From Myxococcus landrumus (lineage in GTDB: Bacteria; Myxococcota; Myxococcia; Myxococcales; Myxococcaceae): a stretch of DNA of 64,000 nucleotides. The notes beneath the pieces are model-generated. The model searched no databases, was not told the origin of the DNA, and saw nothing but the letters and a program-made list of their open reading frames with translations. The stretch spans positions 2,058,001 to 2,122,000 of the forward strand of contig NZ_CP071091.1 of the NCBI RefSeq assembly GCF_017301635.1. Reading direction: 5' to 3'. Below are positions 1-64,000 of the stretch, in pieces (position 1 is the stretch's first letter; the number at the start of each line of letters is the position of its first letter). A program made the translations under genes and the position numbers.

Positions 1-52
1 ACTCGCGCTCGCCAGGTCCTCGCGGACCTTCAGCCTCGCGTTGATATGACAA

Positions 53-1249
53 TCAACTGCTGAGCGCCCTCACCCGCGCGGCGAGGTTCTGCGTGAAGAG
101 CCGGTAGATGCGCAGCGCTGCGGACTCGTGCGTGTCCAGGTAGTGCTGGAAGCCCGCGCGGGTGATGCGCAGCGCGCGGACCGCCGTGCGCGCCTTCACC
201 CGGGCGGACACAGGCGCGTCCTGGACCAGGGAGATTTCCCCCAGGTGGGCCCCGGGCCCCAGCGTGTTGAGCCGCCGTGCGTCGTCCTCCGTGCCGCTGA
301 AGACCTCCACCGTGCCTTCCAGCAGCACGAAGAGCCCCACCCCCATTGTCCCCTTCTCCAGCACCACGGCGCCCGCGGGGATGAGCACCTGCCGCGCCAC
401 GCGGTAGAGGTCTCGCATGTCCTCCAGCGACAGCTCGCCGAAGATGGGAATCGCCTTGAGGTACTCGTAGCCGTCGTCCCTCGGCACGATGCCCTGCGCG
501 GTCAGCCGGGCGATGACGGCCTCGGCCTCCGCCTCCATGCCCATGCGCCGCAGCAGCCGAGCCTTCTCCGCGGCCAGCGCGGGGTCCGCGCGCACCGACT
601 CCGAGCCGCGCATCGTGTCCGCGAGCAACGCCAGCGCCCGGCGCGTGAAGCCTCCCGCGTCCAGCAACATGCACATGCGCAGCACCGACTCCACGTACCG
701 CGCATCCCCCACGGGGACACAGCCCAGCGCCTCCACCTCCGAGTGGGGCTGCCCCAGCTCCCGGTAGATGAGCGCCGCCTCATAGGGGCGTCCCAGGCGG
801 ACCAGACACTGGGCCACCGCCTCGGACGAGCCCAGGCCCCGGTACACCTCCAGGGCCCGCTCCAGCGCGCCACCGCGCTCGAAAGCCGCGGCCGCGCGCT
901 CCGCATCCCCCACGCGCAGGTACGCTTCCGCCGCGTCCACGTACTGCCCGGCCTGGACATACAAGGCCGCCACGCGCGCGTCCTCGCCGCAGCCGCTCAG
1001 CAGCCTCGCGGCGCCGGCGAAGTCACGCGCCCATCGCAGCACCTCCGACAGGCGCGCGCGAACATCCAAGGGGGACAGCTCGGCTTCACGCAACAGGCGC
1101 TCGCGTTGCGCCAGGCTCAGCTCCTCGTAGAGCCGCGCGGCCGTCGCCTCGGTCTCCAATCCCATCAGCGACTGCAACGCCTGGAGCGTTCCATCCACGC
1201 CGCCCCGCTCGCTGCTCACTTCGGGCACTTCCGCCTCGGACCGTGACAT
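53..1249 (-). CDS. TPR-like protein with C-terminal cyclic-nucleotide-binding-type domain
   Basis: 398 aa. Residues ~1-260 are Ala/Leu/Arg-rich helical repeats of TPR type. Residues ~265-390 form a CRP/PKA-like beta-roll, with hallmarks 'IFGELSLEDM', 'LLEGTVEVF' and 'GEISLVQDAPVSARV'. There is no C-terminal HTH, so it is probably a cytoplasmic scaffold or regulator rather than a transcription factor. The phosphate-binding cassette lacks the usual Arg-(S/T)-Ala (it reads V-S-A), so nucleotide binding is uncertain. I chose the ATG at 1249 because a GAGGGGGA Shine-Dalgarno precedes it; a longer reading to 1276 has no such site. Monocistronic as far as can be seen. The domain call is solid, the role is unknown. 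Confidence 0.85.
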   Translation of the reverse strand: MSRSEAEVPEVSSERGGVDGTLQALQSLMGLETEATAARLYEELSLAQRERLLREAELSPLDVRARLSEVLRWARDFAGAARLLSGCGEDARVAALYVQAGQYVDAAEAYLRVGDAERAAAAFERGGALERALEVYRGLGSSEAVAQCLVRLGRPYEAALIYRELGQPHSEVEALGCVPVGDARYVESVLRMCMLLDAGGFTRRALALLADTMRGSESVRADPALAAEKARLLRRMGMEAEAEAVIARLTAQGIVPRDDGYEYLKAIPIFGELSLEDMRDLYRVARQVLIPAGAVVLEKGTMGVGLFVLLEGTVEVFSGTEDDARRLNTLGPGAHLGEISLVQDAPVSARVKARTAVRALRITRAGFQHYLDTHESAALRIYRLFTQNLAARVRALSS

Positions 1250-1384
1250 TGCGAGTCCCCCTCGCCGGGCATGCAACCCCCACGTCGGGAACTCGCGTTC
1301 GAGCCTCCCGACGCCCCAGCGGACATGGGGCGCCTATATCACCCCGCATGTGGCCTCGGGCAACCCGCCGCCCCGGCCCCACTT

Positions 1385-1867
1385 TCAGCGGACGGAGATG
1401 AGCTCCACGTCGAAGATGAGGACCGTGTACGGAGGAATGCGGCCCGACGAAGAGCCCTGCGAGCCGTAGCCCAGCGAGGAGGGAATGATGAGGCGCCGCT
1501 TGCCCCCCACGCGCATGCCCAGGATGCCCTGGTCCCAGCCGTCGATGACCTGCTTCCGCCCCAGGTTGAAGCCGATCGGCGCCTTGCCCTCCGAGGTCTC
1601 GAACATCTTCCCGTCGGGAAGCCAGCCCGAGTAGTGCACCTGGACCCGCGCCCCGTCCGTCGCCTCCGCCCCCGTCCCCACGGCCCCCAGGTCCTGGAGG
1701 TACAGGCCACTGGGCAGGCGGGTCATCGTCGACAGGTCCACGTTCAGGCTCTCCGCGTACGTCACCTTCGTCGGGTCGCCGTTGTCCGGGTTCCCCTGCC
1801 CGGGCGAGTCATCGCCACAGCCCATCAGGGGCAGGAGCAGGGCACACAACAGAAGCGAGCGGAGCAT
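1385..1867 (-). CDS. FKBP-type peptidyl-prolyl cis-trans isomerase lipoprotein
   Basis: 160 aa. It starts at the ATG at 1867, which gives a short signal peptide ending in a lipobox (LMGC, Cys17). The mature protein has an acidic Gly/Asp/Asn linker and one FKBP domain (~55-160) with the family hallmarks 'VQVHYSGWLPDGKMF', 'VIDGWDQGILGMRVGGKRRL' and 'IPPYTVLIFDVELI'. FKBP domains catalyse cis-trans isomerisation of X-Pro bonds. The lipobox places this one in the periplasm, anchored to a membrane, probably as a folding helper for envelope proteins. A longer upstream reading (to 1936) lacks a signal and is not supported. Length is typical for a single-domain FKBP. Confidence 0.93.
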   Translation of the reverse strand: MLRSLLLCALLLPLMGCGDDSPGQGNPDNGDPTKVTYAESLNVDLSTMTRLPSGLYLQDLGAVGTGAEATDGARVQVHYSGWLPDGKMFETSEGKAPIGFNLGRKQVIDGWDQGILGMRVGGKRRLIIPSSLGYGSQGSSSGRIPPYTVLIFDVELISVR

Positions 1868-2035
1868 GAGGGTCCTCGGAAGCAGGCCGGAGTCCGGCGA
1901 TGAACGCGCCCAGACTGCCCCGGTACGTGCCCTCACGGAAGCAGAAGCGTGACCGCTTGCCCGCCGACAGGGGTGACAGCCCGGGCTTGAAATGCGCGGG
2001 CGTCTGCTGGGGGGCTTCCGCTATGCAGGAGGGCA

Positions 2036-3232
2036 ATGCCCCGCTGGCTCAGCTTCCTTTTGTGGTTCGTCCCCATCCTGACGCTGCTTGGCGTCGCGCA
2101 CGTCTATCTCTACCGAAGACTCATCCGAGACATGACGGCGCACCGCGGCCTTCGCCGTGGCGCCCAGGCCCTGCTCATCTCGGGCTTCGTGGGGGCCGCC
2201 GGGTTCCGCTACTTCGGCGTCTGGTTCCCCTCCGAGGGCATCCGGCTGCTGGGCATCGGACTGCTCGCATGGATGGGCCTGGTCATGTACCTGTTCTTCT
2301 GCACGCTGGCGGTGGAGCTGGTGCAGCGCGTGGCGAGCCGGCGCAAGCGCGGTGCGGTGCCCCCCAGCCAGCCCCCTGTCTCGCTTCCGCCCTCCCCCGA
2401 GCGCCGCGCGGTCCTCACCGGCGGACTGGCCGTGGGCGCGGGCGTCGCGGGCATCGGGATGAGCGGCTTCGGAGCGTGGCGCGCGTTCCACCCGCCCGAC
2501 GTGCGCGACACACCCGTGCGCCTGCCTCGCCTGCCTCGGGCCCTGGATGGTTTCTCCCTGGTGCAGCTCACGGACATCCACGTGGGCGACGTGCTCCAGC
2601 GCCACTTCGTGGATGAGCTGGTCGCGCGCACCAACGCGCTGAAGCCCGACGTCATCGCCATCACGGGCGACCTGGTGGATGGCCCGGTGAGCAGGCTGGG
2701 CCCCTACGTCGCGGGCTTCGGTGCCCTTCGCGCGCGCCATGGAGTGTTCTTCGTCACCGGCAATCATGATTACTATTCCGGCGCAACGTCATGGGTGGCC
2801 TTCCTGGAGCGACTGGGCATCACCGTGCTGCGCAACCGCGCCGTGTCCATCGGGGACGCGGGAGCTTCCTTTTCATTGGCGGGGGTGGACGACTGGAGCG
2901 CCTTCCGGATGGGCGAGCCCGGGTACGACCTGGACGCGGCGCTTCGCGAGGTGAGTCCGGACCGGGCTTCCGTGCTCCTGGCGCATCAGCCGTCCAACTT
3001 CGACGAGGTGGCCCTGCGCGGCGTGGGGCTCCAGGTCTCCGGCCATACCCACGGCGGGCAGATGTTCCCGGGCAACCTCGTGGGAGACCTCATCTGGGGC
3101 AGCCGCAATGCGGGGCTCAGCCGCACGGGCGACTCCCAGCTCTACGTCAGCCGGGGCTGTGGCTTCGTCGGCCCGCCCATGCGCGTGGGGGCTCCTCCGG
3201 AGATTGCCCGGCTCGTGTTGCTGCCTGGGTGA
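2036..3232 (+). CDS. Membrane-anchored calcineurin-like metallophosphoesterase (YkuE/YaeI type)
   Basis: 398 aa. The N-terminal ~100 residues contain three hydrophobic segments (~5-25, ~45-60, ~70-97). A Pro-rich stretch follows, then a twin-arginine-like segment (RRAVLTGG, ~123) leading into a fourth hydrophobic stretch, then the phosphoesterase domain (~172-398). All dinuclear metal motifs are present: D-x-H in 'TDIHVGD' (~179), 'GDLVDG' (~211), 'GNHDYY' (~242), the His in 'LAHQPSN' (~317) and 'SGHTHGGQ' (~336). Relatives of this type hydrolyse phosphodiesters or pyrophosphates, some acting on lipid intermediates; the substrate here cannot be read from sequence. The domain probably faces the periplasm. 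It is followed by a GC hairpin and is likely a single transcription unit. Confidence 0.92.
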   Translation: MPRWLSFLLWFVPILTLLGVAHVYLYRRLIRDMTAHRGLRRGAQALLISGFVGAAGFRYFGVWFPSEGIRLLGIGLLAWMGLVMYLFFCTLAVELVQRVASRRKRGAVPPSQPPVSLPPSPERRAVLTGGLAVGAGVAGIGMSGFGAWRAFHPPDVRDTPVRLPRLPRALDGFSLVQLTDIHVGDVLQRHFVDELVARTNALKPDVIAITGDLVDGPVSRLGPYVAGFGALRARHGVFFVTGNHDYYSGATSWVAFLERLGITVLRNRAVSIGDAGASFSLAGVDDWSAFRMGEPGYDLDAALREVSPDRASVLLAHQPSNFDEVALRGVGLQVSGHTHGGQMFPGNLVGDLIWGSRNAGLSRTGDSQLYVSRGCGFVGPPMRVGAPPEIARLVLLPG

Positions 3233-3244
3233 GCCTCTCGGGCC

Positions 3245-3262
3245 GGGGGATTGAAATCCCCC
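3245..3262. terminator. GC-rich hairpin after metallophosphoesterase gene
   Basis: A perfect 8 bp inverted repeat (GGGGGATT / AATCCCCC) with a 2 nt loop lies 13 bp after the stop codon at 3232. There is no T-run, so it is a plausible but not canonical intrinsic terminator. A second short palindrome (GCGGAC-T-GTCCGC, 3286-3298) lies closer to the sigma factor gene and could be an operator. Confidence 0.45.
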
Positions 3263-3335
3263 ATGATTCCACCGGGTTGACCGCGGCGGACTGTCCGCTC
3301 GCGGCCCCCGAAACACATTTCAGGGTGGGCCGTCC

Positions 3336-3890
3336 ATGAGCCGGGTGATGGGAAGTCCCTCGGATGAAGCACTCATGGAACGGTTCTGCGACGGTGCATC
3401 AGACGCGTTCGAGACCTTGTTCGCCCGACATTCCGGCCGGGTGCAGGGGTTCTTGACGCGAATGGTGCGGGACGGCCCGCTCGCCGAGGACCTCTTGCAG
3501 ACCACATTCCTGTCCGTCATCCGAGCCCGGGGGCGCTACGAGCCCGGGACTCGATTCATCCCCTGGCTGATGACCATCGCCGCGAATGCCGCGCGGGACT
3601 CGTTGCGTCATCGCCACCATGTGGACGCCTACGCCTCGGGGGCCAATACAGGAGACCCCACCTCCGCGCCTCCGCCCTCTGGCGACCCCTCCCTGCGCCA
3701 GCACCTGCTGGACGCGCTGCAACAGCTCCCCCCCGACCACCGCGAGGCCGTCGTGCTGAGCAAGGTGGAAGGCTGGTCCTTCGATGAGATCGCCGAGCTC
3801 CGGGGCATCAGCGCGGGCGCGGCGAGACTCCGGGCCCACCGGGGTTACGAAAAGCTCCGGGAGATTCTCGGCGCGTTGGGAGAGGCGTGA
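3336..3890 (+). CDS. ECF-type RNA polymerase sigma factor
   Basis: 184 aa. Region 2 (~20-90) carries 'LFARHSGRVQGFL', 'AEDLLQTTF' and 'FIPWLMTIAANAARD'. A Pro/Ser linker (~105-120) leads to region 4 (~122-178), with 'LQQLPPDHREAVVLSKVEGWSFDEIA' split by the usual helix-turn-helix pattern. ECF sigma factors direct RNA polymerase to a small regulon and are held inactive by a partner. That partner is evidently the next gene, which begins on the last base of this stop codon. The target genes could include the downstream run to 7670, but I found no matching promoter by eye. Confidence 0.93.
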   Translation: MSRVMGSPSDEALMERFCDGASDAFETLFARHSGRVQGFLTRMVRDGPLAEDLLQTTFLSVIRARGRYEPGTRFIPWLMTIAANAARDSLRHRHHVDAYASGANTGDPTSAPPPSGDPSLRQHLLDALQQLPPDHREAVVLSKVEGWSFDEIAELRGISAGAARLRAHRGYEKLREILGALGEA

Positions 3891-4555
3891 TGAAGACGCC
3901 CATCGACATCGACGCCCTGCTCAACGAGGAGCCTCGCGCGGAGGCGGGGGCCTTCTCTCGAGCCCTCGAGAGCGCACGAGGCGAGCTTGCGTTGAATCAG
4001 CCCGTGAGACGCTGGCGCACCCAGGCCGCGTGGGTGATGGCGTCGTGCGGCACCATCGCCTTGCTGGTGGTCGCGGTCCTGCTCGTGGGGGGTGCGTTGA
4101 GCGGCCCGGCCCTGCTCCAGCGAGCCCCCTTGCTGTTGCTCCTGCTCACGACCAGCGGCGTCTGTGCATGGGGGGCCCTGTCGCCACGCGGGCGCGGCCT
4201 GCGCCGTGCCGCCGTGGGTCTGGCCATGGCTTGCGCCGCGACACTCGTGCTCGCGCGAGGCTCCCCCAGCTCGCCGGCTTCGCTTCCCGCCTGGGTGTGT
4301 ACGGCGAGCCACCTCGCGGTGGACCTCGTGCCCCTCATCGTCGCGCTGGTGGTGCTGCGCGGCGCGGCCTTTCAACCCCTGCGCGCCCTGTGCGCGGGCC
4401 TGTCCGTCGGCACGACGGGGGCCTTCGTGGGTGAGCTCGCGTGTGAGCAGGACTGGCGGCACGTCGCCGGCTACCACCTGCTCGCCTGGGCGCTCATCTG
4501 CGCGGCGGCAATCCTTCTCTCCCGCTCCCTCAAGCCCCGCTCCTACGCACCATGA
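3890..4555 (+). CDS. Six-helix membrane anti-sigma factor (DUF1109/NrsF- or CarR-like)
   Basis: 221 aa. A cytoplasmic N-terminus (~1-45) is followed by six hydrophobic helices. The C-terminus has a Cys-x6-His-x4-His arrangement ('ACEQDWRHVAGYH'), a pattern resembling NrsF/DUF1109 anti-sigma proteins. Such proteins sequester an ECF sigma factor at the inner membrane until a signal arrives. I start at the ATG at 3890 rather than the GTG at 3887, because GGGAGAGG sits 5 nt upstream of the ATG. Translational coupling to the sigma gene (TGATG) supports equal dosage. The family call is by topology and C-terminal motif, not by a search. Confidence 0.78.
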   Translation: MKTPIDIDALLNEEPRAEAGAFSRALESARGELALNQPVRRWRTQAAWVMASCGTIALLVVAVLLVGGALSGPALLQRAPLLLLLLTTSGVCAWGALSPRGRGLRRAAVGLAMACAATLVLARGSPSSPASLPAWVCTASHLAVDLVPLIVALVVLRGAAFQPLRALCAGLSVGTTGAFVGELACEQDWRHVAGYHLLAWALICAAAILLSRSLKPRSYAP

Positions 4556-4875
4556 TCCAGGACCCCTCTCTCATCGTGAAGCGAGACGTGGACGGTGCCC
4601 CCGTGCACATCGGAGATCGCGTCACCGTCATCCCCGATTCGACGGACGGCACCATCAGCCCGGGCTTCCTCGGCCGCACGGGCATCGTCGTGGCGCTCGT
4701 CTACGATGACCCCGTCCAGCAGTACCCCGCGGACCCGCTCATCCAGGTGCGCGTGGACGGACTGGGAGATGACCTCTTCTTCCTCGATGAATTGGTCTCG
4801 GACCGGGTGCATTCACGAGGGCGCCGCAAGGAGCACGCGCGGCCCCCGCGCCCCGGCTCGCATCGCTTGCAGTAG
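4552..4875 (+). CDS. Small conserved-looking protein, sigma-factor operon
   Basis: 107 aa, starting with ATGA overlap on the anti-sigma stop, so almost certainly co-translated. The first ~85 residues are acidic and beta-rich with a KOW/SH3-like feel ('IGDRVTVIPDS', 'GFLGRTGIVVALVYDD', 'PLIQVRVDGLGDDLFFLDEL'). The last ~20 are basic and disordered. There are no membrane segments or catalytic motifs. A cytoplasmic binding role is plausible but only inferred. I do not recognise the family. Confidence 0.72.
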   Translation: MIQDPSLIVKRDVDGAPVHIGDRVTVIPDSTDGTISPGFLGRTGIVVALVYDDPVQQYPADPLIQVRVDGLGDDLFFLDELVSDRVHSRGRRKEHARPPRPGSHRLQ

Positions 4876-4927
4876 GTCGTCCCTTTCCGGTCGCATCCAC
4901 GCCCTGGATTGAGCATCGTCGGGCGCG

Positions 4928-5686
4928 GTGAACCTCTCCGACCCCGAGCTCCGCCCGCTGGGCCGAAAGGCCTACGGCTCGATTCCCCACCTGCCAGGTT
5001 CGCGAACCGGCCCCGCGGATAGACACCTCCCTCCCGCGCTCGCGCGTGTGTGCACCGAACGTGTGCGCGATGCGCGAGACCGTGTCGTCGTCCTGGAGAA
5101 GCTGGACGGCTCCTGTGTCGCCGCCGCTCGAGTGGGTGACACCGTCCTCGCGCTGGGTCGCGAAGGACGCCTCGCCGCGCATTCTCCCAACGAAGCCCGC
5201 AGGCTCTGGGCTGGCTGGGTCACCACCCACTCCGAGCGCTTCATGGCCGTGTTGAAGCCCGGCGAGTGGCTGGTCGGTGAATGGCTCGCCCTGGCGCACA
5301 GCACCCGCTATGCGCTCACCCATGAGCCCTTCGTTGCCTTCGACCTGATGAGCCAGGGACTTCGCCTCCCGTGGGCCCGGCTCACCGAGCGCCTCCAGGT
5401 GGCGGACTTCGTCACCCCGGGCCCGATTCACGAAGGCGGTCCGCTGGATATCGAGACCGCGATGTCGCGCCTCCAGCCGCGGGGATTTCATCACGCCATG
5501 GACCCGGTGGAGGGCGCAGTGTGGCGGCTCGAGCGACAAGAAGGCTCGGGTGTCAGGGTGGATTTCCTGGCCAAGTATGTCCGCCGCGACAAGGTGGACG
5601 GGGGCCTGCTTCCAGAGAACACCGGGCACCCCGCCCTCTGGAACTGGCGCCCCGAAGCGCCCTCATCGAAGGAAGTGCTCCCGTGA
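4928..5686 (+). CDS. RNA-ligase-like covalent nucleotidyltransferase
   Basis: 252 aa, GTG start. The adenylyltransferase motifs of ATP-dependent RNA ligases occur in order: motif I 'EKLDGS' with Lys58 as the predicted AMP acceptor, 'GREGRL' (~78), motif III-like 'GEWLVGEWL' (~112), 'FVAFDLM' (motif IIIa, ~135), 'EGAVWRL' (motif IV, ~195) and 'DFLAKYVR' (motif V, Lys216). Ligases of this class seal 3'-OH/5'-phosphate RNA nicks through enzyme-AMP and RNA-adenylate intermediates. It lacks an obvious extra C-terminal domain, so substrate choice may come from its partners. It overlaps the next gene by 4 bp, and that overlaps the third: a three-gene translationally coupled cassette. Confidence 0.85.
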   Translation: MNLSDPELRPLGRKAYGSIPHLPGSRTGPADRHLPPALARVCTERVRDARDRVVVLEKLDGSCVAAARVGDTVLALGREGRLAAHSPNEARRLWAGWVTTHSERFMAVLKPGEWLVGEWLALAHSTRYALTHEPFVAFDLMSQGLRLPWARLTERLQVADFVTPGPIHEGGPLDIETAMSRLQPRGFHHAMDPVEGAVWRLERQEGSGVRVDFLAKYVRRDKVDGGLLPENTGHPALWNWRPEAPSSKEVLP

Positions 5687-6873
5687 CCCGGGCCATTCTC
5701 GTCACCGGCAACCGCCACAAGGCCGATGAGGTCATCCGCCTCCTGGCGGGCCTCGACATCACCTGGCAGAAGCTCTCCCTCCCTGGCTTCGAGGACGATG
5801 CGCTCACCGCGCCGCTCGACCTCGCCTCGGTCGCGAAGCACAAGGTGCTGGCGGCCTGCTCACGGCTCGGTGCGCCGTGCATCGTGGAGACCACCGCGCT
5901 GGAGCTGGAGGGCGGCGAGTCCTTCTCGGGCGCGCGCTTCAAGCAGGAGCTGCTGACGCGCGGCGCGCAGTCCTTCTTCGCGGAGCATGGTGGCCGGCGG
6001 GGGCGCACTCGCGTGGCCGTGGCCTACTCCGCGGACGGGCATCCCGACCGCGTCCACATCTTCGAGGGTGCCATCTCGGGCGTGCTGCTCACGCAACCCC
6101 GTGGCGAAGGGGGCTACGGCTGGGACAGCGCGTGGCTGCCGGATGGGTATCAGCGAACGCTCGGCGAGATGGAGGGGAACAAGTTCTTCGTGAACATGCG
6201 GCACAGGCCCTACCTGGAGCTGGCGGACTTGCTGCGTCCCGCCTCTCCCGGTGGCGCGTACGAGGCGCACCTCACCGTCTCCGCCCGCTCCGAGGACGAC
6301 CTCGAGCGCTTCCGCGCGTTCTGCGACGCGGCCTCGGTGAAGTGCATCTTCATCGAGCTGGGCCGAGGCGCCGAGCCCTTCCAACCCATGACGGCCTCGT
6401 ATCACCACGGCACGCTCCGGCACGCGCAGGAGGAAGTGAGGGGGATGGCGCGAGCACTCGCGAGCCAGGGCTTCGACGTGACCCGCATGAAGCTGGAGGC
6501 GCTGGGGAAGAATCGCGACATGCCCGAGGACGACGCGGCGGCGCTTGCGCAGCCCGCCAACTACTTCGAGTTCCACGTGAAGGTCCTGCTGCCCGCGAGT
6601 GGCGGCGATCTGGACACGCTCCAGGCGCGCTGCACGCGGCATGGCGCGCATGTGTCCCGCAACGCGCGCAAGGTGCGCGAGGACGGCGCCTCCGAGCGCT
6701 TCGTCACGTTGCGCGTCCACGGGCTCGGCCGGGCCAACGCCGACGCGCGCTTCACCGCGCTGCTGGAGGACCTTACGGGCCTGGGGTATCCGCTCACGCA
6801 GCGGCTGCGCGAGTACACCGTCTACGACTCCAACCACGGCCTCGACCGAGGCTGGCTGGAGGGCACTCCATGA
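5683..6873 (+). CDS. HAM1/RdgB-like NTP pyrophosphatase fused to an unknown C-terminal module
   Basis: 396 aa, GTG start preceded by AAGGAAG and overlapping the ligase stop (GTGA). Residues 1-185 match the ITPase/HAM1 fold: 'VTGNRHKADEV' (~7), 'GARFK' (~83), 'GVLLTQPRGEGGYGWDSAWLPDG' in two halves (~133-155), and 'TLGEM' (~159). The usual catalytic 'DDSGL' is replaced by 'ETTAL' (Glu69-Thr-Thr), so activity or substrate may differ from house-cleaning dITP/XTPases. Residues ~190-396 form a second module with two similar ferredoxin-like halves, including 'AHLTV' (His196), 'FHVKV' (His298) and 'REYTVYDSNHGLDRGW'. I do not recognise that module. Placement between a ligase and a nucleotidyltransferase points to RNA or nucleotide metabolism rather than pool sanitation. 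Confidence 0.83.
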   Translation: MTRAILVTGNRHKADEVIRLLAGLDITWQKLSLPGFEDDALTAPLDLASVAKHKVLAACSRLGAPCIVETTALELEGGESFSGARFKQELLTRGAQSFFAEHGGRRGRTRVAVAYSADGHPDRVHIFEGAISGVLLTQPRGEGGYGWDSAWLPDGYQRTLGEMEGNKFFVNMRHRPYLELADLLRPASPGGAYEAHLTVSARSEDDLERFRAFCDAASVKCIFIELGRGAEPFQPMTASYHHGTLRHAQEEVRGMARALASQGFDVTRMKLEALGKNRDMPEDDAAALAQPANYFEFHVKVLLPASGGDLDTLQARCTRHGAHVSRNARKVREDGASERFVTLRVHGLGRANADARFTALLEDLTGLGYPLTQRLREYTVYDSNHGLDRGWLEGTP

Positions 6874-7670
6874 GCCCCGACACGCTTCCGCTCCGCTCGG
6901 CCATCGCGGTGTTGCGGAGGCTGGCTCGCTCGCCGGACGCAGCATCCCTGGTCCTTCGGGGCGGGCTGATGATGCGTCTGTGGAGCGGCACCGTGCCTCG
7001 CGCGGTCGAGGACCTCGACTTCCTCGCGGACTTCCCTTTCGACGTCCCACGGACCCTGCGCCTCGTGGAGCAGGTGTTGAGCGTGGACGCGGAGGACGGC
7101 TACGCCTTCGGCGCGCTGCGCTCCGAGGTCATCTGGGAGGAGACCGACTTCCCCGGCGTGCGCCTCCACGTCGAGACACGACTGCCCGGCGGTTCAGCTC
7201 CCTTCGAGCTGCGCATCGACGTGGGCTTCGGCGACGAGATGGTGCCTCCGCCCATCTGGCTCGACTATCCCTCGGTCGATGGCGCTCCAGCACACGTGCT
7301 CGCCGTCCGCCCTGAGTCGATGTTCGCGTGGAAGGTCCACGGACTCTTCGAGCGAGGAAGGGGCCGATTCCGCCCCAAGGACCTCTTCGACGTGTTCCTG
7401 CTCGTGCGGTTCGCGACACTCGAAGCATCGCAGCTCGCGCCCGCCTTGCGGCTCGCCTTCGACTCGCGAGGCGACTCCCTGGAGCTGATGGAGCGGCTCG
7501 TCTCCGGCACGTTCGGACAGAGCCCCTGGAGCCTGGAGAAGTGGGCGCGCTTCCGAGCACCGCAGCCGGAGGGACGCCCCGAGCACCTCGCCGACGTGGT
7601 TCAGGCCGTCAGCCACTCGCTCCGGCCGGTGTGGCAGGCCGCACGCGCCCTGCCTCCCGTGCGGCCCTGA
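6870..7670 (+). CDS. AbiEii/AbiGii-like nucleotidyltransferase
   Basis: 266 aa, ATG overlapping the previous stop (ATGA). Motifs of the AbiEii nucleotidyltransferase superfamily are present: 'LVLRGGLMMRLWSG' (~28), the metal-binding 'AVEDLDFL' (~45), 'ELRIDVGFGD' (~113) with the third acidic residue, and 'RPESMFAWKVHGLFER' plus 'RPKDLFDVFLL' (~147-177). Known members transfer nucleotides to RNA or tRNA, often as toxins. No AbiEi-like antitoxin neighbours it, so a processing or repair role with the ligase and HAM1 protein is as likely as a toxin role. It ends 11 bp before a convergent gene. Confidence 0.85.
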   Translation: MSPDTLPLRSAIAVLRRLARSPDAASLVLRGGLMMRLWSGTVPRAVEDLDFLADFPFDVPRTLRLVEQVLSVDAEDGYAFGALRSEVIWEETDFPGVRLHVETRLPGGSAPFELRIDVGFGDEMVPPPIWLDYPSVDGAPAHVLAVRPESMFAWKVHGLFERGRGRFRPKDLFDVFLLVRFATLEASQLAPALRLAFDSRGDSLELMERLVSGTFGQSPWSLEKWARFRAPQPEGRPEHLADVVQAVSHSLRPVWQAARALPPVRP

Positions 7671-7681
7671 GTCCTCCCGCG

Positions 7682-9430
7682 TCAGTACGACGCGGTGAGG
7701 CTCCAGTGGATGCTGGAGTACGTGTCCTCGGCCACGCCTCCGTTGTTCCATCCCGAGCGCGTCCCGGCCCCGGAGAAGGTGTCCTTGAACTGCGACAACT
7801 CGAAGCGCACCTGGTAGCCGAACGGGCCCCACACCTCACCCGCCACGCCCAGCTCCGCCTCCCAGCCAAAAGATGACACCGAGGTACCGTAGTCACTCAC
7901 TTCCAGATCCAGCGCACCGCCGTCATCATCGAAGCCCTTGCCCGGCTTCGGGCCGATGAAGAACTGGCCGGCCGCCTCCAGCCGCACCTGTCGCAGCAGC
8001 GGCACGGACACCTCCAGGCCCACCGCGGGGAACAGGCGATGCGTGCTGGACAGCGGACTGTCCGCCGGCGCGTCCACGTCGAAGGAGCGCGTGAGCATCC
8101 CCGCCTTCACTCCCGCGTACCCCAGGAGGTTCCGCGACGAGCCCAGGCCAAAGAAGTAGCGGTACATCGCCTGCGCGGTGAAGACCGAGTCCGTGGCCAC
8201 CACCTCGCGCGTGCCGGACTGGCCCGACTCGTTGAACAGCGTCACGTCCGTGGACGCATACCCACGGCGATACCCCACCACCAACCCCAGGCCCCGCAGC
8301 GCCGAGCCGTGACGGGCCAGCGGCAACAGCTCCAGCTCCGCCGCGATGCCCAGGTACGGCGCGGACGACTCGAAGTCGGACCGGTCGCCCACCTTCTCCT
8401 CGTCGCTCTTCTTGTCGAACTCGCCGCAGGACTTCACGCCGGGCCGCGTACAGTACTTGCGCCACGTCGTCGTCCCGCCCAGCGTGAGCCGGGCCAGCGG
8501 CGGACGCAGCGCCTCCTCGCCCACCGTTCCACCCGAGCCCGTGTCCAGCGCCACCTCCAGGAATGGATCCGTGGTGGTGTGGGACTCGGGGTCCTCCTCC
8601 ATCGCAGGAGGGCCGTCCTTGGGCTGCGGCCCCACGGCCACGAGCTCAGGCTCGGTCGAACGCGGGGCCTTCTCCGGCAGGGGCTTCGGCGTCTCGGTCG
8701 GACGCTCCGCCACGGGCGCGGGCTCCAGCGGCTTCGGCGTCTCCACCGGGCGCTCCGCCACGGGCTCGGAACGAGGAGCCTTCGGCGGAGCCTCCGCCAC
8801 CGGGACCGCGGGCTCCACGGCGGGAAGCGGCTCGGAGGGCGTCACGTTCGAGGGGGCATCGAAGGCGCGGGGAGTCCCCTTCAGCAGGTCGACGACTCCA
8901 CGCACCGCGACCTTCGCGTCCGCGGGCGACAACTTGCCTCGGGTCAGCTTCACCTCCTGCTCACCAAGCACCGCGCCGCTCGCGTCGAACACGCGCACTG
9001 TCAGGCCCGAAGGCCCCACCGTTCCGCTGACGGCGCCCGCCAGCTTCATCTTCGGCGCGACACGGGCCAGCGGTCCGTCGGTGAAGAGGACATTGCCCTT
9101 CAACCCGTCCTTCTTCGCGAGCGTGGCGTACTGCTTCAGCGACGCCACCTTCACCTGCTTGTCTCGGCGCAGGGCGGACTCGAGCTGCGTGCGGACCTTC
9201 CCTCCGCGATCTCCCTCCACCGTCAGCACCACGATGCGCGAGGGCTCCTCCTTCGGAGCCGCGGCCTTCCGAGCCTTCACCGCCCGAGGCTTCGCCTTGG
9301 GCGCGGCCACCTGGACAGGCGCCGCGCGCCGCTTCTTGACCACCTGCGCCTGCGCCCCGGGGGACGCCAGCGCCAGCGCCACGAACAGCACCAGGCCCCA
9401 GCGAACCATCGCGTGTTGGGTGTTCATCAT
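7682..9430 (-). CDS. Secreted protein with Pro-rich linker and C-terminal outer-membrane-type domain
   Basis: 582 aa (ATG at 9430 or 9427). A signal peptide ends near 'GAQAQ' (~29). It is followed by a Lys/Arg/Ala-rich stretch, a ~120-residue alpha/beta domain ('SRIVVLTVEGDRG', 'KMKLAGAVSGTV'), and then a ~110-residue linker rich in Pro, Glu and Lys with two near-repeats of 'AERP-ETPKPL'. The last ~290 residues alternate beta-strand-like segments and end with aromatic-Ser-Tyr, as in outer-membrane barrels. I do not recognise the family. The layout suggests a periplasmic sensor or tether linked to a barrel. It lies 59 bp downstream of the AI-2E-type permease on the same strand. Confidence 0.82.
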   Translation of the reverse strand: MMNTQHAMVRWGLVLFVALALASPGAQAQVVKKRRAAPVQVAAPKAKPRAVKARKAAAPKEEPSRIVVLTVEGDRGGKVRTQLESALRRDKQVKVASLKQYATLAKKDGLKGNVLFTDGPLARVAPKMKLAGAVSGTVGPSGLTVRVFDASGAVLGEQEVKLTRGKLSPADAKVAVRGVVDLLKGTPRAFDAPSNVTPSEPLPAVEPAVPVAEAPPKAPRSEPVAERPVETPKPLEPAPVAERPTETPKPLPEKAPRSTEPELVAVGPQPKDGPPAMEEDPESHTTTDPFLEVALDTGSGGTVGEEALRPPLARLTLGGTTTWRKYCTRPGVKSCGEFDKKSDEEKVGDRSDFESSAPYLGIAAELELLPLARHGSALRGLGLVVGYRRGYASTDVTLFNESGQSGTREVVATDSVFTAQAMYRYFFGLGSSRNLLGYAGVKAGMLTRSFDVDAPADSPLSSTHRLFPAVGLEVSVPLLRQVRLEAAGQFFIGPKPGKGFDDDGGALDLEVSDYGTSVSSFGWEAELGVAGEVWGPFGYQVRFELSQFKDTFSGAGTRSGWNNGGVAEDTYSSIHWSLTASY

Positions 9431-9489
9431 TGAGGAGTGGAAGGTTCACCCACCCCGCCTGCGAAGTCCAGGCTTGCCCGGCTAGCCAG

Positions 9490-10620
9490 TCATGCGTTCG
9501 CGGGCGCCGAGGCGGCCACCACCGGGGGAGCATTCTCCCGGGGGGGCTCCAACCTCACCGCCATCGGCGGCTCCCCTTCCAAGCGGCCCCTCCCCAGGAA
9601 GTCGCGCCGGTAGATGCGCACCATCGCCATGAAGAGGGACGCGATGAGCGGGCCCACCAACAGACCCATCATTCCGAACACCGCCAGCCCGCCGAACATG
9701 GAGAGGAAGACGAGCAGCGGATGCAGCGCCATGCGCGAGCCACACAACCGGGGCCGGATGACGTTGTCGATGCTCCCCACGAGGAGGGTTCCCCAGGCCA
9801 GGAGGAAGACGCCCTCGCTCACCTTCCCCACCGCGATGAGCACCAGGCCAATGGGCCCCCAGACCAGGGCCGTGCCCCCCACCGGCACCAGCGCCACCAA
9901 CACCATGGCCGCCCCCCAGACTCCCGCGTGCGGAACCCCGGAGATGAGCAGCCCCACGAACCCCACCGCGCCCTGGATGAGCGCGGTGATGGTGTTGCCA
10001 TAGACCATGGCGTAGGCGACGTCGGTGAACTCCCGCGCGAAGGCATCGAGATAGCGGCGCTCCAGCGGAATCAGCGCCGTCACCTCCGACACCAACCGGC
10101 GGCCATCGAGGAAAAAGTAATACATGGCCACCATCATCAGGAACATGTTGATGGCCAGCTCCGTGCCCGCGCCCACCACGTCCTTCAGGAGCGACGCGCC
10201 TCCCGCCACGGCCGCCATCAACGAGCGCTCCGCGTGGCTGCTCTCGAGGTCGAACCGGATGAACCGGCTCAGGCCCCTCGGGAGCGTGGCCCCCAGCCAG
10301 TGCCCCACGTCGAGCTGCTCCAGCAGGTCCTGCGCGCGCCCCACGACGTGGAGCACCTCGCGCGCCACCAGCCACCCCACCACGGCCAGCGGCGCGAGGA
10401 TGAGCAGGAACACCGAGAGCGTCGACAGCCCGGCGCACAAGGCCTTGCGGCCCCGCGTCTTCTGGCACAGGTAGTCCTGCACCGGCATGAAGAGGACCAC
10501 CAGGAAGCCGCCGAGCAACACAGGCATCAGGAACGGCAACAGAATCCTGGAGAACAGCATCAGCACGAGCGCAAACAGCGCCGCGAACCCATAGTTCGAC
10601 CACCGCCGCGAATCAGCCAC
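9490..10620 (-). CDS. AI-2E family (UPF0118) transporter
   Basis: 376 aa, GTG start with GAGGTGGGG upstream. About eight hydrophobic segments with the family layout: two N-terminal helices ('LFALVLMLFSRILLPFLMPVL'-type, ~13-50), an amphipathic region, then C-terminal helices with 'GNTITALIQGAVGFV' and 'SMFGGLAVFGMMGLLVGPLI' halves. The family includes TqsA/YdgG-like exporters and Na+/H+ antiporters, so the substrate is not predictable. The short C-terminal tail is disordered. Inner membrane. Likely co-transcribed with the downstream secreted protein gene. Confidence 0.88.
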   Translation of the reverse strand: MADSRRWSNYGFAALFALVLMLFSRILLPFLMPVLLGGFLVVLFMPVQDYLCQKTRGRKALCAGLSTLSVFLLILAPLAVVGWLVAREVLHVVGRAQDLLEQLDVGHWLGATLPRGLSRFIRFDLESSHAERSLMAAVAGGASLLKDVVGAGTELAINMFLMMVAMYYFFLDGRRLVSEVTALIPLERRYLDAFAREFTDVAYAMVYGNTITALIQGAVGFVGLLISGVPHAGVWGAAMVLVALVPVGGTALVWGPIGLVLIAVGKVSEGVFLLAWGTLLVGSIDNVIRPRLCGSRMALHPLLVFLSMFGGLAVFGMMGLLVGPLIASLFMAMVRIYRRDFLGRGRLEGEPPMAVRLEPPRENAPPVVAASAPANA

Positions 10621-10722
10621 CGCCCCACCTCGCCCTGCCCGACGAGCCCACCGACCACCACCAACCTAGGAATCGCGCTTTCTGACCGGAAGTCCGACTT
10701 CCCGACCACAAGGACACCATCC

Positions 10723-11211
10723 ATGACTACTGGACGTTTCACACTGACCGGCGTCGCGGCCCTGGCCCTCGCCACGGGCCTGGCCACCCAAGGCTGCGGA
10801 GACGACACCGTCCCCTGCGACAACTGTCCCGCCGTGGAGGGACGCTACCGAATGGCCTTCGGCGACGGCGGCGTCCCCGCCGACTGCACCTTGCTTGGAG
10901 TGGACCTCCCTCGGGGCCGGCCACTGGACATCACCCGGACGGGCGCCAGCCTCGGGGGTAAACTGGAGGGTGTGAGCCTCTCCGGCAACGTCTCCGCCGA
11001 GGGCTCCTTCACGTTGGCGGGAACCCAGGCGGGTGCGCCAGACGGTGGCACCACGGTGAACTTGAGCCTCGCCGGTCGCTACACGCCCCCCGTGGGGGAC
11101 GGCGGCACGGCGCGACTCGATGGAACCTTTACTGGCAACTTCTCCCGCCCGAGCACGGGTGCGCCCCAGCGGTGCGGCATCATCGTTCCGTTTTCGGCGA
11201 CCCGGGAATGA
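10723..11211 (+). CDS. Small secreted lipoprotein-like protein
   Basis: 162 aa. The start is the ATG at 10723, with AAGGA 9 nt upstream. A hydrophobic signal (~9-20) ends at 'ATQGC' (Cys25), a non-standard but common myxobacterial lipobox-like site. The rest is a Gly/Thr-rich beta protein with four cysteines after the lipid site ('CDNC', 'ADCTLL', 'QRCGIIV'), possibly forming disulphides. No family recognised. It is divergent from the AI-2E gene with a 102 bp shared upstream gap. Confidence 0.8.
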   Translation: MTTGRFTLTGVAALALATGLATQGCGDDTVPCDNCPAVEGRYRMAFGDGGVPADCTLLGVDLPRGRPLDITRTGASLGGKLEGVSLSGNVSAEGSFTLAGTQAGAPDGGTTVNLSLAGRYTPPVGDGGTARLDGTFTGNFSRPSTGAPQRCGIIVPFSATRE

Positions 11212-11240
11212 CACCTCGGGCCGCCAACGGGACGGGCCAA

Positions 11241-11357
11241 TTACTTCTTCTTGGCCTCGCCGGCCTTGGCCTCCGCCTTCTGCTTCTTGGCCCGCTTCTT
11301 CCAGGCCTGCTTGATCTTCATCTGCACGCGGCGGTGCTTGCTCTTGCTGCGGGCCAT
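11241..11357 (-). CDS. 38-aa Lys/Arg-rich small protein
   Basis: A short gene encoding a peptide that starts 'MARSKSKHRRVQMKIKQAW' and ends in a Lys/Ala tail. Support comes from an AGGAG Shine-Dalgarno 6 nt before the ATG, a consistent reading frame and an extreme composition (about half Lys or Arg). Such peptides often bind RNA or ribosomes; that is inference. It is 43 bp downstream of the P1 peptidase start-to-stop direction's end gap partner (peptidase ends upstream at 11401 on this strand's 3' side is not involved); it appears to be its own unit. I do not recognise a named family. Confidence 0.7.
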   Translation of the reverse strand: MARSKSKHRRVQMKIKQAWKKRAKKQKAEAKAGEAKKK

Positions 11358-11400
11358 CGCTGACTCCTGTGCTCCATCATGGAGACGTGAAAAGAGGCGC

Positions 11401-12792
11401 TTAACTATCAGAACCCGAAGGGCTCCCGGAAGAGGAACCCTTCAAAGGTGTCGAAGAGGCCTGCTCGGCCCCAGGCTCCCCCCCAGGCTCCCCCCCGGGT
11501 TCCACCTCGGGAACGGGACGTGTCGGGAAGGGAATCCCCTCCGCCCCCCGGACCTGGGTGGGTCGGGCGGTGGACACCGTGACTTCCCCCTCCCGGTCCT
11601 CGTCCGTGGGCTTCTCCCGGGAGGCCGGGGCGCTGCTCTGGTGAGGGCGCTTCTTCACCGAGGCGAAGATGGGCTTGCAGGCGTCCACGAAGTTGCGGAC
11701 CTCGTCCAGGGGGAGCGCCGGGCAGTGGTTGCCGTTGGCGCCCGTCATGGAGGTGGCCATGCACATGGCGTTGAGGATGGCCTCCTCGGTGGCCTCCATC
11801 ACCGCCTCGTAGAGGGGGTCCAGCCGCTGGTCCAGGAGGAGCTTCAGCTTGTAGACCATCTTCTGGGTGCGACGCGGGATGATGTTCGCGGTGGAGAAGC
11901 CCACCACGATTTCCCCCGAGCCGTGCGCCGCGTAGCTGCCCACCCGGCCGATGCCCAGGCCCACGCGCTTGCACAAGCGGTTGATTTGATGGCTCAAGAG
12001 CGGCGCGTCCGTGGCCACCACCGCGATGATGGAGCCGTAGGTCGTGCCCCGCTTCGGGGCGCCCTTGAACTTCTCCGCCAGCACCTCCCCCACCGGGAGG
12101 CCGCCGACGCGCAGGTTGTGCATCTTCCCGAAGTTGGACATCACCAGGACGCCCAGGGTGTAGCCGCCCATCACCTCCGGCAGCTTGCGCGACGCGGTGC
12201 CGATGCCGCCCTTGAAGTCACACGTCACCATGCCGGTGCCGCCGCCCACGTTGCCCTCCGCCACCGGGCCCGTGGCCGCGTTGCGGATGGCCTCGTAGAC
12301 GTGCTCCTCGCGCACGTGCCGGCCGGAGATGTCGTTGAGCCAGGAGTCGTCGCACTCGCCGACGATGGGGATGATGACGTCGTGCTCGTCGCCGATGCCC
12401 GGGTAGCGCTCCACCAGGTGCCGCGCCACGCCGTCCGACACCGCGCCCACCGCCATGGTGTTCGTCAGCAGGATGGGCGTCTCGATGAGCCCCCACTCCA
12501 TGAGCTGCGTCATGCCGGAGACCTCGCCCGCGCCGTTGAGCACGAAGCCTCCGCCCGTCATCCGCTCCATGAAGATGTTGCCGTTGTTCGGCAGGATGGC
12601 CGTCACCCCCGTGCGCACCGGCCCGTGGCCCGGCCTCAGGGGGCCTTCACCCTGGATGAGGGTGCAGTGGCCCACGAGGATGCCGTCCACGTCGGTGATG
12701 GCGTTGTACTTCCCGGGCTTGAAGCGCCCCAGGGGAAGTCCCAGCTCTCGGGCGCGAACCCGCGGTCCGTTGTACTCGGGGATGTGCACCAT
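11401..12792 (-). CDS. P1 family peptidase (DmpA / L-aminopeptidase-D-esterase)
   Basis: 463 aa from the ATG at 12792 (a GTG at 12801 is also possible; neither has a clear Shine-Dalgarno). Residues 1-365 match the N-terminal-nucleophile peptidase family P1: 'YNAITDVDGILVGH' (~29), 'TGVTAILP' (~61), 'LTNTMAVGAVSDG' (~109), 'GNVGGGTGM' (~180) and 'FKGGIGTASR' (~193), where the Ser of 'TASR' lies in the region of the self-cleavage site. Known members release N-terminal residues, including D-amino acids or beta-amino acids. The last ~95 residues are disordered, Pro/Glu/Ser-rich, with a short GGEP repeat. Its upstream neighbour on the same strand has D-Ala-D-Ala-ligase-like domains. Confidence 0.9.
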   Translation of the reverse strand: MVHIPEYNGPRVRARELGLPLGRFKPGKYNAITDVDGILVGHCTLIQGEGPLRPGHGPVRTGVTAILPNNGNIFMERMTGGGFVLNGAGEVSGMTQLMEWGLIETPILLTNTMAVGAVSDGVARHLVERYPGIGDEHDVIIPIVGECDDSWLNDISGRHVREEHVYEAIRNAATGPVAEGNVGGGTGMVTCDFKGGIGTASRKLPEVMGGYTLGVLVMSNFGKMHNLRVGGLPVGEVLAEKFKGAPKRGTTYGSIIAVVATDAPLLSHQINRLCKRVGLGIGRVGSYAAHGSGEIVVGFSTANIIPRRTQKMVYKLKLLLDQRLDPLYEAVMEATEEAILNAMCMATSMTGANGNHCPALPLDEVRNFVDACKPIFASVKKRPHQSSAPASREKPTDEDREGEVTVSTARPTQVRGAEGIPFPTRPVPEVEPGGEPGGEPGAEQASSTPLKGSSSGSPSGSDS

Positions 12793-12925
12793 GCCGGCCA
12801 CACTAGCGGACCATCACCCACCGTCAACCACTCCGAGCGCGTAATATCTTCGGGCAGGCGAACGGTGGCACGCCTCGCCAGACGCCAAGCGGCCCCGAGG
12901 ACTCCGGGGCCGCCCGGGAGTGGTC

Positions 12926-15166
12926 TCAGGCCTTGGCCTCGATGCGCGGAGCAGCGCCCTCGGAGGACGAGGCTCCGCCGCTGGTGTTGCCATTGCCGTT
13001 GGCGCCGTTGCCGTGAGCGCTCGCGGAGGGCGCCGCGCTGGGGGACGGAGCGGGCGCGGTCAGCCCCCCCGGCTCATCCATCGAGGCCACCTTGTGAATC
13101 ACGGTGGAGGCGTGCTCGGTCGCGGCGCGGCGAGCCTCGCGCTCTTTGTAGCGGCGGATGGCGGGCGCCATGATTTCGCCGATGAGCGCGCGGTAGTCCA
13201 TGCCGGCGCCCTGGGCGATGAGCACCAGGTCGCTCCAGCCCGGCGTGAGGCCCGGCAGCGGGTTGCACTCGATGAAGTAGATGCGCCCCTTGTCGTCCAT
13301 GCGGAAGTCGATGCGCGCGACGTCGCGGCACCCCAGCGCCATGAACGAGCTGCGCGCGGCCGTGCGCAGCTTCTCCAGCAGCGCGGGCTCCAGCTTGGCG
13401 GGCGCGTCGTAGCGGATGCGGTCCGTCCAATCGAGCTTGTGCTGGAAGCTGTAGACCGGGTTCTTCTCGCCCTTGTCCAGGAACACAATCTCCATGGGCG
13501 GCAGCACGCGAGGACGGCGCTCCCCGAGCAGGCCCACGGTGAACTCGCGTCCGCCGATGTACTCCTCGATGAGCGCGGGCTGCTGGTACTTGCTGGCGAT
13601 TTCGCGCACCACCTCGCGAAGCTCCGCCTCGCTGTGGCAGACGCTCTTGGTGACGACGCCCTTGGAGCTGCCCTCCGCCACCGGCTTCACGATGAGCGGG
13701 AAGGAGGTGAACTCCTTGTTGAGCCGCTCCTTGCCCGTGGCCATGAGCTGGAAGTTGGGCGTGAGGATGCCCGCCTGGCGGACAATCTTCTTCGCCAGCG
13801 CCTTGTCCAACGCAATCGAGAGCGTGGCCGGGTCGCTGCCCGTGTACGGGATGTCCAGGAGCTCCAGCATCGCGGGCACCTGGCTCTCGCGGTTGCGGCC
13901 CTTGAAGCCCTCGGCGATGTTGAAGACGATGTCCAGCGGCGTGCTGGACAGCACCGTGGGCAGCTCCGCGGTGGCCTCCAGGTCGATGACCTCGTGGCCC
14001 CAGGACGCAATCGCCTCGCGGATGGCCTGGAGCGTGTTGGGCGAGTCGTATTCCGCCTCGCTGTCCTCCACCGACTCCCCATGCGCGCTGGGCTTCACGC
14101 GCTTCACGTTGTACGTGAAGCCCACCCGCAGCGGCCCCGTCTTGCGCGCGGGCTTGCCCTGCCGCCGCGCGGAGTCCTTGATTTTGTAGCGCCGCGCCGC
14201 GCTCTGGATGATGGAGTTGATGACCCCGTCCAGGTGCAGTCCGTCCAGCTCCGCGGAGGCGTAGATGCCCGCCCCCGGCTCCAGGCTGGGCAGCGCGTTG
14301 ATCTCCAGGAAGTACGGCACGCCCGCGTCGCTGAGCCGGAAGTCGATGCGGCCCAAATCGCGGCAGTCGAGCGCCTTGTAGATCTTCTGCGCCATCTTCC
14401 GGACGTCCTCCGCCGTGCGGGCGGGAATCCGGGCGGGCGCGAGCACCGAGACGGCGTTCTCCTTCTTCGTCTTCAGCTCGTAGTCGTAGATGGCATACCG
14501 GCGGCCCGCGGTGACGGCGGGGTCCACTACGTACTCCACCGGCGTGAGCACGCCGTCGTAGTCGTTGTCCACCGCCGCCAGGAAGGGCACCGTCAGGTCG
14601 CGTCCCGGGATGAACTCCTCCACCAGGACACCCGACGGGTACTTCTCCAGCGCGGAGGCCACCTTGAGGCGCACCTCATCCAAGGTCTCCGCGATGGAGT
14701 CCTGGGTAATGCCCTTGGAGGAGCCCTCGAAGTTGGGCTTCACGATGACGGGGAAGCGCAGGTTCTCCGCGACCAGCTCGTTGAGCTTCTCCACGTACTG
14801 CCAGCCCGGCGTGCGGATGCCCTGCTTGGACAACACCAGCTTGGTGAGCTGCTTGTCCAACGTCACCGCCAACGCATACGGGTCCGAGCCGGTGTACGGG
14901 AAGCCCAGCTCGTCGAAGAGCGCGGGATAGAACGCCTCCCGGAAGCGGCCCCGGCGTCCCTCGGCCGTGTTGAAGATGAGGTCCGGGCTGTAGGCCTCCA
15001 GCCGCGCCACGGTGCGCGAGGCGGGACCACTCACCTCGAAGCGCTCCAGCCGGTGCCCCAGCCGCTCGATGGCCGCGGCCAGCGCGTTGACCGTCTCCTG
15101 GGTGTCGAACTCCGCTTCCTCTTCCGAATCAGACAGCCTGAGATTGTGGGTCAGCGCGATGCGCAC
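12926..15166 (-). CDS. Tandem D-Ala-D-Ala-ligase-like ATP-grasp protein
   Basis: 746 aa, GTG at 15166 with AGAAGGGGG upstream; longer readings are not needed. Two complete Ddl-like units are fused: ~1-350 and ~375-700. Both carry 'FN-AEG--GR-RE' (~65 and ~440), 'PYTGSDP' (~90), 'LDK' (~104), 'PVIVKPNFEGSSKGI' or its partner 'PLIVKPVAEGSSKGV', 'EEFIPGRDLTV'/'EEYIGGREFTV', and metal-binding ends 'GRIDFRL...FLEINALPSL' and 'ARIDFRM...FIECNPLPGL'. Ordinary Ddl enzymes are single ~320-residue units, so this is about twice normal. The tail (~700-746) is disordered. Likely cytoplasmic ATP-dependent peptide-bond ligase; substrates unknown. Its 5' end overlaps the RDD gene by 16 bp. Confidence 0.88.
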   Translation of the reverse strand: MRIALTHNLRLSDSEEEAEFDTQETVNALAAAIERLGHRLERFEVSGPASRTVARLEAYSPDLIFNTAEGRRGRFREAFYPALFDELGFPYTGSDPYALAVTLDKQLTKLVLSKQGIRTPGWQYVEKLNELVAENLRFPVIVKPNFEGSSKGITQDSIAETLDEVRLKVASALEKYPSGVLVEEFIPGRDLTVPFLAAVDNDYDGVLTPVEYVVDPAVTAGRRYAIYDYELKTKKENAVSVLAPARIPARTAEDVRKMAQKIYKALDCRDLGRIDFRLSDAGVPYFLEINALPSLEPGAGIYASAELDGLHLDGVINSIIQSAARRYKIKDSARRQGKPARKTGPLRVGFTYNVKRVKPSAHGESVEDSEAEYDSPNTLQAIREAIASWGHEVIDLEATAELPTVLSSTPLDIVFNIAEGFKGRNRESQVPAMLELLDIPYTGSDPATLSIALDKALAKKIVRQAGILTPNFQLMATGKERLNKEFTSFPLIVKPVAEGSSKGVVTKSVCHSEAELREVVREIASKYQQPALIEEYIGGREFTVGLLGERRPRVLPPMEIVFLDKGEKNPVYSFQHKLDWTDRIRYDAPAKLEPALLEKLRTAARSSFMALGCRDVARIDFRMDDKGRIYFIECNPLPGLTPGWSDLVLIAQGAGMDYRALIGEIMAPAIRRYKEREARRAATEHASTVIHKVASMDEPGGLTAPAPSPSAAPSASAHGNGANGNGNTSGGASSSEGAAPRIEAKA

Positions 15167-15792
15167 GGGAGCCCCCTTCTCTTCTTCAACGAACGACCGC
15201 GACGGACTTTCGCCGCGGACATGAGCCGCCCCGGCGCACGCTGGTGCGCCACCGGGTCGCGAGCTGCAACGGTTGCGCCGGCCACAACCTTCCCATCCAC
15301 CACTTGCGTCTGGGCCCACGTGTCGCCAAGCCGCCAACCAAGCGGATCTCTCACCACGCGCCACGCCTCGATGCCGCCAATCACCACCAGCCCCGCGACG
15401 GCCGCCACCGCGCCCAGCGGCGCGGGCATCATTCCCAGCAGCACGATGAGCGCCAGCGGCGCGTTGCGAAGCGTGCTGTCACGGTGCCGCGCCGCCGAGC
15501 GCGTGGGCAGGTGCATCACCTTCACGCCGAAGATGCGCTTGCCCACGCTCTGGCCCTGAATCATCCCGTCCGCGAGCAGCAGGAACAGGAGCGCGACGAC
15601 CGAGCCCGCCGCGCCACACACCACGTACAGGCCCCACGCCACCGCCACGTCGACGATGCGCGCGCCCAGCCGCAGCCACAGGGACGCCTTCGGATACGGC
15701 GAGCCCGGCTCACTGTCGTGAACCACCAGCCGCAGCGCGCGCCCACCGCCTCGGCTGGCCGCCATGAAGACTCGTTCGCGGGGCGCGCTCAC
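15151..15792 (-). CDS. RDD family membrane protein
   Basis: 213 aa, GTG start overlapping the previous stop (GTGA). It has the RDD signature: 'ASLWLRLGARIVD' (~36) then 'GQSVGKRIFGVKVM' (~79), with hydrophobic helices at ~47-75 and ~110-140. RDD proteins are small inner-membrane proteins, some linked to ion or organic-cation movement; the function here is open. The basic C-terminus overlaps the start of the ATP-grasp gene by 16 bp, which indicates a coupled operon with that gene and the DUF4177-like gene upstream. Confidence 0.85.
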   Translation of the reverse strand: MSAPRERVFMAASRGGGRALRLVVHDSEPGSPYPKASLWLRLGARIVDVAVAWGLYVVCGAAGSVVALLFLLLADGMIQGQSVGKRIFGVKVMHLPTRSAARHRDSTLRNAPLALIVLLGMMPAPLGAVAAVAGLVVIGGIEAWRVVRDPLGWRLGDTWAQTQVVDGKVVAGATVAARDPVAHQRAPGRLMSAAKVRRGRSLKKRRGLPCASR

Positions 15793-16292
15793 TCCTCGGG
15801 CTCCAGCGTGAGGCCCTCTTCGTGAGGCTCCGGCTCATCCATTCCCGCCAGCCGCGCCAGCCGCTCATGCGCGCTCAACGGATGGAACGGAGGCCGGGGC
15901 TCCTCCGACTCCGACTCGGAGGCCCACGCCATCCTCGCCGTGGAGCCCGACTCCGACAGCCGCAAGAGCTTCGCCCGCGCCGAGTCCTCATCCGGCTCGG
16001 CCGCGACACCCTCGCGCGTGAAGAAGATGAACGCCATGGCTGGCCGCTTGGAGGACTCGCGCATCGCGAACTGCACGCCGTCCAGGTTCCAGCCCTTCGC
16101 GGTCCACTCGTTCAGGGCACGCTCCATCGCGCCCTCGTCCACCGTGGACAGCTCCACCACTTTGTACTGCAACGATACAGAAGTACGAACCACGGGGGCG
16201 CGCCGGGTGCTGGGGCGCTGAGCCGAACCGCGCCGGCGTGGGGGCGGGGGCTTCTCCGACCTGCGTCTGGGACGCTTCTTCTTGGTGGGCAT
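15789..16292 (-). CDS. DUF4177-like small protein with basic N-terminus
   Basis: 167 aa from the ATG at 16292. Residues 1-30 are extremely basic (KKKRPRRR-type). Residues ~38-95 resemble DUF4177 ('LQYKVVELSTVDEGAMERALNEWT', 'GWNLDGVQFAM', 'AFIFFTRE'), a small alpha/beta fold. The rest is acidic and disordered. First gene of a coupled run with the RDD and ATP-grasp genes (4 bp overlap). Function unknown; the basic tail suggests nucleic-acid or membrane binding. Confidence 0.78.
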   Translation of the reverse strand: MPTKKKRPRRRSEKPPPPRRRGSAQRPSTRRAPVVRTSVSLQYKVVELSTVDEGAMERALNEWTAKGWNLDGVQFAMRESSKRPAMAFIFFTREGVAAEPDEDSARAKLLRLSESGSTARMAWASESESEEPRPPFHPLSAHERLARLAGMDEPEPHEEGLTLEPEE

Positions 16293-16367
16293 CGTGCGCG
16301 GGCTATTTGGGCGCAACACCCGCGGCGGATCAAGCGGCAACCCGCGCGCGGGCGCTCGTGCTGTTGC

Positions 16368-17336
16368 CTACAGGAGCTTCGCGGCTTCCAGGGCGTGGTA
16401 GGTGATGATGAGGTCGGCCCCCGCCCGCTTGATGCCGGTGAGCGTCTCCAGCATCACCCGTTCGTAGTCAATCCAACCATTCTGTCCGGCGGCCTTGAGC
16501 ATGGCGTACTCGCCGGAGACGTTGTAGGCGGCCAGGGGCAGGTCGAAGCGCTCGCGCACCGCTCGGATGACGTCCAGGTAGGCCAGCGCGGGCTTGACCA
16601 TGAGCATGTCGGCCCCCTCCTCCACGTCCAGCGCCACTTCCTTGAGCGCCTCCCGCACGTTGCCCGGGTCCATCTGGTAGCCCCGGCGGTCGCCCGACTT
16701 GGGGGTGCTCTGGGCGGCCTCGCGGAAGGGGCCGTAGTAGCCGGAGGCGTACTTGGCCGCGTAGGAGAGGATGGGGATGTCCGTCAGGCGCACCTCGTCG
16801 AGCGCGCGGCGGATGGCCCCCACCCGCCCATCCATCATGTCCGACGGGGCGATGATGTCCGCGCCCGCCTGCGCGCACGTGACGGACATCTGCGCGAGCA
16901 GGGGCAGCGTGGCGTCATTGACGACGTGGCCCTCCTCCAGCACGCCGCAGTGGCCATGGTCCGTGTACTCGCACAGACACACGTCGGCGATGACCTGGAG
17001 GTCCGGCTCGGCCGCCTTGATTTCGCGGATGGCGCGCTGGACGATTCCATCGCGCGCGTAGGCCTGCGTGCCCTGGGCATCCTTGTGGTCGGGAATCCCG
17101 AAGAGGATGACGGAGGGCACCCCCAGGGCCTTGGCCTGGCGGGCCTCCGCCACCGCGTGCTCCACCGACAGGTTGAAGATGCCCGGCATGGAGGCGATGG
17201 GACGGCGCACGTCCCGGCCTTCCACGACGAAGAGGGGATAGATGAAGTCCCCCGGGTCGAGCCGCGTTTCACGCACCATCTCTCGCAGGACGGGAGAACG
17301 GCGCAGGCGGCGGGGGCGGTGGACGGGATGGGCCAT
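16368..17336 (-). CDS. hemB: Delta-aminolevulinic acid dehydratase (porphobilinogen synthase)
   Basis: 322 aa from the ATG at 17336. It condenses two 5-aminolevulinates to porphobilinogen in haem and tetrapyrrole synthesis, in the cytoplasm as a homo-octamer. The active-site Schiff-base lysines are present: '[17 protein letters not shown]' (Lys195) and '[12 protein letters not shown]' (Lys248). The zinc-type cysteine triad is present at '[13 protein letters not shown]' (Cys120, 122, 130), so this is a Zn enzyme rather than the Mg-only type. Length is normal. It lies alone on its strand, 75 bp from the DUF4177-like gene, which it may precede in a transcript. Confidence 0.98.
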
Positions 17337-17400
17337 GATGGACGCCGATATAAACCGGCGCCGCCCGGCCTTCATCGTTTCCGTGTGTCCGCCCGGCTGC

Positions 17401-17610
17401 TCACCCTGCGGCGAGCCGCCAGCTCAACTGATGACGCTGACGCTCCCGGGCCTGGCGCTGTGCCCGGGCCTCCGCGAGATCCGCCTCGTGCAGTGCCCGT
17501 GCGTAGCGCACGCGCGCCGCCTGGGTCCCCGACGCGAGCTCCAGCTCCGCGGCGGCCAGTTCCCGGCGGGCTTCCTCGCGCTGCTGCTCGATGCGATCCT
17601 CGTACGTCAT
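17401..17610 (-). CDS. 69-aa coiled-coil-type small protein
   Basis: Starts at the ATG at 17610, preceded 5 nt upstream by a near-perfect GGAGGAG. The product is almost all charged residues and alanine ('[18 protein letters not shown]' onward), which predicts one long helix or coiled coil. No cysteines or hydrophobic segment. A much longer reading upstream (to 18114) is opposite the ABC transporter gene and is spurious. Role unknown; it sits 64 bp upstream of hemB on the same strand. Confidence 0.75.
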
Positions 17611-17851
17611 CCGTCTCCTCCAGAAGTGGGGTGTGCCCCGCGTTCTGCACGGGCCGGACCAGCGGGATCGAAACGCGCAAGGGCTCGAAACGACGAGGTG
17701 TCGCGCCGCGGCAGGTACCGCAGGCGTGCGAAAGGCCTTACCCAGCGCCGCGAAACCGTGGCCGCGGGGCCATGCCTCCATGGCTTCGCTGCCGCCCTGC
17801 CCCTCTGCGTGCGACGGCGGCAATCGCCGGCCGGGTCGCTCGTCTACAGTC

Positions 17852-18802
17852 GTGAACGTGACAAACAGCGCGCCAGCCATCGAAGTCAGCAACCTGCGGA
17901 AGACGTATCGCCGCGCCTTCAGGAAGACCGGCAACATCGCCCTCCAGGGCATGGACCTGGTCGTTCCGAGAGGCAGCGCCTTTGGCCTCATCGGGCCCAA
18001 CGGCGCCGGCAAGACGACCTTCATCAAGAGCATCCTGGGCATCGTCCAACCCACCGAGGGCACGGTGCGCGTGCTGGGAGGCTCTCCCGAGGACGCCCGA
18101 ATCCGCGCGCGCATCGGCTACCTGCCGGAGCGACTGCACCTGCCCGGCTCGTGGACGCCCACCGCGTTCCTCGCCATGGTGGGCCGGCTCAAGAGCCTGC
18201 CTCCCGACGCCGCGGGCGACCTGCGGCTATTGGAGCGGGTGGGCCTCTCGGACGCCGTGTCGCGCAAGATTGGCGGCTACTCCAAGGGCATGCGTCAGCG
18301 GCTGGGATTGGCCGCGGCGCTCATCGGCAAGCCGGAGCTGCTGGTGCTGGATGAGCCCACGGACGGCATCGACCCGATGGGCCGCATGGAGGTGCGGCGC
18401 ATCCTCCAGGAAGAGGTCCAGCGAGGCACGACGCTCTTCCTGAACTCGCACCTTCTGGCGGAGACGGAGCGCATCTGCGACCGCGTCGCCATCCTCGCGC
18501 AAGGGCGGGTGGTGCGAGAGGGCCGAGTGGACGACCTGGTGCGGGGTGAGTCGCGGTGGATTGCCCGCTTCGCGCCGGGAGCCAACACGGAGGGCCTGTC
18601 GGGTGCGGGCTTCGTGCCCGCCCGGGCGGATGGCTTGTACCACGTGGAGGCTCCGGACGCGGCGGCGCTCAACGCGGCGCTGGACCGGGCCCGGGCGTCG
18701 GGGGCGTTGCTGGTGGAGTTGCGGCGGGACGGAATGGACTTGGAGTCGGTGTTGCTGGGAACCGTGGGCGCCGAACAGGCGCGGGCAGGGGTGGCGGCAT
18801 GA
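17852..18802 (+). CDS. ABC transporter ATP-binding protein
   Basis: 316 aa, GTG start (17852, or 17858); no strong Shine-Dalgarno. Walker A 'GPNGAGKTT', signature 'YSKGMRQRLG' and Walker B 'LLVLDEPTDGID' are intact, with the H-loop at 'LNSHLL'. The C-terminal ~90 residues are an extension with mixed alpha/beta pattern, as in ABC-2 type exporters. It pairs with the permease encoded immediately downstream with a 4 bp overlap. It probably exports an unknown substrate or serves natural-product resistance or gliding-type envelope functions; that part is inference. Confidence 0.93.
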   Translation: MNVTNSAPAIEVSNLRKTYRRAFRKTGNIALQGMDLVVPRGSAFGLIGPNGAGKTTFIKSILGIVQPTEGTVRVLGGSPEDARIRARIGYLPERLHLPGSWTPTAFLAMVGRLKSLPPDAAGDLRLLERVGLSDAVSRKIGGYSKGMRQRLGLAAALIGKPELLVLDEPTDGIDPMGRMEVRRILQEEVQRGTTLFLNSHLLAETERICDRVAILAQGRVVREGRVDDLVRGESRWIARFAPGANTEGLSGAGFVPARADGLYHVEAPDAAALNAALDRARASGALLVELRRDGMDLESVLLGTVGAEQARAGVAA

Positions 18803-19635
18803 AGCCGGTGTTGGGTATCGCGGGGTACGTGCTGCGCGAGGCAGCGGCCCGCAAGTTCATCCTGGCGTTCCTGGCGGGAATCACGCTGGTGCTGACGGTG
18901 GTCGCGTTGAGCCTGCGCCTGGAGGTCATCGACGGAGCGCTGGCGGCCTCGCGGCTGTTCGGCGAGGAGATCAACTCGAACATCCAATCCGTCGACATGG
19001 CGCTGCGGCCCGTGTACCAGGCGGCGGCGTTCATCGTGTTCTACGGAGGCATCCTGTTCGGCATCGTCGCGTGCTCGGACTTCGCGCCCAGCCTGATGTC
19101 ACCCGGGCGCATCGAGCACCTGCTCGCGCTGCCCATCCAGCGCTGGCACCTGCTGGCGGGGACGTTCCTGGGCGTGATGACGCTGGCGCTGGGCGGCACG
19201 CTGTATGGCACCACGGGGTTGGTGCTCATCTTCGGCGTCAAGGCGGGGTATTGGACGGTGGGGCCGTTGGTCTCGGGGCTCCTGGCCTGTGTGGGCTTCG
19301 CGGCGGTGTACGCGGTGATGTTGACCACGGCCACGCTGGTGCGCAGCGCGGCGCTGTGCGCGGCGGCGGGGGCCTTGTGCCTCGTGGGTGGAATCATCGC
19401 GGGCCATCGGCACACCATCTCCAACTTCTTCGAGTCGGGCGTGAGCCGGGCGGCCTTCCGAGGGGTGACGCTGGTCCTCCCCCGCCTGTCCTCGCTGGCG
19501 GAGGCCGCGGGCAACATGGCGGCGTCCGCCCCCTTGGAGGTCCGCTCGCTGGGGACGCTGTTGCTGGGGGTGTTCGTGTTCGGGCTGGGGGTGCTGGCGT
19601 TGGGGTTCTGGCGATTCGAAGGGAAGGATTACTGA
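18799..19635 (+). CDS. ABC-2 type transporter permease
   Basis: 278 aa, ATG overlapping the ATPase stop. Six hydrophobic segments (~18-40, ~73-95, ~113-135, ~143-165, ~170-195, ~250-272) in the ABC-2 layout, with a periplasmic loop after the first. It should form the membrane half of the transporter with the upstream ATPase (two copies of each). No substrate clue. Gene 19637 follows after one base. Confidence 0.87.
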   Translation: MKPVLGIAGYVLREAAARKFILAFLAGITLVLTVVALSLRLEVIDGALAASRLFGEEINSNIQSVDMALRPVYQAAAFIVFYGGILFGIVACSDFAPSLMSPGRIEHLLALPIQRWHLLAGTFLGVMTLALGGTLYGTTGLVLIFGVKAGYWTVGPLVSGLLACVGFAAVYAVMLTTATLVRSAALCAAAGALCLVGGIIAGHRHTISNFFESGVSRAAFRGVTLVLPRLSSLAEAAGNMAASAPLEVRSLGTLLLGVFVFGLGVLALGFWRFEGKDY

Positions 19636-19636
19636 C

Positions 19637-20812
19637 ATGGAGAAGCGTCAGAAGCGGCGGGTGTGGTTGGTGGTGGCGGCGGCGCTGCTGGCCCTCGCCG
19701 CGCTGTTGATGGTCGCGGGACAGGGAGAGGTGCCCGAGGTCGAAGCCCTCAAGGTGGACTTCCCACGTCGGATGCGCACCGCCGAGCGCGAGCGCGCGGA
19801 GCGACGCAGGACTCACGTCATGCCCGTGGTGGCGGCAGCCTCGGACTCAGGCACCCCGGCCGAGCGCCCGCGTCCCAATGACCCGGTGCTCGCGGCGCTT
19901 CCTCGCGGCAAGGGGAAGACGGCGGTGGTCATCGAGGCCAATGCGCTGAGGCACTCGCCCGTGGGGGAGCTGCTCCTGGACTGCATGATGCGGGACGGGG
20001 GCAAGCAGCTCGAGGAGTTCCGCGAGAAGAGCGGCGTGGATCCGCTCAAGGACCTGGACCGGCTGGTCATCACCGATGAGGGGATGATGCTGTCGGGTGA
20101 CTTCTCCAAGGCCCGCTTCAAGGACCTGATGAAGGACGGCGTGTCGTCGGACTATGGCGAGAACGCCCGCGTGTACGAGCCGGGCGAGACCACCACCGAG
20201 GGCCCGAATGGCGCCACCGTGAAGCGGCGGGAGTCGTCCGCCATCGGGACGTGGAACAACCAGCTCATCGTGATGGGCCGGTCGCCGGACGACGTGAAGT
20301 CCGCCATCGACCGCGTCGAGGGACGGGGCCCGGACGAGCCCCCCGCCATCTCCGAGAACAGCACCTATGGCGAGATGTACGGCGTGCTGTCCGTGGACAT
20401 GATCGCCCGGCTGTTTCCCCCGGAGCAGGCGGCGCTGGCCCAGCGGCTGCGCAACGTGGCGCAGAACGTGGAGCTGCATCTGGACGCGACGTCGGATGTG
20501 GCGCTGGTGGCCGACATCCAGGGCGCCAACGCGGACGAGGTGACGGACCTGGGCAAGTCGCTGGGCGCCGCGATGTCCCTCGCGCGCATCCAGGCGCAGG
20601 CACAGGGCGAGAAGGAGCTCGCGCAGCTGCTCGACTTCGCCAAGGTGAAGCCCGACGGAAGCTCCTTCACGTTGGAGATGGCCGTGCCCCTGTCTGTCAT
20701 CAAGGAGCGTCTGGCCTTCTGCCGCGAGGAGCGGCGCGCCACACCTGAGCAACCCGCGACGGAAGAAGGCACCGAGAAGGGGGTCGAATCCGCCCCGCCC
20801 GTGGCGCCGTAA
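19637..20812 (+). CDS. Membrane-anchored periplasmic protein of an ABC exporter operon
   Basis: 391 aa. One N-terminal transmembrane segment (~9-27) after a basic start, then a ~330-residue soluble domain with disordered ends. It contains 'VVIEANALRHSPVGELL', 'DCMMRDGGKQLEEFREKSGVDPLKDLDRL' in parts, and 'YGVLSVDMIARLFPPEQ'. It begins 1 bp after the permease, so it is the third gene of that operon and probably acts at the periplasmic face of the transporter. I do not recognise the family; no enzymatic motif is visible. Confidence 0.8.
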   Translation: MEKRQKRRVWLVVAAALLALAALLMVAGQGEVPEVEALKVDFPRRMRTAERERAERRRTHVMPVVAAASDSGTPAERPRPNDPVLAALPRGKGKTAVVIEANALRHSPVGELLLDCMMRDGGKQLEEFREKSGVDPLKDLDRLVITDEGMMLSGDFSKARFKDLMKDGVSSDYGENARVYEPGETTTEGPNGATVKRRESSAIGTWNNQLIVMGRSPDDVKSAIDRVEGRGPDEPPAISENSTYGEMYGVLSVDMIARLFPPEQAALAQRLRNVAQNVELHLDATSDVALVADIQGANADEVTDLGKSLGAAMSLARIQAQAQGEKELAQLLDFAKVKPDGSSFTLEMAVPLSVIKERLAFCREERRATPEQPATEEGTEKGVESAPPVAP

Positions 20813-20963
20813 ACCCACTCCAGAACCGCGCCCTGCCCCGTCGTACGAGACACGCCCTGGGGCGGGCGTGGTCGGTCTGGAAAAAGCTCAGCCATCTCTG
20901 CGAGGCTTGCGGACAAGACACCTCATTCAATGAGGTCTGTCCTTCCCGCAAGAGAATCGCTTG

Positions 20964-23900
20964 ATGACTTCGCGCGTGTCGAGGGTAGCGCCGCTGTTGT
21001 TCGGTTCGGGCTTGTGCGCTCTCGTGTATCAGACTGTCTGGCTTCGGGAGTTCCGCCTCATCTTCGGCGCGAGTACCGCGGCATCCGCGGCCGTGCTGGC
21101 CATCTTCATGGCGGGACTGGGATTGGGTGGCGTGCTCCTGGGAGCTCGCGCCGACCGGAATCCCCGGCCCCTGAACTTCTACGCCCAGCTCGAGCTGCTC
21201 ATCGCCGGCAGCGCGGCGCTGAGCCCCTTCCTCGTCGAGCTGGCGCGCGCCGGTTACATCGGCGTGGGGGGGACGACCAGCCTGGGTCTCTTCCTGGGCT
21301 CGGTGGTACGACTGGTGCTGTCGGCGCTCGTGCTGGCGGTCCCCACGGTGCTGATGGGTGGAACGCTTCCGGCCGCCGCGCGGTCCGTGCAGTTGGACGC
21401 GGACCCGAACCGACGTCACCTCGCCATCCTCTACGGCGTGAATACCTTGGGGGCCGTCACCGGCGCGGCGCTCTCCACCTTCGTCCTGCTGGAGGTGTAC
21501 GGCAACCGCACCACGCTGTGGCTCGCGTGCCTCCTCAATGCCGCCGTCGCCATCGCCGCTCGCGGGGTGAGCCGGTCGATGGAGAGCGCCCCGGCAGCCG
21601 TGGCCCGCACGGAGACCGAGACGAACCAGGCTCCCGCCGCCGAGTCGCCCGCTCCGGCGATGGCGAGCCCGGCCTCCGACTCGCGCACGTCGCCGCCCTT
21701 CGCACGCGTGGCCGCGCTGGTGGTCGGTTTCGCGTTCCTGCTGATGGAGCTGGTCTGGTACCGGATGCTCGGGCCCATCCTCGGCGGGACGACCTTCACC
21801 TTCGGGCTCATCCTCGCCATGGCCTTGCTCGGCATCGGCCTGGGGGGCGCGGCCTACTCCATCGCATTCCGACACCGCGCGGCCACGCTGTCCGGCTTCG
21901 CCCTCACCTGCGCGGCGGAGGCCTTCTTCATCGCCCTGCCCTTCGCACTGGGTGACCACCTCGCCATCGTCGCCGCCCTGCTGCGCCCCCTGGGAGGATT
22001 GGGCTTCGGGGGAATGATGCTGAGCTGGGCCCTGGTCGCGGCCGTCGTCATCCTGCCCGCGGCGTTCATCTCCGGCATCCAGTTCCCGCTGCTCCTCGCG
22101 CTCGTTGGAAAGGGCCGCCAGGACGTGGGCAAGCAAGTGGGCCAAGTCTACGCGTGGAACACCGTGGGCTCCATCGCCGGCTCGCTCGCGGGTGGCTTCG
22201 GGGTGATTCCCCTCATGACGGCGCCGGTGACGTGGCAGCTCGTCGCGGGAATCCTCGCCATGCTGGGACTGGTGTCGGCGACGCTGTCCCTGCGCCTCGA
22301 GCGCGGCAAGGGCGCGCTGCTCGTCCCCGTGTCCGTCGCGGCGCTCGCGCTGGTGTTGCTGTCCGCGCGAGGGCCCTCCGCGGCGTGGCGTCATGGGAGC
22401 ATCGGCGCGGGCCGCTCCGACCTCAACCAGACGAGCCTCAATCACATCGAAGCCTGGCTCCGCGAGAAGTCGCGAGACATCGTCTGGGAGCAGGACGGCG
22501 TCGAGAGCAGCGTCGCGCTGAGCGCGGCGAATGGCCTGGCCTTCATCGTCAATGGCAAGGTGGATGGCAACACCATCGGAGATGCGCCCACGCAGGTGAT
22601 GAGTGGACTGCTCGGCGCGATGCTGCATCCCGACCCCAAGAACGCACTCATCATCGGCCTTGGGACAGGCAGCACCGCGGGGTGGCTCGGAGCGATTCCC
22701 CGGATGGAGCGGGTGGATGTGGTGGAGATCGAGCCCGCCATCCTCGAGGTCGCCCGTCGCTGCCACGCGGTGAACGCCGACGTGATGGACAACCCGAAGG
22801 TCCACACCTCCATCGCGGATGCGCGGGAGGTGCTGCTCACCACCCGGCAGCGCTACGACATCATCTTCTCGGAGCCCTCCAATCCCTATCGCGCGGGCAT
22901 CTCCAGCCTCTTCACCCGAGACTTCTATCAGGCCGTGAAACAGCGCCTCTCCGAAGGCGGCATCTTCGTGCAGTGGCTCCAGGCCTACGAGGTGGACGCG
23001 CACACGGTCCAGAGCGCCTACGCCACCCTGGCCTCGGAGTTCGAGTTCGTGGAGACGTGGCAAGTCCACCACGGAGACCTGCTGTTGGTGGCGACCCGGC
23101 AGCCGCTCGTCCACGACATCGCCCGGCTGAAGACTCGGATGGCCGAGGAGCCCTATCGCTCCGCGCTGCGCGCCACGTGGCGCACGGACGAGGCCGAGGG
23201 AGTCCTGGCGCGCTTCGTGGCCACCCCGGCCTTCACCGCGTCCGTCGCGGAGGCGAGCCAGGACTTCATCAACACCGACGACCTGTCCTTCATGGAGTTC
23301 GCCTTCGCACGCAGCCTGGGACGACAGGCGGGCTTCTCCATCGACACCCTCTGGAACGAGTCCCTGGCCTCGGGCACGAGCCGCCCCGCGATTGCGGGAG
23401 CGGTGGACTGGGAGCGCGTCGCGCAGCTTCGCGCGTGGAACCGCGTCCCGCTCGAACGAAGGAGCGCCCCCCTCCCTCGCTCGACGCTGGCGCGCCTGGC
23501 GTTCATCGACGCCTACACCAAGAACCAGCTCCCGCAGGCCCACACGCTCTGGATGAAGGAGCGCTGGGAGCCGCGAGGCCCGCTGGAACAGGTGGCCATC
23601 GCGAGTGTGCTCGCGCACGCGGGTGACGCCGAGGTGTTGAGCGCCCTGGAGCCCATGCGGTCGACGCTGCCCGCGGAAGTGGACTTGCTGGAAGGGCTCT
23701 ACCGGCTGCGAAAGGGGCAACGGGAGCTGGCCACGTCGCTCTTCGAGCGCGCGCTCATCACCCTGCGGAAGACGCCGTGGACCGCCTCGGAGGTTCCTCG
23801 CGGCGTCTTCCCGGAGTTCGTCGCCATCGCACGCGCCGACAAGGCCCTGGGCAAGAAGCTCTTCGACGCCCTCTCCCTGCCCTTCGCCGCGGACGCCTTC

Positions 23901-24227
23901 ACCGTCGCGCGACAGGAGACGCGGGTGGAGATCGCCCTCCTCGTGGACTGGTTGGGCCTGTGTGTTTCAGCGCTCCAGCCCATCGAGCCCCATACCCTCT
24001 GGGACAGCGCACAACTGCATGCTCGCGCCCAGTGCTACGCGCACCATGGACACCCCTCCGCGAGCCAGGCTGAACGAGAGCTCGAGCACCTCATCGCTCA
24101 AGCACCGCCCCTGTTCATGGGGGGTGGCGCCTCGCACGGCGACGCGAATACGCAGCCGGGGCCCTTCCTGCCCCCCAGCTCGAACGGAGCACCGCCGCCC
24201 GTCGTGGCCGGAGAACCCGTGCCCTGA
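20964..24227 (+). CDS. Fused multi-pass membrane / spermidine-synthase-like protein
   Basis: 1087 aa from the ATG at 20964 (a TTG lies just before). Residues 1-~470 are ~12-14 hydrophobic helices, an MFS-like half ('ALVYQTVWLREFRLIFG' near the N-terminus). Residues ~500-760 are a SAM-dependent aminopropyltransferase-like domain: 'LIIGLGTGSTAGWL', 'VEIEPAILEVAR', 'FSEPSNPYRAG', 'FVQWLQAYEV'. The catalytic Asp of true SpeE is replaced by Ser in 'SEPSNP', as usual in this fused family. Residues ~800-1087 are a helical/TPR-like extension. Function is unknown; spermidine synthesis is doubtful. Single gene, convergent with the DUF1015 gene. Confidence 0.85.
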   Translation: MTSRVSRVAPLLFGSGLCALVYQTVWLREFRLIFGASTAASAAVLAIFMAGLGLGGVLLGARADRNPRPLNFYAQLELLIAGSAALSPFLVELARAGYIGVGGTTSLGLFLGSVVRLVLSALVLAVPTVLMGGTLPAAARSVQLDADPNRRHLAILYGVNTLGAVTGAALSTFVLLEVYGNRTTLWLACLLNAAVAIAARGVSRSMESAPAAVARTETETNQAPAAESPAPAMASPASDSRTSPPFARVAALVVGFAFLLMELVWYRMLGPILGGTTFTFGLILAMALLGIGLGGAAYSIAFRHRAATLSGFALTCAAEAFFIALPFALGDHLAIVAALLRPLGGLGFGGMMLSWALVAAVVILPAAFISGIQFPLLLALVGKGRQDVGKQVGQVYAWNTVGSIAGSLAGGFGVIPLMTAPVTWQLVAGILAMLGLVSATLSLRLERGKGALLVPVSVAALALVLLSARGPSAAWRHGSIGAGRSDLNQTSLNHIEAWLREKSRDIVWEQDGVESSVALSAANGLAFIVNGKVDGNTIGDAPTQVMSGLLGAMLHPDPKNALIIGLGTGSTAGWLGAIPRMERVDVVEIEPAILEVARRCHAVNADVMDNPKVHTSIADAREVLLTTRQRYDIIFSEPSNPYRAGISSLFTRDFYQAVKQRLSEGGIFVQWLQAYEVDAHTVQSAYATLASEFEFVETWQVHHGDLLLVATRQPLVHDIARLKTRMAEEPYRSALRATWRTDEAEGVLARFVATPAFTASVAEASQDFINTDDLSFMEFAFARSLGRQAGFSIDTLWNESLASGTSRPAIAGAVDWERVAQLRAWNRVPLERRSAPLPRSTLARLAFIDAYTKNQLPQAHTLWMKERWEPRGPLEQVAIASVLAHAGDAEVLSALEPMRSTLPAEVDLLEGLYRLRKGQRELATSLFERALITLRKTPWTASEVPRGVFPEFVAIARADKALGKKLFDALSLPFAADAFTVARQETRVEIALLVDWLGLCVSALQPIEPHTLWDSAQLHARAQCYAHHGHPSASQAERELEHLIAQAPPLFMGGGASHGDANTQPGPFLPPSSNGAPPPVVAGEPVP

Positions 24228-24231
24228 GCCG

Positions 24232-25377
24232 TCACGCGTCCGTGTCGAGGTACAACAGGCCCGCGGGTGGCATCGGCTCCACCCGCAGCGTCCTCGGCGG
24301 CAACGTGGCCTGCGCCTCCATCACGGCGCGCACTTCCCACACCGGCGGAGGGTTGAGGGCGAAGCCCACCTGGAACGTCCCCGTCTCCACGCCCTTCACC
24401 AGGGGCAGCAGTCCTTCGACGGGGAAGACCTGCGGATGCCCGGGTGACTCGGGCTCCTGGATGCCGAGCACCGTCCTCAGCACCAGCGCATTGAGCAGTG
24501 CCAGGTCCAGGCTTCGCAACGTCGGGTTGCGAGGCGCGCCCTTCAAGTGCGCCAGGTCCAGGCCCTGCCGGAAGCGCAGGATGCGTCCTCGGCCGCCGGG
24601 CAACACGAGCAGCACCGCGTGGTGCCCGCTGATGAGCGTCGCCAGCCGCTCACGCGCGGCCACCAACCCACGAGGCGTATCGAGCGGCTCATCCAACTCG
24701 TAGACACGCGCGTACGCCGTCACCAGCGTGAGGAAGGTCTCCTCCCGAAACGTCCCCACGCCCTTGAGCGCGCGGTGCACGGGCAACAACTCCAGGCCCG
24801 GGTCCGACAGCGGCACGATGGCCGCCAGCGTCGGCCCCACATCCGCCAGCGCGGTGAGCGGGCGCATGGGCGCCTCGTCCAGCACGGCCTGGATGCGCTT
24901 GGAGACGGGCGAGGGCTCGATTCGGCGCAGCACGAGCATGCGACCGCCATACTCCCCCTCCCAGACAGGGGTCGCCCGCTCACTCGCCTCCGCCAGCAGC
25001 CCCCGGAAGACACCGTGGTCGTCCGCGGTGAGGGTGACGGCGGGCTCGATTTCCCAGGCGCGAGGACGATACGGGTCGTGCTCCAGCGGCACCCCTCCAT
25101 CCGGCCGCAGCCCGCAGAGGAGGTAGCGCACAGGCGGGCCCCCCAGCTTGCCCGCCTGGCTGTGGACCTCCACCACGTACAGGGAGGGCCGGGCGTCTAT
25201 CAGCAACACCCCCGACTCTCGCTGGCGACGAAGCTCCGCCGAGGGATTGGCCGCCTCCAGCAAGGGCCGGACATGGGCCGGTTGGGGCGCCGCGTTTCCA
25301 CGCGGCACGACACCAGAGGGCTCGAGAGTCCGAGCCAAGGAGGGCAGCAAGGCCGGGAAGGGATGGACGCGCGCCAT
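24232..25377 (-). CDS. DUF1015 family protein
   Basis: 381 aa. It resembles DUF1015 by its overall layout and by 'LLPVHRALKG' mid-protein. No signal peptide or membrane segment, so cytoplasmic. The family has no settled biochemical role; some members sit by serine/phosphoserine or NAD metabolism genes, but nothing here supports that. It is convergent with the fused membrane protein with only 4 bp between stops, and 69 bp from the next gene upstream. Confidence 0.78.
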   Translation of the reverse strand: MARVHPFPALLPSLARTLEPSGVVPRGNAAPQPAHVRPLLEAANPSAELRRQRESGVLLIDARPSLYVVEVHSQAGKLGGPPVRYLLCGLRPDGGVPLEHDPYRPRAWEIEPAVTLTADDHGVFRGLLAEASERATPVWEGEYGGRMLVLRRIEPSPVSKRIQAVLDEAPMRPLTALADVGPTLAAIVPLSDPGLELLPVHRALKGVGTFREETFLTLVTAYARVYELDEPLDTPRGLVAARERLATLISGHHAVLLVLPGGRGRILRFRQGLDLAHLKGAPRNPTLRSLDLALLNALVLRTVLGIQEPESPGHPQVFPVEGLLPLVKGVETGTFQVGFALNPPPVWEVRAVMEAQATLPPRTLRVEPMPPAGLLYLDTDA

Positions 25378-25445
25378 GTCGCCCGGAAGGTGGTGTCGTC
25401 TCCCCCACCTTGCCAGGACGCCCGCTTGTCCGCCCTACACCCCGT

Positions 25446-26723
25446 CTACCACCAGACGCTGCGGTACGGCCGGTCCTTCGCCGAGCGGCTCGTCGACTTC
25501 AGCGACGAGGGGTCCACGCTCTCCTCCCACAAGAGGCTCACCGTGGTGATGGCACCCGCGGAGCCGAGGAAGGACAGCACGTAGGGCGTGGACTGGTCGA
25601 AGCCGCCCAGCACCAGGCCGGAGATGAGCAGCACCGCCGCGCCCACACCCGAGCCGAAGAGGTCCGCGCGGAGAATCTGCGACGGCGTCGGATTGTAGCG
25701 CATGGTGGCCAGCGCCAGCGCGCCAGCGCCGATTCCGGGAGCGAGCAGCAACGCGTCCCGCCACGTCTTGCCGGCGATGTCCGAGCCGGAGAAGTGGACG
25801 ACCGCCAGCAGCAGCGCCGTATAGGCCGCGCCCCAGCCCGCGCCGGACGCCATCAGGAGGCCGTCGTTCAGCGGCAACTGACCGCTGCCGAGCCCCGCGG
25901 TGAGCCACGCGCCCAGCTCCGCTCCGAGGAACGCGGACCAGGTCAGCACGCCCGGGTCCTGGGTGAAGAGGTCCATGAAGCCCGCCATGAACATGCCTCC
26001 CACCACCGAGTTGTGCATGCTGAAGTTCGCCATGGGCCGGTCGACCCAGTTGTTGAACTGCCACCACGCCGAGGCACCGAAGCCCAGGCCCGCGCCAATC
26101 AGCGTGCCGGCCAGCATCGCCTCGCGGGAGCTCTTGTCGAAGCTGAAGTCATTGGCGAACGCCTGGGTGAAGAAGCCACCCAATGCACCGAGCGTGGTGT
26201 GGTGCGCGATGAACCGGAAGCTGCCCGGTCCCGACAGGAAGGGACCGATGCGGGGCTGGCCGTCCAGCAGGATGCCGCTGTCCACATGCGGCGGCGGCAA
26301 GGCCGACGTCGGCGTCAGGACCGGACGCGTCGACTCCTGCATCACCGTGGGAAGAGGCTCGGCCTTGGGCGCGTCCATCGGCAGCGGCGCGTCGCGGGTG
26401 GGGAACGTGCCATCCACGGCCGGAGAGGAGGGAGCGTGCGGGTCCGGTTGAGCGGCGATGGGGCGCTCGAAGCCGGGCTGCTGCGGGTCTTCGAACGAGG
26501 GCTGCGCAGAGGTGGGGCCGCCCGGGGGTGAGTCATCCGGCGGGAGCGGCTGCGACTCGTCGATTCGAGAGGGCGCGGAGTCCTCGGGTGGATAGGCGGG
26601 CTGTGCCTGGGACGGTTCCGTCACGGGGTACGACGTGCCGGCCTGCGCACGCGCCTCCCCGGGTGACGTGAGCACGAGCGTGAGGACGGTGGGGATGCAG
26701 AGCCAGATTCTCAGAGATGACAC
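25446..26723 (-). CDS. Secreted hypothetical protein with membrane-like C-terminal region
   Basis: 425 aa from the GTG at 26723, which has AAGGAG 7 nt upstream (better than the longer reading to 26759). A signal peptide ends near 'GEARAQ' (~27). Residues ~30-150 are a Pro/Ser/Asp-rich disordered stretch. From ~170 there are repeated Gly/Ala-rich hydrophobic helices ('LGALGGFFTQAF', 'AAYTALLLAVVHF', 'LLLAPGIGAGALALA', 'GAAVLLISGLVLGG'), an arrangement of a multi-pass or helical-bundle membrane protein. No family recognised. Divergent from the photolyase gene across a 180 bp gap. Confidence 0.8.
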   Translation of the reverse strand: MSSLRIWLCIPTVLTLVLTSPGEARAQAGTSYPVTEPSQAQPAYPPEDSAPSRIDESQPLPPDDSPPGGPTSAQPSFEDPQQPGFERPIAAQPDPHAPSSPAVDGTFPTRDAPLPMDAPKAEPLPTVMQESTRPVLTPTSALPPPHVDSGILLDGQPRIGPFLSGPGSFRFIAHHTTLGALGGFFTQAFANDFSFDKSSREAMLAGTLIGAGLGFGASAWWQFNNWVDRPMANFSMHNSVVGGMFMAGFMDLFTQDPGVLTWSAFLGAELGAWLTAGLGSGQLPLNDGLLMASGAGWGAAYTALLLAVVHFSGSDIAGKTWRDALLLAPGIGAGALALATMRYNPTPSQILRADLFGSGVGAAVLLISGLVLGGFDQSTPYVLSFLGSAGAITTVSLLWEESVDPSSLKSTSRSAKDRPYRSVWW

Positions 26724-26831
26724 GCAAGGACTCCTTGGGTCCGCACGCCAGAAGACCACAACCCTTGTCTCCAGGGTGTATTTTGGAGGGTCTTGTCACC
26801 CTCACCACGCTCCACGCAAGCCAACCGTCAC

Positions 26832-26858
26832 AAGCACGGCATTCCTGCACACGTGCTT
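26832..26858. promoter_or_regulatory. Inverted repeat upstream of photolyase gene
   Basis: AAGCACG and CGTGCTT form a perfect 7 bp inverted repeat separated by 13 bp, with centres ~20 bp (two helical turns) apart. It lies 45 bp before the photolyase start in a 180 bp divergent gap, so it is a candidate operator. No known light-regulator site was recognised. Confidence 0.35.
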
Positions 26859-26903
26859 CAATTCTTCCGCGACGCCTGACTGCCCCGCGCATCCCTGCAC
26901 ATC

Positions 26904-28364
26904 ATGCCCAACGGGTTCTCGTGGTCCGAGCTCGCCGTCGATTCCGCTCGCATCATCGTCGTCAAGGACGTGCCCCTTCCCTCCTCCGGGCGAGACTTCG
27001 TCCTGTACTGGTGCATGGTCAACCATCGCGCCGAGGAGAATCACGCGCTCGACACGGCCATCGCGCTGGCCAACCTCCTGGGTCTTCCCGTGGTGGTGTA
27101 CCACGCCCTGCGGCCAGACTATCCCCATGCCTCGGACCGGCTTCATGCGTGGGCCCTGGAGGGCATGGCGGACCTGGCGCAGGCCTTCGCCTCACGCGGG
27201 ATTCCCTACTGGGTGGAGCTGCCCCGCCATGCCCGGGAGCATGTGGCGCGCATCTCGGAGCTGGGCCGGCGCGCCGCCGCCGTCGTGTCCGACTTCTTCC
27301 CCACGTACATCATTCCAGGGCACCTGCGTGGCGCGGCCAGGACCTTGGAGGTTCCACTGTTCGCGGTGGACGCCTCCTGCGTGGTGCCCATGCAGCGCAT
27401 CGCCACCCTCCAGGCCGGTGCGTACACGCTGCGGCCGAAGCTCCAGAAGCTGTGGCCGGAGTATCTGGGCCGCACGCTGCGCCCTCGCCCCCTCAAGGCG
27501 CGCGCGCACACGCTGTCTCCCGGCTTCGAGCTGGCCGATGCACGCGAGGCCCGTCGAACCCTGTCGGGCTTCCACCTCGACCACTCGGTTCCACCGCTCG
27601 ACGAGCGAGGAGGACGCAAGGCGGGACTGAAGGCGCTGGACGCGTTCCTCCACGAGAAGCTCGAGGGATACGACGCCGAGCGCAACGACCCGGGCCGCGC
27701 GCACCAGTCCGGCTTGTCGCCGTTCTTCCACTGGGGGAATCTCTTCGCGGGTGAGGCGGCCCGAGCGGCGCTTCGTGCGCGCGGCACGGATGACCCCGCC
27801 GTGCGCAGCTTCCTGGAAGAGCTGTTGGTGCGGCGCGAGCTGGGCTTCAACTTCTGCTTCCACACGCCCGAAGCGCGTCAGCTCTCCACCGAGTCGCTTC
27901 CCGCCTGGGCTCGCGAGACGTTGCGCGCCCACCAGCAGGACGCGCGCGAGCACCTGTACTCACTGGAGCAACTGGAGCACGCGCACACGGCGGACGGACT
28001 GTGGAACGCGGCCCAGCGCGAGCTGCGAGAGCGAGGCCGCATCCACAACTATCTGCGCATGCTCTGGGGCAAGAAGATTCTCGAGTGGAGTCCGACGCCG
28101 GAGGAAGGGCTGCGCCGCATCGCCCACCTCAACGACAAGTACGCGGTGGATGGCAGGGACCCGGCGAGCGTGGCCAACTTCATGTGGGTCCTGGGGCTGC
28201 ACGACAGGCCCTTCCAGGAGCGCAAGGTGCTCGGGAAGGTGCGCCCCATGAGCTCGCCGCGGACGGCGGAGAAGTATGACCTGGCGCCCTATATGGCACG
28301 TTGGGGCCGGCCGGAGGACCCTCCCGTGAAGCTCAAGCGCTCTCGTGGAGTCGCGAGCCGGTGA
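26904..28364 (+). CDS. phr: Class II CPD photolyase
   Basis: 486 aa. It repairs cyclobutane pyrimidine dimers in DNA using FADH- and near-UV/blue light. The class II pattern is seen throughout: 'FVLYWCMVNHRAEENHALD' (~32, N-terminal antenna/Rossmann-like half), 'HQSGLSPFFHWGNL' (~265), 'LLVRRELGFNFCF' (~302), 'RIHNYLRMLWGKKILEW' (~383) and 'DPASVANFMWVLGLHDRPFQER' in the C-terminal FAD-binding half (~418). Length is typical. Divergent from a secreted-protein gene; a 7 bp inverted repeat upstream may be regulatory. Confidence 0.95.
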   Translation: MPNGFSWSELAVDSARIIVVKDVPLPSSGRDFVLYWCMVNHRAEENHALDTAIALANLLGLPVVVYHALRPDYPHASDRLHAWALEGMADLAQAFASRGIPYWVELPRHAREHVARISELGRRAAAVVSDFFPTYIIPGHLRGAARTLEVPLFAVDASCVVPMQRIATLQAGAYTLRPKLQKLWPEYLGRTLRPRPLKARAHTLSPGFELADAREARRTLSGFHLDHSVPPLDERGGRKAGLKALDAFLHEKLEGYDAERNDPGRAHQSGLSPFFHWGNLFAGEAARAALRARGTDDPAVRSFLEELLVRRELGFNFCFHTPEARQLSTESLPAWARETLRAHQQDAREHLYSLEQLEHAHTADGLWNAAQRELRERGRIHNYLRMLWGKKILEWSPTPEEGLRRIAHLNDKYAVDGRDPASVANFMWVLGLHDRPFQERKVLGKVRPMSSPRTAEKYDLAPYMARWGRPEDPPVKLKRSRGVASR

Positions 28365-28468
28365 GCAAGGCTGTTGACAACGGCCCGGCCAAAAGTGACA
28401 CGGCAATTCCCTTCCGGCCCAGGCGTCGGTAAACGCTTGGGCAGGACACCGACCTCAGGAGCCGTGCC

Positions 28469-28789
28469 ATGGGCATGATGAAGTTCGATATTCCCCACTC
28501 CCTCCCGAAGGAGGAGGTCAAGAAGCGCGTGGAGCAGCTGCTTCAGTACTGGGGAGGCAAGTACGGAGTGAAGGCGGACTGGCAGGGCGAGGGCGCCAAG
28601 ATTGTCGGCAAGGTGATGGGCATCAAGCTGGATGCGTCCTTCGTCATCACCGACAAGGCCGTCGAGGGAGAGGGCACGGACCCCGGCATGCTGCTGCGCG
28701 GTCAGGCCACCAAGTACCTGAAGGAGAAGTTCAGCTCCGTGCTGGACCCGAGCAAGTCCCTGGACCAGGTGAAGGGCGCCCTGAGCTGA
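28469..28789 (+). CDS. Polyhydroxyalkanoic acid system family protein
   Basis: 106 aa, ATG with GGAG 7 nt upstream. It matches the small PHA_gran_rgn-type family: 'KFDIPHSLPKEEVKKRVEQLL', 'VKADWQGEGAKIVGKVMGIKLDA', 'YLKEKF', each in short form with the same order. These proteins are associated with PHA granules in some bacteria, but in myxobacteria a direct role is not established. Cytoplasmic. It ends 13 bp before the convergent end of the frz operon. Confidence 0.85.
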   Translation: MGMMKFDIPHSLPKEEVKKRVEQLLQYWGGKYGVKADWQGEGAKIVGKVMGIKLDASFVITDKAVEGEGTDPGMLLRGQATKYLKEKFSSVLDPSKSLDQVKGALS

Positions 28790-28802
28790 AGGGCGTCGGC
28801 CG

Positions 28803-30569
28803 TCAGTGCGGAGGCTGTTCTTCCAGCGCGGCGAGTGCATAGCGCGCCGCGCGGGAGATGGCCTCCGCCGAGTCGGGCATCTCCGGGTAGTGCCCAGCCA
28901 GGGTGCGCTGGGGGAAGCGAAGCTGGGCAATCGCGTTGCGATAGCTCCGGCGCGCGGAATCCGACTCGTGGCTGCGCTCCTGCACCTGCGCCAGCAGGTA
29001 GTGGCCAATGGCCAGCGTGGGCTCCAGGAACAGCGCCTTTCCCAGCTCCGAGCGCGCCTCCTTCAGCTCCCCCGCCTGCAACGCCGCCACACCGCCGAAC
29101 ACCCGCGCCTCCACGCACAGCGGCTCGCGCAGGATGGCCTGGGCGAAGGCCTCCCTCGCCTCCGGAATGCGGCCCGTGAGCGAGTAGAGATTCCCCAGCG
29201 TCAGCAGCGCATCCAGGTCGCTGGGCTCATCCACCAGCAAGCGCTCCACGCCCGCGATGGCCGCGGGGAAATCCCCCTGCGTCATCTTCCGCACCGCCAT
29301 GGCCAACCGCTCCGCGGGAGGCAGCAGCTTCGGCCAGGCGGTGGGCGCGGACGGCTCTCCGGATGAAGCGGCGCGCGCGGCCACCTGCACCGCGGGCAGC
29401 TCCAACGTCGGGCGCGTGCGACCCGCGTCCGGAGCACCCACCGCGGGAATCTCGACGGTGATGCGAGGCCGGCCCAGGTCGTTGCTCCGCGTGCCTCCGG
29501 GCGGCGGCGCGGACGCGATGGACGGCGTTCCCACGGTGGAGAACGTACCGGACAGCGCCCCCGAGCCCCTGACGCTGGTGTCCACCGGCGCCGCGCGAGG
29601 CCGGGCCCCTTGGGCGCCCTCCACGGGAGGACGAGCGTAGACGGCGGGAGAGAACGGCTCCGGCTCCGGCGGGCGCGACTCCTGCGCTCCCGTTCCAGGG
29701 TACGGATGGATGCGCAGGGGCGGCGGGCGCACGCCCCGGTCACTGGGCGGACGGCGGTAGACGAAGGCGCCATCCACTTCAATCATCTCGAAGCGGTCAT
29801 AGACCTTGAAGAGGCTCTCCGAGTACCCCAGGAAGAGCAGCCCCCCGGGCCGCAGCGCCGCGAGGAACCGGTCCATCAACCCGCGGATGGTGGGCAGGTC
29901 GAAGTAGATGATGACGTTGCGGCAGAGGATGAGGTCCAGCGAGCCGAGCGCCACCTTGTCGAAGACCGGGACAGCCAGGTTCTGGCCATCGAAGCGGATG
30001 TACTCACGCAGGGTGGTCAGCGCCTCGTAGCCGTCCTCGACGGGGCGAAAGAACCGGCTGAGCCGCTCCGGGTTGATGCTGATGGCGCGCCGCTGCGAGA
30101 AGCGTCCCTGACGCGCGGCCTCCACGGCCGCCAGGTTCAGGTCCGTGGCCCACAGGTCCACCTCGACCGAGAGCGCGCCCAGCTCCGCCAGCACCATGGC
30201 CACGCTGTAGGGCTCCTCACCCGTCGCGCAGCCCGCGGACCAGACCGAGACCTTGCGCATCTCCCGCCGCGCACGCGCCAGCAGGTCCGGCAGCACGCTC
30301 TTCTCCAGGGCGCGGAACTGCTTGGCGTCGCGGAAGAACTCCGTGTGCCCCACCGTCACCAGGGGCAACAGCGAGCGCAGCTCCTCCTCGCCTCCGGGTC
30401 CGTTCAGCCGCTGGAGGTAACGCTCCGGCTCCTCCACGCCGAGCACCGGCATGCGCGTGGACAGCGCCAGCCGCAGGCTGTGGAAACCATCCGGAGTGAT
30501 CTTCAACCCCGCACGCTCCAGCAGGAGCGCGGCGAGCTGTTGAAGCACTTTGTTGCTCACATTCAGCAC
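28803..30569 (-). CDS. frzF: FrzF, CheR-type methyltransferase with TPR tail
   Basis: 588 aa from the GTG at 30569 (a second GTG at 30560 is possible); it overlaps the frzG stop. Residues ~1-270 are CheR: N-terminal helical part with '[15 protein letters not shown]' (~71), SAM-binding '[16 protein letters not shown]' (~110) and '[14 protein letters not shown]' (~205). A ~150-residue Pro/Arg/Ala-rich linker follows, then TPR-like repeats (~430-575). It methylates glutamates of the FrzCD receptor with SAM. The TPRs are known to control FrzF in M. xanthus. Last gene of the frz operon. Confidence 0.93.
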
Positions 30570-31567
30570 GCATCCACCCACTGCAACAACGTGGGGCCAA
30601 TGCGCTCCAGCGGCAGGACTTCCTGCGCCGCCCCGAGCAGCACTGCCTCGCGAGGCATGCCCCACACCGCGGACGTCCCCTCATCCTGAGCGATGGTCCG
30701 CCCTCCCCGCTCACGGATCTCCTTCATTCCCCGCGCGCCATCACGCCCCATTCCCGTGAGAATGACGCCGACACAGCGCGAGCCGAAGGATTCCGCGGCC
30801 GAAGTGAGCAGCATGTCACACGAAGGCCGGAATCCCCGGAGCGCGGGCCCCGAGTCCAACTCCAGCCTGCCCTCGGGTCTCACCAACAGGTGACTGCCCG
30901 ACGGTGCGATGTACACCGTCCCCGGCGCCATCGACATGCCGTGCTCCGCCTCCCTCACTCCCAGCGCCGTCTCCATGGTCAGCCAGTGCGCGAGGCCCTC
31001 CGTGAAACCCTCGCTGATGTGCTGGCAGTAGGCGATGGGCGCGGGAAAGTCTCGCGGAATCTTCCGCAGTACCTGTGCGACCGCCTTGGGTCCGCCCAGG
31101 GACGCGGCGATGGCCACCAGGGGGAACGGAGGCGGAGGCAGCTCCTCCCGGGGCAGCTTCGAGGACGCGCGCGTCTGCGTCTGGCGCACGGCCTTCACCT
31201 GCGCCAGGAGCACCAGCTTGCGTGAGATGTGAGCCCAGAACTCAGGGCCCGGAACGGCCGGGCGCTCCGCCACGTCCAGCGCGCCCATCGCCACCGCCTG
31301 GAAGGCCTCCTGCCCCGAGAGGACTCCCGGGTGCAGCGCCAGCACCGGCACGGGCCGTCCCGCCATGACCTGCTCGATGGCCTCCAGGGCCTCCAGCCCC
31401 GTGAGGTCCACCAACAACACGTCCGGGAAGTGGCGCTGCACGGCGACGAGCGCGCCCGGGAAGTCCACCTCCGCGGGACCGACCGGGACAAGCGACTCGC
31501 CGTCGAACAGGCCTCGGGCCGCGAGCGCGCGCAGCCCCTTGCCCACCATGAGCACCCTGAATGCCAT
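30563..31567 (-). CDS. frzG: FrzG, CheB-type methylesterase with degenerate receiver
   Basis: 334 aa from the ATG at 31567. An upstream TTG at 31585 has a better Shine-Dalgarno (GAGGAG), so the start is not settled. The C-terminal domain (~148-334) is a CheB esterase with the catalytic Ser ('AIAASLGGP', Ser157), His ('YCQHISEGF', His183) and Asp ('GMGRDGARG', Asp276). The N-terminal ~105 residues look like a receiver ('VLLVDLTG') but lack the acidic pair (it reads 'VGKG') and the conserved Lys, so phospho-activation is unlikely. It removes methyl groups from FrzCD, balancing FrzF. It starts 28 bp after frzE. Confidence 0.94.
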
Positions 31568-31595
31568 CACCGCCGTGCCGCCCAAGTGTCGCTCC

Positions 31596-33881
31596 TCAGG
31601 TCAGCCGATCAATGGCCTGCGCGAGCACTTCCACGCCCAGCTCTCCCTTGACGAGATAGGCATCCGCGCCAGCGTCCAGGCCGCGCCGCTTGTCCTCGGG
31701 AGAGGCGAGCGAGGACAGGATGATGACGGGGATTCTCGCCACGGCGGGCGTCGACTTCAGCCTGCGCGCCAGCGAGAAGCCATCCATCTTCGGCATCTGC
31801 ACGTCGGTGAGGATGAGATCGTAGCTGTTGTTCTGCACCTTGCCGTAGGCCTCCTCGCCATCCTGGGCCTCTTCCACCATGTGGCCCAGCGCCTTGACGA
31901 GCGCGCCTTCCGTCGCGCGAGCAATGGGCGAGTCGTCCACCAGCAGCACCCGCAGCCGCTTGGCCGTGGGCGCCTGGGTGACGGGACGCGCCATGCGGCG
32001 GACCTCCGCCATGATGTCCGGGACGTGCAGCAGCACCGCGATGCGGCCGTCCTCCAGCGCGGCGGTGCCCGCGATGAAGGGCGCGCCCTTGAGGAACTCG
32101 CCGCCACACGGCTTCACGGCCACCTCGCGCTCATCGACGAAGCCGTCGACGACGAGCGCCGCGTGGTCCTCGCCATGGCGAACGACCACCGCGGGGGGAC
32201 GGTCGAACCGGTTGCCACCATTGAGGCCGAGCAGCGGCCCCAGCGCCACGAGCGCCGTGGGCTTGCCCCGGTGACGCACCGCCAGGGTGCCGAAAATCTC
32301 CAGCCGGTCCTCCGGCTTGACGCGCATCACGGCTTCCACGTCCGCCGCGGGCATGCCGTAGACGTCGTCGCCCAGGCGCACCAGCAGCACCTTCATCAAC
32401 GCGAGCGACTGCGGCAGCCGCAGGGTGATGGTGGTGCCACGGCCGATGCGGCTGTTGACGCCCACAGAGCCGCCGAGCGTCTCGACCTTGCGCTTCACCA
32501 CGTCCATGCCCACGCCGCGGCCAGACAGCTCGCTGACCTGCTCGCGGGTGGAGAAGCCGGGACGGAAGATGAGCTCGATGGCCTCGCGCTCCGACAGCGC
32601 GGCGGCCTGGACGGCGTTGATGAGACGCTTGTTGATGGCGACCTGGCGCAGGCGCTCCGGGTCGATGCCGCGCCCGTCGTCCTCCACCTCGATGTGGAGC
32701 ATGTCGCCGTCCACGCGGACGCGGATGCGGATGCGCCCCATGAGGGGCTTGCCGAGTTGCTGGCGCGTGTCGGGAGACTCCAGGCCGTGGTCCACCGCGT
32801 TGCGCAGGAGGTGTACCAGCGCGTCGCGCACGTCGCCCAGCATGGACCGGTCCACGCCGATGTCGGCGTTCTCGATGAGCAGGTCCACTTCCTTCGACTG
32901 CGTGCGCGCCATGTCGCGCACCGCCCGAGGGAAGGCGTCGAACACGGTGGACAGCGGCACCAGCCGGGCCTCGGCCACGTGGTCCGCCATCTTCGACAGG
33001 TTGCCGTGCAGCGTGTTGATGCCGTCGTCGTTGCGGCGCACGAAGCGGAACGCGTCGTCGCGCAGCATGTGGAGGTCGCTCTCCACGCGGTCCAACAGCG
33101 TGCGGACGTCGGTCGGAAGCTCCAGGTGCTCCGCCAGCCGCATGAAGCGGTCGCCCAGGCGGCTGAAGCGCTCGAACAACGCCTCCGTCTCCGAGCTGCG
33201 CAGCCGTCCCCGGGCGCTCTCCACGAGCAGGTCACCCGCGAGCAGCCCCAGCGAGTCCAGCACCTCCACGTTCACCCGGATGGTGCGGTCCGCGATGGCC
33301 GACTTCGCCGCGCTGGGCGCCTCATCCTCGCCCTTGCCCGGCGCGTGCGCGGCAGGCAGCGCCGAGGGAGGGGCCGCCACGGGCGCGGGTGCGTGAGCCA
33401 CCGGCGCGACAGGCGCGGCGGCCACGGGGGGCGGTTGGGCGGCGGGAACCGGAGGTGGCGTCGGCGCGGGGCGCGCGCCGGGGAGCGGGGGCGCGGCCTG
33501 GCCCGAGACGCCCTCCATCGCGCGCACCATCTCCTCGCTGGCGGAGGTGCCCAGGTTGGCGCCCGACAGGTCCTCGATGAGGTCGGAGAGCACGTCGCAG
33601 GCACGGAGCATGACGTCCGTGGCGATCTCCGTGGCGGTGCGGCCCTCGCGCTCGGCGCGCAGGACGTCCTCGGCGGCGTGCGCGATCTGTCCGATGGCGG
33701 CCAGGCCCAACATGCGGGCCTCGCCCTTCATCGTGTGCAGCTCGCGCGCGACGTCGTCCGCGGCCTGGTCCGCGGTTTCCTTCTCCAGGTCCAACACGCC
33801 CAGTTGGATCTTCTGGAGGCGGTCGGCCGTGACCTCCTGGAACTTCTTCAGGAGGGATTTCTTGAGTGCCTCGGTGTCCAT
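31596..33881 (-). CDS. frzE: FrzE, CheA-CheY fusion histidine kinase
   Basis: 761 aa. HPt domain ~1-110 with the phosphorylated His in 'ARELHTMKGEARML' (His49); a Pro/Ala-rich linker ~125-195; dimerisation and HATPase_c ~220-480 ('LLRNAVDHGLES', 'EDDGRGIDPERL', 'SGRGVGMDVV'); CheW-like regulatory domain ~490-620; and a C-terminal receiver ~640-761 with 'LLVDDSPIA', phospho-Asp in 'LILTDVQMP' and Lys in 'YLVKGEL'. It autophosphorylates under FrzCD control and passes phosphate to FrzZ. In M. xanthus its own receiver acts as an inhibitor. Cytoplasmic. Confidence 0.97.
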   Translation of the reverse strand: MDTEALKKSLLKKFQEVTADRLQKIQLGVLDLEKETADQAADDVARELHTMKGEARMLGLAAIGQIAHAAEDVLRAEREGRTATEIATDVMLRACDVLSDLIEDLSGANLGTSASEEMVRAMEGVSGQAAPPLPGARPAPTPPPVPAAQPPPVAAAPVAPVAHAPAPVAAPPSALPAAHAPGKGEDEAPSAAKSAIADRTIRVNVEVLDSLGLLAGDLLVESARGRLRSSETEALFERFSRLGDRFMRLAEHLELPTDVRTLLDRVESDLHMLRDDAFRFVRRNDDGINTLHGNLSKMADHVAEARLVPLSTVFDAFPRAVRDMARTQSKEVDLLIENADIGVDRSMLGDVRDALVHLLRNAVDHGLESPDTRQQLGKPLMGRIRIRVRVDGDMLHIEVEDDGRGIDPERLRQVAINKRLINAVQAAALSEREAIELIFRPGFSTREQVSELSGRGVGMDVVKRKVETLGGSVGVNSRIGRGTTITLRLPQSLALMKVLLVRLGDDVYGMPAADVEAVMRVKPEDRLEIFGTLAVRHRGKPTALVALGPLLGLNGGNRFDRPPAVVVRHGEDHAALVVDGFVDEREVAVKPCGGEFLKGAPFIAGTAALEDGRIAVLLHVPDIMAEVRRMARPVTQAPTAKRLRVLLVDDSPIARATEGALVKALGHMVEEAQDGEEAYGKVQNNSYDLILTDVQMPKMDGFSLARRLKSTPAVARIPVIILSSLASPEDKRRGLDAGADAYLVKGELGVEVLAQAIDRLT

Positions 33882-33920
33882 GGGCGGTGAGTGCTGCGCA
33901 CCCTCCCCTTCCCGGAAGTG

Positions 33921-35168
33921 CTAGTCGGCCTTGAAGCGCTTGATGAGCTCCGCCAGTCGAGCGGCAAGCTGGGTGAGCTCCGCGGCCGCTCCCGTCGCCT
34001 GCTTCGACGCCTGCGTCGTCTGGCGCGTCACGTCCTCGATCTCCGCCATGGACGCCACCACCTGCTCGGTGGCCGTGCGCTGCTGCTGCGTGGCGAGGTT
34101 GATGACGCGGGCCGCGTCGCTCGTCTCCTGCACGCCGGCGAGGATGCCCTCGACGGCCTGCGCGGCGACCGCGCCCAGCTTCTCTCCGGACTCGGTGGCG
34201 GACTTGGACGCCTCGGCGGCGCCCGCGGCGGCGGCCGTGGCCTCGCGAATCTCGGTGATGAGGTTCTTGATCTCCTTGGTGGAGTCCAGGACGTTCTCCG
34301 CCAGACGGCGCATCTCCGCCGCGACGATGGAGAAGCCCTTGCCCGCCTCACCCGCGCGGCTGCCTTCCAGCGCCGCGTTCAGCGCGAGCAGGTCCGAGCG
34401 GTCGGCGATCTCGTCGATGACCTCCACCACCGTGCCGATGCGCTCCACGCGCTTGGACAGCTTGGCGATGGAGTCCGCCACCGCGACGCCGTCGCTGCGG
34501 ATCTGCTGCATCGCCTGGATGAACTCACCGATGGCGCCCCGGCCCGCGCGCGCCGCGCCGAGCGTCTCCTCGGCCACGCGCGCCACGCTGCCCGCGTTCT
34601 CGGCGATCTGCGCGGAGGCGTGCTTCAGCTCCTCCATGGTCGCCGTCGTCTCGTGGATGGCGGCGGCCTGCTCGGTGGAGGACGTCTCGTGCTGCGTGGA
34701 CGCCGCCAGCACCTGATTGGCGGACGAGGACAGCCTCAGCGCCGCCTCGTTGATCTCCCGCACGAAGGTGCGCAGCGTCTCGATGACCTTGCCGAAGCCC
34801 TCCAGCAAGGGCCCCAGTTGGGGGTCCTCGGTGGTGGTGTTCCAGCGCGACAGGTCGCCTTCGCGCACCAGACTGATGAGCGCGTCCAGGGCCTGGTCGA
34901 TCTCCTGCGCCGCCACGTGCTTGCGGTGCTCGGAGCTGGCGAAGTTGTCCAGCACCTGGTTGAGCAGGTGGGCCATCTCCTCGCCGCCCTCGCCCACCAG
35001 CTCCTTGGGGACGCGGGCCTGGAGGTTGCCGGCCAGCACCGTCAGCAGTGTGTCGGTGAAGGCCTTGAGGGGGGCCGCGGGAGCGGCAGCCGCCGCCTTG
35101 GAGGCTGGAGCCTTCCGGGCGGAACGGGCCTTGGACGCGGGCTTCTCGTTCGGGGTGTCCAGGGACAT
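33921..35168 (-). CDS. frzCD: FrzCD, soluble methyl-accepting chemotaxis receptor
   Basis: 415 aa with no transmembrane segment or sensor domain of the usual kind. A basic Lys/Ala-rich N-terminus (~1-35) precedes a ~100-residue N-terminal domain. Then comes the MCP four-helix signalling region (~140-410), with Ala/Ser/Glu heptads and the hairpin tip 'EVIDEIADRSDLLALNAALEGSRAG' read in halves (~235-262). Cytoplasmic FrzCD clusters bind nucleoid DNA in M. xanthus and tune reversal frequency through FrzE. Adaptation occurs by FrzF and FrzG methylation. The basic tail fits DNA binding. Third gene of the frz operon. Confidence 0.97.
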   Translation of the reverse strand: MSLDTPNEKPASKARSARKAPASKAAAAAPAAPLKAFTDTLLTVLAGNLQARVPKELVGEGGEEMAHLLNQVLDNFASSEHRKHVAAQEIDQALDALISLVREGDLSRWNTTTEDPQLGPLLEGFGKVIETLRTFVREINEAALRLSSSANQVLAASTQHETSSTEQAAAIHETTATMEELKHASAQIAENAGSVARVAEETLGAARAGRGAIGEFIQAMQQIRSDGVAVADSIAKLSKRVERIGTVVEVIDEIADRSDLLALNAALEGSRAGEAGKGFSIVAAEMRRLAENVLDSTKEIKNLITEIREATAAAAGAAEASKSATESGEKLGAVAAQAVEGILAGVQETSDAARVINLATQQQRTATEQVVASMAEIEDVTRQTTQASKQATGAAAELTQLAARLAELIKRFKAD

Positions 35169-35173
35169 TGCGG

Positions 35174-35563
35174 TCAGTGCCTTCCTTGAGTTTCTCGGGT
35201 CCTGGCGGTCTCCACCAGGTCAATCAGCAAAACGGTGCGGGCTTCTTCCAGACACACCCCGACGGCATACGGGGCCGCGCCCGCGGTGGGCGGCATCCGG
35301 CGAAGCTGCGTGACGGGGATGGAGCGCACGCCATTGACGGCGTCCACCTTGAGGTGCCCTTCGCCTTCGGGCGTATCGAAGACGAGCGCGCGGTTGCCCC
35401 GGTGCAGGCGCCCCAGCTCCGGCAGGGTGATGTCTTCGGGCAACGAACGGTCGATGCGCAGCACCTGCGACGCGTCCGCGCCGAACAGGCCGCCGCCAAT
35501 CTCGAAGAAGAGGATGTCCACATCTCCGGACTTATCCTCGAGGCCCAGCGACTCGTCGTTCAT
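35174..35563 (-). CDS. frzB: FrzB, short CheW-like protein
   Basis: 129 aa. It has a CheW-like beta core ('DILFFEIGGGLFGADASQVLRI', 'RALVFDT', 'VLLIDLVETA') but is shorter than typical CheW. In M. xanthus FrzB is a CheW-type adaptor needed for cluster formation at the nucleoid rather than a standard kinase coupler. It overlaps frzA by 4 bp (ATGA) and lies 5 bp before frzCD. Cytoplasmic. Confidence 0.93.
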   Translation of the reverse strand: MNDESLGLEDKSGDVDILFFEIGGGLFGADASQVLRIDRSLPEDITLPELGRLHRGNRALVFDTPEGEGHLKVDAVNGVRSIPVTQLRRMPPTAGAAPYAVGVCLEEARTVLLIDLVETARTRETQGRH

Positions 35564-36042
35564 CGAGCCACCGCCCGCTGCCGCGCCGTCTGCAGCAGCT
35601 TGGAGAAGTTCAGGAGGTTGATGCTGTCCAGGGGCGTGGCGCCCTGCACCACTCCCAACAAGTGTTCAGCGGCGGCATCTCCCCCCAGGGGCGGCGGCAG
35701 GATGTCCGCGACGGGGAAGCGCCGCAGTCCCAGCACCGTGTCCGCCACGACCCCGGCCACGATGCTGCCGGTGACGCCGACGAACAGGCGCGTGCGGGGA
35801 CCGATGCGTGCTTCTCCCTTGGAGAGGAAGCGCAGGAGGTCGACGACCGGGAGCACCTCACCTCGGTGGCCGGTGACGCCCATGATGAAGGAGGGAGTCC
35901 TCGGCAGGGGGGTGAGCAGTCCCGCGCGGAACACCTCGAGGACGTTCTCGCTGGGCACCCCGAGCCGCAGGTCTCCCACCCGGAAGCAGAAGAACTCCTG
36001 CTCCGGCCGGGCCTGCGCGGCCACGGCGCGGTCCGGAGCCAT
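35560..36042 (-). CDS. frzA: FrzA, CheW coupling protein
   Basis: 160 aa from the ATG at 36042. A longer reading starts with TTG at 36081, but the promoter seen at 36090-36118 would place the transcript start near 36083, so the ATG gives a normal ~40 nt leader. CheW domain hallmarks: 'EFFCFRVGDLRLGVPSENVLEV', 'IMGVTGHRGEVLPVVDLLRFL', 'FVGVTGSIVAGVVAD' and a hydrophobic C-terminal helix. FrzA couples the receptor FrzCD to the kinase FrzE. First gene of the six-gene frz operon. Confidence 0.95.
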   Translation of the reverse strand: MAPDRAVAAQARPEQEFFCFRVGDLRLGVPSENVLEVFRAGLLTPLPRTPSFIMGVTGHRGEVLPVVDLLRFLSKGEARIGPRTRLFVGVTGSIVAGVVADTVLGLRRFPVADILPPPLGGDAAAEHLLGVVQGATPLDSINLLNFSKLLQTARQRAVAR

Positions 36043-36089
36043 CCGGAGTGCTCGCTGGAGGGGAGTCGAGGTCGTGGTCAAGGCGACGG

Positions 36090-36118
36090 AGTATCCGGAG
36101 GGGACGAAAACCGGTCAA
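36090..36118 (-). promoter_or_regulatory. sigma70-type promoter of the frzA-frzF operon
   Basis: On the minus strand, TTGACC (36118-36113) is followed by a 17 nt spacer and GATACT (36095-36090), close to consensus. The predicted start of transcription near 36083 lies ~40 nt before the frzA ATG at 36042. It faces away from frzZ, which has no equally good box in the shared gap. Confidence 0.6.
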
Positions 36119-36211
36119 GTGGAGGCCGCATACAGGCCGGCCGCTCGCCGTTTCGATGGTCCGCGCTGCACCAAAGGTGTAGGGTTGCACCCTGTATCCT
36201 TGAGGAGGACG

Positions 36212-37066
36212 ATGTCGCGCGTACTGGTCATTGACGACAGCCCGATGCTGGTGGAGCTCACCGTTCGGGCCCTCACCGCCGCCGGTTACCAGGCGAGCGG
36301 GGCTCAGGACCTGGCGAGCCTCGACCAGAAGCTCTCCGATGGTCCGTTCGCGCTCATCCTCATGGACGTGAACATGCCGGAGATGTTTGGCGACGATGTC
36401 GTCGAATACCTGCGGCGCCAGAAGAAGGTCACCGCGAAGCTGGTCCTCTACTCCGACATTCCGGAGGCGGAGCTGGCCGGCAAGACGAAGGCGTCCGGCG
36501 CGGATGGCTACATCCTCAAGAGCGGAGGCCTGGAGGCCGTGCTCGGCGGGGTGATGGGCCTCATCGGGGCTCCCGCCCTGGGCGTTCCCGCCGCCGTCCC
36601 GCCCCCTCCGGCCGCCGCCGCGCCCGCACTCGCACCCGCTGCTCCCGCCGCCTCGGGGGGGCTCAAGCCCGCGCCGACCACGGGGGGGCGCAAGCCGCGC
36701 ATCCTCATCGTGGATGACAGCGAGATGACCGCGCGGATCATCGAAGCGGACCTGGTGGCCAAGGGCTTCGAGGTGCATGTCGCGGACACCGCCGACAAGG
36801 CCACGAAGATCATCCTCAAGAAGCAGACGCGTCCGGACCTGGTGCTGCTGGACGTGCGGATGCCCAACGTGAACGGCGAGCAGTTCTGCCGCTTCATCAA
36901 GAGCAACAGCCTCTTCAAGGGCATCAAGGTGCTCTTGTGCTCCGGGGAGAACGTCGAGGAGCTCCAGCGCATCTGCCGCGAGGCGGGCGCCGACGGCTAC
37001 ATCCCCAAGGACGCCGTGATGGGCAACCTGGTGGCCAAGGAGCTGATGCCCACGGGGAACGAGTAG
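36212..37066 (+). CDS. frzZ: FrzZ, dual receiver response regulator
   Basis: 284 aa from the ATG at 36212, with AGGAGG 4 nt before it. Two CheY-type receivers are joined by an Ala/Pro linker (~120-160): receiver 1 ~1-118 with 'VIDDSPML' and Asp52 ('LILMDVNMP'); receiver 2 ~163-280 with 'LIVDDSEM' and Asp214 ('LVLLDVRMP'). It is the output of the Frz pathway. FrzE phosphorylates it, and in M. xanthus it moves to the leading pole to promote reversals. Divergent from frzA. Confidence 0.96.
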   Translation: MSRVLVIDDSPMLVELTVRALTAAGYQASGAQDLASLDQKLSDGPFALILMDVNMPEMFGDDVVEYLRRQKKVTAKLVLYSDIPEAELAGKTKASGADGYILKSGGLEAVLGGVMGLIGAPALGVPAAVPPPPAAAAPALAPAAPAASGGLKPAPTTGGRKPRILIVDDSEMTARIIEADLVAKGFEVHVADTADKATKIILKKQTRPDLVLLDVRMPNVNGEQFCRFIKSNSLFKGIKVLLCSGENVEELQRICREAGADGYIPKDAVMGNLVAKELMPTGNE

Positions 37067-37084
37067 TCCTCGTCCCCAGGCAAA

Positions 37085-37103
37085 GGGGCCGAAACCCGGC
37101 CCC
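37085..37103. terminator. Bidirectional hairpin between frzZ and radical SAM gene
   Basis: GGGGCCG and CGGCCCC form a perfect 7 bp stem with a 5 nt loop, centred between convergent stop codons (37066 and 37112). There is no long T-run, but the position strongly suggests a shared terminator. Confidence 0.6.
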
Positions 37104-37111
37104 TCCTCCGA

Positions 37112-38416
37112 CTACCCGCGCCCGGCCGCGTTCTCCCGCTCCTCGAGCCCCCGCGCGAAGTTGCCGATGATGATTCCGGGCCGCGCGGCCTTGAGGCGGT
37201 TGAGCAGCGTGCGGACACCCACCGGCTCTCCTCCCGCGCCCACGTCCCGCGCCGCCTCCAGGTACTGGAGCGGATCAATGGCCAGCGAGCGCGTCTGCAC
37301 CTGGTCCACCTTGTACTTCTTCACCAGCCGCTCCAGGGCCTTCACTTCGCCCTCGCGGTCCGTGACGCCGGGGAACAGGAGCAGGTTGAGCGCCAGGTAC
37401 GCGCCCCGCTCCCGCGCGAGCGCGATGGAGGCCTCGACGTCCTCCCAGCCGTACTTCACCGGCTTGTAGTACGCCTCGTAGAGCCCCTTCGACGCCGAGT
37501 TGAGCGAGACGCGCACCGCGTCCAGGCCCGCGTCGAGCAGGGCCTCCAGCCCACGCGTGAGGCTCGCGTTGGTGTTGATGTTGATGGAGCCCTTCTGCGT
37601 GCGCTCGCGCATGAAGCGGATGGCCTCGGCGATCTGCTTCCAGCGCGTGAGCGGCTCGCCCTCGCAGCCCTGGCCAAAGCTCACCATGGTGCGGCCCGGC
37701 GCGTTCTCCAGATGGAACAAGCCGATGGCGCCCATCTCCTCGCCGGTGGGCCCGTCGTCCATGCGCTCGTGTGATGCCGGAGGACCATCCGCGGGCTGGT
37801 CGGAGATGCAGCCCACGCAGCGCGCGTTGCACATCACCGACGCGGGGATGGCCGCCTCGTCGCGGACGTAGAAGGTGTTCTGCGACGTGAAGCAGCGGTA
37901 CAGCAGCGCGCACGTCTTCAACTGCTTGAGCACCCGGTTGTCCGGGAAGCGCGCCATGTGCTCGGTCACCAGCGCCTTCATGTCCGGCGTGGAGTAGCGC
38001 TCCGGATCCCAATGCGAGCGGCGGTCCGTGTGGATGGCCCACGCCACGGGCCCGTCCTTGCCCCACGCCGCCGCCGTATACGCCCACTGCGGCAGCACGG
38101 GCCCGTCGCCCTTCACCTCGCCTGGCAGGAACGTCCGCGTGTAGCCCGGCGGCAGCAGCGCCCCGACCGCGTTGGGGACGAACGACTTGCCGCCCACGTT
38201 CATCTCGCGCACCAGCTCCAGCTCCCCCGTCTTGGGGTTGAGGCCGACCGGGAGCCTGCCCGGCAGGTGGACCAGCTTCCCCGCGGACGGCAGCGGGATG
38301 GGCTTGTCCTGCGGCGGAACGAGCTCCTCCCCACTGCGCAGCGTGGCCAGCAGGTAGGGATGCTCCATCACCCGCCCCTTGGGGTCGGCGAACAGCAGCT
38401 TCAGCGAGGACGTCAT
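37112..38416 (-). CDS. Radical SAM protein
   Basis: 434 aa from the ATG at 38416; a GTG 18 bp upstream is possible and no strong Shine-Dalgarno is present. The 4Fe-4S motif is Cys-x3-Cys-x2-Cys ('MCNARCVGC', Cys196, 200, 203). SAM-binding features follow: 'VSFGQGCEGEPL', 'ININTNASL', 'VRVSLNSAS' and a TIM-barrel pattern to ~430. Residues 1-190 are a distinct N-terminal domain ('GLNPKTGELELVREMNVGGKSF' in parts). No SPASM cluster is visible. Substrate unknown. Convergent with frzZ and divergent from ald, so it shares the ald promoter gap. Not described as part of Frz signalling. Confidence 0.87.
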   Translation of the reverse strand: MTSSLKLLFADPKGRVMEHPYLLATLRSGEELVPPQDKPIPLPSAGKLVHLPGRLPVGLNPKTGELELVREMNVGGKSFVPNAVGALLPPGYTRTFLPGEVKGDGPVLPQWAYTAAAWGKDGPVAWAIHTDRRSHWDPERYSTPDMKALVTEHMARFPDNRVLKQLKTCALLYRCFTSQNTFYVRDEAAIPASVMCNARCVGCISDQPADGPPASHERMDDGPTGEEMGAIGLFHLENAPGRTMVSFGQGCEGEPLTRWKQIAEAIRFMRERTQKGSININTNASLTRGLEALLDAGLDAVRVSLNSASKGLYEAYYKPVKYGWEDVEASIALARERGAYLALNLLLFPGVTDREGEVKALERLVKKYKVDQVQTRSLAIDPLQYLEAARDVGAGGEPVGVRTLLNRLKAARPGIIIGNFARGLEERENAAGRG

Positions 38417-38554
38417 GGGGACGCTAACTACCACCAGCCCCTTGTTTGTTTCGACGTCGAAGCGCCAGGAGACGCATTGCGTTGAACGCCGCGCGTCAAC
38501 CCTCAGGGGTAACCCAGGCTCACTGGAGACATGTGTGACGCTATGGGGGATGCC

Positions 38555-38583
38555 TTGATTCCCTCGGGGGCCCTCGTTAGGGT
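38555..38583 (+). promoter_or_regulatory. Candidate sigma70-type promoter of ald
   Basis: TTGATT (38555-38560), 17 nt spacer, TAGGGT (38578-38583). The GTG start of ald is at 38621, giving a ~30 nt leader that contains its GGAGG. The -10 box is weak. Confidence 0.4.
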
Positions 38584-38620
38584 CCGCGCGCTTTTTTGAG
38601 TCCCCTCTCTGGAGGCAGTC

Positions 38621-39745
38621 GTGATCGTCGGAGTTCCCAAGGAGATCAAAACCCGTGAGTACCGCGTTGGCATGGTGCCCGCGGGCGTGCGCGCGCTCAC
38701 GAGCGCTGGCCACACGGTGCTGGTCGAGACGAACGCTGGTGTCGGCTCCGGCATCCCCGACTCTGAATACCAGCGTGTCGGTGCACAGATTGTCGCCAGC
38801 GCGGACGAGGTCTGGAAGCGCGCGGAGATGATCGTCAAGGTGAAGGAGCCCATCGCGCCCGAGTACGAGCGCATCCAGCCCAACCAGATCATCTACACGT
38901 ACTTCCACCTGGCCGGCGTCGACCCGGAGCTGACGAAGACGCTGTTGAAGAAGAAGGCGGCGGCCGTCGCGTACGAGACGCTGCAGCTGGATGACGGCAG
39001 CCTCCCCCTGCTCAAGCCCATGAGCGAAGTGGCCGGCAAGATGGCCATCCAGGTGGGCGCCGCGAGCCTGGAGAAGGCCCACGGAGGCAAGGGCATCCTG
39101 CTGGGCGGCGTGCCCGGCGTGCGCCGCGGCCGCGTGGTCATCATCGGTGGTGGTGTCGTCGGCCTCTGCGCCGCCAAGGTGGCGGTGGGCATGGGCGCCG
39201 AGGTCACCATCCTCGACGTCAACCTGGAGCGCCTCACCTACCTGGACGACGTGTTCCTTGGCCGCGTCACCGTGCTGGCCTCCGACTCGGAGAACATCTC
39301 CAAGTCGGTGCGCGAGGCGGACCTGGTCGTCGGCGCGGTGCTCATCCCCGGCGGCAAGGCGCCCAAGCTCGTCTCCGAGGCGCTCATCGCGGAGATGTCC
39401 CCGGGCTCCGTCGTCGTCGACGTGGCCGTGGACCAGGGTGGCTGCATCGAGACCTGCAAGCCCACCACCCACGACAACCCGACCTTCGTCGTCCACGGCG
39501 TGGTCCACTACTGCGTGGCCAACATGCCGGGCGCCGTCCCCCAGACGTCGACCTACGCCCTCACCAACACCACCCGTCCCTACGCGCGGAAGATCGCCGA
39601 CATGGGCCTGGTGGAGGCCGTGAAGTCGGACCCGGCGCTGGCGCGTGCGATGAACACCTACAACGGCCACGTCACCTACGAGGCCGTCGCCAAGGACATG
39701 GGCTACGCCTACCTGCCCATCTCCGAGGCCATGAGCCGCAAGTAG
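38621..39745 (+). CDS. ald: Alanine dehydrogenase
   Basis: 374 aa, GTG start with GGAGG upstream. It interconverts L-alanine and pyruvate plus ammonia with NAD(H). Hallmarks: N-terminal '[19 protein letters not shown]' (~5, with Arg15), 'VKVKEP' (~72, Lys), 'YTYFHLAG' (His96), the NAD-binding '[22 protein letters not shown]' in halves (~169) and '[15 protein letters not shown]' (~297). Homohexameric and cytoplasmic in the family. In M. xanthus the gene called aldA, needed for normal development, was studied in the same motility programme and lies in this region. It ends before a GC hairpin terminator. Confidence 0.97.
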
Positions 39746-39782
39746 GCCGCCCACCGGGCTGACAGCCCAGGCCCTACCTGGA

Positions 39783-39816
39783 GGGGAGGCTCGGATGACG
39801 GACATCCGGCCTCCCC
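39783..39816 (+). terminator. Hairpin terminator after ald
   Basis: GGGGAGGC (39783-39790) and GCCTCCCC (39809-39816) form a perfect 8 bp stem with an 18 nt loop, followed by TTCGTTATT. It is 37 bp after the ald stop and probably ends that transcript. Confidence 0.6.
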
Positions 39817-39993
39817 TTCGTTATTGAAATGGGCCGGGAATAATCAGCCGGGTCCGGCGTACGGCGTACCCGAAGCAGGCGTACGGGCGGGTGTGGCGGG
39901 GAAGTGGTTGTTGCTGGGTCTGTTCCCATGCATACATTGATGGGCAAGCGACAACTCATTCCCCTTTTGTTTCGGGCCTTTGGAAGGCGGGAC

Positions 39994-40635
39994 ATGTTGG
40001 ATTTCAGACAACCCAACCGGACGAAGCAGGAATTCGAAGAGCTGGCGCTGGCCCACCTGGACCCGCTGTACTCGGCGGCCTTGCGGCTGACGAAGAACGA
40101 GCGGGACGCCGAGGACCTGGTGCAGGACACCTGCATGAGGGCCTACCGCTTCTTCGACAAGTTCGAGCGGGGCACCAACATCAAGGCCTGGCTCTTCAAG
40201 ATCCTCACCAACACCTTCATCAACCGCTATCGGCGGAAGGTGAAGGAGCGCACGGTGGTGGAGGGCGTGGAGCGCGAGGCGGTGCATGAGCGCTTCGTGA
40301 GCCGGGACGCGACGGACTTCGCGGCCAACCCGGAGCAGTACTTCTTCGACCGGCTCCTGTCGGACGACGTGCTGCGCGCCATCGACTCGTTGCCCATCGA
40401 CTTCCGGCTGGTGGTCATCCTCGCGGACCTCCAGGAGTTCTCCTACAAGGAGATCGCCGAGATTCTCGAGTGCCCCGTCGGCACGGTGATGAGCCGGCTG
40501 TTCCGCGGCCGCAAGCTCCTGCAGAAGACGCTGCGCGAGTACGCGGTGGGCCAGGGTGTCTTCCGGCACGAGGGAGACTCGGCGGACGCGCCCTCAAACC
40601 TGGAAGATTATCGTCAAAGGAAGAAGACGGGCTAG
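39994..40635 (+). CDS. rpoE1: ECF sigma factor RpoE1
   Basis: 213 aa from the ATG at 39994, with GGAAGG 6 nt upstream. Region 2 ~22-95 ('[26 protein letters not shown]', '[15 protein letters not shown]') and region 4 ~135-195 ('[27 protein letters not shown]', '[13 protein letters not shown]'). Its position between ald and frzS, plus a downstream membrane anti-sigma gene, matches M. xanthus RpoE1, an ECF factor linked to motility and development. The symbol rests on that synteny and remembered literature, not on a search. Cytoplasmic; controls genes unknown here. Confidence 0.85.
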
Positions 40636-40658
40636 AAACAGGTTCCCACCGCGCGCCC

Positions 40659-41540
40659 ATGACCTGCCAGGAACTCGAACGGCTTCTGTACCCGTACCTC
40701 GACGGCGAATTTCAGCCGGCGGAGCGGGTCGACCTCGAATCCCACCTCTCCGCGTGCCCCCCTTGTCGGCGCCGCGTGGAGGACGAGCGGAACATGCGAT
40801 TGGCCCTGCGCCGGGCCGCTCGTCACTCGGTTCAGCAGATGCGCGCGCCAGACACCCTGCGCGCGGGCATCGCCCAGGGACTCCACAAGGAGCACCGACG
40901 CGCGCAGTACGGCGTCTGGCTGCGCGCGGGCGCGGTCGCCCTCGTGGTGATGACGGTGGGCAGTGGCTGGCTGATGCTCCAGCAGCAGCAGCGGCAGCGG
41001 ATGGCGCGGGACGAAATCGTCCGTCGGCATTCGCGAGGGCTTCCCTTCGAAATCGCGTCGTCCGCCCCGGAGCAGTTGGAGACGTGGTTCAAGGGCAAGG
41101 TCGACCCTCGCGTCGCCCTGCCCCAGCTCCCCAAGGCCAAGCCCTTGGGCGGCCGCATCTCCATCCTCAATGGCCGCGAGGTCGCGTACATCAGCTACGA
41201 GACGCTCCCCAATGAGGGTGAGCCCAGCCGGCGGCTCGGCGTCTTCGTCGTCCCCGACGAGGATGGCCCCAAGCCCCAGGCGCTCCCCGCCGTGGAGGTG
41301 GACTCCGCGCAGGGCTTCAACATCGTCACGTGGCGGGACCAGGAAGTCATCTACGAGATGGTCACCGACATGGATGAGCGCGACATCCTCCGCATGCTCG
41401 ATGAGCGCGAGCGCGGGGCCACGGTGGCCAGCAATCCGCTGCCGATGGAGTCCGCCGACGGCGAGTACTCGTACCAGACGCTCCCCCGCCCTCAGCGCAT
41501 CCGCCCCGCGGTCTCCGCCGAGCCGGCCTCGTATCCCTGA
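40659..41540 (+). CDS. Zinc-finger-type membrane anti-sigma factor
   Basis: 293 aa from the ATG at 40659, 23 bp after rpoE1. N-terminal anti-sigma zinc-binding motif His-x3-Cys-x2-Cys ('SHLSACPPC', ~29-37) in a helical domain (~1-85), one transmembrane segment (~88-106), then a ~185-residue periplasmic domain ('GGRISILNGREVAYISYETL', 'FNIVTWRDQEVIYEMV' in parts). This architecture inhibits the cognate ECF factor and releases it on an envelope or redox signal. It corresponds to the membrane-protein gene cotranscribed with rpoE1 in M. xanthus. Confidence 0.85.
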   Translation: MTCQELERLLYPYLDGEFQPAERVDLESHLSACPPCRRRVEDERNMRLALRRAARHSVQQMRAPDTLRAGIAQGLHKEHRRAQYGVWLRAGAVALVVMTVGSGWLMLQQQQRQRMARDEIVRRHSRGLPFEIASSAPEQLETWFKGKVDPRVALPQLPKAKPLGGRISILNGREVAYISYETLPNEGEPSRRLGVFVVPDEDGPKPQALPAVEVDSAQGFNIVTWRDQEVIYEMVTDMDERDILRMLDERERGATVASNPLPMESADGEYSYQTLPRPQRIRPAVSAEPASYP

Positions 41541-41729
41541 GCGCTCCGCGTCGCCAGGCCGCTCTCCAGCCAGGCGCACTCGCGGACAGGCGTGACTCGT
41601 ACCAGACACTCGCAGGGACTGGAGCACGCTCTCGCTGGACCTCGGCTCGAGTTCAGAGAGCTGTAGCAGGTCGTTCCACGAGTGCAGGTGAGACCGTCCG
41701 CCAGGTGGAGTTCCGTAGGGCCCGAACAT

Positions 41730-41758
41730 TTGACGGTCCCTGACATGGCCGATAGCCT
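41730..41758 (+). promoter_or_regulatory. Candidate sigma70-type promoter of frzS
   Basis: TTGACG (41730-41735), 17 nt spacer, TAGCCT (41753-41758), in the 296 bp gap between the anti-sigma gene and frzS. The -35 is good and the -10 weak; it leaves a ~70 nt leader. Nothing else obvious lies in this gap. Confidence 0.4.
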
Positions 41759-41836
41759 CGACGATGCTTCTTTCCTCGCGCGCCACCGTCACTCGTGGCG
41801 CCCGCGCGCGCCGCACCCAGGTCGGGCCGTTCCTAC

Positions 41837-43618
41837 ATGTCCAAGAAAATCCTGATCGTCGAAAAGAGCGACACCGCCCTCGCCGCCACCCTGCGTCCCG
41901 TCCTGGAGGGACGGGGCTTCACGGTTGAAGACACCGCGGATGGCAAGGGCAGCGTGGAGCAGATTCGCCGGGACCGGCCGCAGCTCGTCGTGCTCGCGGT
42001 GGAGCTGTCCGCGGGGCAGAACGGCTACCTCATCTGCGGCAAGCTGAAGAAGGACGACGACCTCAAGAACGTCCCCATCGTCATCGTCGGCAACCCGGAT
42101 GGCTTCGCGCAGCACCGCAAGCTGAAGGCCCACGCCGACGAGTACGTGGCCATGCCCGTGGACGCGCAGCTGCTGACCGAGCGCGTGGGTGCGCTGATCG
42201 GCTTCCCGGAGCCGCCCGTCTCCGAAGACGTCGTGGACGAGAGCCTCACCCTGGATGCGCTCGGCGATGAGCCGATGACCGCGGACTTCGGCGAGGAGAT
42301 CTCCGTGGACACGGGCGAGGAGCCCGCCGTCGCCGGGGAAGAGCTGGACCTGGACGCGGCCTTCAACGACATGTCCTCGCCGGAGCCGGAGCTGGACTCC
42401 GAGCCCGTCTCCCTGGTCGAGGAGCCCGTCGAGGCTCCGCCCGACGCCGTGGTGGAAGGCGTGGGCGTGGAGGAGGACTTCTCCACGCTGGACGCGCTCG
42501 GCTCGGACGCGGACGACGCGCTCGACGCGCTGGATGACTCGGAGAAGACGGTGGTGGGCTTCATGCCCGTGCCCGCGGCGGCGCCTCCTCCCCCGCTGAA
42601 GGTCATCGAGCCGGCGAAGCCCTCGACGTCTCCTCCCACGCGCGTTCCGCCGCCGACGCCCACGCGGGCCCCCGCGAGCGCGCCCGTGGCCGCCACTCCC
42701 GCCGCCCCTGTCACTTCCGCCGCGGACGCGGCCGAGCTGCGCAACCTGCGCGCGAAGGTCGCGGAGCTCCAGGCCTCACTCGAGGACTCGCGCGGCACGT
42801 CCGCCCAGGCCGAGGACCGGGTGCGGGAGCTCGAGGCCGAGCTCGAGTCCAGGTCCACTGAGTTGGAGACGGCGCGGGCTTCCGCGGGGAAGAACGACAA
42901 GGACACCTTCGCCCTGCGCGATGCCGTCAACAAGCGCGACAAGGAGATCCTGCGCCTCAAGTCCGAGCTGAACCAGAAGGACCAGGAGATTGTCGAGCTG
43001 AAGGACCAGCACCTGGAGCTGGAGCAGAAGACCAGCTCGAGCGAGTCGGAGATTGCCCGGCGCGACGCGCAGATCAAGACGCTCTCCACCCGCGCGGACA
43101 CGCTGGCGGCCGAGCGCAAGCGCGTGGACCAGCAGCTCGCCACCGCCAAGGAAGAGGCGCGCGGCGCCACCGCTCGGCTGACCACCCTCCAGGAGGAGCT
43201 GGACCAGCAGAATGCCCAGACGGCCGGCCTCAACGCCGAGCTGGAGGAGCTTCGCAACCGCACCGGTCAGCTCGAGATGGAAGTGCAGACCGCGCGCGAG
43301 GAGGCGGACGGACTGCGCGCCCAGGTGGAGACGGCGCAGAGCGAGACCGAGGAGCTGCGCGGTCAGCTCGAGCAGACGCAGGCGGAGCTGTCCGAGCAGG
43401 CCACCCGCGCGGCCGATGAGGCCGATGAGCTGCGCAAGCGCATCTCCGAGCTGGAGGCCACCGCCGTCCGCAACGACGAGCGCGTGACGAAGCTCTACGC
43501 GCGCATCAAGAGCGAGGAGAAGCTGCGCGAGAAGACGAAAAAGGCGCTCGTCATCGCCCAGCAGCTCCTGGAAGAGCCGGCCTCCGCCGTGGCGGACGGC
43601 GACGAAGCCGCCGCCTGA
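41837..43618 (+). CDS. frzS: FrzS, pseudoreceiver and coiled-coil motility protein
   Basis: 593 aa from the ATG at 41837. Residues 1-125 are a receiver-like fold ('KKILIVEKSDTAL', 'NGYLICGKLKKDDDL', 'VPIVIVGNPDGFAQHRKL', 'ADEYVAMPVDA') that lacks the phospho-acceptor Asp: the position in 'VVLAVELSAG' is Ala. Residues ~130-300 are an acidic, then Pro-rich linker. Residues ~305-585 are a long coiled coil of Glu/Arg/Leu heptads, and the last ~10 are Ala/Glu-rich. FrzS moves between cell poles and is required for type IV pilus-driven social motility in M. xanthus. It is ~4.8 kb beyond frzZ. Confidence 0.97.
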   Translation: MSKKILIVEKSDTALAATLRPVLEGRGFTVEDTADGKGSVEQIRRDRPQLVVLAVELSAGQNGYLICGKLKKDDDLKNVPIVIVGNPDGFAQHRKLKAHADEYVAMPVDAQLLTERVGALIGFPEPPVSEDVVDESLTLDALGDEPMTADFGEEISVDTGEEPAVAGEELDLDAAFNDMSSPEPELDSEPVSLVEEPVEAPPDAVVEGVGVEEDFSTLDALGSDADDALDALDDSEKTVVGFMPVPAAAPPPPLKVIEPAKPSTSPPTRVPPPTPTRAPASAPVAATPAAPVTSAADAAELRNLRAKVAELQASLEDSRGTSAQAEDRVRELEAELESRSTELETARASAGKNDKDTFALRDAVNKRDKEILRLKSELNQKDQEIVELKDQHLELEQKTSSSESEIARRDAQIKTLSTRADTLAAERKRVDQQLATAKEEARGATARLTTLQEELDQQNAQTAGLNAELEELRNRTGQLEMEVQTAREEADGLRAQVETAQSETEELRGQLEQTQAELSEQATRAADEADELRKRISELEATAVRNDERVTKLYARIKSEEKLREKTKKALVIAQQLLEEPASAVADGDEAAA

Positions 43619-43638
43619 AGCGCCTGACCTTCTCCCCT

Positions 43639-43662
43639 CCCCGGTGATTCAATCCGCCGGGG
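43639..43662. terminator. GC inverted repeat after frzS
   Basis: CCCCGG (43639-43644) and CCGGGG (43657-43662) form a 6 bp stem, extendable with one mismatch. It lies 21 bp after the frzS stop in a convergent gap. Confidence 0.45.
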
Positions 43663-43681
43663 CGGGAAGAACACCTGGGTC

Positions 43682-43709
43682 GAGCCTCCCTGTCACACCG
43701 AGGAGGCTC
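43682..43709. terminator. Hairpin at the 3' end of the birA-coaX-HEAT operon
   Basis: GAGCCTCC and GGAGGCTC form a perfect 8 bp stem, 13 bp beyond the stop of the minus-strand gene at 43723. With the repeat at 43639 it likely separates converging transcripts. Confidence 0.5.
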
Positions 43710-43722
43710 CCCTTCCCCACGC

Positions 43723-44861
43723 CTACTTGTCGTCGGTCCGCTTCGGCGTGGTCTTCTTCTCCAGCATCTTCTTGGCGAACTGCTGCACCGCCGCGGGCAC
43801 GTTCTTGTCCCGGCTCAGGTCCTTGAGCTCGTTGTCGCGCAGCACGTTCAGGAACTTCATCGTGACGGTGAGCGGCACCTTGGGGTTCTTCACCAGGGCC
43901 AGCTTCACCTTCATGTTCTTCGTCCACTCGCGGTTGTTGTAGATGACGCGAAGGACGTCCTCCATGATGGCCCGGTTGGCCGCGCACGACAGCACCTCGC
44001 CGTCGGTGATGCGCGGGCTGCGGATGACGGCCACGGCCACCAGCTTGTTCGTGTCCCGGATGAGCGCGCCGCGGGCCTCCTTGTTGCCCAGCGTCGCCAG
44101 CTTGATCTTCTCCGAGATGGACATCTTCATCAGCCGCTGCGCCAGCGTCAGGCGCTTGCCCTCCTCGAGCGGCGCGGCGTTCTCGTCCGTCACCTCGCCC
44201 CCCATCTCCTGGAGGACCTGCTCGGCCGTGGGGCCCGGGTCCGGAGGCGCCTCCGCGGCCTCGGGGCCGAACAGGCGCACGCGCGCGGCCTTCATCTGCG
44301 GCACGTCCGTCAGCTGCATCCCGCTGCGCACCGCGAAGTCACAGACGCTGTCGATGATCGACACCGGCACCTGCGCGTTGGAGCAGAGGTTGCGCAGGAT
44401 GTCTTCGTGGCGCAGCAGGCGGAGCTGGTTCTGTCCGATGATCTCCGCCAGCTTCGCGCCGCAGTCCCGGGCCACCGCCGCGACGGCCTCGTCGGGCGTG
44501 CTGGCGTTGAGGACGAGCATCTCCGCGTACGCGTCCTTCTCCTTCAACATCCCCAGGAAGTAGCCCAGCACCTGAGGCTGCACTTCCTCGTCGCGCAGCG
44601 CGGAGCCGAGAATCTTCTCCGGGAGCCCCGCGGACGTCTTCGCCGCCGTCTCGCGCACCGCCGCGTCCGCGTCGAACGTCAGCATGAAGAGCGCACCCAG
44701 CATGTCCGACGGGCTGAGGGGCACCAGCGACTTGGCGGCCATCATGCGCAGCGGCACCGGCGCCGCGGGGTCCACGTGCTTGCGCAGGTTGGGCGGCAGG
44801 AACTCCGCGTTGAAGGGGCAGCCGGGGGGCGGCGCCGGGATGTTGCTGGGGGCGGCGGTCG

Positions 44862-44865
<4 letters not shown>
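43723..44865 (-). CDS. HEAT-like repeat protein (DUF2336-like pattern)
   Basis: 380 aa. Mostly helical with repeated 'ML...[15 protein letters not shown]', '[17 protein letters not shown]' and '[23 protein letters not shown]' type units that resemble HEAT/DUF2336 helices, ending in a basic Lys-rich tail. No signal or membrane segment. It overlaps coaX by 4 bp, so it belongs to the birA-coaX operon. It is probably a cytoplasmic scaffold; no enzymatic motif is visible. Family identity is by repeat pattern only. Confidence 0.8.
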
Positions 44866-45632
<767 letters not shown>

Positions 45633-45685
45633 CACGTCGCGCACTCTACTCCGAAGGGGCGCTCCACGGGCCGACTTGCCGGGCC

Positions 45686-46705
45686 CTACCGCGTGCGCTG
45701 CGGCTGCCGGGGACGGAGCTGCTCGACGTCGCCCGCGAGCACCCGCTCCACCTGCCCCGCCTCGGTGCGCACGAGCAGCGCGCCCGACGGGTCGATGTCC
45801 ACCGCCAGGCCTCGCAGCTCACTGCGGTCCGTGCGGACCAGCACGTCCTGGCCCAGCGTGGAGGACAGCTCCTTCCAGCGGGCACGCACCGCGTCGAAGC
45901 CCGTCTCCAGGTACAGGTCCAGCCACTCCTCCATCCGCGTCCAGAGGCCGGCGGCGAACTGGGCCCGGTGCACCTTCTCGCCTCGGGCCAGGGACACCGA
46001 CGTGGCCGTCTCCCGCAGCTCCTCGGGGAAGTGCTCCGCCTGGCAGTTCAGGTTGACCCCCACGCCGACGATGACGAAGTGGACCCGCTCCGGCTCGGCG
46101 GAGAGCTCCGTGAGGATGCCCGCCACCTTGCGGCCGGAGATCTGGACGTCGTTGGGCCACTTGATGGCCGCGTCGGCGCCGAACTCGCGCAGGTTCTCGG
46201 CCAGGGCCACGGCCGCCACGAGGGTCAGCTCGGGAGCCCGCTGCGGCGGCAATTCCGGGCGGAGGATGGCGGAGAAGTACAGGTTGAGCCCGGGGGGAGA
46301 CACCCAGGCGCGCCCCCGGCGTCCCTTGCCGGAGGTCTGCTGCTCGGCCACCACGACCTCGCCGTGTTCGGCGCCGTCCTGTGCCAGCCGGAAGGCCACC
46401 TCGTTGGTGGAGCCCACCACGGCGTGGTGGTGGAGGGTGCGGCCCAGCTCGCGAGTCCCTAGCAGCGGGGTGACTTCCAGCGACGTGAGGCGATCCGGCA
46501 CCTCCACCAGCCGGTAGCCCCGTGCGGGGATGGCCTCGATGCGGTAGCCCTTGGTGCGAAGCGCCTCCACGCGCTTCCAGACGGCCGTGCGGGAGAGCCC
46601 CAGCTTGCCCGACAGGGTCTCGCCAGAGGTGTAGTCGTCACCGCTCTCAGAGAGGAACCCCAGGATGAGTTCCTCTTGCGTCTGCTCGATTGTTTCCACG
46701 GCCAC
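45686..46705 (-). CDS. birA: Biotin-protein ligase / biotin operon repressor
   Basis: 339 aa, GTG start with GAGG 8 nt upstream. N-terminal winged HTH (~8-70: '[32 protein letters not shown]' in parts), central ligase ~85-280 with '[11 protein letters not shown]', '[10 protein letters not shown]' (biotinyl-AMP loop), 'KWPNDV' and 'KVAGILTEL', and C-terminal SH3-like domain ~285-330. It attaches biotin to carboxylase carrier proteins and, with the HTH, probably represses biotin genes. First of a run with coaX and the HEAT-like gene. Confidence 0.97.
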
Positions 46706-46803
46706 GGCGACACCTCACAAGAGGCGCAAGGGTATGGAGCGGCGCCGAGGCTTTCAACCCACCGGGTTCGCGACCCGAGGCTCCCTGTTCACCGGCCCGG
46801 GAT

Positions 46804-47424
46804 TCAGCGAGCCGGAGGGCTTCCGTGCGAGGACGCGCCGCCCTTCAACTCGTAGGACACCAGCTCCAGGCGAGTCTGGGGGATGCGCTGCTGGTTGGCG
46901 GTCTCCACGGCCGTCTCCAGACGGACCATGCCCACGCCCGGGGCGAACGTCATCGTGTTGATGAGCGTGGCCTTGGCATCGACCCGGTTGCGCCCTTCCA
47001 CCTCGATGCACGACGGGAAGGTGCCCGCGGGGGTGTCGCAAGAGCCGCCCGCCTGGACAATCTGGTAGCGCTCCGTGGAGGACACCGACACCACGTTCGT
47101 CCACGCCTGGCCGGTGCGCAGGGGGGCTCGGAGCAGGTAGCGCTTGGGGTCCCTCAAACCGTAGGCATCCACGGAGAACTGGCCGCCCTGATTGTCGTGA
47201 AAGTAACCCTCTTCCTGCTTGAGGATCTCCACGGTGAAGGAGCGGTCGGCCCGTCCGTTGAGCCGGTACGTCCACTTGTTGCCGACGGCGAGCGGGTAGT
47301 AATCCGCCACGTCTCCGGTGGCGGACCGAGCCTCGGGCTCCGCCTCCACGCGCCTGGCGCAGCCGCTTCCCAGCACCATGGCGGCCAGCAGGACCGCGCC
47401 ACCCACTCCGAACGAACGCGTCAT
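46804..47424 (-). CDS. Lipoprotein of unknown function
   Basis: 206 aa from the ATG at 47424. Signal peptide with 'LGSGC' (Cys22), a slightly non-standard lipobox. The mature protein is a beta-rich domain with 'YYPLAVGNKWTYRLNG' near its start and two cysteines ('GGSCDTP', 'FPSCIEVEGRN') likely forming a disulphide. The opening motif is common in uncharacterised surface lipoproteins of myxobacteria. It starts 7 bp after the HEAT-repeat lipoprotein stop, forming a two-gene operon. Confidence 0.82.
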   Translation of the reverse strand: MTRSFGVGGAVLLAAMVLGSGCARRVEAEPEARSATGDVADYYPLAVGNKWTYRLNGRADRSFTVEILKQEEGYFHDNQGGQFSVDAYGLRDPKRYLLRAPLRTGQAWTNVVSVSSTERYQIVQAGGSCDTPAGTFPSCIEVEGRNRVDAKATLINTMTFAPGVGMVRLETAVETANQQRIPQTRLELVSYELKGGASSHGSPPAR

Positions 47425-47431
47425 CTCGATG

Positions 47432-48346
47432 TCAGTCCGCGTGGTCCCGGCCACGCGCCTCCGCGGTGATGTGCTTGCGTGAAGCGTAGAGCGTCTCCAG
47501 GGCCTGCTGCGCCGCGGCCTGCACGGCTGGCGCGTCATGCCCCTGGGCCACGGTATACAAGTATGCCTCCGCCTCGGGGCCACCAATCTCGCCCACGGCG
47601 AAGACCAGCTCCTGCACGAAGCCATTGTCCCGGCCTCGCGCCAGGTCGATGAGCGCCGGCACGGCGACGCGGGCCTTCATCTCGACAAGGGCGCCGATCG
47701 TCTTGCGCAGGGCGTCTCCATCGGAGGACTCCTTCAGACGCTCGATGAGCAGCGGGGCCGCAGCGGGGTGCTGACGTTCGGCCAGGGTGCGCAAGGCGAA
47801 TTCACGGATGCGCGCATCGTCCGCGTGGAGTTCCTGGACCAGGGCCTCATCGGTGCGCTCCAGGGCGGCGAGCTGGAGCACCGAGGAGTCCGTCACCTGA
47901 CGGAGCACGGCCTCCAGCGCGGTGCGCATGGCGGACTGTCGTCCCTCTGGAGTGTCCTCCAGGACGGGGGCTTCGCCGAGGCCGACGACTTCGTAGCGCT
48001 GTGGCAGGTCTCCGCCGAAGCGCTCCAGGACGAGGTTGGCGCCGACCTCCGCGAAGCTGCGTGGGTCTCCGTCCTTCAGCACCTCGCGGGTGAACGGAAT
48101 CTCCAGCGTGAGGCGCCAGGGGCGCACGTCGCGCGGGGTGTCCTCGCCTTTCAGCTCGAAGCGGCCGGAAGACTTCAGCGCGTGGGAGAACAGTGTCGCG
48201 ACGCCCTCCGGGGCAATCCCCAGCAGGGCGTTGTCTCGGACCGTGGCACCGGACACATCCACGGGCGCCACGACATGGCGTGGCGCCTGCGAGCGGCAGG
48301 CACCAAGGAGGACGACGCAGAAGGCGAGCATCAGGGCCGGCTTCAT
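47432..48346 (-). CDS. HEAT-repeat lipoprotein
   Basis: 304 aa. Signal peptide with a good lipobox ('LLGAC', Cys17). Residues ~25-150 are a beta-rich domain. Residues ~155-295 carry HEAT/PBS-lyase-like helical repeats ('DARIREFALRTLAERQHPAAAPLLIERL', 'ALVEMKARVAVPALIDLA', 'QELVFAVGEIGGPEAEAYL' in order). Probably an outer-membrane-anchored scaffold facing the periplasm. It follows a 640 bp gap with a tandem repeat. Confidence 0.85.
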   Translation of the reverse strand: MKPALMLAFCVVLLGACRSQAPRHVVAPVDVSGATVRDNALLGIAPEGVATLFSHALKSSGRFELKGEDTPRDVRPWRLTLEIPFTREVLKDGDPRSFAEVGANLVLERFGGDLPQRYEVVGLGEAPVLEDTPEGRQSAMRTALEAVLRQVTDSSVLQLAALERTDEALVQELHADDARIREFALRTLAERQHPAAAPLLIERLKESSDGDALRKTIGALVEMKARVAVPALIDLARGRDNGFVQELVFAVGEIGGPEAEAYLYTVAQGHDAPAVQAAAQQALETLYASRKHITAEARGRDHAD

Positions 48347-48987
48347 CGCCCGCTCAGGGTAACACCCGAATCGGACCTGTGCCGGTCATTCCCGCCCGCC
48401 GGGGACGAAGGGTGTTACCTCGGGCCCACTTCTGGGGCCCCTGACGGGGAGCACGGTCCCTCGCACCTCGTGCGACCTGGCGCATCTTGCAGAGAGCACG
48501 CTTGTGTGCGGAGGGAGTCGTGGACGGAGGTGGCCGTACGGACGAGGCCGCTCACGGTTGATGCGAGCCGCGACATCCCCCGCGCCCCTCAACGCGTAGG
48601 CGCATGTCCCAACCCTCTGAAGAGTGACTGGGATGCAGCAGCGAAGTGGACGCAACCTCTCGCGCCTCGTGCGAGTCACACCGTCCACTCCCAACGACCG
48701 TCCCTGTCCCCGAAGGGGGGCGGACGCGAAGGCCATGGAGTGGGCGCAGCCTTTACCACCGCGTGCGAGTCACACCATCCATTCCCCACGACCGTCTCTG
48801 CCTCGAAGGGAGACCTGGACGCGAAGGCAATGGAGTGGACGCGGACTCAACCACCGCGTGCGAGTCACACCGTCCACTCCCAACAACCGTCCCTGTCCTC
48901 GAAGCGTGACCTGGACGAGGAAGCCACGGAGTGGACGCGGCCTTGCGACCGCGCCCACTCATCATGGCTATCGACGACGCGGAAGCG
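48347..48987. other. 640 bp intergenic region with tandem repeats
   Basis: No credible gene: readings through it change frame between repeat copies and lack ribosome sites. The first ~300 bp are unique sequence; the last ~320 bp hold the ~95 bp repeat array. It separates two minus-strand genes, so it should hold the promoter of the HEAT lipoprotein operon. Confidence 0.7.
48645..48967. repeat. ~95 bp degenerate tandem repeat, 3 copies plus a partial
   Basis: Each copy starts AGTGG(A/G)CGC (48645, 48739, 48834, 48930), giving periods of 94, 95 and 96 bp. Inside each is the core CGTGCGAGTCACACC, then TCCA(C/T)TCCC, ACGACCGTC or ACAACCGTC, and CTCGAAG. The fourth copy stops after ~38 bp. The periods are not multiples of three, so the array is not a coding repeat. 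No spacer/repeat alternation, so not CRISPR. Confidence 0.85.
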
Positions 48988-51144
48988 TCAGCCCTCGCTC
49001 CCCTCAGCGGGCAACTTGGGCGGAGTGGACGCCTCCGAATGTGGCTCGGAGGACTCACCCTCCGGACCCGCCGCCTTCGTGACGGCCTCACCCTGAGGAG
49101 CCTGTTCCACTCCAGCGGCCTCCGTCGCACCTTCAGTCACCGGCACCGCGGCGGCCACACTCTCGGCCGGCTGCGCCGCGACTTCCGGCTGCGCCGCCTC
49201 GGACGCGGACTCCGTCGAAGCCACAGCGCCAGACTCGACACCCGTCGAGATCTCAGCGCCCGACTCCGTACCCTGCGCCTCACCACCCGAAGATGCGGCG
49301 CCTTCCGTCTGCGCGGCGCCAGCCTCGGGAGCCGTCACGGCACCCTCGGCCCCTGCACCCGCCGCGGCGGCATCACCCTGCGGCGCACCCGCCGGCGTGG
49401 CGCCAGCCTCCGCGCCCCGGTTGCCACGCCCCCGGCGCCCACGACGACGACGACGACGACGCTTGCGATCACCCTGCGCGGCATCGGCACCACCCTCGGC
49501 GGCGGCGCCCTCCGGACGAGCACCCACGAAGGCGCTCGCGGCCTCCAGGTCGTCGTCCTCGCCCTCGTCATCCCCGTCGTCGCCCTCTTCGTCCTCCGCC
49601 CCCGTGGACTGCGGTGCCTGCACGGGCGCGGCGGGAATCACCTCGCGGGGCTCAACCGCGGCCCCACCCTCGCGAGCCTCCGCACCCTCCACGGAGACCT
49701 CGACCTCGTCGCCCGAGCGAGCCTCACGCCGCTCCCGCTCACGACGACGCTTCTCGCGCGGACGCTCCGTCGGAGCAGCAGCGACCTCGCCACCCTCCTC
49801 CTCGCGCGTCTGCTTCTCGCGCTGACGCTCCTCGCGACGCTTCTGGGCCTCCTCGGCGTCCAGCTTCGCGGCCTCGAAGAAGCGCTCGTCCACCTCGTAC
49901 AGCTCGACGCGCGTGACGGTGACGGCCGTCTCGGCCTCCAGGAACTTCTCACCCAGCGCGTCCCCGCACCACAGCATCACCAGCGAGCCGCTGGCCTGCG
50001 CCTCGGTGCGCGCGTCCCCGCGCACATCGCCCGCGGTCACCAGCAAGCCCACCTGCGCCGAGTAGTGGCTCAGGTCGCGACGCAGCTCCTGCACGCTCTT
50101 GCGGTCGATGGCCGGAGTGCCCTTGAGCATCCGCACCGCGTAGCGCAGCTCCACGCTGCCCTCGCGCTTGCGCGCCGTGAGCAAAGGACCTTCCTTGGAG
50201 CGCTTGGCCACCTTCAGCTCGCGGAAGCCCAACGCGTGCATCATCTTCACCACGGACTTCTCGAACGTTCCCACGTCCGCGTCGCCCAGGCGCTTGCGCA
50301 GCCCCCGAGCCACCGCGCGGCGCGCGTCCTTGAGCGACGTGCGCAGCGTGGTCAGCAGCGCGGCATCCACCACCGGCTCGCTCGCCACCGCGGCGGCTCC
50401 CGTCCGAGCCAACACCGGACGTCCCGCCTCCAGCGGAATCCCCAGCGCCTGCGCGAACGCGGCCTGCAGCTCCAGCGACGGAGCCTCGCTCGGCGAACCC
50501 GCGCGCTCCAGCGTCACCTCACCAGAGTCCTTGTTGAACGCGTACTGCGGCCGGCGGCCCGCGTCGATGCGGCGCTGGTTGTCCTCCAGGAGCGCCGTGA
50601 GCACCGCCTCCACCGTGAGGTCCTCGGCGCACAGCTCCTTGCTCCGAGCCCGCTCGATGATGGCCTCGGTGCGCAGCCCGGCGTCGGCATCGCTGAGGAT
50701 TTCGAACACCACCTCTGGCAGCGGCGGGAAACGCTTGCGCTTTCCACCCCGCTCCTCGTCTTCGTCCCTCCGGCGTTTGCGCTCACTGCCGCGACCTGCC
50801 GCCCGCACGTTGTCCGTGCGTGGCTCCGGATGACGCTCCGCCGGCCTCAAGGGCGGCAGGTCCTCTTCCGGATTCGGCTCGATTACGCCAGTCTGTGCCA
50901 GGGCCTCTACATCCTCGGGAATCGACCAATCCACCAACGCGAAGGTGTCCTTCGCGGTCACAATCACCTTGCGGTCCCTCGTGCGGCGCGCCATGGCGGC
51001 CAAGCGCGAGAGCATCGTCACTTCGGGCGTCTTGCCGACGTGGGAGAGCAGGCTCTGTTGGATGGACTTCTCTGTGATTTCAAGGAAGTGGAGGGGACGA
51101 CCTTCGCTCTCCAGGACTCGGAGCGCGGCCTCGTAGAATGTCAT
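48988..51144 (-). CDS. HARE-HTH protein with Mrr-like domain and RNase E-like basic tail
   Basis: 718 aa. Residues 1-75 match the HARE-HTH winged helix ('FYEAALRVLESEGRPLHFLEITEKS', 'LLSHVGKTPEVTML' in order). Residues ~250-410 resemble a restriction-endonuclease (Mrr-like) fold: 'FEKSVVKMMHALGFRELKVAKRS', 'LRRDLSHYSAQVGLLVTAGDV'; the usual D-(D/E)-x-K is not clear. The last ~290 residues are low-complexity, first Glu/Arg coiled coil, then acidic, then an Arg tract ('RKRRRRRRRGRRGRG') and an Ala/Glu tail, like RNase E scaffolds. It may link nucleic acid binding to RNA; inference. Encoded alone on the strand, 98 bp from a divergent gene. Confidence 0.8.
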   Translation of the reverse strand: MTFYEAALRVLESEGRPLHFLEITEKSIQQSLLSHVGKTPEVTMLSRLAAMARRTRDRKVIVTAKDTFALVDWSIPEDVEALAQTGVIEPNPEEDLPPLRPAERHPEPRTDNVRAAGRGSERKRRRDEDEERGGKRKRFPPLPEVVFEILSDADAGLRTEAIIERARSKELCAEDLTVEAVLTALLEDNQRRIDAGRRPQYAFNKDSGEVTLERAGSPSEAPSLELQAAFAQALGIPLEAGRPVLARTGAAAVASEPVVDAALLTTLRTSLKDARRAVARGLRKRLGDADVGTFEKSVVKMMHALGFRELKVAKRSKEGPLLTARKREGSVELRYAVRMLKGTPAIDRKSVQELRRDLSHYSAQVGLLVTAGDVRGDARTEAQASGSLVMLWCGDALGEKFLEAETAVTVTRVELYEVDERFFEAAKLDAEEAQKRREERQREKQTREEEGGEVAAAPTERPREKRRRERERREARSGDEVEVSVEGAEAREGGAAVEPREVIPAAPVQAPQSTGAEDEEGDDGDDEGEDDDLEAASAFVGARPEGAAAEGGADAAQGDRKRRRRRRRGRRGRGNRGAEAGATPAGAPQGDAAAAGAGAEGAVTAPEAGAAQTEGAASSGGEAQGTESGAEISTGVESGAVASTESASEAAQPEVAAQPAESVAAAVPVTEGATEAAGVEQAPQGEAVTKAAGPEGESSEPHSEASTPPKLPAEGSEG

Positions 51145-51242
51145 CGAGTATTCCCCAAGAATTCCGAACGGTTACAAAAATGTAGGTCCGTATGGGCGGC
51201 GGATGCTAGCCATCGCTAAACTGGCTTGTCAACGAACGGAAG

Positions 51243-53441
51243 ATGACCCGCATACGCATCGGACATCGCTGGAAACGCGAACCCTCGGCCTCCCCGCTGG
51301 ATTCCATCGCACTGGAACTGGATGGAGTGGACCTTCTGTCCGGAGCGGTTGAGGAGTCCTTAGCAGAAGTAGTGCCCGCTTTGGTGCGCGCCGTGGCATC
51401 CCTGTACACGGGAGGCCAGGGAATGGCCCAGGTTTCCTTGGCGGAGGCCCACCTGGAGCTGGTGCTGAGGCGGGTGGGACCCCAGGTGGAGCTGCTCGTG
51501 GCCAACCTGGCGCGACCCGCCCGGCTCATGCGTCCCCCTGTGAAAGTGGACGTGGACGAGCTGGTGGAAGCGGTCCGAACCACCGGAACACGCTTCCTGG
51601 CGGACGTCACCCAGCTGGCCCCTCGGGCGGTCTCCGCCCCTCTGGCCCAAGCCCTCGCCGAGCCCCTCAAGCAACTGGCCCGGCCCGCCCGACCTCCCGA
51701 GGAGGAACCCTCCCGTCCATCCGTGAAGCGGGTGGAGCCCCCTGCCCTCACCGGCTTCGGTTTCGAGCTGCGAGGCACCAGCGCCCGCGCGGGCCGCGAC
51801 GGAGGAAAGCGGGGCACGGCCGGAATGCTCGCCCCTCTATTGACCGCAGGTGAGGTCTGGCTCTCACTCCCAGGCCGACCCGAAGCCTGGAAGGTGCAGG
51901 CCCCTCCGTTCCTGACGGTGCTCGAGCTCTCGCGGCAGGCCGTGGAACTCACACGTGCAGTGGAACTGGGCGAGGCTCGCTTCGAGCTGGCGCCCGCGGG
52001 GGCTCGGACTCCGCTGCTGTTGGACCTCAAGGAGGGCAAGGCGAAGACGGGGCGCACGGGGACGGCGTTCGCGCTCACTGGCACGGACCTGGCCGCCGCC
52101 CTCTTCCACCTCGGCGAGGCGCTCGGCGCGGCCTTCGCGGAGGAAGACCGCACGCTGGTCAGCAACCCGTACCTGGTGGAGCTGGCGGACCGCTGTCGCG
52201 AGGGCCTCTCCCATCTGCGTGGACCGGTGGAGCCTCCCGAGCGCACGGGCGCGGCCCGGGAGAAGCGCTCGCGGTCGACCGGGAGCGCCTCGAAGCCGCT
52301 CAAGGTTCCCGGCCGACTGCGGAGGCTGCGCTTCGAGAAGCTGTGGGAACAGCGCGGAATCGACGACGCGGAAGAGTCCCGGCTCCTTCTGGGCCGTCAT
52401 GGCCCCGTCTGCTGCGCGCCCCAGGTGGCGGTCGCCTTCTCGCGCAAGGACGGAACGAAGCTCTGGAAGCGGGCGGCCCCCTTGGGCGTGGCCGCGGCGG
52501 CGGATGGCCACGCCGTCGCGGCGGACGTGTCGCGCGTCTACGGCTTCACGGGCCGAGGCACGGGCGCGCGTTGGCTGCATGACCACGACGGAATCCCCCT
52601 GGGGCCGTTGCTCCTGCGAAAGGACGGGCTGCTCCTCACGCTCTCCGAGGACCGCACCGTGGTGGCCTTCGCCGAGGCCACGGGCCGCGAGGTGTGGCGG
52701 CTGGCGCCACCGCGCACGCAACGAAGCTGGCTCACGACGCAAGGCCATCGAGCCCTGGTGACGACGGACTCGGGCTACGTCTACGGCCTCGACCTCGAGG
52801 ATGGACAGGTGCGCTTCCGGATGCGCGCTCCGCTGCCCTTCCACGGACAACCCGTGCCCTGGGGCCGGCGCTTCCTCGCGCTGCTGGGCCGAGGCTCTCG
52901 CTGGGCCCTCCTCCTCGCCGATGCGCACACCGGCGAAGCCGAGTGGACCCACGAGCCGGACCTCACCCACCCTTCCGCGCCGCTGCCGGTGGGCTCGCGC
53001 GTGTTCCTCGCGGGCGAGCGCGAACGCGAGGGGGTCCTGCTGTGCCTGGACAAGAAGGGGCAGCCCGTCTGGGAGCGCCCCCTGAACCTGGGGCCGGGCC
53101 CCTATGCGCTGGCGCCCCTTCCGCGAGCAGTCGTGGTGACGAGCGCCTCGGGTGCCGCGGCGCGAGTGGCGGCATCGGGCACCATCGACTGGCGCGTGGG
53201 TGCCGCGGGAGAGCCGCTCATCGGCGCGCTCCCGGCACGCACCGCGCGAGGCGTGACGCTGGTGCCCGGTGAGCGAGTGCGCGCGGTGGACCCCCGAGGG
53301 GGCCAGGTGCTGGCCGAGGTGCGCGCGGGGGTGGGGCTCGTCGCGCTCCAGGCGGACGTGCGCCTCAACCTCTTCTTCCTGGACGACACCGGCACGCTGT
53401 CCGCGTACCGGCTGGGCACCCACTTCACCGTCGTGGAGTGA
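51243..53441 (+). CDS. PQQ-like beta-propeller repeat protein
   Basis: 732 aa. Residues ~1-340 are a unique, mostly helical/beta N-terminal part with a basic linker at ~150-165 and ~335-355. Residues ~375-732 are PQQ-type propeller blades, each with an 'A-D...VYGFTGRGTGARWL', 'AFAEATGREVWRL', 'YVYGLDLEDGQVRF' or 'LCLDKKGQPVWE' repeat (blade-ending Trp). No signal peptide is visible, so probably cytoplasmic despite the propeller. Role unknown. Divergent from the HARE-HTH gene. Confidence 0.82.
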   Translation: MTRIRIGHRWKREPSASPLDSIALELDGVDLLSGAVEESLAEVVPALVRAVASLYTGGQGMAQVSLAEAHLELVLRRVGPQVELLVANLARPARLMRPPVKVDVDELVEAVRTTGTRFLADVTQLAPRAVSAPLAQALAEPLKQLARPARPPEEEPSRPSVKRVEPPALTGFGFELRGTSARAGRDGGKRGTAGMLAPLLTAGEVWLSLPGRPEAWKVQAPPFLTVLELSRQAVELTRAVELGEARFELAPAGARTPLLLDLKEGKAKTGRTGTAFALTGTDLAAALFHLGEALGAAFAEEDRTLVSNPYLVELADRCREGLSHLRGPVEPPERTGAAREKRSRSTGSASKPLKVPGRLRRLRFEKLWEQRGIDDAEESRLLLGRHGPVCCAPQVAVAFSRKDGTKLWKRAAPLGVAAAADGHAVAADVSRVYGFTGRGTGARWLHDHDGIPLGPLLLRKDGLLLTLSEDRTVVAFAEATGREVWRLAPPRTQRSWLTTQGHRALVTTDSGYVYGLDLEDGQVRFRMRAPLPFHGQPVPWGRRFLALLGRGSRWALLLADAHTGEAEWTHEPDLTHPSAPLPVGSRVFLAGEREREGVLLCLDKKGQPVWERPLNLGPGPYALAPLPRAVVVTSASGAAARVAASGTIDWRVGAAGEPLIGALPARTARGVTLVPGERVRAVDPRGGQVLAEVRAGVGLVALQADVRLNLFFLDDTGTLSAYRLGTHFTVVE

Positions 53442-53477
53442 GGAGAGCGCGAGCGGGCTCTCCTCACGTCGCACGAC

Positions 53478-54392
53478 TCAGTTCGCGGCGGCCTTCTTCG
53501 CCGGGTCGATCTCCTCCTCGGGCCGCTCCTCCTGGGTGGCGCCTTCCCACGTCTCGCCCGCACCGAGCTTCCACTCGGAGGGGACGTCCAGCTTCCACGC
53601 GTAGGTGGCCATGGCATCGCCGCCCGACGCCGCACGCGAGGACACGGTGGTCGTCATCTCCATCCGCGCCACTTCGCTCGGCATCAGGTCCAGGTCGTAG
53701 TGGCCCAGCACCATCTGCGGCGGGAACTCCGCGATGAAGCGCTCCGGGTGGTCGATCTTCATCGACGGGTCACTCCCGCGCATCTCCCCCAGCAGCTTCC
53801 CCTTCGCGTCGAGCAGCCTCCACACGGTGTCGAACGTCGCGCTGGTCAGCATCTTGCGGACCTTGCCCTCGTCCTTGAGCTGGCGCTGGGCGCCCCACAC
53901 CACCAGCTGCAGCCGGACCTGCGGCTTGCCCATCACCATGATGACGTCCGACGACACGACATCCAGGCGCATGCCCTTGTCCGTCGACGTCCACATCGGG
54001 CGGTAGCGACCCTCGCGCAGGCTGTCGAAGATCTTCCGCGTGTAGTCGTAGAACGCCTTGCGGTCCCCGGCGCGCTCGTCCTTGCCGCTGTCCGCGCGCT
54101 TCTCCAGCTCCTGGAGATAGTTGTCGAAGTTCTTGTTGCCGTTGAACGCCTTCAGGTGGTCGTCCACCTGCTCGAAGTAGTTCTTGAAGAAGGGCTTGAG
54201 CTCCTCGCGATAGGCGTTCTCGTCCGGATTGGCGCGCATCCAACCCACGCGCTCGAGATAGTCGGCGTGGATGCGCTGGACGTCCGCCTCGCGCTGCGCC
54301 TCCTTGGTGCGGGCACTGGCGCTGCGGTAGCTCATGATGGCGCCCAGCAGCACACCAGCGACGAGGACAATGACTCCGAAATAGCGCTTCAA
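53478..54392 (-). CDS. Membrane-anchored protein of unknown function
   Basis: 304 aa, starting at TTG 54392 with GGGAG 8 nt upstream. One N-terminal transmembrane segment (~5-20), a charged helical region (~25-130: 'RIHADYLERVGWMRANPDENAYREEL' in parts), then a beta domain (~140-290) with 'VRLQLVVWGAQRQLKDEG' and 'VLGHYDLDLMPSEVARMEMTTTV'. The C-terminus is acidic. Periplasmic, single-anchor. No family recognised. Convergent with the propeller gene and divergent from 54445. Confidence 0.8.
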   Translation of the reverse strand: MKRYFGVIVLVAGVLLGAIMSYRSASARTKEAQREADVQRIHADYLERVGWMRANPDENAYREELKPFFKNYFEQVDDHLKAFNGNKNFDNYLQELEKRADSGKDERAGDRKAFYDYTRKIFDSLREGRYRPMWTSTDKGMRLDVVSSDVIMVMGKPQVRLQLVVWGAQRQLKDEGKVRKMLTSATFDTVWRLLDAKGKLLGEMRGSDPSMKIDHPERFIAEFPPQMVLGHYDLDLMPSEVARMEMTTTVSSRAASGGDAMATYAWKLDVPSEWKLGAGETWEGATQEERPEEEIDPAKKAAAN

Positions 54393-54444
54393 GCGGCAGT
54401 CTCCCTGTGCGGTGGAGCAGGCAGTGATATGAAAATTCCCCAAC

Positions 54445-55479
54445 GTGATCCAGGCCACCGGCACCCACCTGTTCACCTCACTCCTCCCTCTGGAGGAGGG
54501 CGAGCTCCTTCGCAACCCCCTGGTGGCCTGGGCGGCCTACGGAGAACCGTGCGACGGCAAAGCAGTGGTGTTGCTGCACGACCTGTCGCATTCGCACCAC
54601 GCAGTAGGGCCTGTGGAGGACTCCGCGTATCAGTCCTCTGGCTGGGCCCGTGAGCTGGTGGGGCCGGGGTTGCCGTTGGACCCCGACATCATGCCGGTCA
54701 TCGTCCCCGGGTTGCTGGGCAGCCCGTTCGGCAGCACGTCTCCGGCGACGGTGGACCTGGCCACGGGTGAGCGGCTGGGCCTGAGCCTGCCTCCGCTCAC
54801 GGTGCTCGACATGGCGCGAGGCGTGTCCGCGCTCTTGAGGGCCCGGGGGCTCAACCACGTGCGAGCCCTGGTGGGCGTGGGGCTGGGCGCGCAGGTGGCA
54901 CTGCGGCTCGCGGCCCTCTTCCCCGACCTGTCGGACGCGGTGGTGGCCATCGGCGCGGCGCGCGCGCTGCCGGAGGGCGTGCGCGAAAAGCTGGGCCTGG
55001 CGTGGCAACTGCTGCGCGCCGACCCGGACTTTCGCGAGGGGCTCTACGAACCCGACGCCATGCCTCGCAAGACGATGCGGCGGCTGCGACTGGACTTCCA
55101 GAAGCTGCTGTATGGGCGCGAGTACCTGTCACGGCGTCACGCGGACTCAGAGGCGGTCCGCACCGCGCTCGAGGCGGAGGCCGAGTCCTTCTCGGAGACC
55201 TTCGATGCCTCCTCGTGGGCGACGCTGTGCTCGGCCTACGCGGGCTGCGATGTGGCGGATTGCTTCGCGCAGATTCGCGCGCGGGTGCTGCTGGTGGCGG
55301 GCAACTCGGACGTGCTGGCCCCGGTGAACCGGGTGCGGGACACGTACCACCTGCTCAGTGCCGCGGGCGTGAGCGCTCGGATGGTGGAGCTTCCCGGGCC
55401 CGGAGACCACGGCGCGCTGCTGACGGATTCGGAGCGACTGCGGGCGCCGCTGGGAGACTTCCTGCGGCGCGTGGGCTGA
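54445..55479 (+). CDS. MetX-like alpha/beta-hydrolase with missing nucleophile
   Basis: 344 aa, GTG start. The layout is that of homoserine O-acyltransferases and related hydrolases: 'AVVLLHDLSHSHH' (~40, oxyanion area), 'VIVPGLLGSPFGSTSP' (~85), 'VRALVGVGLGAQVALRLAALFP' in halves (~138), 'VLLVAGNSDVLAP' (~282, Asp) and 'PGPGDHGALL' (~318, His). At the nucleophile elbow the expected G-x-S-x-G is G-V-G-L-G, so Ser is absent. It is probably not an active acyltransferase by the standard mechanism. Cytoplasmic; 52 bp from the divergent membrane-protein gene. Confidence 0.85.
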   Translation: MIQATGTHLFTSLLPLEEGELLRNPLVAWAAYGEPCDGKAVVLLHDLSHSHHAVGPVEDSAYQSSGWARELVGPGLPLDPDIMPVIVPGLLGSPFGSTSPATVDLATGERLGLSLPPLTVLDMARGVSALLRARGLNHVRALVGVGLGAQVALRLAALFPDLSDAVVAIGAARALPEGVREKLGLAWQLLRADPDFREGLYEPDAMPRKTMRRLRLDFQKLLYGREYLSRRHADSEAVRTALEAEAESFSETFDASSWATLCSAYAGCDVADCFAQIRARVLLVAGNSDVLAPVNRVRDTYHLLSAAGVSARMVELPGPGDHGALLTDSERLRAPLGDFLRRVG

Positions 55480-55491
55480 GCGAGCGGAAAG

Positions 55492-56130
55492 CTACTCGCG
55501 AGGCTGCGGCGCGGAGAGCTTCCCGCGCAGCGCGCCCACCAGCATGCTGATGGCAATCTCGTTGTTGCCACCGTGCGGGATGATGATGTCCGCGAAGTGC
55601 TTGGACGGCTCCACGAAGCCCATGTGCATGGGGCGCACGTGGCGCAGGTACTGGCTGACGACGTGGTCGAAGTCGCGGCCCCGGTCCTTGATGTCTCGGG
55701 TGAGGCGCCGGAGGATTCGCAGGTCGTCGTCCGCGTCGACGTAGATCTTCACGTCCATCTCATCGCGCACTTCCTTCATGTGAAGGACGAGGATGCCCTC
55801 GATGAGGATGATGTCACCCGGGTCCACGCCCATGGTGCGGGGCTGACGCGACGAGGTGACGAAGTCGTAGACCGGCTTCTGGATGGGACGTCCCGCCTTC
55901 AACTCGCGGAGGTGTCGCACCAGCAACTCAATGTCGAACGCATCGGGATGGTCGAAGTTGACCTCCCGGCGGTCGGCAATCGGCAGGTCCTTCAGGTCCC
56001 GGTAGTACGAGTCCTGATCAATGAAGGCCACGCGGCAATCGGCAAGTGCCTCACGGACCTTTCGGGCGACGGTGGTCTTGCCGGACGCGGTGCCACCCGC
56101 GATTCCGATAACGAGGGGTGACGACGTCAT
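55492..56130 (-). CDS. udk: Uridine kinase
   Basis: 212 aa. P-loop 'GIAGGTASGKTTVA' (~9), substrate motifs 'IDQDSYYRDL' (~36), 'NFDHPDAFD' (~57), 'KPVYDF' (~85), 'ILIEGILVL' (~107) and lid 'RRLTRDIKDRGR' (~140). It phosphorylates uridine and cytidine with ATP or GTP in pyrimidine salvage, as a cytoplasmic tetramer. Normal length. It lies 11 bp after the MNIO gene and probably shares its transcript. Confidence 0.96.
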   Translation of the reverse strand: MTSSPLVIGIAGGTASGKTTVARKVREALADCRVAFIDQDSYYRDLKDLPIADRREVNFDHPDAFDIELLVRHLRELKAGRPIQKPVYDFVTSSRQPRTMGVDPGDIILIEGILVLHMKEVRDEMDVKIYVDADDDLRILRRLTRDIKDRGRDFDHVVSQYLRHVRPMHMGFVEPSKHFADIIIPHGGNNEIAISMLVGALRGKLSAPQPRE

Positions 56131-56141
56131 TGCGGCGCGAC

Positions 56142-57839
56142 CTACCCTACCGGACGAACCTGTGCAAGGGGGCGATCCACTCCAGATGTATCACCCAGGC
56201 GGATCAGCCGGTGCCAAAGGCCCTCGGCGAGCACCTCCGGGGGCACGGATTCCACCGGCCGAGGCCGCGAGCCCAGCTCCCGAAGCAGCTCCGCCAGCCC
56301 CCTCGAAACGTTCAGCACCTCATGGCCCGGGGCCTTCCGTCGGACGGCGAAGCTCCAGGGCTCCGAGCCTGGGCGCCGCGCCACCTGAGCCAGCGCCTCC
56401 AGCCCCGACAGGTCCAGGTCCCCGCAGGCCCACGCACGGGCGGTGAGATGCCTGCGCACAGTGCGCGCCGCGAAGACCAGCTCGGAGAGATTCACGGGGA
56501 AGCTGGCGGGACGGACGTCGTCCATCAGCCCCACCTGCCCGGGCGCCGGAGGGGGTGCGGCCTTCATGAAGGCGGTGGGGACGAGCATCTCCAGGCTCAG
56601 GACGGCGGAGGCACCGTCATCGGGTTGCTCCCGCAACCGGCGCATCGCCCAGGCCGAGAAGACCTGTGTCAACGAGCGCCCTCCCCCTTCGAACAGGTTC
56701 CGGTACTCCTTCGAGGCCGTGAAGGTGGCCAACTGCTCCCGGGTCCCCGCGAGCAGCAGCCGTGATAGCGGCCAGTCCTTATCCAGCGTCTCGGCCACCA
56801 CGGCCAGGCGGAAGTCCTGGTCCGCGAGGGTCCCCTCCGGGTCCTCGACCTTCTCCGCGGACACGACCGCGTGGCCCGCATCGAAGAGCTCCCACGGACG
56901 GCTGTCTCCGGTGAGTGGAGGCACGGCGAGGGACTCAGGGGGACGCAGGTGCAGCGGAGGACGGGCGCCCTGGGGAACCATCCGACGCAGCCGCTTCAGG
57001 GAGAGCTGGGCCACCTCGGGCGGATGACCATCGCCCTCGAAGGTGACAGCCCTGAGCGAGGGACAACGCGGCAACACCGACTCCAAAAGATGGAACAGCT
57101 CCTCGCGCACGGGCTGCGAGTGGTCATCCACGTAGAAGGCACGTGCGCCTCGCCGAGACACGACACCACCGGCGATGTGAATCTCGACCACCTGCTCGAG
57201 CGGGAAGCCATCGAGTCCCGCGTCCAAGGGCAGGCCCGAGGAGAGCTGGTGGCTGAAGAGGTGCCCCAGGTCCAACAGCAGCGGCAGGCCCGTGCGGGCA
57301 TGCAGCTTCGCCATGAAGTCGAGGACGTGCCACTGGCCCCGCCGCGTCATGACCGCGGGATTCTCCAGCACGAGGGGCATGGAGAGGTGCGACTGGACAT
57401 GGAGCGCATGGGCCGCGCAGTCGGCCAGCCCTGCATCGTTGAACGGGGGGGAGATGTACAGGTAGCCCGGGAAGGGCTGGCTCCGCGAGTGCCACCACCC
57501 TACGTCGTTGCCCACCCACGGGCTGCCCACGGCGCGGGCATGGGCATCCAGCGCCTTGAGCGCCGAGACGGGCTCGAGCTCCGGTCCCCACAGGTTGAGG
57601 TGCACGGGGTGGAAGAGCACGGGGACGTCAGTGCGCCGGCTCCACATCTCGGAGAACAGGCTCGCCTGGGTGCGCGCCTCGTCGAGGGAGAGCGGCGCGC
57701 TGTACTCGACGAAGTCGAAGAAGCCCGGAGCGGAGTCCAGCAGTCGGTACGGCTGCGGCACATCCGAGGTGCTCAGGTTGCTGCTCAGCCCCAGGCCCCG
57801 CCAGGGCAACGTCCATGCATCCGAAACAGCCTGCGTCAT
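56142..57839 (-). CDS. Extended MNIO (DUF692) family protein
   Basis: 565 aa from the ATG at 57839. Residues ~10-290 match the multinuclear non-haem iron DUF692 family: 'GLGLSSNL', 'FDFVEYSAPL' (~42), 'LFHPVHLNLWG' (~75), 'GNDVGWWH' (~110), 'LVLENPAVM' (Glu159, Asn160), 'LLLDLGHLF' (Asp190), 'VEIHIAGG' (His221), 'YVDDHSQPV' (~236) and 'VTFEGDG' (Glu268). Many members modify peptide cysteines with a partner protein. The extra ~275 C-terminal residues are alpha-helical and could be the partner domain fused in; I do not recognise them. No small peptide precursor is visible nearby. The gene lies between a phytase-like gene and udk. Confidence 0.86.
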   Translation of the reverse strand: MTQAVSDAWTLPWRGLGLSSNLSTSDVPQPYRLLDSAPGFFDFVEYSAPLSLDEARTQASLFSEMWSRRTDVPVLFHPVHLNLWGPELEPVSALKALDAHARAVGSPWVGNDVGWWHSRSQPFPGYLYISPPFNDAGLADCAAHALHVQSHLSMPLVLENPAVMTRRGQWHVLDFMAKLHARTGLPLLLDLGHLFSHQLSSGLPLDAGLDGFPLEQVVEIHIAGGVVSRRGARAFYVDDHSQPVREELFHLLESVLPRCPSLRAVTFEGDGHPPEVAQLSLKRLRRMVPQGARPPLHLRPPESLAVPPLTGDSRPWELFDAGHAVVSAEKVEDPEGTLADQDFRLAVVAETLDKDWPLSRLLLAGTREQLATFTASKEYRNLFEGGGRSLTQVFSAWAMRRLREQPDDGASAVLSLEMLVPTAFMKAAPPPAPGQVGLMDDVRPASFPVNLSELVFAARTVRRHLTARAWACGDLDLSGLEALAQVARRPGSEPWSFAVRRKAPGHEVLNVSRGLAELLRELGSRPRPVESVPPEVLAEGLWHRLIRLGDTSGVDRPLAQVRPVG

Positions 57840-57861
57840 GCGGCGGAACCTAATCCACCGC

Positions 57862-58752
57862 TCATGGCTTTGGCTCGGAGTTGGTGAGCCGCCGAGCAAG
57901 CCACTCCTCCCACCCCAGTGGCCCGCCTCCGGGATTCTCTCGTGCGTATTCGTGGAATCGAGCGAGGAAGACCCGCCGCTCGGCGATGAAAGGCGCCTTG
58001 GGGCTGGAGGGGTCCGCCGCCTTGCGCAGGTCATAGCCCCCCAGCCGAGCCTGGCGATCCAACAAGGCGTCCAGCGAGAGGTGCTGGGCGTTGTGAAGCA
58101 TGTCGAGCAGACACATGAACGTGGCGGTCCGTCCCTTGCCTCCTCGGCAGTGCAGGTGCAGATGGGCTCGCTCGTCCAGCCCGCGCACCCACTGGATGAA
58201 GCCATCCACGATGGTGTCCCGAGGGCGCGTGTGGTCGGTGACGGGGAGCCGAGCATAGCGGCCTGGAGGGAGGTCGAAGGCACGCGCCTCGTCCATCACC
58301 GTGCGGCACTCCCAATCACGGGAGGACGGAGGTGCACGCCCCTTCACTCCCGCCACATCACTCACCCGCACGCGAGACGACCGGGAGAGCAGGAGCAGGC
58401 GCTGACGTTCGAGCGCCTGTGCCTCCTCATCGGACAGCCCGGCGGCGCCCCAGTTGGATTCGGCGTACCAGCTCACCGCCGCGCCGTTCAGGAAGCCATG
58501 GGACTCCTGACGGAGGTCCACGACATGGAGCAGCTCCCGAGGCACCTCCTCGAGCCGCCGCACGACGTCTTGATATCCAGCGACCGAGAGCTGCGCGCTC
58601 CCCGAGCAACGCAGCACCTCCAGCCCTCGCGTCTCCAGCCCACCCATGGCCGGAAGCAGCGTCGTCGACCGGAACTGGCGAGCCTCCGCGCCGTCGTCAT
58701 CGAGCACGAGCGGAGCGGAGGATGCATCGGCGGCCATCGGAGGGATGCGCAT
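57862..58752 (-). CDS. PTP-like (cysteine) phytase / inositol-phosphate phosphatase
   Basis: 296 aa, ATG with GGGAG upstream. The P-loop of protein-tyrosine-phosphatase fold is 'HCRGGKGRTATF' (~210, nucleophilic Cys), with the general-acid region 'VTDHTRPRD' (~175) and a signature 'VVDLRQESHGFLNG' (~78) typical of bacterial cysteine phytases (PhyA of Selenomonas type) and paladin-like proteins. The expected role is removal of phosphate from inositol polyphosphates or similar. No signal peptide is visible, so the enzyme may act inside the cell. First of a probable operon with the MNIO protein and udk. Confidence 0.85.
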   Translation of the reverse strand: MRIPPMAADASSAPLVLDDDGAEARQFRSTTLLPAMGGLETRGLEVLRCSGSAQLSVAGYQDVVRRLEEVPRELLHVVDLRQESHGFLNGAAVSWYAESNWGAAGLSDEEAQALERQRLLLLSRSSRVRVSDVAGVKGRAPPSSRDWECRTVMDEARAFDLPPGRYARLPVTDHTRPRDTIVDGFIQWVRGLDERAHLHLHCRGGKGRTATFMCLLDMLHNAQHLSLDALLDRQARLGGYDLRKAADPSSPKAPFIAERRVFLARFHEYARENPGGGPLGWEEWLARRLTNSEPKP

Positions 58753-58825
58753 CTCACGCGACTCCCAGCAAGAGTGAGCTCTCAGAATCGCATCGCGCGC
58801 GCATCACCGTGGCTCCCGTCAGGGG

Positions 58826-60598
58826 TCAGAATCCAGTGGGCAACTCCGCGAAGGATGCAAGCCGCTCCCACTCCTCATACTCGCGAATGACCTGACTGTT
58901 CTGGCCTTCTTCCCATCTCTCCACGTCGGGGGCCGTGATATCCACATCGGTCGTTGTATTCCACCGAGGAATGATCGCATCCGGAAAGGATGCCAGCGCC
59001 TCCTGTCGTGCCCTGGCGAGGTCGGCCTTGAGCGCGCGGTGCACGGACCAACCTTTCCGCCCGAAGAGCCGGATGCACTGCGCCCAGAAGTCGCGCACAT
59101 TCGTCTTGCCCGCGGGCGAGGATTCCAGAGCAGCACGCCATGCGACGTCCGTGTCATCGGTGTTGGACAGAATGGCGGACAAGTCCCGGTCGCGATCCAC
59201 CGCGGTGCCTTGAAACGTCTCAAACAGCGTGTGAAAGCCACTCACCCGCTTGTCATAGTACAGCCGCCACAACACGGAATAGCCCGCGGAGATGACAAGC
59301 CCTATGGGAATATTGGCGAGCCCGGGCAACGTCCCCGCGAGACTGCACCATGCCAGGATGCGCCCCTGATTGTGACCCGAAGTCCCCGCATAGAGCGGCG
59401 CGAGCATCAGCCTGGACGAGACCACATTGGGACACAACTCGTTGCGCGACCAACCCGACGCAAAGGGGAAGATGTCATTGAACCCCTGTCCGGGGTCATG
59501 CGGCACCGCGGACTCGTGCTCCTTCTGTTCCACCTCCCAGCATTCAATTCCAGTCGTATCAGCAGACAAGGCACTCAGTTTGTTTTCCTTGAACTGGATC
59601 CGGCAGTGCTTGGACTCAAGCTTCCCCTTGAGCATGATTCGCGCAAGGTCGCTGATGAGGACCTGATATCGCACCACCGGCGGCAACATCCGCCAACGGC
59701 GATACTCCGCTCCAGCCTCAAGGCCCATGAACGTATTAAGTGTTCCTGCCTCGACGCTCGCCCGCGTATCAACGGAATCATTCAAGGCATCGTGAATGGC
59801 CCCGAGGACTCGAAGTCTCGCGAAATCCTCGCTGACCTTCTCCGTAGGGCGCCCTCGGAGGTAATAGGGCAGATACTCCCAACTGCTGTATGTGGGCGCG
59901 GGGGTGCGCGTATTGTCTTGCAAGGCCGCCGCGGCGGCCTTGAGCATCTGGCGTTGAAACGCGGCCAACCCAGGGCTGCGGAGCAGTGACAGCACAGCAA
60001 TCTTCTCGATGCCTCGGGAGGGCCAGGACGTGACCTCGCCCACGAGGGCACGCGCGGCTTCCGTCACGTTGCGATAGATTTGAATCCGGTCCCGCCGCCC
60101 CGCGACGTTCAAGCCCGTGAAGAAGGCCTTCGAGCTCTGCGTGTTCAAGTCCGACTGAGCAAGCCCCAGCTTCTTCCAAACTTTCTCGAACTGCCCGTCA
60201 CCACCATCCACCGTGCTCCGATGCGCCTTGACATTGCCTTTGCCGATATTTCCTGACAGCGGACTCAGCCAGATCTTGAGCTGCTTCTCGTAGTGGCTCT
60301 GGACGTCGTCCGAGACGAAGGCGTCCCCCTGAAGCTTGAAGTCGACGTCCCACACCCGGGAGGCGCGATCCATCAGCGCCTGGCACACCACGTCCTTCTC
60401 CGCCACCTGGAGCAGGCGTTTCCCGAACGCCATGGGCTCGGAATCAATCGCATACCAGGGAACGACAACCCGATCACTCTCTGGAAGCTTCTTGAATTTC
60501 GCCGTGTACTTCGTGGTCTCATCCAAGGAGACGAGGTTCTTGATCCGCTTCGTGATGACCTCGTCCGTCTCACTGCTGGACCTCAAGAAAATCAGCAT
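58826..60598 (-). CDS. Unknown large protein, paralogue A
   Basis: 590 aa from the ATG at 60598. Alpha-helical, no signal or transmembrane segment, cytoplasmic as predicted. It shares long identical or near-identical stretches with the next upstream gene, e.g. 'MLIFLRSS' at the N-terminus, 'KQLKIWLSPLSGN', 'GEVTSWPSR', 'YRRWRMLPPVVRYQVLISDLARI' in parts and 'LYAGTSGHNQGRILAW'. It ends ~100 residues earlier than that copy. The DNA is visibly less GC-rich than the paralogue (one aligned 60 bp line ~50% versus ~63%), which suggests a different history. No family recognised. Preceded by a direct repeat at 60692. Confidence 0.8.
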   Translation of the reverse strand: MLIFLRSSSETDEVITKRIKNLVSLDETTKYTAKFKKLPESDRVVVPWYAIDSEPMAFGKRLLQVAEKDVVCQALMDRASRVWDVDFKLQGDAFVSDDVQSHYEKQLKIWLSPLSGNIGKGNVKAHRSTVDGGDGQFEKVWKKLGLAQSDLNTQSSKAFFTGLNVAGRRDRIQIYRNVTEAARALVGEVTSWPSRGIEKIAVLSLLRSPGLAAFQRQMLKAAAAALQDNTRTPAPTYSSWEYLPYYLRGRPTEKVSEDFARLRVLGAIHDALNDSVDTRASVEAGTLNTFMGLEAGAEYRRWRMLPPVVRYQVLISDLARIMLKGKLESKHCRIQFKENKLSALSADTTGIECWEVEQKEHESAVPHDPGQGFNDIFPFASGWSRNELCPNVVSSRLMLAPLYAGTSGHNQGRILAWCSLAGTLPGLANIPIGLVISAGYSVLWRLYYDKRVSGFHTLFETFQGTAVDRDRDLSAILSNTDDTDVAWRAALESSPAGKTNVRDFWAQCIRLFGRKGWSVHRALKADLARARQEALASFPDAIIPRWNTTTDVDITAPDVERWEEGQNSQVIREYEEWERLASFAELPTGF

Positions 60599-60691
60599 CG
60601 CGTCGCGCCGCTCCTTCCAGCGTGACGCACTGAGCAAGCCCCGTACCCAGCCCCGTGAACCGTGGGGCCTCCAGCCGGGACACACGCCCCC

Positions 60692-60729
60692 GCGTCCAGA
60701 CGCAACGCGGCTGCGTCCGGACGCAACGC
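60692..60729. promoter_or_regulatory. Direct repeat with palindrome upstream of paralogue A
   Basis: Two tandem copies, 21 bp apart, of GCGTCCRGACGC followed by AACGC(GGCT). The second is the perfect 12 bp palindrome GCGTCCGGACGC (60713-60724). Begins 94 bp before the gene start, exactly as in the paralogue at 62976. Candidate operator read in a two-turn spacing. Confidence 0.6.
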
Positions 60730-60812
60730 AAGCCTCGCCTTCCGGCAATCCCGCCTAGAACCCCCAGAACGAAGCCACTTCACCGAGAGTCCAAGAAGCA
60801 AGCAACAACTCT

Positions 60813-62882
60813 TCAGTCCACCTCGTCGGGGTTCAGCGCCATGGAGGACGCCGCCTGGACGACCGGTCCCATGATCATCCTTCGAGGCCCGCTCCCATCA
60901 CTCGCTAGCTTGTCGAACATCCAGCGGATGTGTTTGACCTGCTCATCGCGCTTCTCGCGCTCCTCCATGTCCGTTGTCTTGTCACTCGCGTTCTTCACGA
61001 GCCACTTGTTGAAGAGCTTCTTCATCACGGGGTCGCCCATGTACTGGTCCACCCCCAGGACAGCCGCGATGTCGACCTGGAACTGCAAGCGGTCCTTCGC
61101 CGAGAGCTCAGGGACCTGCTCCGGCTTGAAGAGCACCAGGGAGCTCATCACGGAGCCTGAGACGTCCTTGGGCACGGGCGGATTCTCGGCGAGGCGTCGC
61201 CACTCCGCGTACTCGCGCAATACCGCCGCGTTCTGCTCGGGCGTCCAGACGTCCACCTCGGGGGCCGTGCGGTCCACCTCGCCCGTCGTGTTCCATCGCG
61301 GAATCACCGCGCCAGGGCAGGCCTCGAGCGCCGCCCGACGCGCCGCCGCCGTCGCGGCCTTGAGCTCCCGATGGAACGACGGCCCCCGCTTTCCGAAGAG
61401 CCGGACGCACTCCGACCAGAACGCCCGCACATCCGTCGTCCCCGTCAGCGAAGTGGCAAGGACCGCGCTCCACACGGCATCCTCCGGAGGCCGGGGCACA
61501 CCGCCCAGATTCCGCACCGTGGTGTCCACGTGAGTGCCTTGGAAGGTCTCGAACAGCGTGTGAAAGCCGCTCACCCGCTTGTCGTAATACAGCCGCCACA
61601 GCACGGAGTAGCCCGCGGAGATGACCAACCCCAGGGGGATGTTGGCGAGCGCGGGCAATGTCGGCACCAGGGCGCGCCAGGCCAGGATGCGCCCCTGGTT
61701 GTGTCCCGACGTCCCGGCATACAGCGGCGCGAGCATCAACCGGGACGAGACCACGTTCGGACACAGCTCATTGCGCGTCCAACCCGCGGCGAAAGGGAAC
61801 GCCTTCCCCGGATTATGAGGCGTCGCACTGGCGTGCTCGGTCATCCCAGCGGCCCAGCCCCCATAGCCCCCCAGGTTGTCTGGCAAACCATCGAGCCGGG
61901 CTGCGCCGAATTCGACCCGCCAATGTCTGCTCTCTTGCTTGCCCCCCGGAAGGATGCGCGCCAGGTCGCTGATGAGGACCTGATACCTCACCACCGGAGG
62001 CAGCATCCTCCAACGGCGATACTCCGCCCCCGCCGCGAGCCCCTTGAACGTATTGACCGCCGCCCGGTCCACGCTCGCGCGCGTGGCAGCGGAGTCATCC
62101 AAGGCGTCATGAATGGCCCCCAGGACGCGAGGCCCGGCGACGTCCGCCGCCACGGTCTCCAACGGCGCGCCCCGCAGGTAGTACGGCAGGTACTCCCACT
62201 TCGTGTGGTCCGGCACGAGGGTGTTCGTCCTGAACGCCGTCGCCACGACCTCCAGCATCTGGAGCTGGTGTGCGGCCAGTCCGGGACTCCGGAGCAGCGA
62301 CAACACCGCGATCTTCTCGATGGTGCGTGAGGGCCACGAGGTGACCTCCCCCACGAGGGCTCGCGCCGCTTCCACCACGTTGCGATAGATTTGAATGCGG
62401 TCTCGTCGGCCCGCGACGTTCAACTCCTTGAAGAAGTCCGACGCCGCCAGCAGGCGCAGCGTGGCCTGGCTGAGCCCGTAGGTACTCCAGAGCCTCGCGT
62501 ACTGCGCGTCGACCGTGTCGCGGTGCGCATCGCGGCTGCCCAGGTTCCCCGACAGCGGACTCAGCCAGATCTTGAGCTGCTTCACATAGTGCTTCTGCAC
62601 GTCCGCCGTGACGAAGGCGTCGTCGCGAATCGAGAAGTCGACGCCCCACGTCGTCGTCGCACGAGACAGGAGCGCGCGACACACCCGGTCCGCCGCCGCC
62701 ACGCGAAGCAGCCGCCTTCCGAAGTCCATCGGGTCCGCGTCGATGGCGTACCAGGGGATGACGGTCCGCACAGCATTCGCGAGCGGCGGGTACTGCGTCG
62801 TGTAGCTCGCGACGGTGACCTCATCGAGGGCCGTCGTGATGACCGCGTTCGTGTCCGCGCTGGACCTCAAGAAGATCAGCAT
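60813..62882 (-). CDS. Unknown large protein, paralogue B
   Basis: 689 aa from the ATG at 62882. Same layout as paralogue A over ~590 residues, with shared blocks 'RRDRIQIYRNV', 'VLSLLRSPGLAA', 'RNELCPNVVSSRLMLAPLYAG', 'GYSVLWRLYYDKRVSGFHTLF' and 'IPRWNTT'. A ~100-residue C-terminal extension is specific to this copy, helical with charged 'EEREKRDEQVKHI'. No signal, membrane or known catalytic motif; possible catalytic His in 'TSGHNQGRI' is only a guess. The pair is a tandem duplication with a conserved upstream segment. Confidence 0.8.
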   Translation of the reverse strand: MLIFLRSSADTNAVITTALDEVTVASYTTQYPPLANAVRTVIPWYAIDADPMDFGRRLLRVAAADRVCRALLSRATTTWGVDFSIRDDAFVTADVQKHYVKQLKIWLSPLSGNLGSRDAHRDTVDAQYARLWSTYGLSQATLRLLAASDFFKELNVAGRRDRIQIYRNVVEAARALVGEVTSWPSRTIEKIAVLSLLRSPGLAAHQLQMLEVVATAFRTNTLVPDHTKWEYLPYYLRGAPLETVAADVAGPRVLGAIHDALDDSAATRASVDRAAVNTFKGLAAGAEYRRWRMLPPVVRYQVLISDLARILPGGKQESRHWRVEFGAARLDGLPDNLGGYGGWAAGMTEHASATPHNPGKAFPFAAGWTRNELCPNVVSSRLMLAPLYAGTSGHNQGRILAWRALVPTLPALANIPLGLVISAGYSVLWRLYYDKRVSGFHTLFETFQGTHVDTTVRNLGGVPRPPEDAVWSAVLATSLTGTTDVRAFWSECVRLFGKRGPSFHRELKAATAAARRAALEACPGAVIPRWNTTGEVDRTAPEVDVWTPEQNAAVLREYAEWRRLAENPPVPKDVSGSVMSSLVLFKPEQVPELSAKDRLQFQVDIAAVLGVDQYMGDPVMKKLFNKWLVKNASDKTTDMEEREKRDEQVKHIRWMFDKLASDGSGPRRMIMGPVVQAASSMALNPDEVD

Positions 62883-62975
62883 GTCGTCGCGTCGCCCCTT
62901 CCAAGGCGGCGCCTACAGCAAGCGCCATACCCGCATGCCTTCCGGAAGGGGGAGCCCGCCACGACCCGAGCGGTG

Positions 62976-63003
62976 GCGTCCGGACGCAACGCGGCTGCGT
63001 CCG
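62976..63003. promoter_or_regulatory. Direct repeat with palindrome upstream of paralogue B
   Basis: Starts with the palindrome GCGTCCGGACGC (62976-62987), then AACGCGGCT, then a partial second copy GCGTCCG. Distance to the gene start is 94 bp, as for paralogue A. The intervening leader also resembles that of A (CGTCGCGYCG near the start, then CTTCCA and AGCAAGC). Confidence 0.6.
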
Positions 63004-63122
63004 CGATGAACGCCAACACCTCGGCACGTCGCACTCAACGACACGACGGAGGCTCGGGAACCTTTCGCCATGGGTTGCTGTCCCACTCCCCAGCGAATCC
63101 TTCCTGAACCTGGAGGCAGTGA

Positions 63123-64000
63123 ATGAGACGGAACCCCTTGGCCGTCACGGGTGTCGTGTGCGCATTCGCGGTGGGCAGCACGCTCTCCGCCTGTCGTCCC
63201 AACGAGCCCGCAAGCCCCCAGGCGCCCGAGTCGATGATGGCGTCGAAGGCCCTCACGGAAGCCTCCCCTCCTCCGGCGGCACTCGCGGTCAGCCCAGGAC
63301 CCGCGATGCCGGAGAAATCACGGGCCCCCATGGGAGATGCCAACGCCCCCGCCCCGTCCGCCGCCGTACTCCCCACCGATTCTGCGGGCCAAGAGGCGTT
63401 CATGAAGAGGATGTTCGCGAACCCCTCGAAGAAGGACGCGTCGTACAAGGGGCTGGGCGCGGTGGGCACAGGGGCTGGAGGCGGAGGACTCGCGATGAGG
63501 GGGAAAGGCGGGTCCGCCCCCATCGACTACAGCCGCCATCCGGCCGTCATCCTCGGGGGCAAACTCGCGCCCCGCCCGGAGGCCCGCGAAGCCCACGGCG
63601 ACGGTGAGTCCTCCTCCGCCCCCAGCGCCACGTCCTTCAAGGACTACGGCGTGAATCCCTTCGTGTCGGCGCAGGAGGATCGCCTCTCCACCTTCGCGGT
63701 GGACGTGGACACGGCGTCCTACACCCTCACGCGTCGCATCTTGATGGCGGGCAGCCTCCCGCCGCGCGAGGCCGTGCGGGTGGAGGAGATGCTCAACTAC
63801 TTCCGCTACACGTACCCCGAGCCCACCTCCAGCGACGGCCCGTTCGCCGTACACCTGGATGCGGCGCCGTCGCCCTTCACCCAGGGGCGGCACCTGCTGC
63901 GCGTGGGGGTCCAGGGCAAGCGGCTGAGCCTCGCCGAGCGCAAGCCCGCGCACCTCACTTTCCTCGTCGACGTCTCCGGCTCCATGCAGTCACCGGACCG
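63123..64000 (+). CDS. YfbK-like von Willebrand factor A lipoprotein (partial)
   Basis: At least 292 aa; runs off the window. ATG at 63123 with GGAGG 7 nt upstream. Signal peptide with lipobox 'TLSAC' (Cys24), a ~130-residue disordered Ala/Pro/Gly linker, then the YfbK-type N-terminal region ('FKDYGVNPFVSAQEDRLSTFAVDVDTASYTL' read in halves, 'VRVEEMLNYFRYTYPEP') and the start of a vWA domain with MIDAS 'LVDVSGSM'. Known relatives are surface lipoproteins of unclear role. Divergent from paralogue B across a 240 bp gap. Confidence 0.9.
   Translation, partial: MRRNPLAVTGVVCAFAVGSTLSACRPNEPASPQAPESMMASKALTEASPPPAALAVSPGPAMPEKSRAPMGDANAPAPSAAVLPTDSAGQEAFMKRMFANPSKKDASYKGLGAVGTGAGGGGLAMRGKGGSAPIDYSRHPAVILGGKLAPRPEAREAHGDGESSSAPSATSFKDYGVNPFVSAQEDRLSTFAVDVDTASYTLTRRILMAGSLPPREAVRVEEMLNYFRYTYPEPTSSDGPFAVHLDAAPSPFTQGRHLLRVGVQGKRLSLAERKPAHLTFLVDVSGSMQSPD

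What the first reader, a model, noticed from the sequence alone, without database searches (positions are those of the whole stretch)
48645..48967. Non-coding ~95 bp tandem repeat ahead of a lipoprotein operon
Three diverged copies with periods 94, 95 and 96 bp keep a 15 bp core (CGTGCGAGTCACACC) but not a reading frame. Conservation of the core against drift elsewhere suggests a bound protein, a structured RNA or a recombination-prone element.
Basis: seen in the sequence. Interest (0 to 1): 0.5.

Follow-up and report, generated by a model that had tools for sequence, protein, structure and literature searches.

The report
Tandem-copied hairpin behind a nuclease-like gene
A stretch of repeated DNA between two bacterial genes is several worn copies of a strong hairpin that probably helps end transcription of the gene before it; it is a local, rather ordinary feature found in a few related Myxococcus species.

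Summary
The array is real: 3.1 copies of a 95-bp unit at 48645-48943, with a shortened copy to 48960. It fills part of a 641-bp spacer between a HARE-HTH/Mrr nuclease-like gene and a HEAT-repeat lipoprotein gene, both on the minus strand. On that strand each unit starts with an inverted repeat of about 47 nt. The first, 27 nt after the stop, has the second-strongest fold of 140 sampled 3' ends and is identical in three sister species except in its loop. The spacer is 66-67 bp in 21 of 27 genus genomes; four related species have the array, with differing copies. It is not dispersed. The 15-bp core is not significantly more conserved than the copies overall (P 0.085). Best reading: a U-less terminator-like hairpin, gained in one Myxococcus lineage and multiplied by tandem duplication, upstream of a promoter-like block kept in 27 of 27 genomes. 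Termination is inferred; covariation is absent and the sense-strand bias of such hairpins is only suggestive. In passing I found a different tandem array, a covarying RNA in 95 of 96 family genomes, which looks more interesting.

The parts
48645..48943 (-). tandem array, period about 95 bp, 3.1 copies
   Evidence: TRF, the repeat finder
48929..48960 (-). hairpin h1, 27 nt after the nuclease-gene stop; 15 nt shorter than in three sister species but keeping the 13-bp outer stem; MFE -28.3 sense, -18.7 antisense
48833..48879 (-). hairpin copy h2 (sense -25.9, z -3.5)
48738..48784 (-). hairpin copy h3, decayed (z +0.7)
48644..48690 (-). hairpin copy h4 (sense -21.6, antisense -23.6)
48461..48475 (.). 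palindrome TCGCACGAGGTGCGA, like the hairpin tip, identical in four species
48414..48987 (.). approximate extent of the segment (about 574 bp) absent from relatives with a 66-67-bp spacer; TGAC at the left edge and a TGACAC-like sequence at the right edge
   Evidence: alignment of spacers; edges are approximate
48355..48388 (-). promoter-like two-box block TGACCGGC...GGTGTTACCCTG of the lipoprotein gene
   Evidence: matched in 27 of 27 genus genomes with a lenient pattern, offset 22-23 nt as matched, 7-8 nt before ATG; promoter role inferred
48988..51144 (-). gene before the array on the minus strand: HARE-HTH plus Mrr-type nuclease domain protein, 718 aa
   Evidence: Pfam PF05066, PF04471
47432..48346 (-). 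gene after the array: HEAT-repeat lipoprotein, 304 aa; followed by a second lipoprotein-like ORF without Pfam match, birA-like and coaX-like genes
   Evidence: Pfam, ORFs; lipoprotein signal judged by eye

Best explanation
The array is a 3'-flank hairpin of the HARE-HTH/Mrr gene that was multiplied by tandem duplication. A roughly 0.57-kb segment, absent from most relatives, sits directly after the stop codon in one small Myxococcus lineage. Its first element is a strong GC-rich hairpin, more stable in the mRNA sense than in the antisense. Most likely it ends transcription or protects the 3' end of the nuclease-gene mRNA without a U-tract, separating that gene from the promoter-like block of the lipoprotein-birA-coaX operon. 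The extra copies arose by tandem duplication and are decaying; they may add weak back-up termination. Shown: the array, the hairpin geometry, conservation of the first hairpin, lineage restriction. Inferred: termination, insulation, and that duplication arose by slippage.
For: First hairpin: 0 of 42 stem and internal-loop columns vary in three sister species and 3 of 5 loop columns do, while 68 of 304 third codon positions of the next gene vary (Fisher P 1e-4 against third positions, 6e-4 against the loop); 0 of 26 outer-stem columns vary in four species. Energies are about -36 kcal/mol sense against -28 to -29 antisense in relatives, and -28.3 against -18.7 in the window; the strand difference is matched by 27 of 500 shuffles for G072 and 0 of 500 for the window copy. 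In 864 kb of this genome (40 sampled stretches plus the window), 39 of 140 ends of genes followed by a same-direction gene fold at -28 or below in sense, 25 in antisense, 6 when shuffled; at convergent ends it is 13, 13 and 5 of 90, at divergent starts 7, 3 and 3 of 100. This end is second of the 140, itself included. Five T in seven bases occur in 27 of 230 ends. The promoter-like block downstream is in 27 of 27 genomes. Of 8 distinct long spacers, 7 have a fold with z -2.2 or lower in the first 120 nt after the stop, with unrelated sequence outside the array clade. PMC8355165 reports hairpin clusters near stop codons as terminators with poly-U not required (abstract, section 13 and passages seen).
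Against: No compensatory covariation in the seven full-length copies used: 1 pair with both sides changed, shuffled mean 0.9. Copy h3 has lost its fold and h4 is more stable in antisense. No canonical terminator or sigma-70 match in 47000-50000. 21 of 27 genus genomes have only a 66-67-bp spacer. The genome-wide sense bias at same-direction ends (64 stronger in sense, 31 in antisense) is only suggestive against shuffled sequences (48 and 38; P 0.07). Some short spacers also reach z -2.3 to -2.7, so they overlap the long ones. In G063 the antisense fold is the stronger. The conservation test was made after seeing the alignment. No transcript data were available.
Confidence: 0.46

Rival explanations
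1. Neutral slippage product: a palindromic insertion that expands and decays by replication slippage and has no role; the first hairpin's conservation is luck or template-switch correction.
For: No covariation; decayed h3; window and G069 copies are most alike within their own species (84% and 91%); absent in 23 of 27 genus genomes; weak genome-wide strand bias once shuffles are compared.
Against: First-hairpin stem invariant while its loop and neighbouring third positions drift; strong hairpins are in excess at 3' ends in this genome (39 against 6 shuffled of 140).
Confidence: 0.31
2. Operator array: the 15-bp palindrome TCGCA-N5-TGCGA is a binding site for a dimeric regulator of the lipoprotein operon, repeated in the spacer.
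For: The palindrome at 48461-48475 is identical in four species within drifting flanks; 4 sites in the G072 spacer, 3 in G071, 2 in G069. Genome-wide counts exceed the reversed control: 10 against 3 here, 8 against 3, 7 against 2 and 11 against 4 in G069, G071 and G072.
Against: About 10 sites are what I expect from base composition alone (own estimate from 67.6% G+C); CTCGCA-N3-7-TGCGAG gives 9 against 8; only one exact site in the window's spacer. Whether the other sites lie upstream of genes was not examined.
Confidence: 0.1
3. REP/BIME-like or MITE-like mobile palindrome that landed here.
For: Palindromic, about 47 bp, within a segment with TGAC at the left edge and a TGACAC-like sequence at the right edge.
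Against: No dispersed copies seen: BLAST, covariance model (150 candidates scored per genome), patterns; no terminal inverted repeats noticed by eye.
Confidence: 0.05
4. Small RNA made from the array on either strand.
For: Stable folds on both strands.
Against: No promoter match (a low-power scan), no Rfam family above gathering score, fast sequence turnover, no covariation.
Confidence: 0.05

Closest known systems
U-less ('I-shaped') intrinsic terminators and terminator hairpin clusters
   Same: GC-rich hairpin within 80 nt of the stop, no U-tract, several hairpins in one spacer (PMC12288462 passages; PMC8355165 abstract, section 13 and passages)
   Different: Here the hairpins are tandem copies of one unit at about 95-bp spacing, farther apart than the under-15-base clusters of that study; termination not measured
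REP/BIME palindromes
   Same: extragenic palindromic units in tandem with flanking DNA (PMC3733652 passages)
   Different: seen at one locus only, not dispersed
Canonical Rho-independent terminator
   Same: GC-rich stem-loop after a stop codon
   Different: no U-tract

Membership tests
U-less intrinsic terminator / hairpin cluster | stable hairpin close to the stop codon (98% of correctly identified sites at 80 bases or less, abstract of PMC8355165) | tested here: met
   first hairpin starts 27 nt after the stop; MFE -28.3, z -6.7
U-less intrinsic terminator / hairpin cluster | neighbouring hairpins under 15 bases apart (cluster) | tested here: not met
   h1 and h2 are 49 nt apart (coordinates); a linker hairpin could shorten the gap but was not tested alone
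U-less intrinsic terminator / hairpin cluster | transcripts end at the hairpin | not testable with these tools
   no RNA data
Canonical Rho-independent terminator | hairpin followed by a U-tract | tested here: not met
   0 sites in 47000-50000
REP/BIME palindrome | many similar copies dispersed between genes of one genome | tested here: not met
   4 matches below E 0.1, all in this spacer; BLAST finds only itself below E 0.04
Conserved structured RNA gene | compensatory base changes | tested here: inconclusive
   1 pair, no excess over shuffles, but only seven copies
DNA-binding operator array | site over-represented upstream of other genes | tested here: inconclusive
   10 sites in the genome against 3 for the reversed control and about 10 by own estimate; CTCGCA-N3-7-TGCGAG 9 against 8; positions relative to genes not examined

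The most novel reading that the evidence does not exclude
The array is a tunable insulator: slippage changes the number and quality of hairpins between the nuclease-like gene and the lipoprotein-birA-coaX operon, so read-through into that operon differs between lineages and can change quickly in evolution.
Probability: 0.08. Interest if true: 0.5.

Novelty: new member of a known kind. Interest (0 to 1): 0.27.

Why it matters
It gives a case in which the gain of a 3'-end hairpin in a short spacer can be placed among known species: four related species with it, two other genus genomes with unrelated hairpins, 21 without. It also gives a small measure of how common strong, mostly U-less hairpins are at 3' ends of genes in this genome.

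Tried and rejected
Dispersed mobile palindrome: searched by pattern, BLAST and covariance model. Matches outside the locus were weak; in eight relatives only the same spacer of G069, G071 and G072 gave E below 0.001 with the model, and BLAST gave one match elsewhere at E 4e-5 (G072, L023) and four genomes at E 0.002-0.007. I inspected nine loci: L018 is the same spacer of G071; the other eight lie in or across open frames of 120 codons or more, a weak criterion at this G+C; L107 does fold into a similar hairpin. Phage origin: no match in the phage collection. Rfam: two sub-threshold hits. A first covariance model from an alignment with a misplaced row gave 5 pairs and was not used. For the pair count I kept 7 of the 11 rows, dropping shortened or misaligned copies (Wh1, G069h2, G069h3, G071h3); three further poor copies (G071h2, G072h3, G069h4) were never aligned. 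Literature searches on tandem or palindromic intergenic elements and terminators in Myxococcus listed nothing on this locus; I saw listings (3 of 3, 15 of 57, 15 of 260 and 12 of 253), apart from the passages cited. RepRanger paper PMC12306157: one passage seen, no Myxococcus mention found. Other non-coding TRF arrays in the 864-kb sample: L121 and L133 look like protein-repeat regions, L136 and L149 were not resolved, L127 is under Noticed in passing.

Full report
TRF finds 3.1 copies of a 95-bp unit at 48645-48943 with 81% matches; ungapped comparison gives spacings of 94, 95 and 95, 96. The 15-bp core is exact three times in the window and nowhere else exact in the 10.37-Mb single-contig genome. 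The core itself is not a strong signal: in the three aligned copies 68 of 97 columns are invariant, and a run of 15 arises in 8.5% of column shuffles.

Setting. Both neighbours are on the minus strand. Before the array is a 718-aa protein with HARE-HTH and Mrr nuclease domains; after it a HEAT-repeat lipoprotein, a second lipoprotein-like frame without Pfam match, then birA-like and coaX-like genes. The array therefore lies in the 641-bp stretch between a stop codon and the next start. The named records whose lipoprotein is closest are Myxococcus.

Comparison. I extracted the same spacer from 27 genus genomes and 20 named loci (seven of these are titled Myxococcus or Pyxidicoccus, and several have the same spacer sequence as genus genomes). 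It is 66-67 bp in 21 of 27, 191 and 230 bp in two (unrelated sequence), and 424-751 bp in four: the window genome, G069, G071, G072. Among the other named loci nine Corallococcus have 54-55 bp, Hyalangium 47, Citreicoccus 270, and two draft genomes 17 and 287, where the upstream end was set only by the longest open frame. The four array genomes top the lipoprotein identity list (97-100% against 91% or less), so a gain in their common ancestor is the simplest history; I built no tree. At the edges, TGAC follows the coding end on the left, and a TGACAC-like sequence matching the start of short spacers lies on the right.

Anatomy. On the minus strand a full unit opens with an inverted repeat of about 47 nt: in the sister species' first copy a 13-bp outer stem, a 2x2 internal loop, a 6-bp inner stem and a 5-nt loop. 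The first hairpin in three sister species differs only in the loop: 0 of 42 stem and internal-loop columns vary, 3 of 5 loop columns vary, and 68 of 304 third codon positions of the next gene vary. In the window it is 15 nt shorter but keeps the outer stem. Later copies are most alike within the window (84%) and within G069 (91%), and about 72-82% alike in the matches between the window, G069 and G072. Window copy h3 no longer folds better than shuffled sequence. The seven full-length copies show no covariation beyond shuffles, so selection on RNA pairing is not proven by that test.

Background. In 864 kb (40 stretches of 20 kb plus the window; 558 genes called by a simple GC3 rule) I compared the best 50-nt fold in the 80 nt after stop codons. 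For 140 ends followed by a same-direction gene, 39 reach -28 kcal/mol in sense, 25 in antisense and 6 when shuffled. Convergent ends give 13, 13 and 5 of 90, divergent starts 7, 3 and 3 of 100. The window end ranks second of the 140, itself included. Sense is stronger by more than 2 kcal/mol in 64 and antisense in 31 of the 140, but shuffled sequences give 48 and 38, so this bias is only suggestive (P 0.07). Only 27 of 230 ends have five T in seven bases. This places the first hairpin among the strongest of a general class of mostly U-less 3'-end hairpins. In 7 of 8 distinct long spacers a fold with z of -2.2 or lower lies in the first 120 nt after the stop; short spacers range from -2.7 to +1.6, so the two groups overlap.

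Not a dispersed element. BLAST with the array finds only itself below E 0.04 in the own genome. A covariance model finds four matches below E 0.1, all in this spacer. In eight relatives E below 0.001 occurs only in the same spacer of G069, G071 and G072 (the tool scores 150 candidates per genome).

After the array, a two-box block (TGNYCGGC, offset 22-23 nt, GGTGTTANCCTG, 7-8 nt, ATG) is matched in 27 of 27 genomes whatever the spacer length (the first box with a lenient pattern). I read it as the lipoprotein promoter; that is inference. The array lies wholly upstream of it.

Mechanism. The best-supported reading is a 3'-end hairpin acting as a U-less terminator or mRNA end, multiplied by tandem duplication. 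Published work describes such terminators and hairpin clusters (PMC8355165: abstract, section 13, passages; PMC12288462: passages). The reference list seen also names a paper whose title says that mycobacterial polymerase requires a U-tract, so U-less termination is disputed. Termination here is inferred, not shown.

By the way. In the same sample a second non-coding array (L127, genome position about 4.1003 Mb) turned out to be a conserved, covarying RNA present in 95 of 96 family genomes; it is described under Noticed in passing.

Noticed in passing
L127:293-505 minus strand (G000:C1:4100293-4100505): Structured RNA of 71-nt units, each two hairpins with a U-rich tail (last copy TTTCTTTTT; the simple terminator scan flags none), 3 tandem copies here, 2-4 in the genus and mostly 1 elsewhere. 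9 of 22 pairs changed on both sides, 0 of 500 shuffles as high (rows are related). Matches in 27 of 27 genus genomes, 95 of 96 family genomes and 101 of 195 phylum genomes, six of these in two other families of the order. No Rfam family reaches its gathering score (ncS035 19.5 bits against 79). Looks like a tandem small-RNA gene; one paper search on Myxococcus sRNAs (12 of 30 listed) showed Pxr work and papers on other organisms.
   Followed up: partly
window 48461-48475: 15-bp palindrome TCGCACGAGGTGCGA identical in four species although its flanks drift; possible operator of the lipoprotein operon.
   Followed up: partly
window 48355-48388 minus strand: Two-box promoter-like block kept with nearly fixed spacing in 27 of 27 genus genomes.
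   Followed up: partly
L038, spacer before 3001 (Citreicoccus inhibens): The same spacer in another genus holds four copies of a 21-bp repeat (GAGCAGGAGCCTGTCGGCAGC) and unrelated hairpins.
   Followed up: no
L136:402-509: Another non-coding two-copy 52-bp tandem repeat in the sampled genome, not resolved.
   Followed up: no
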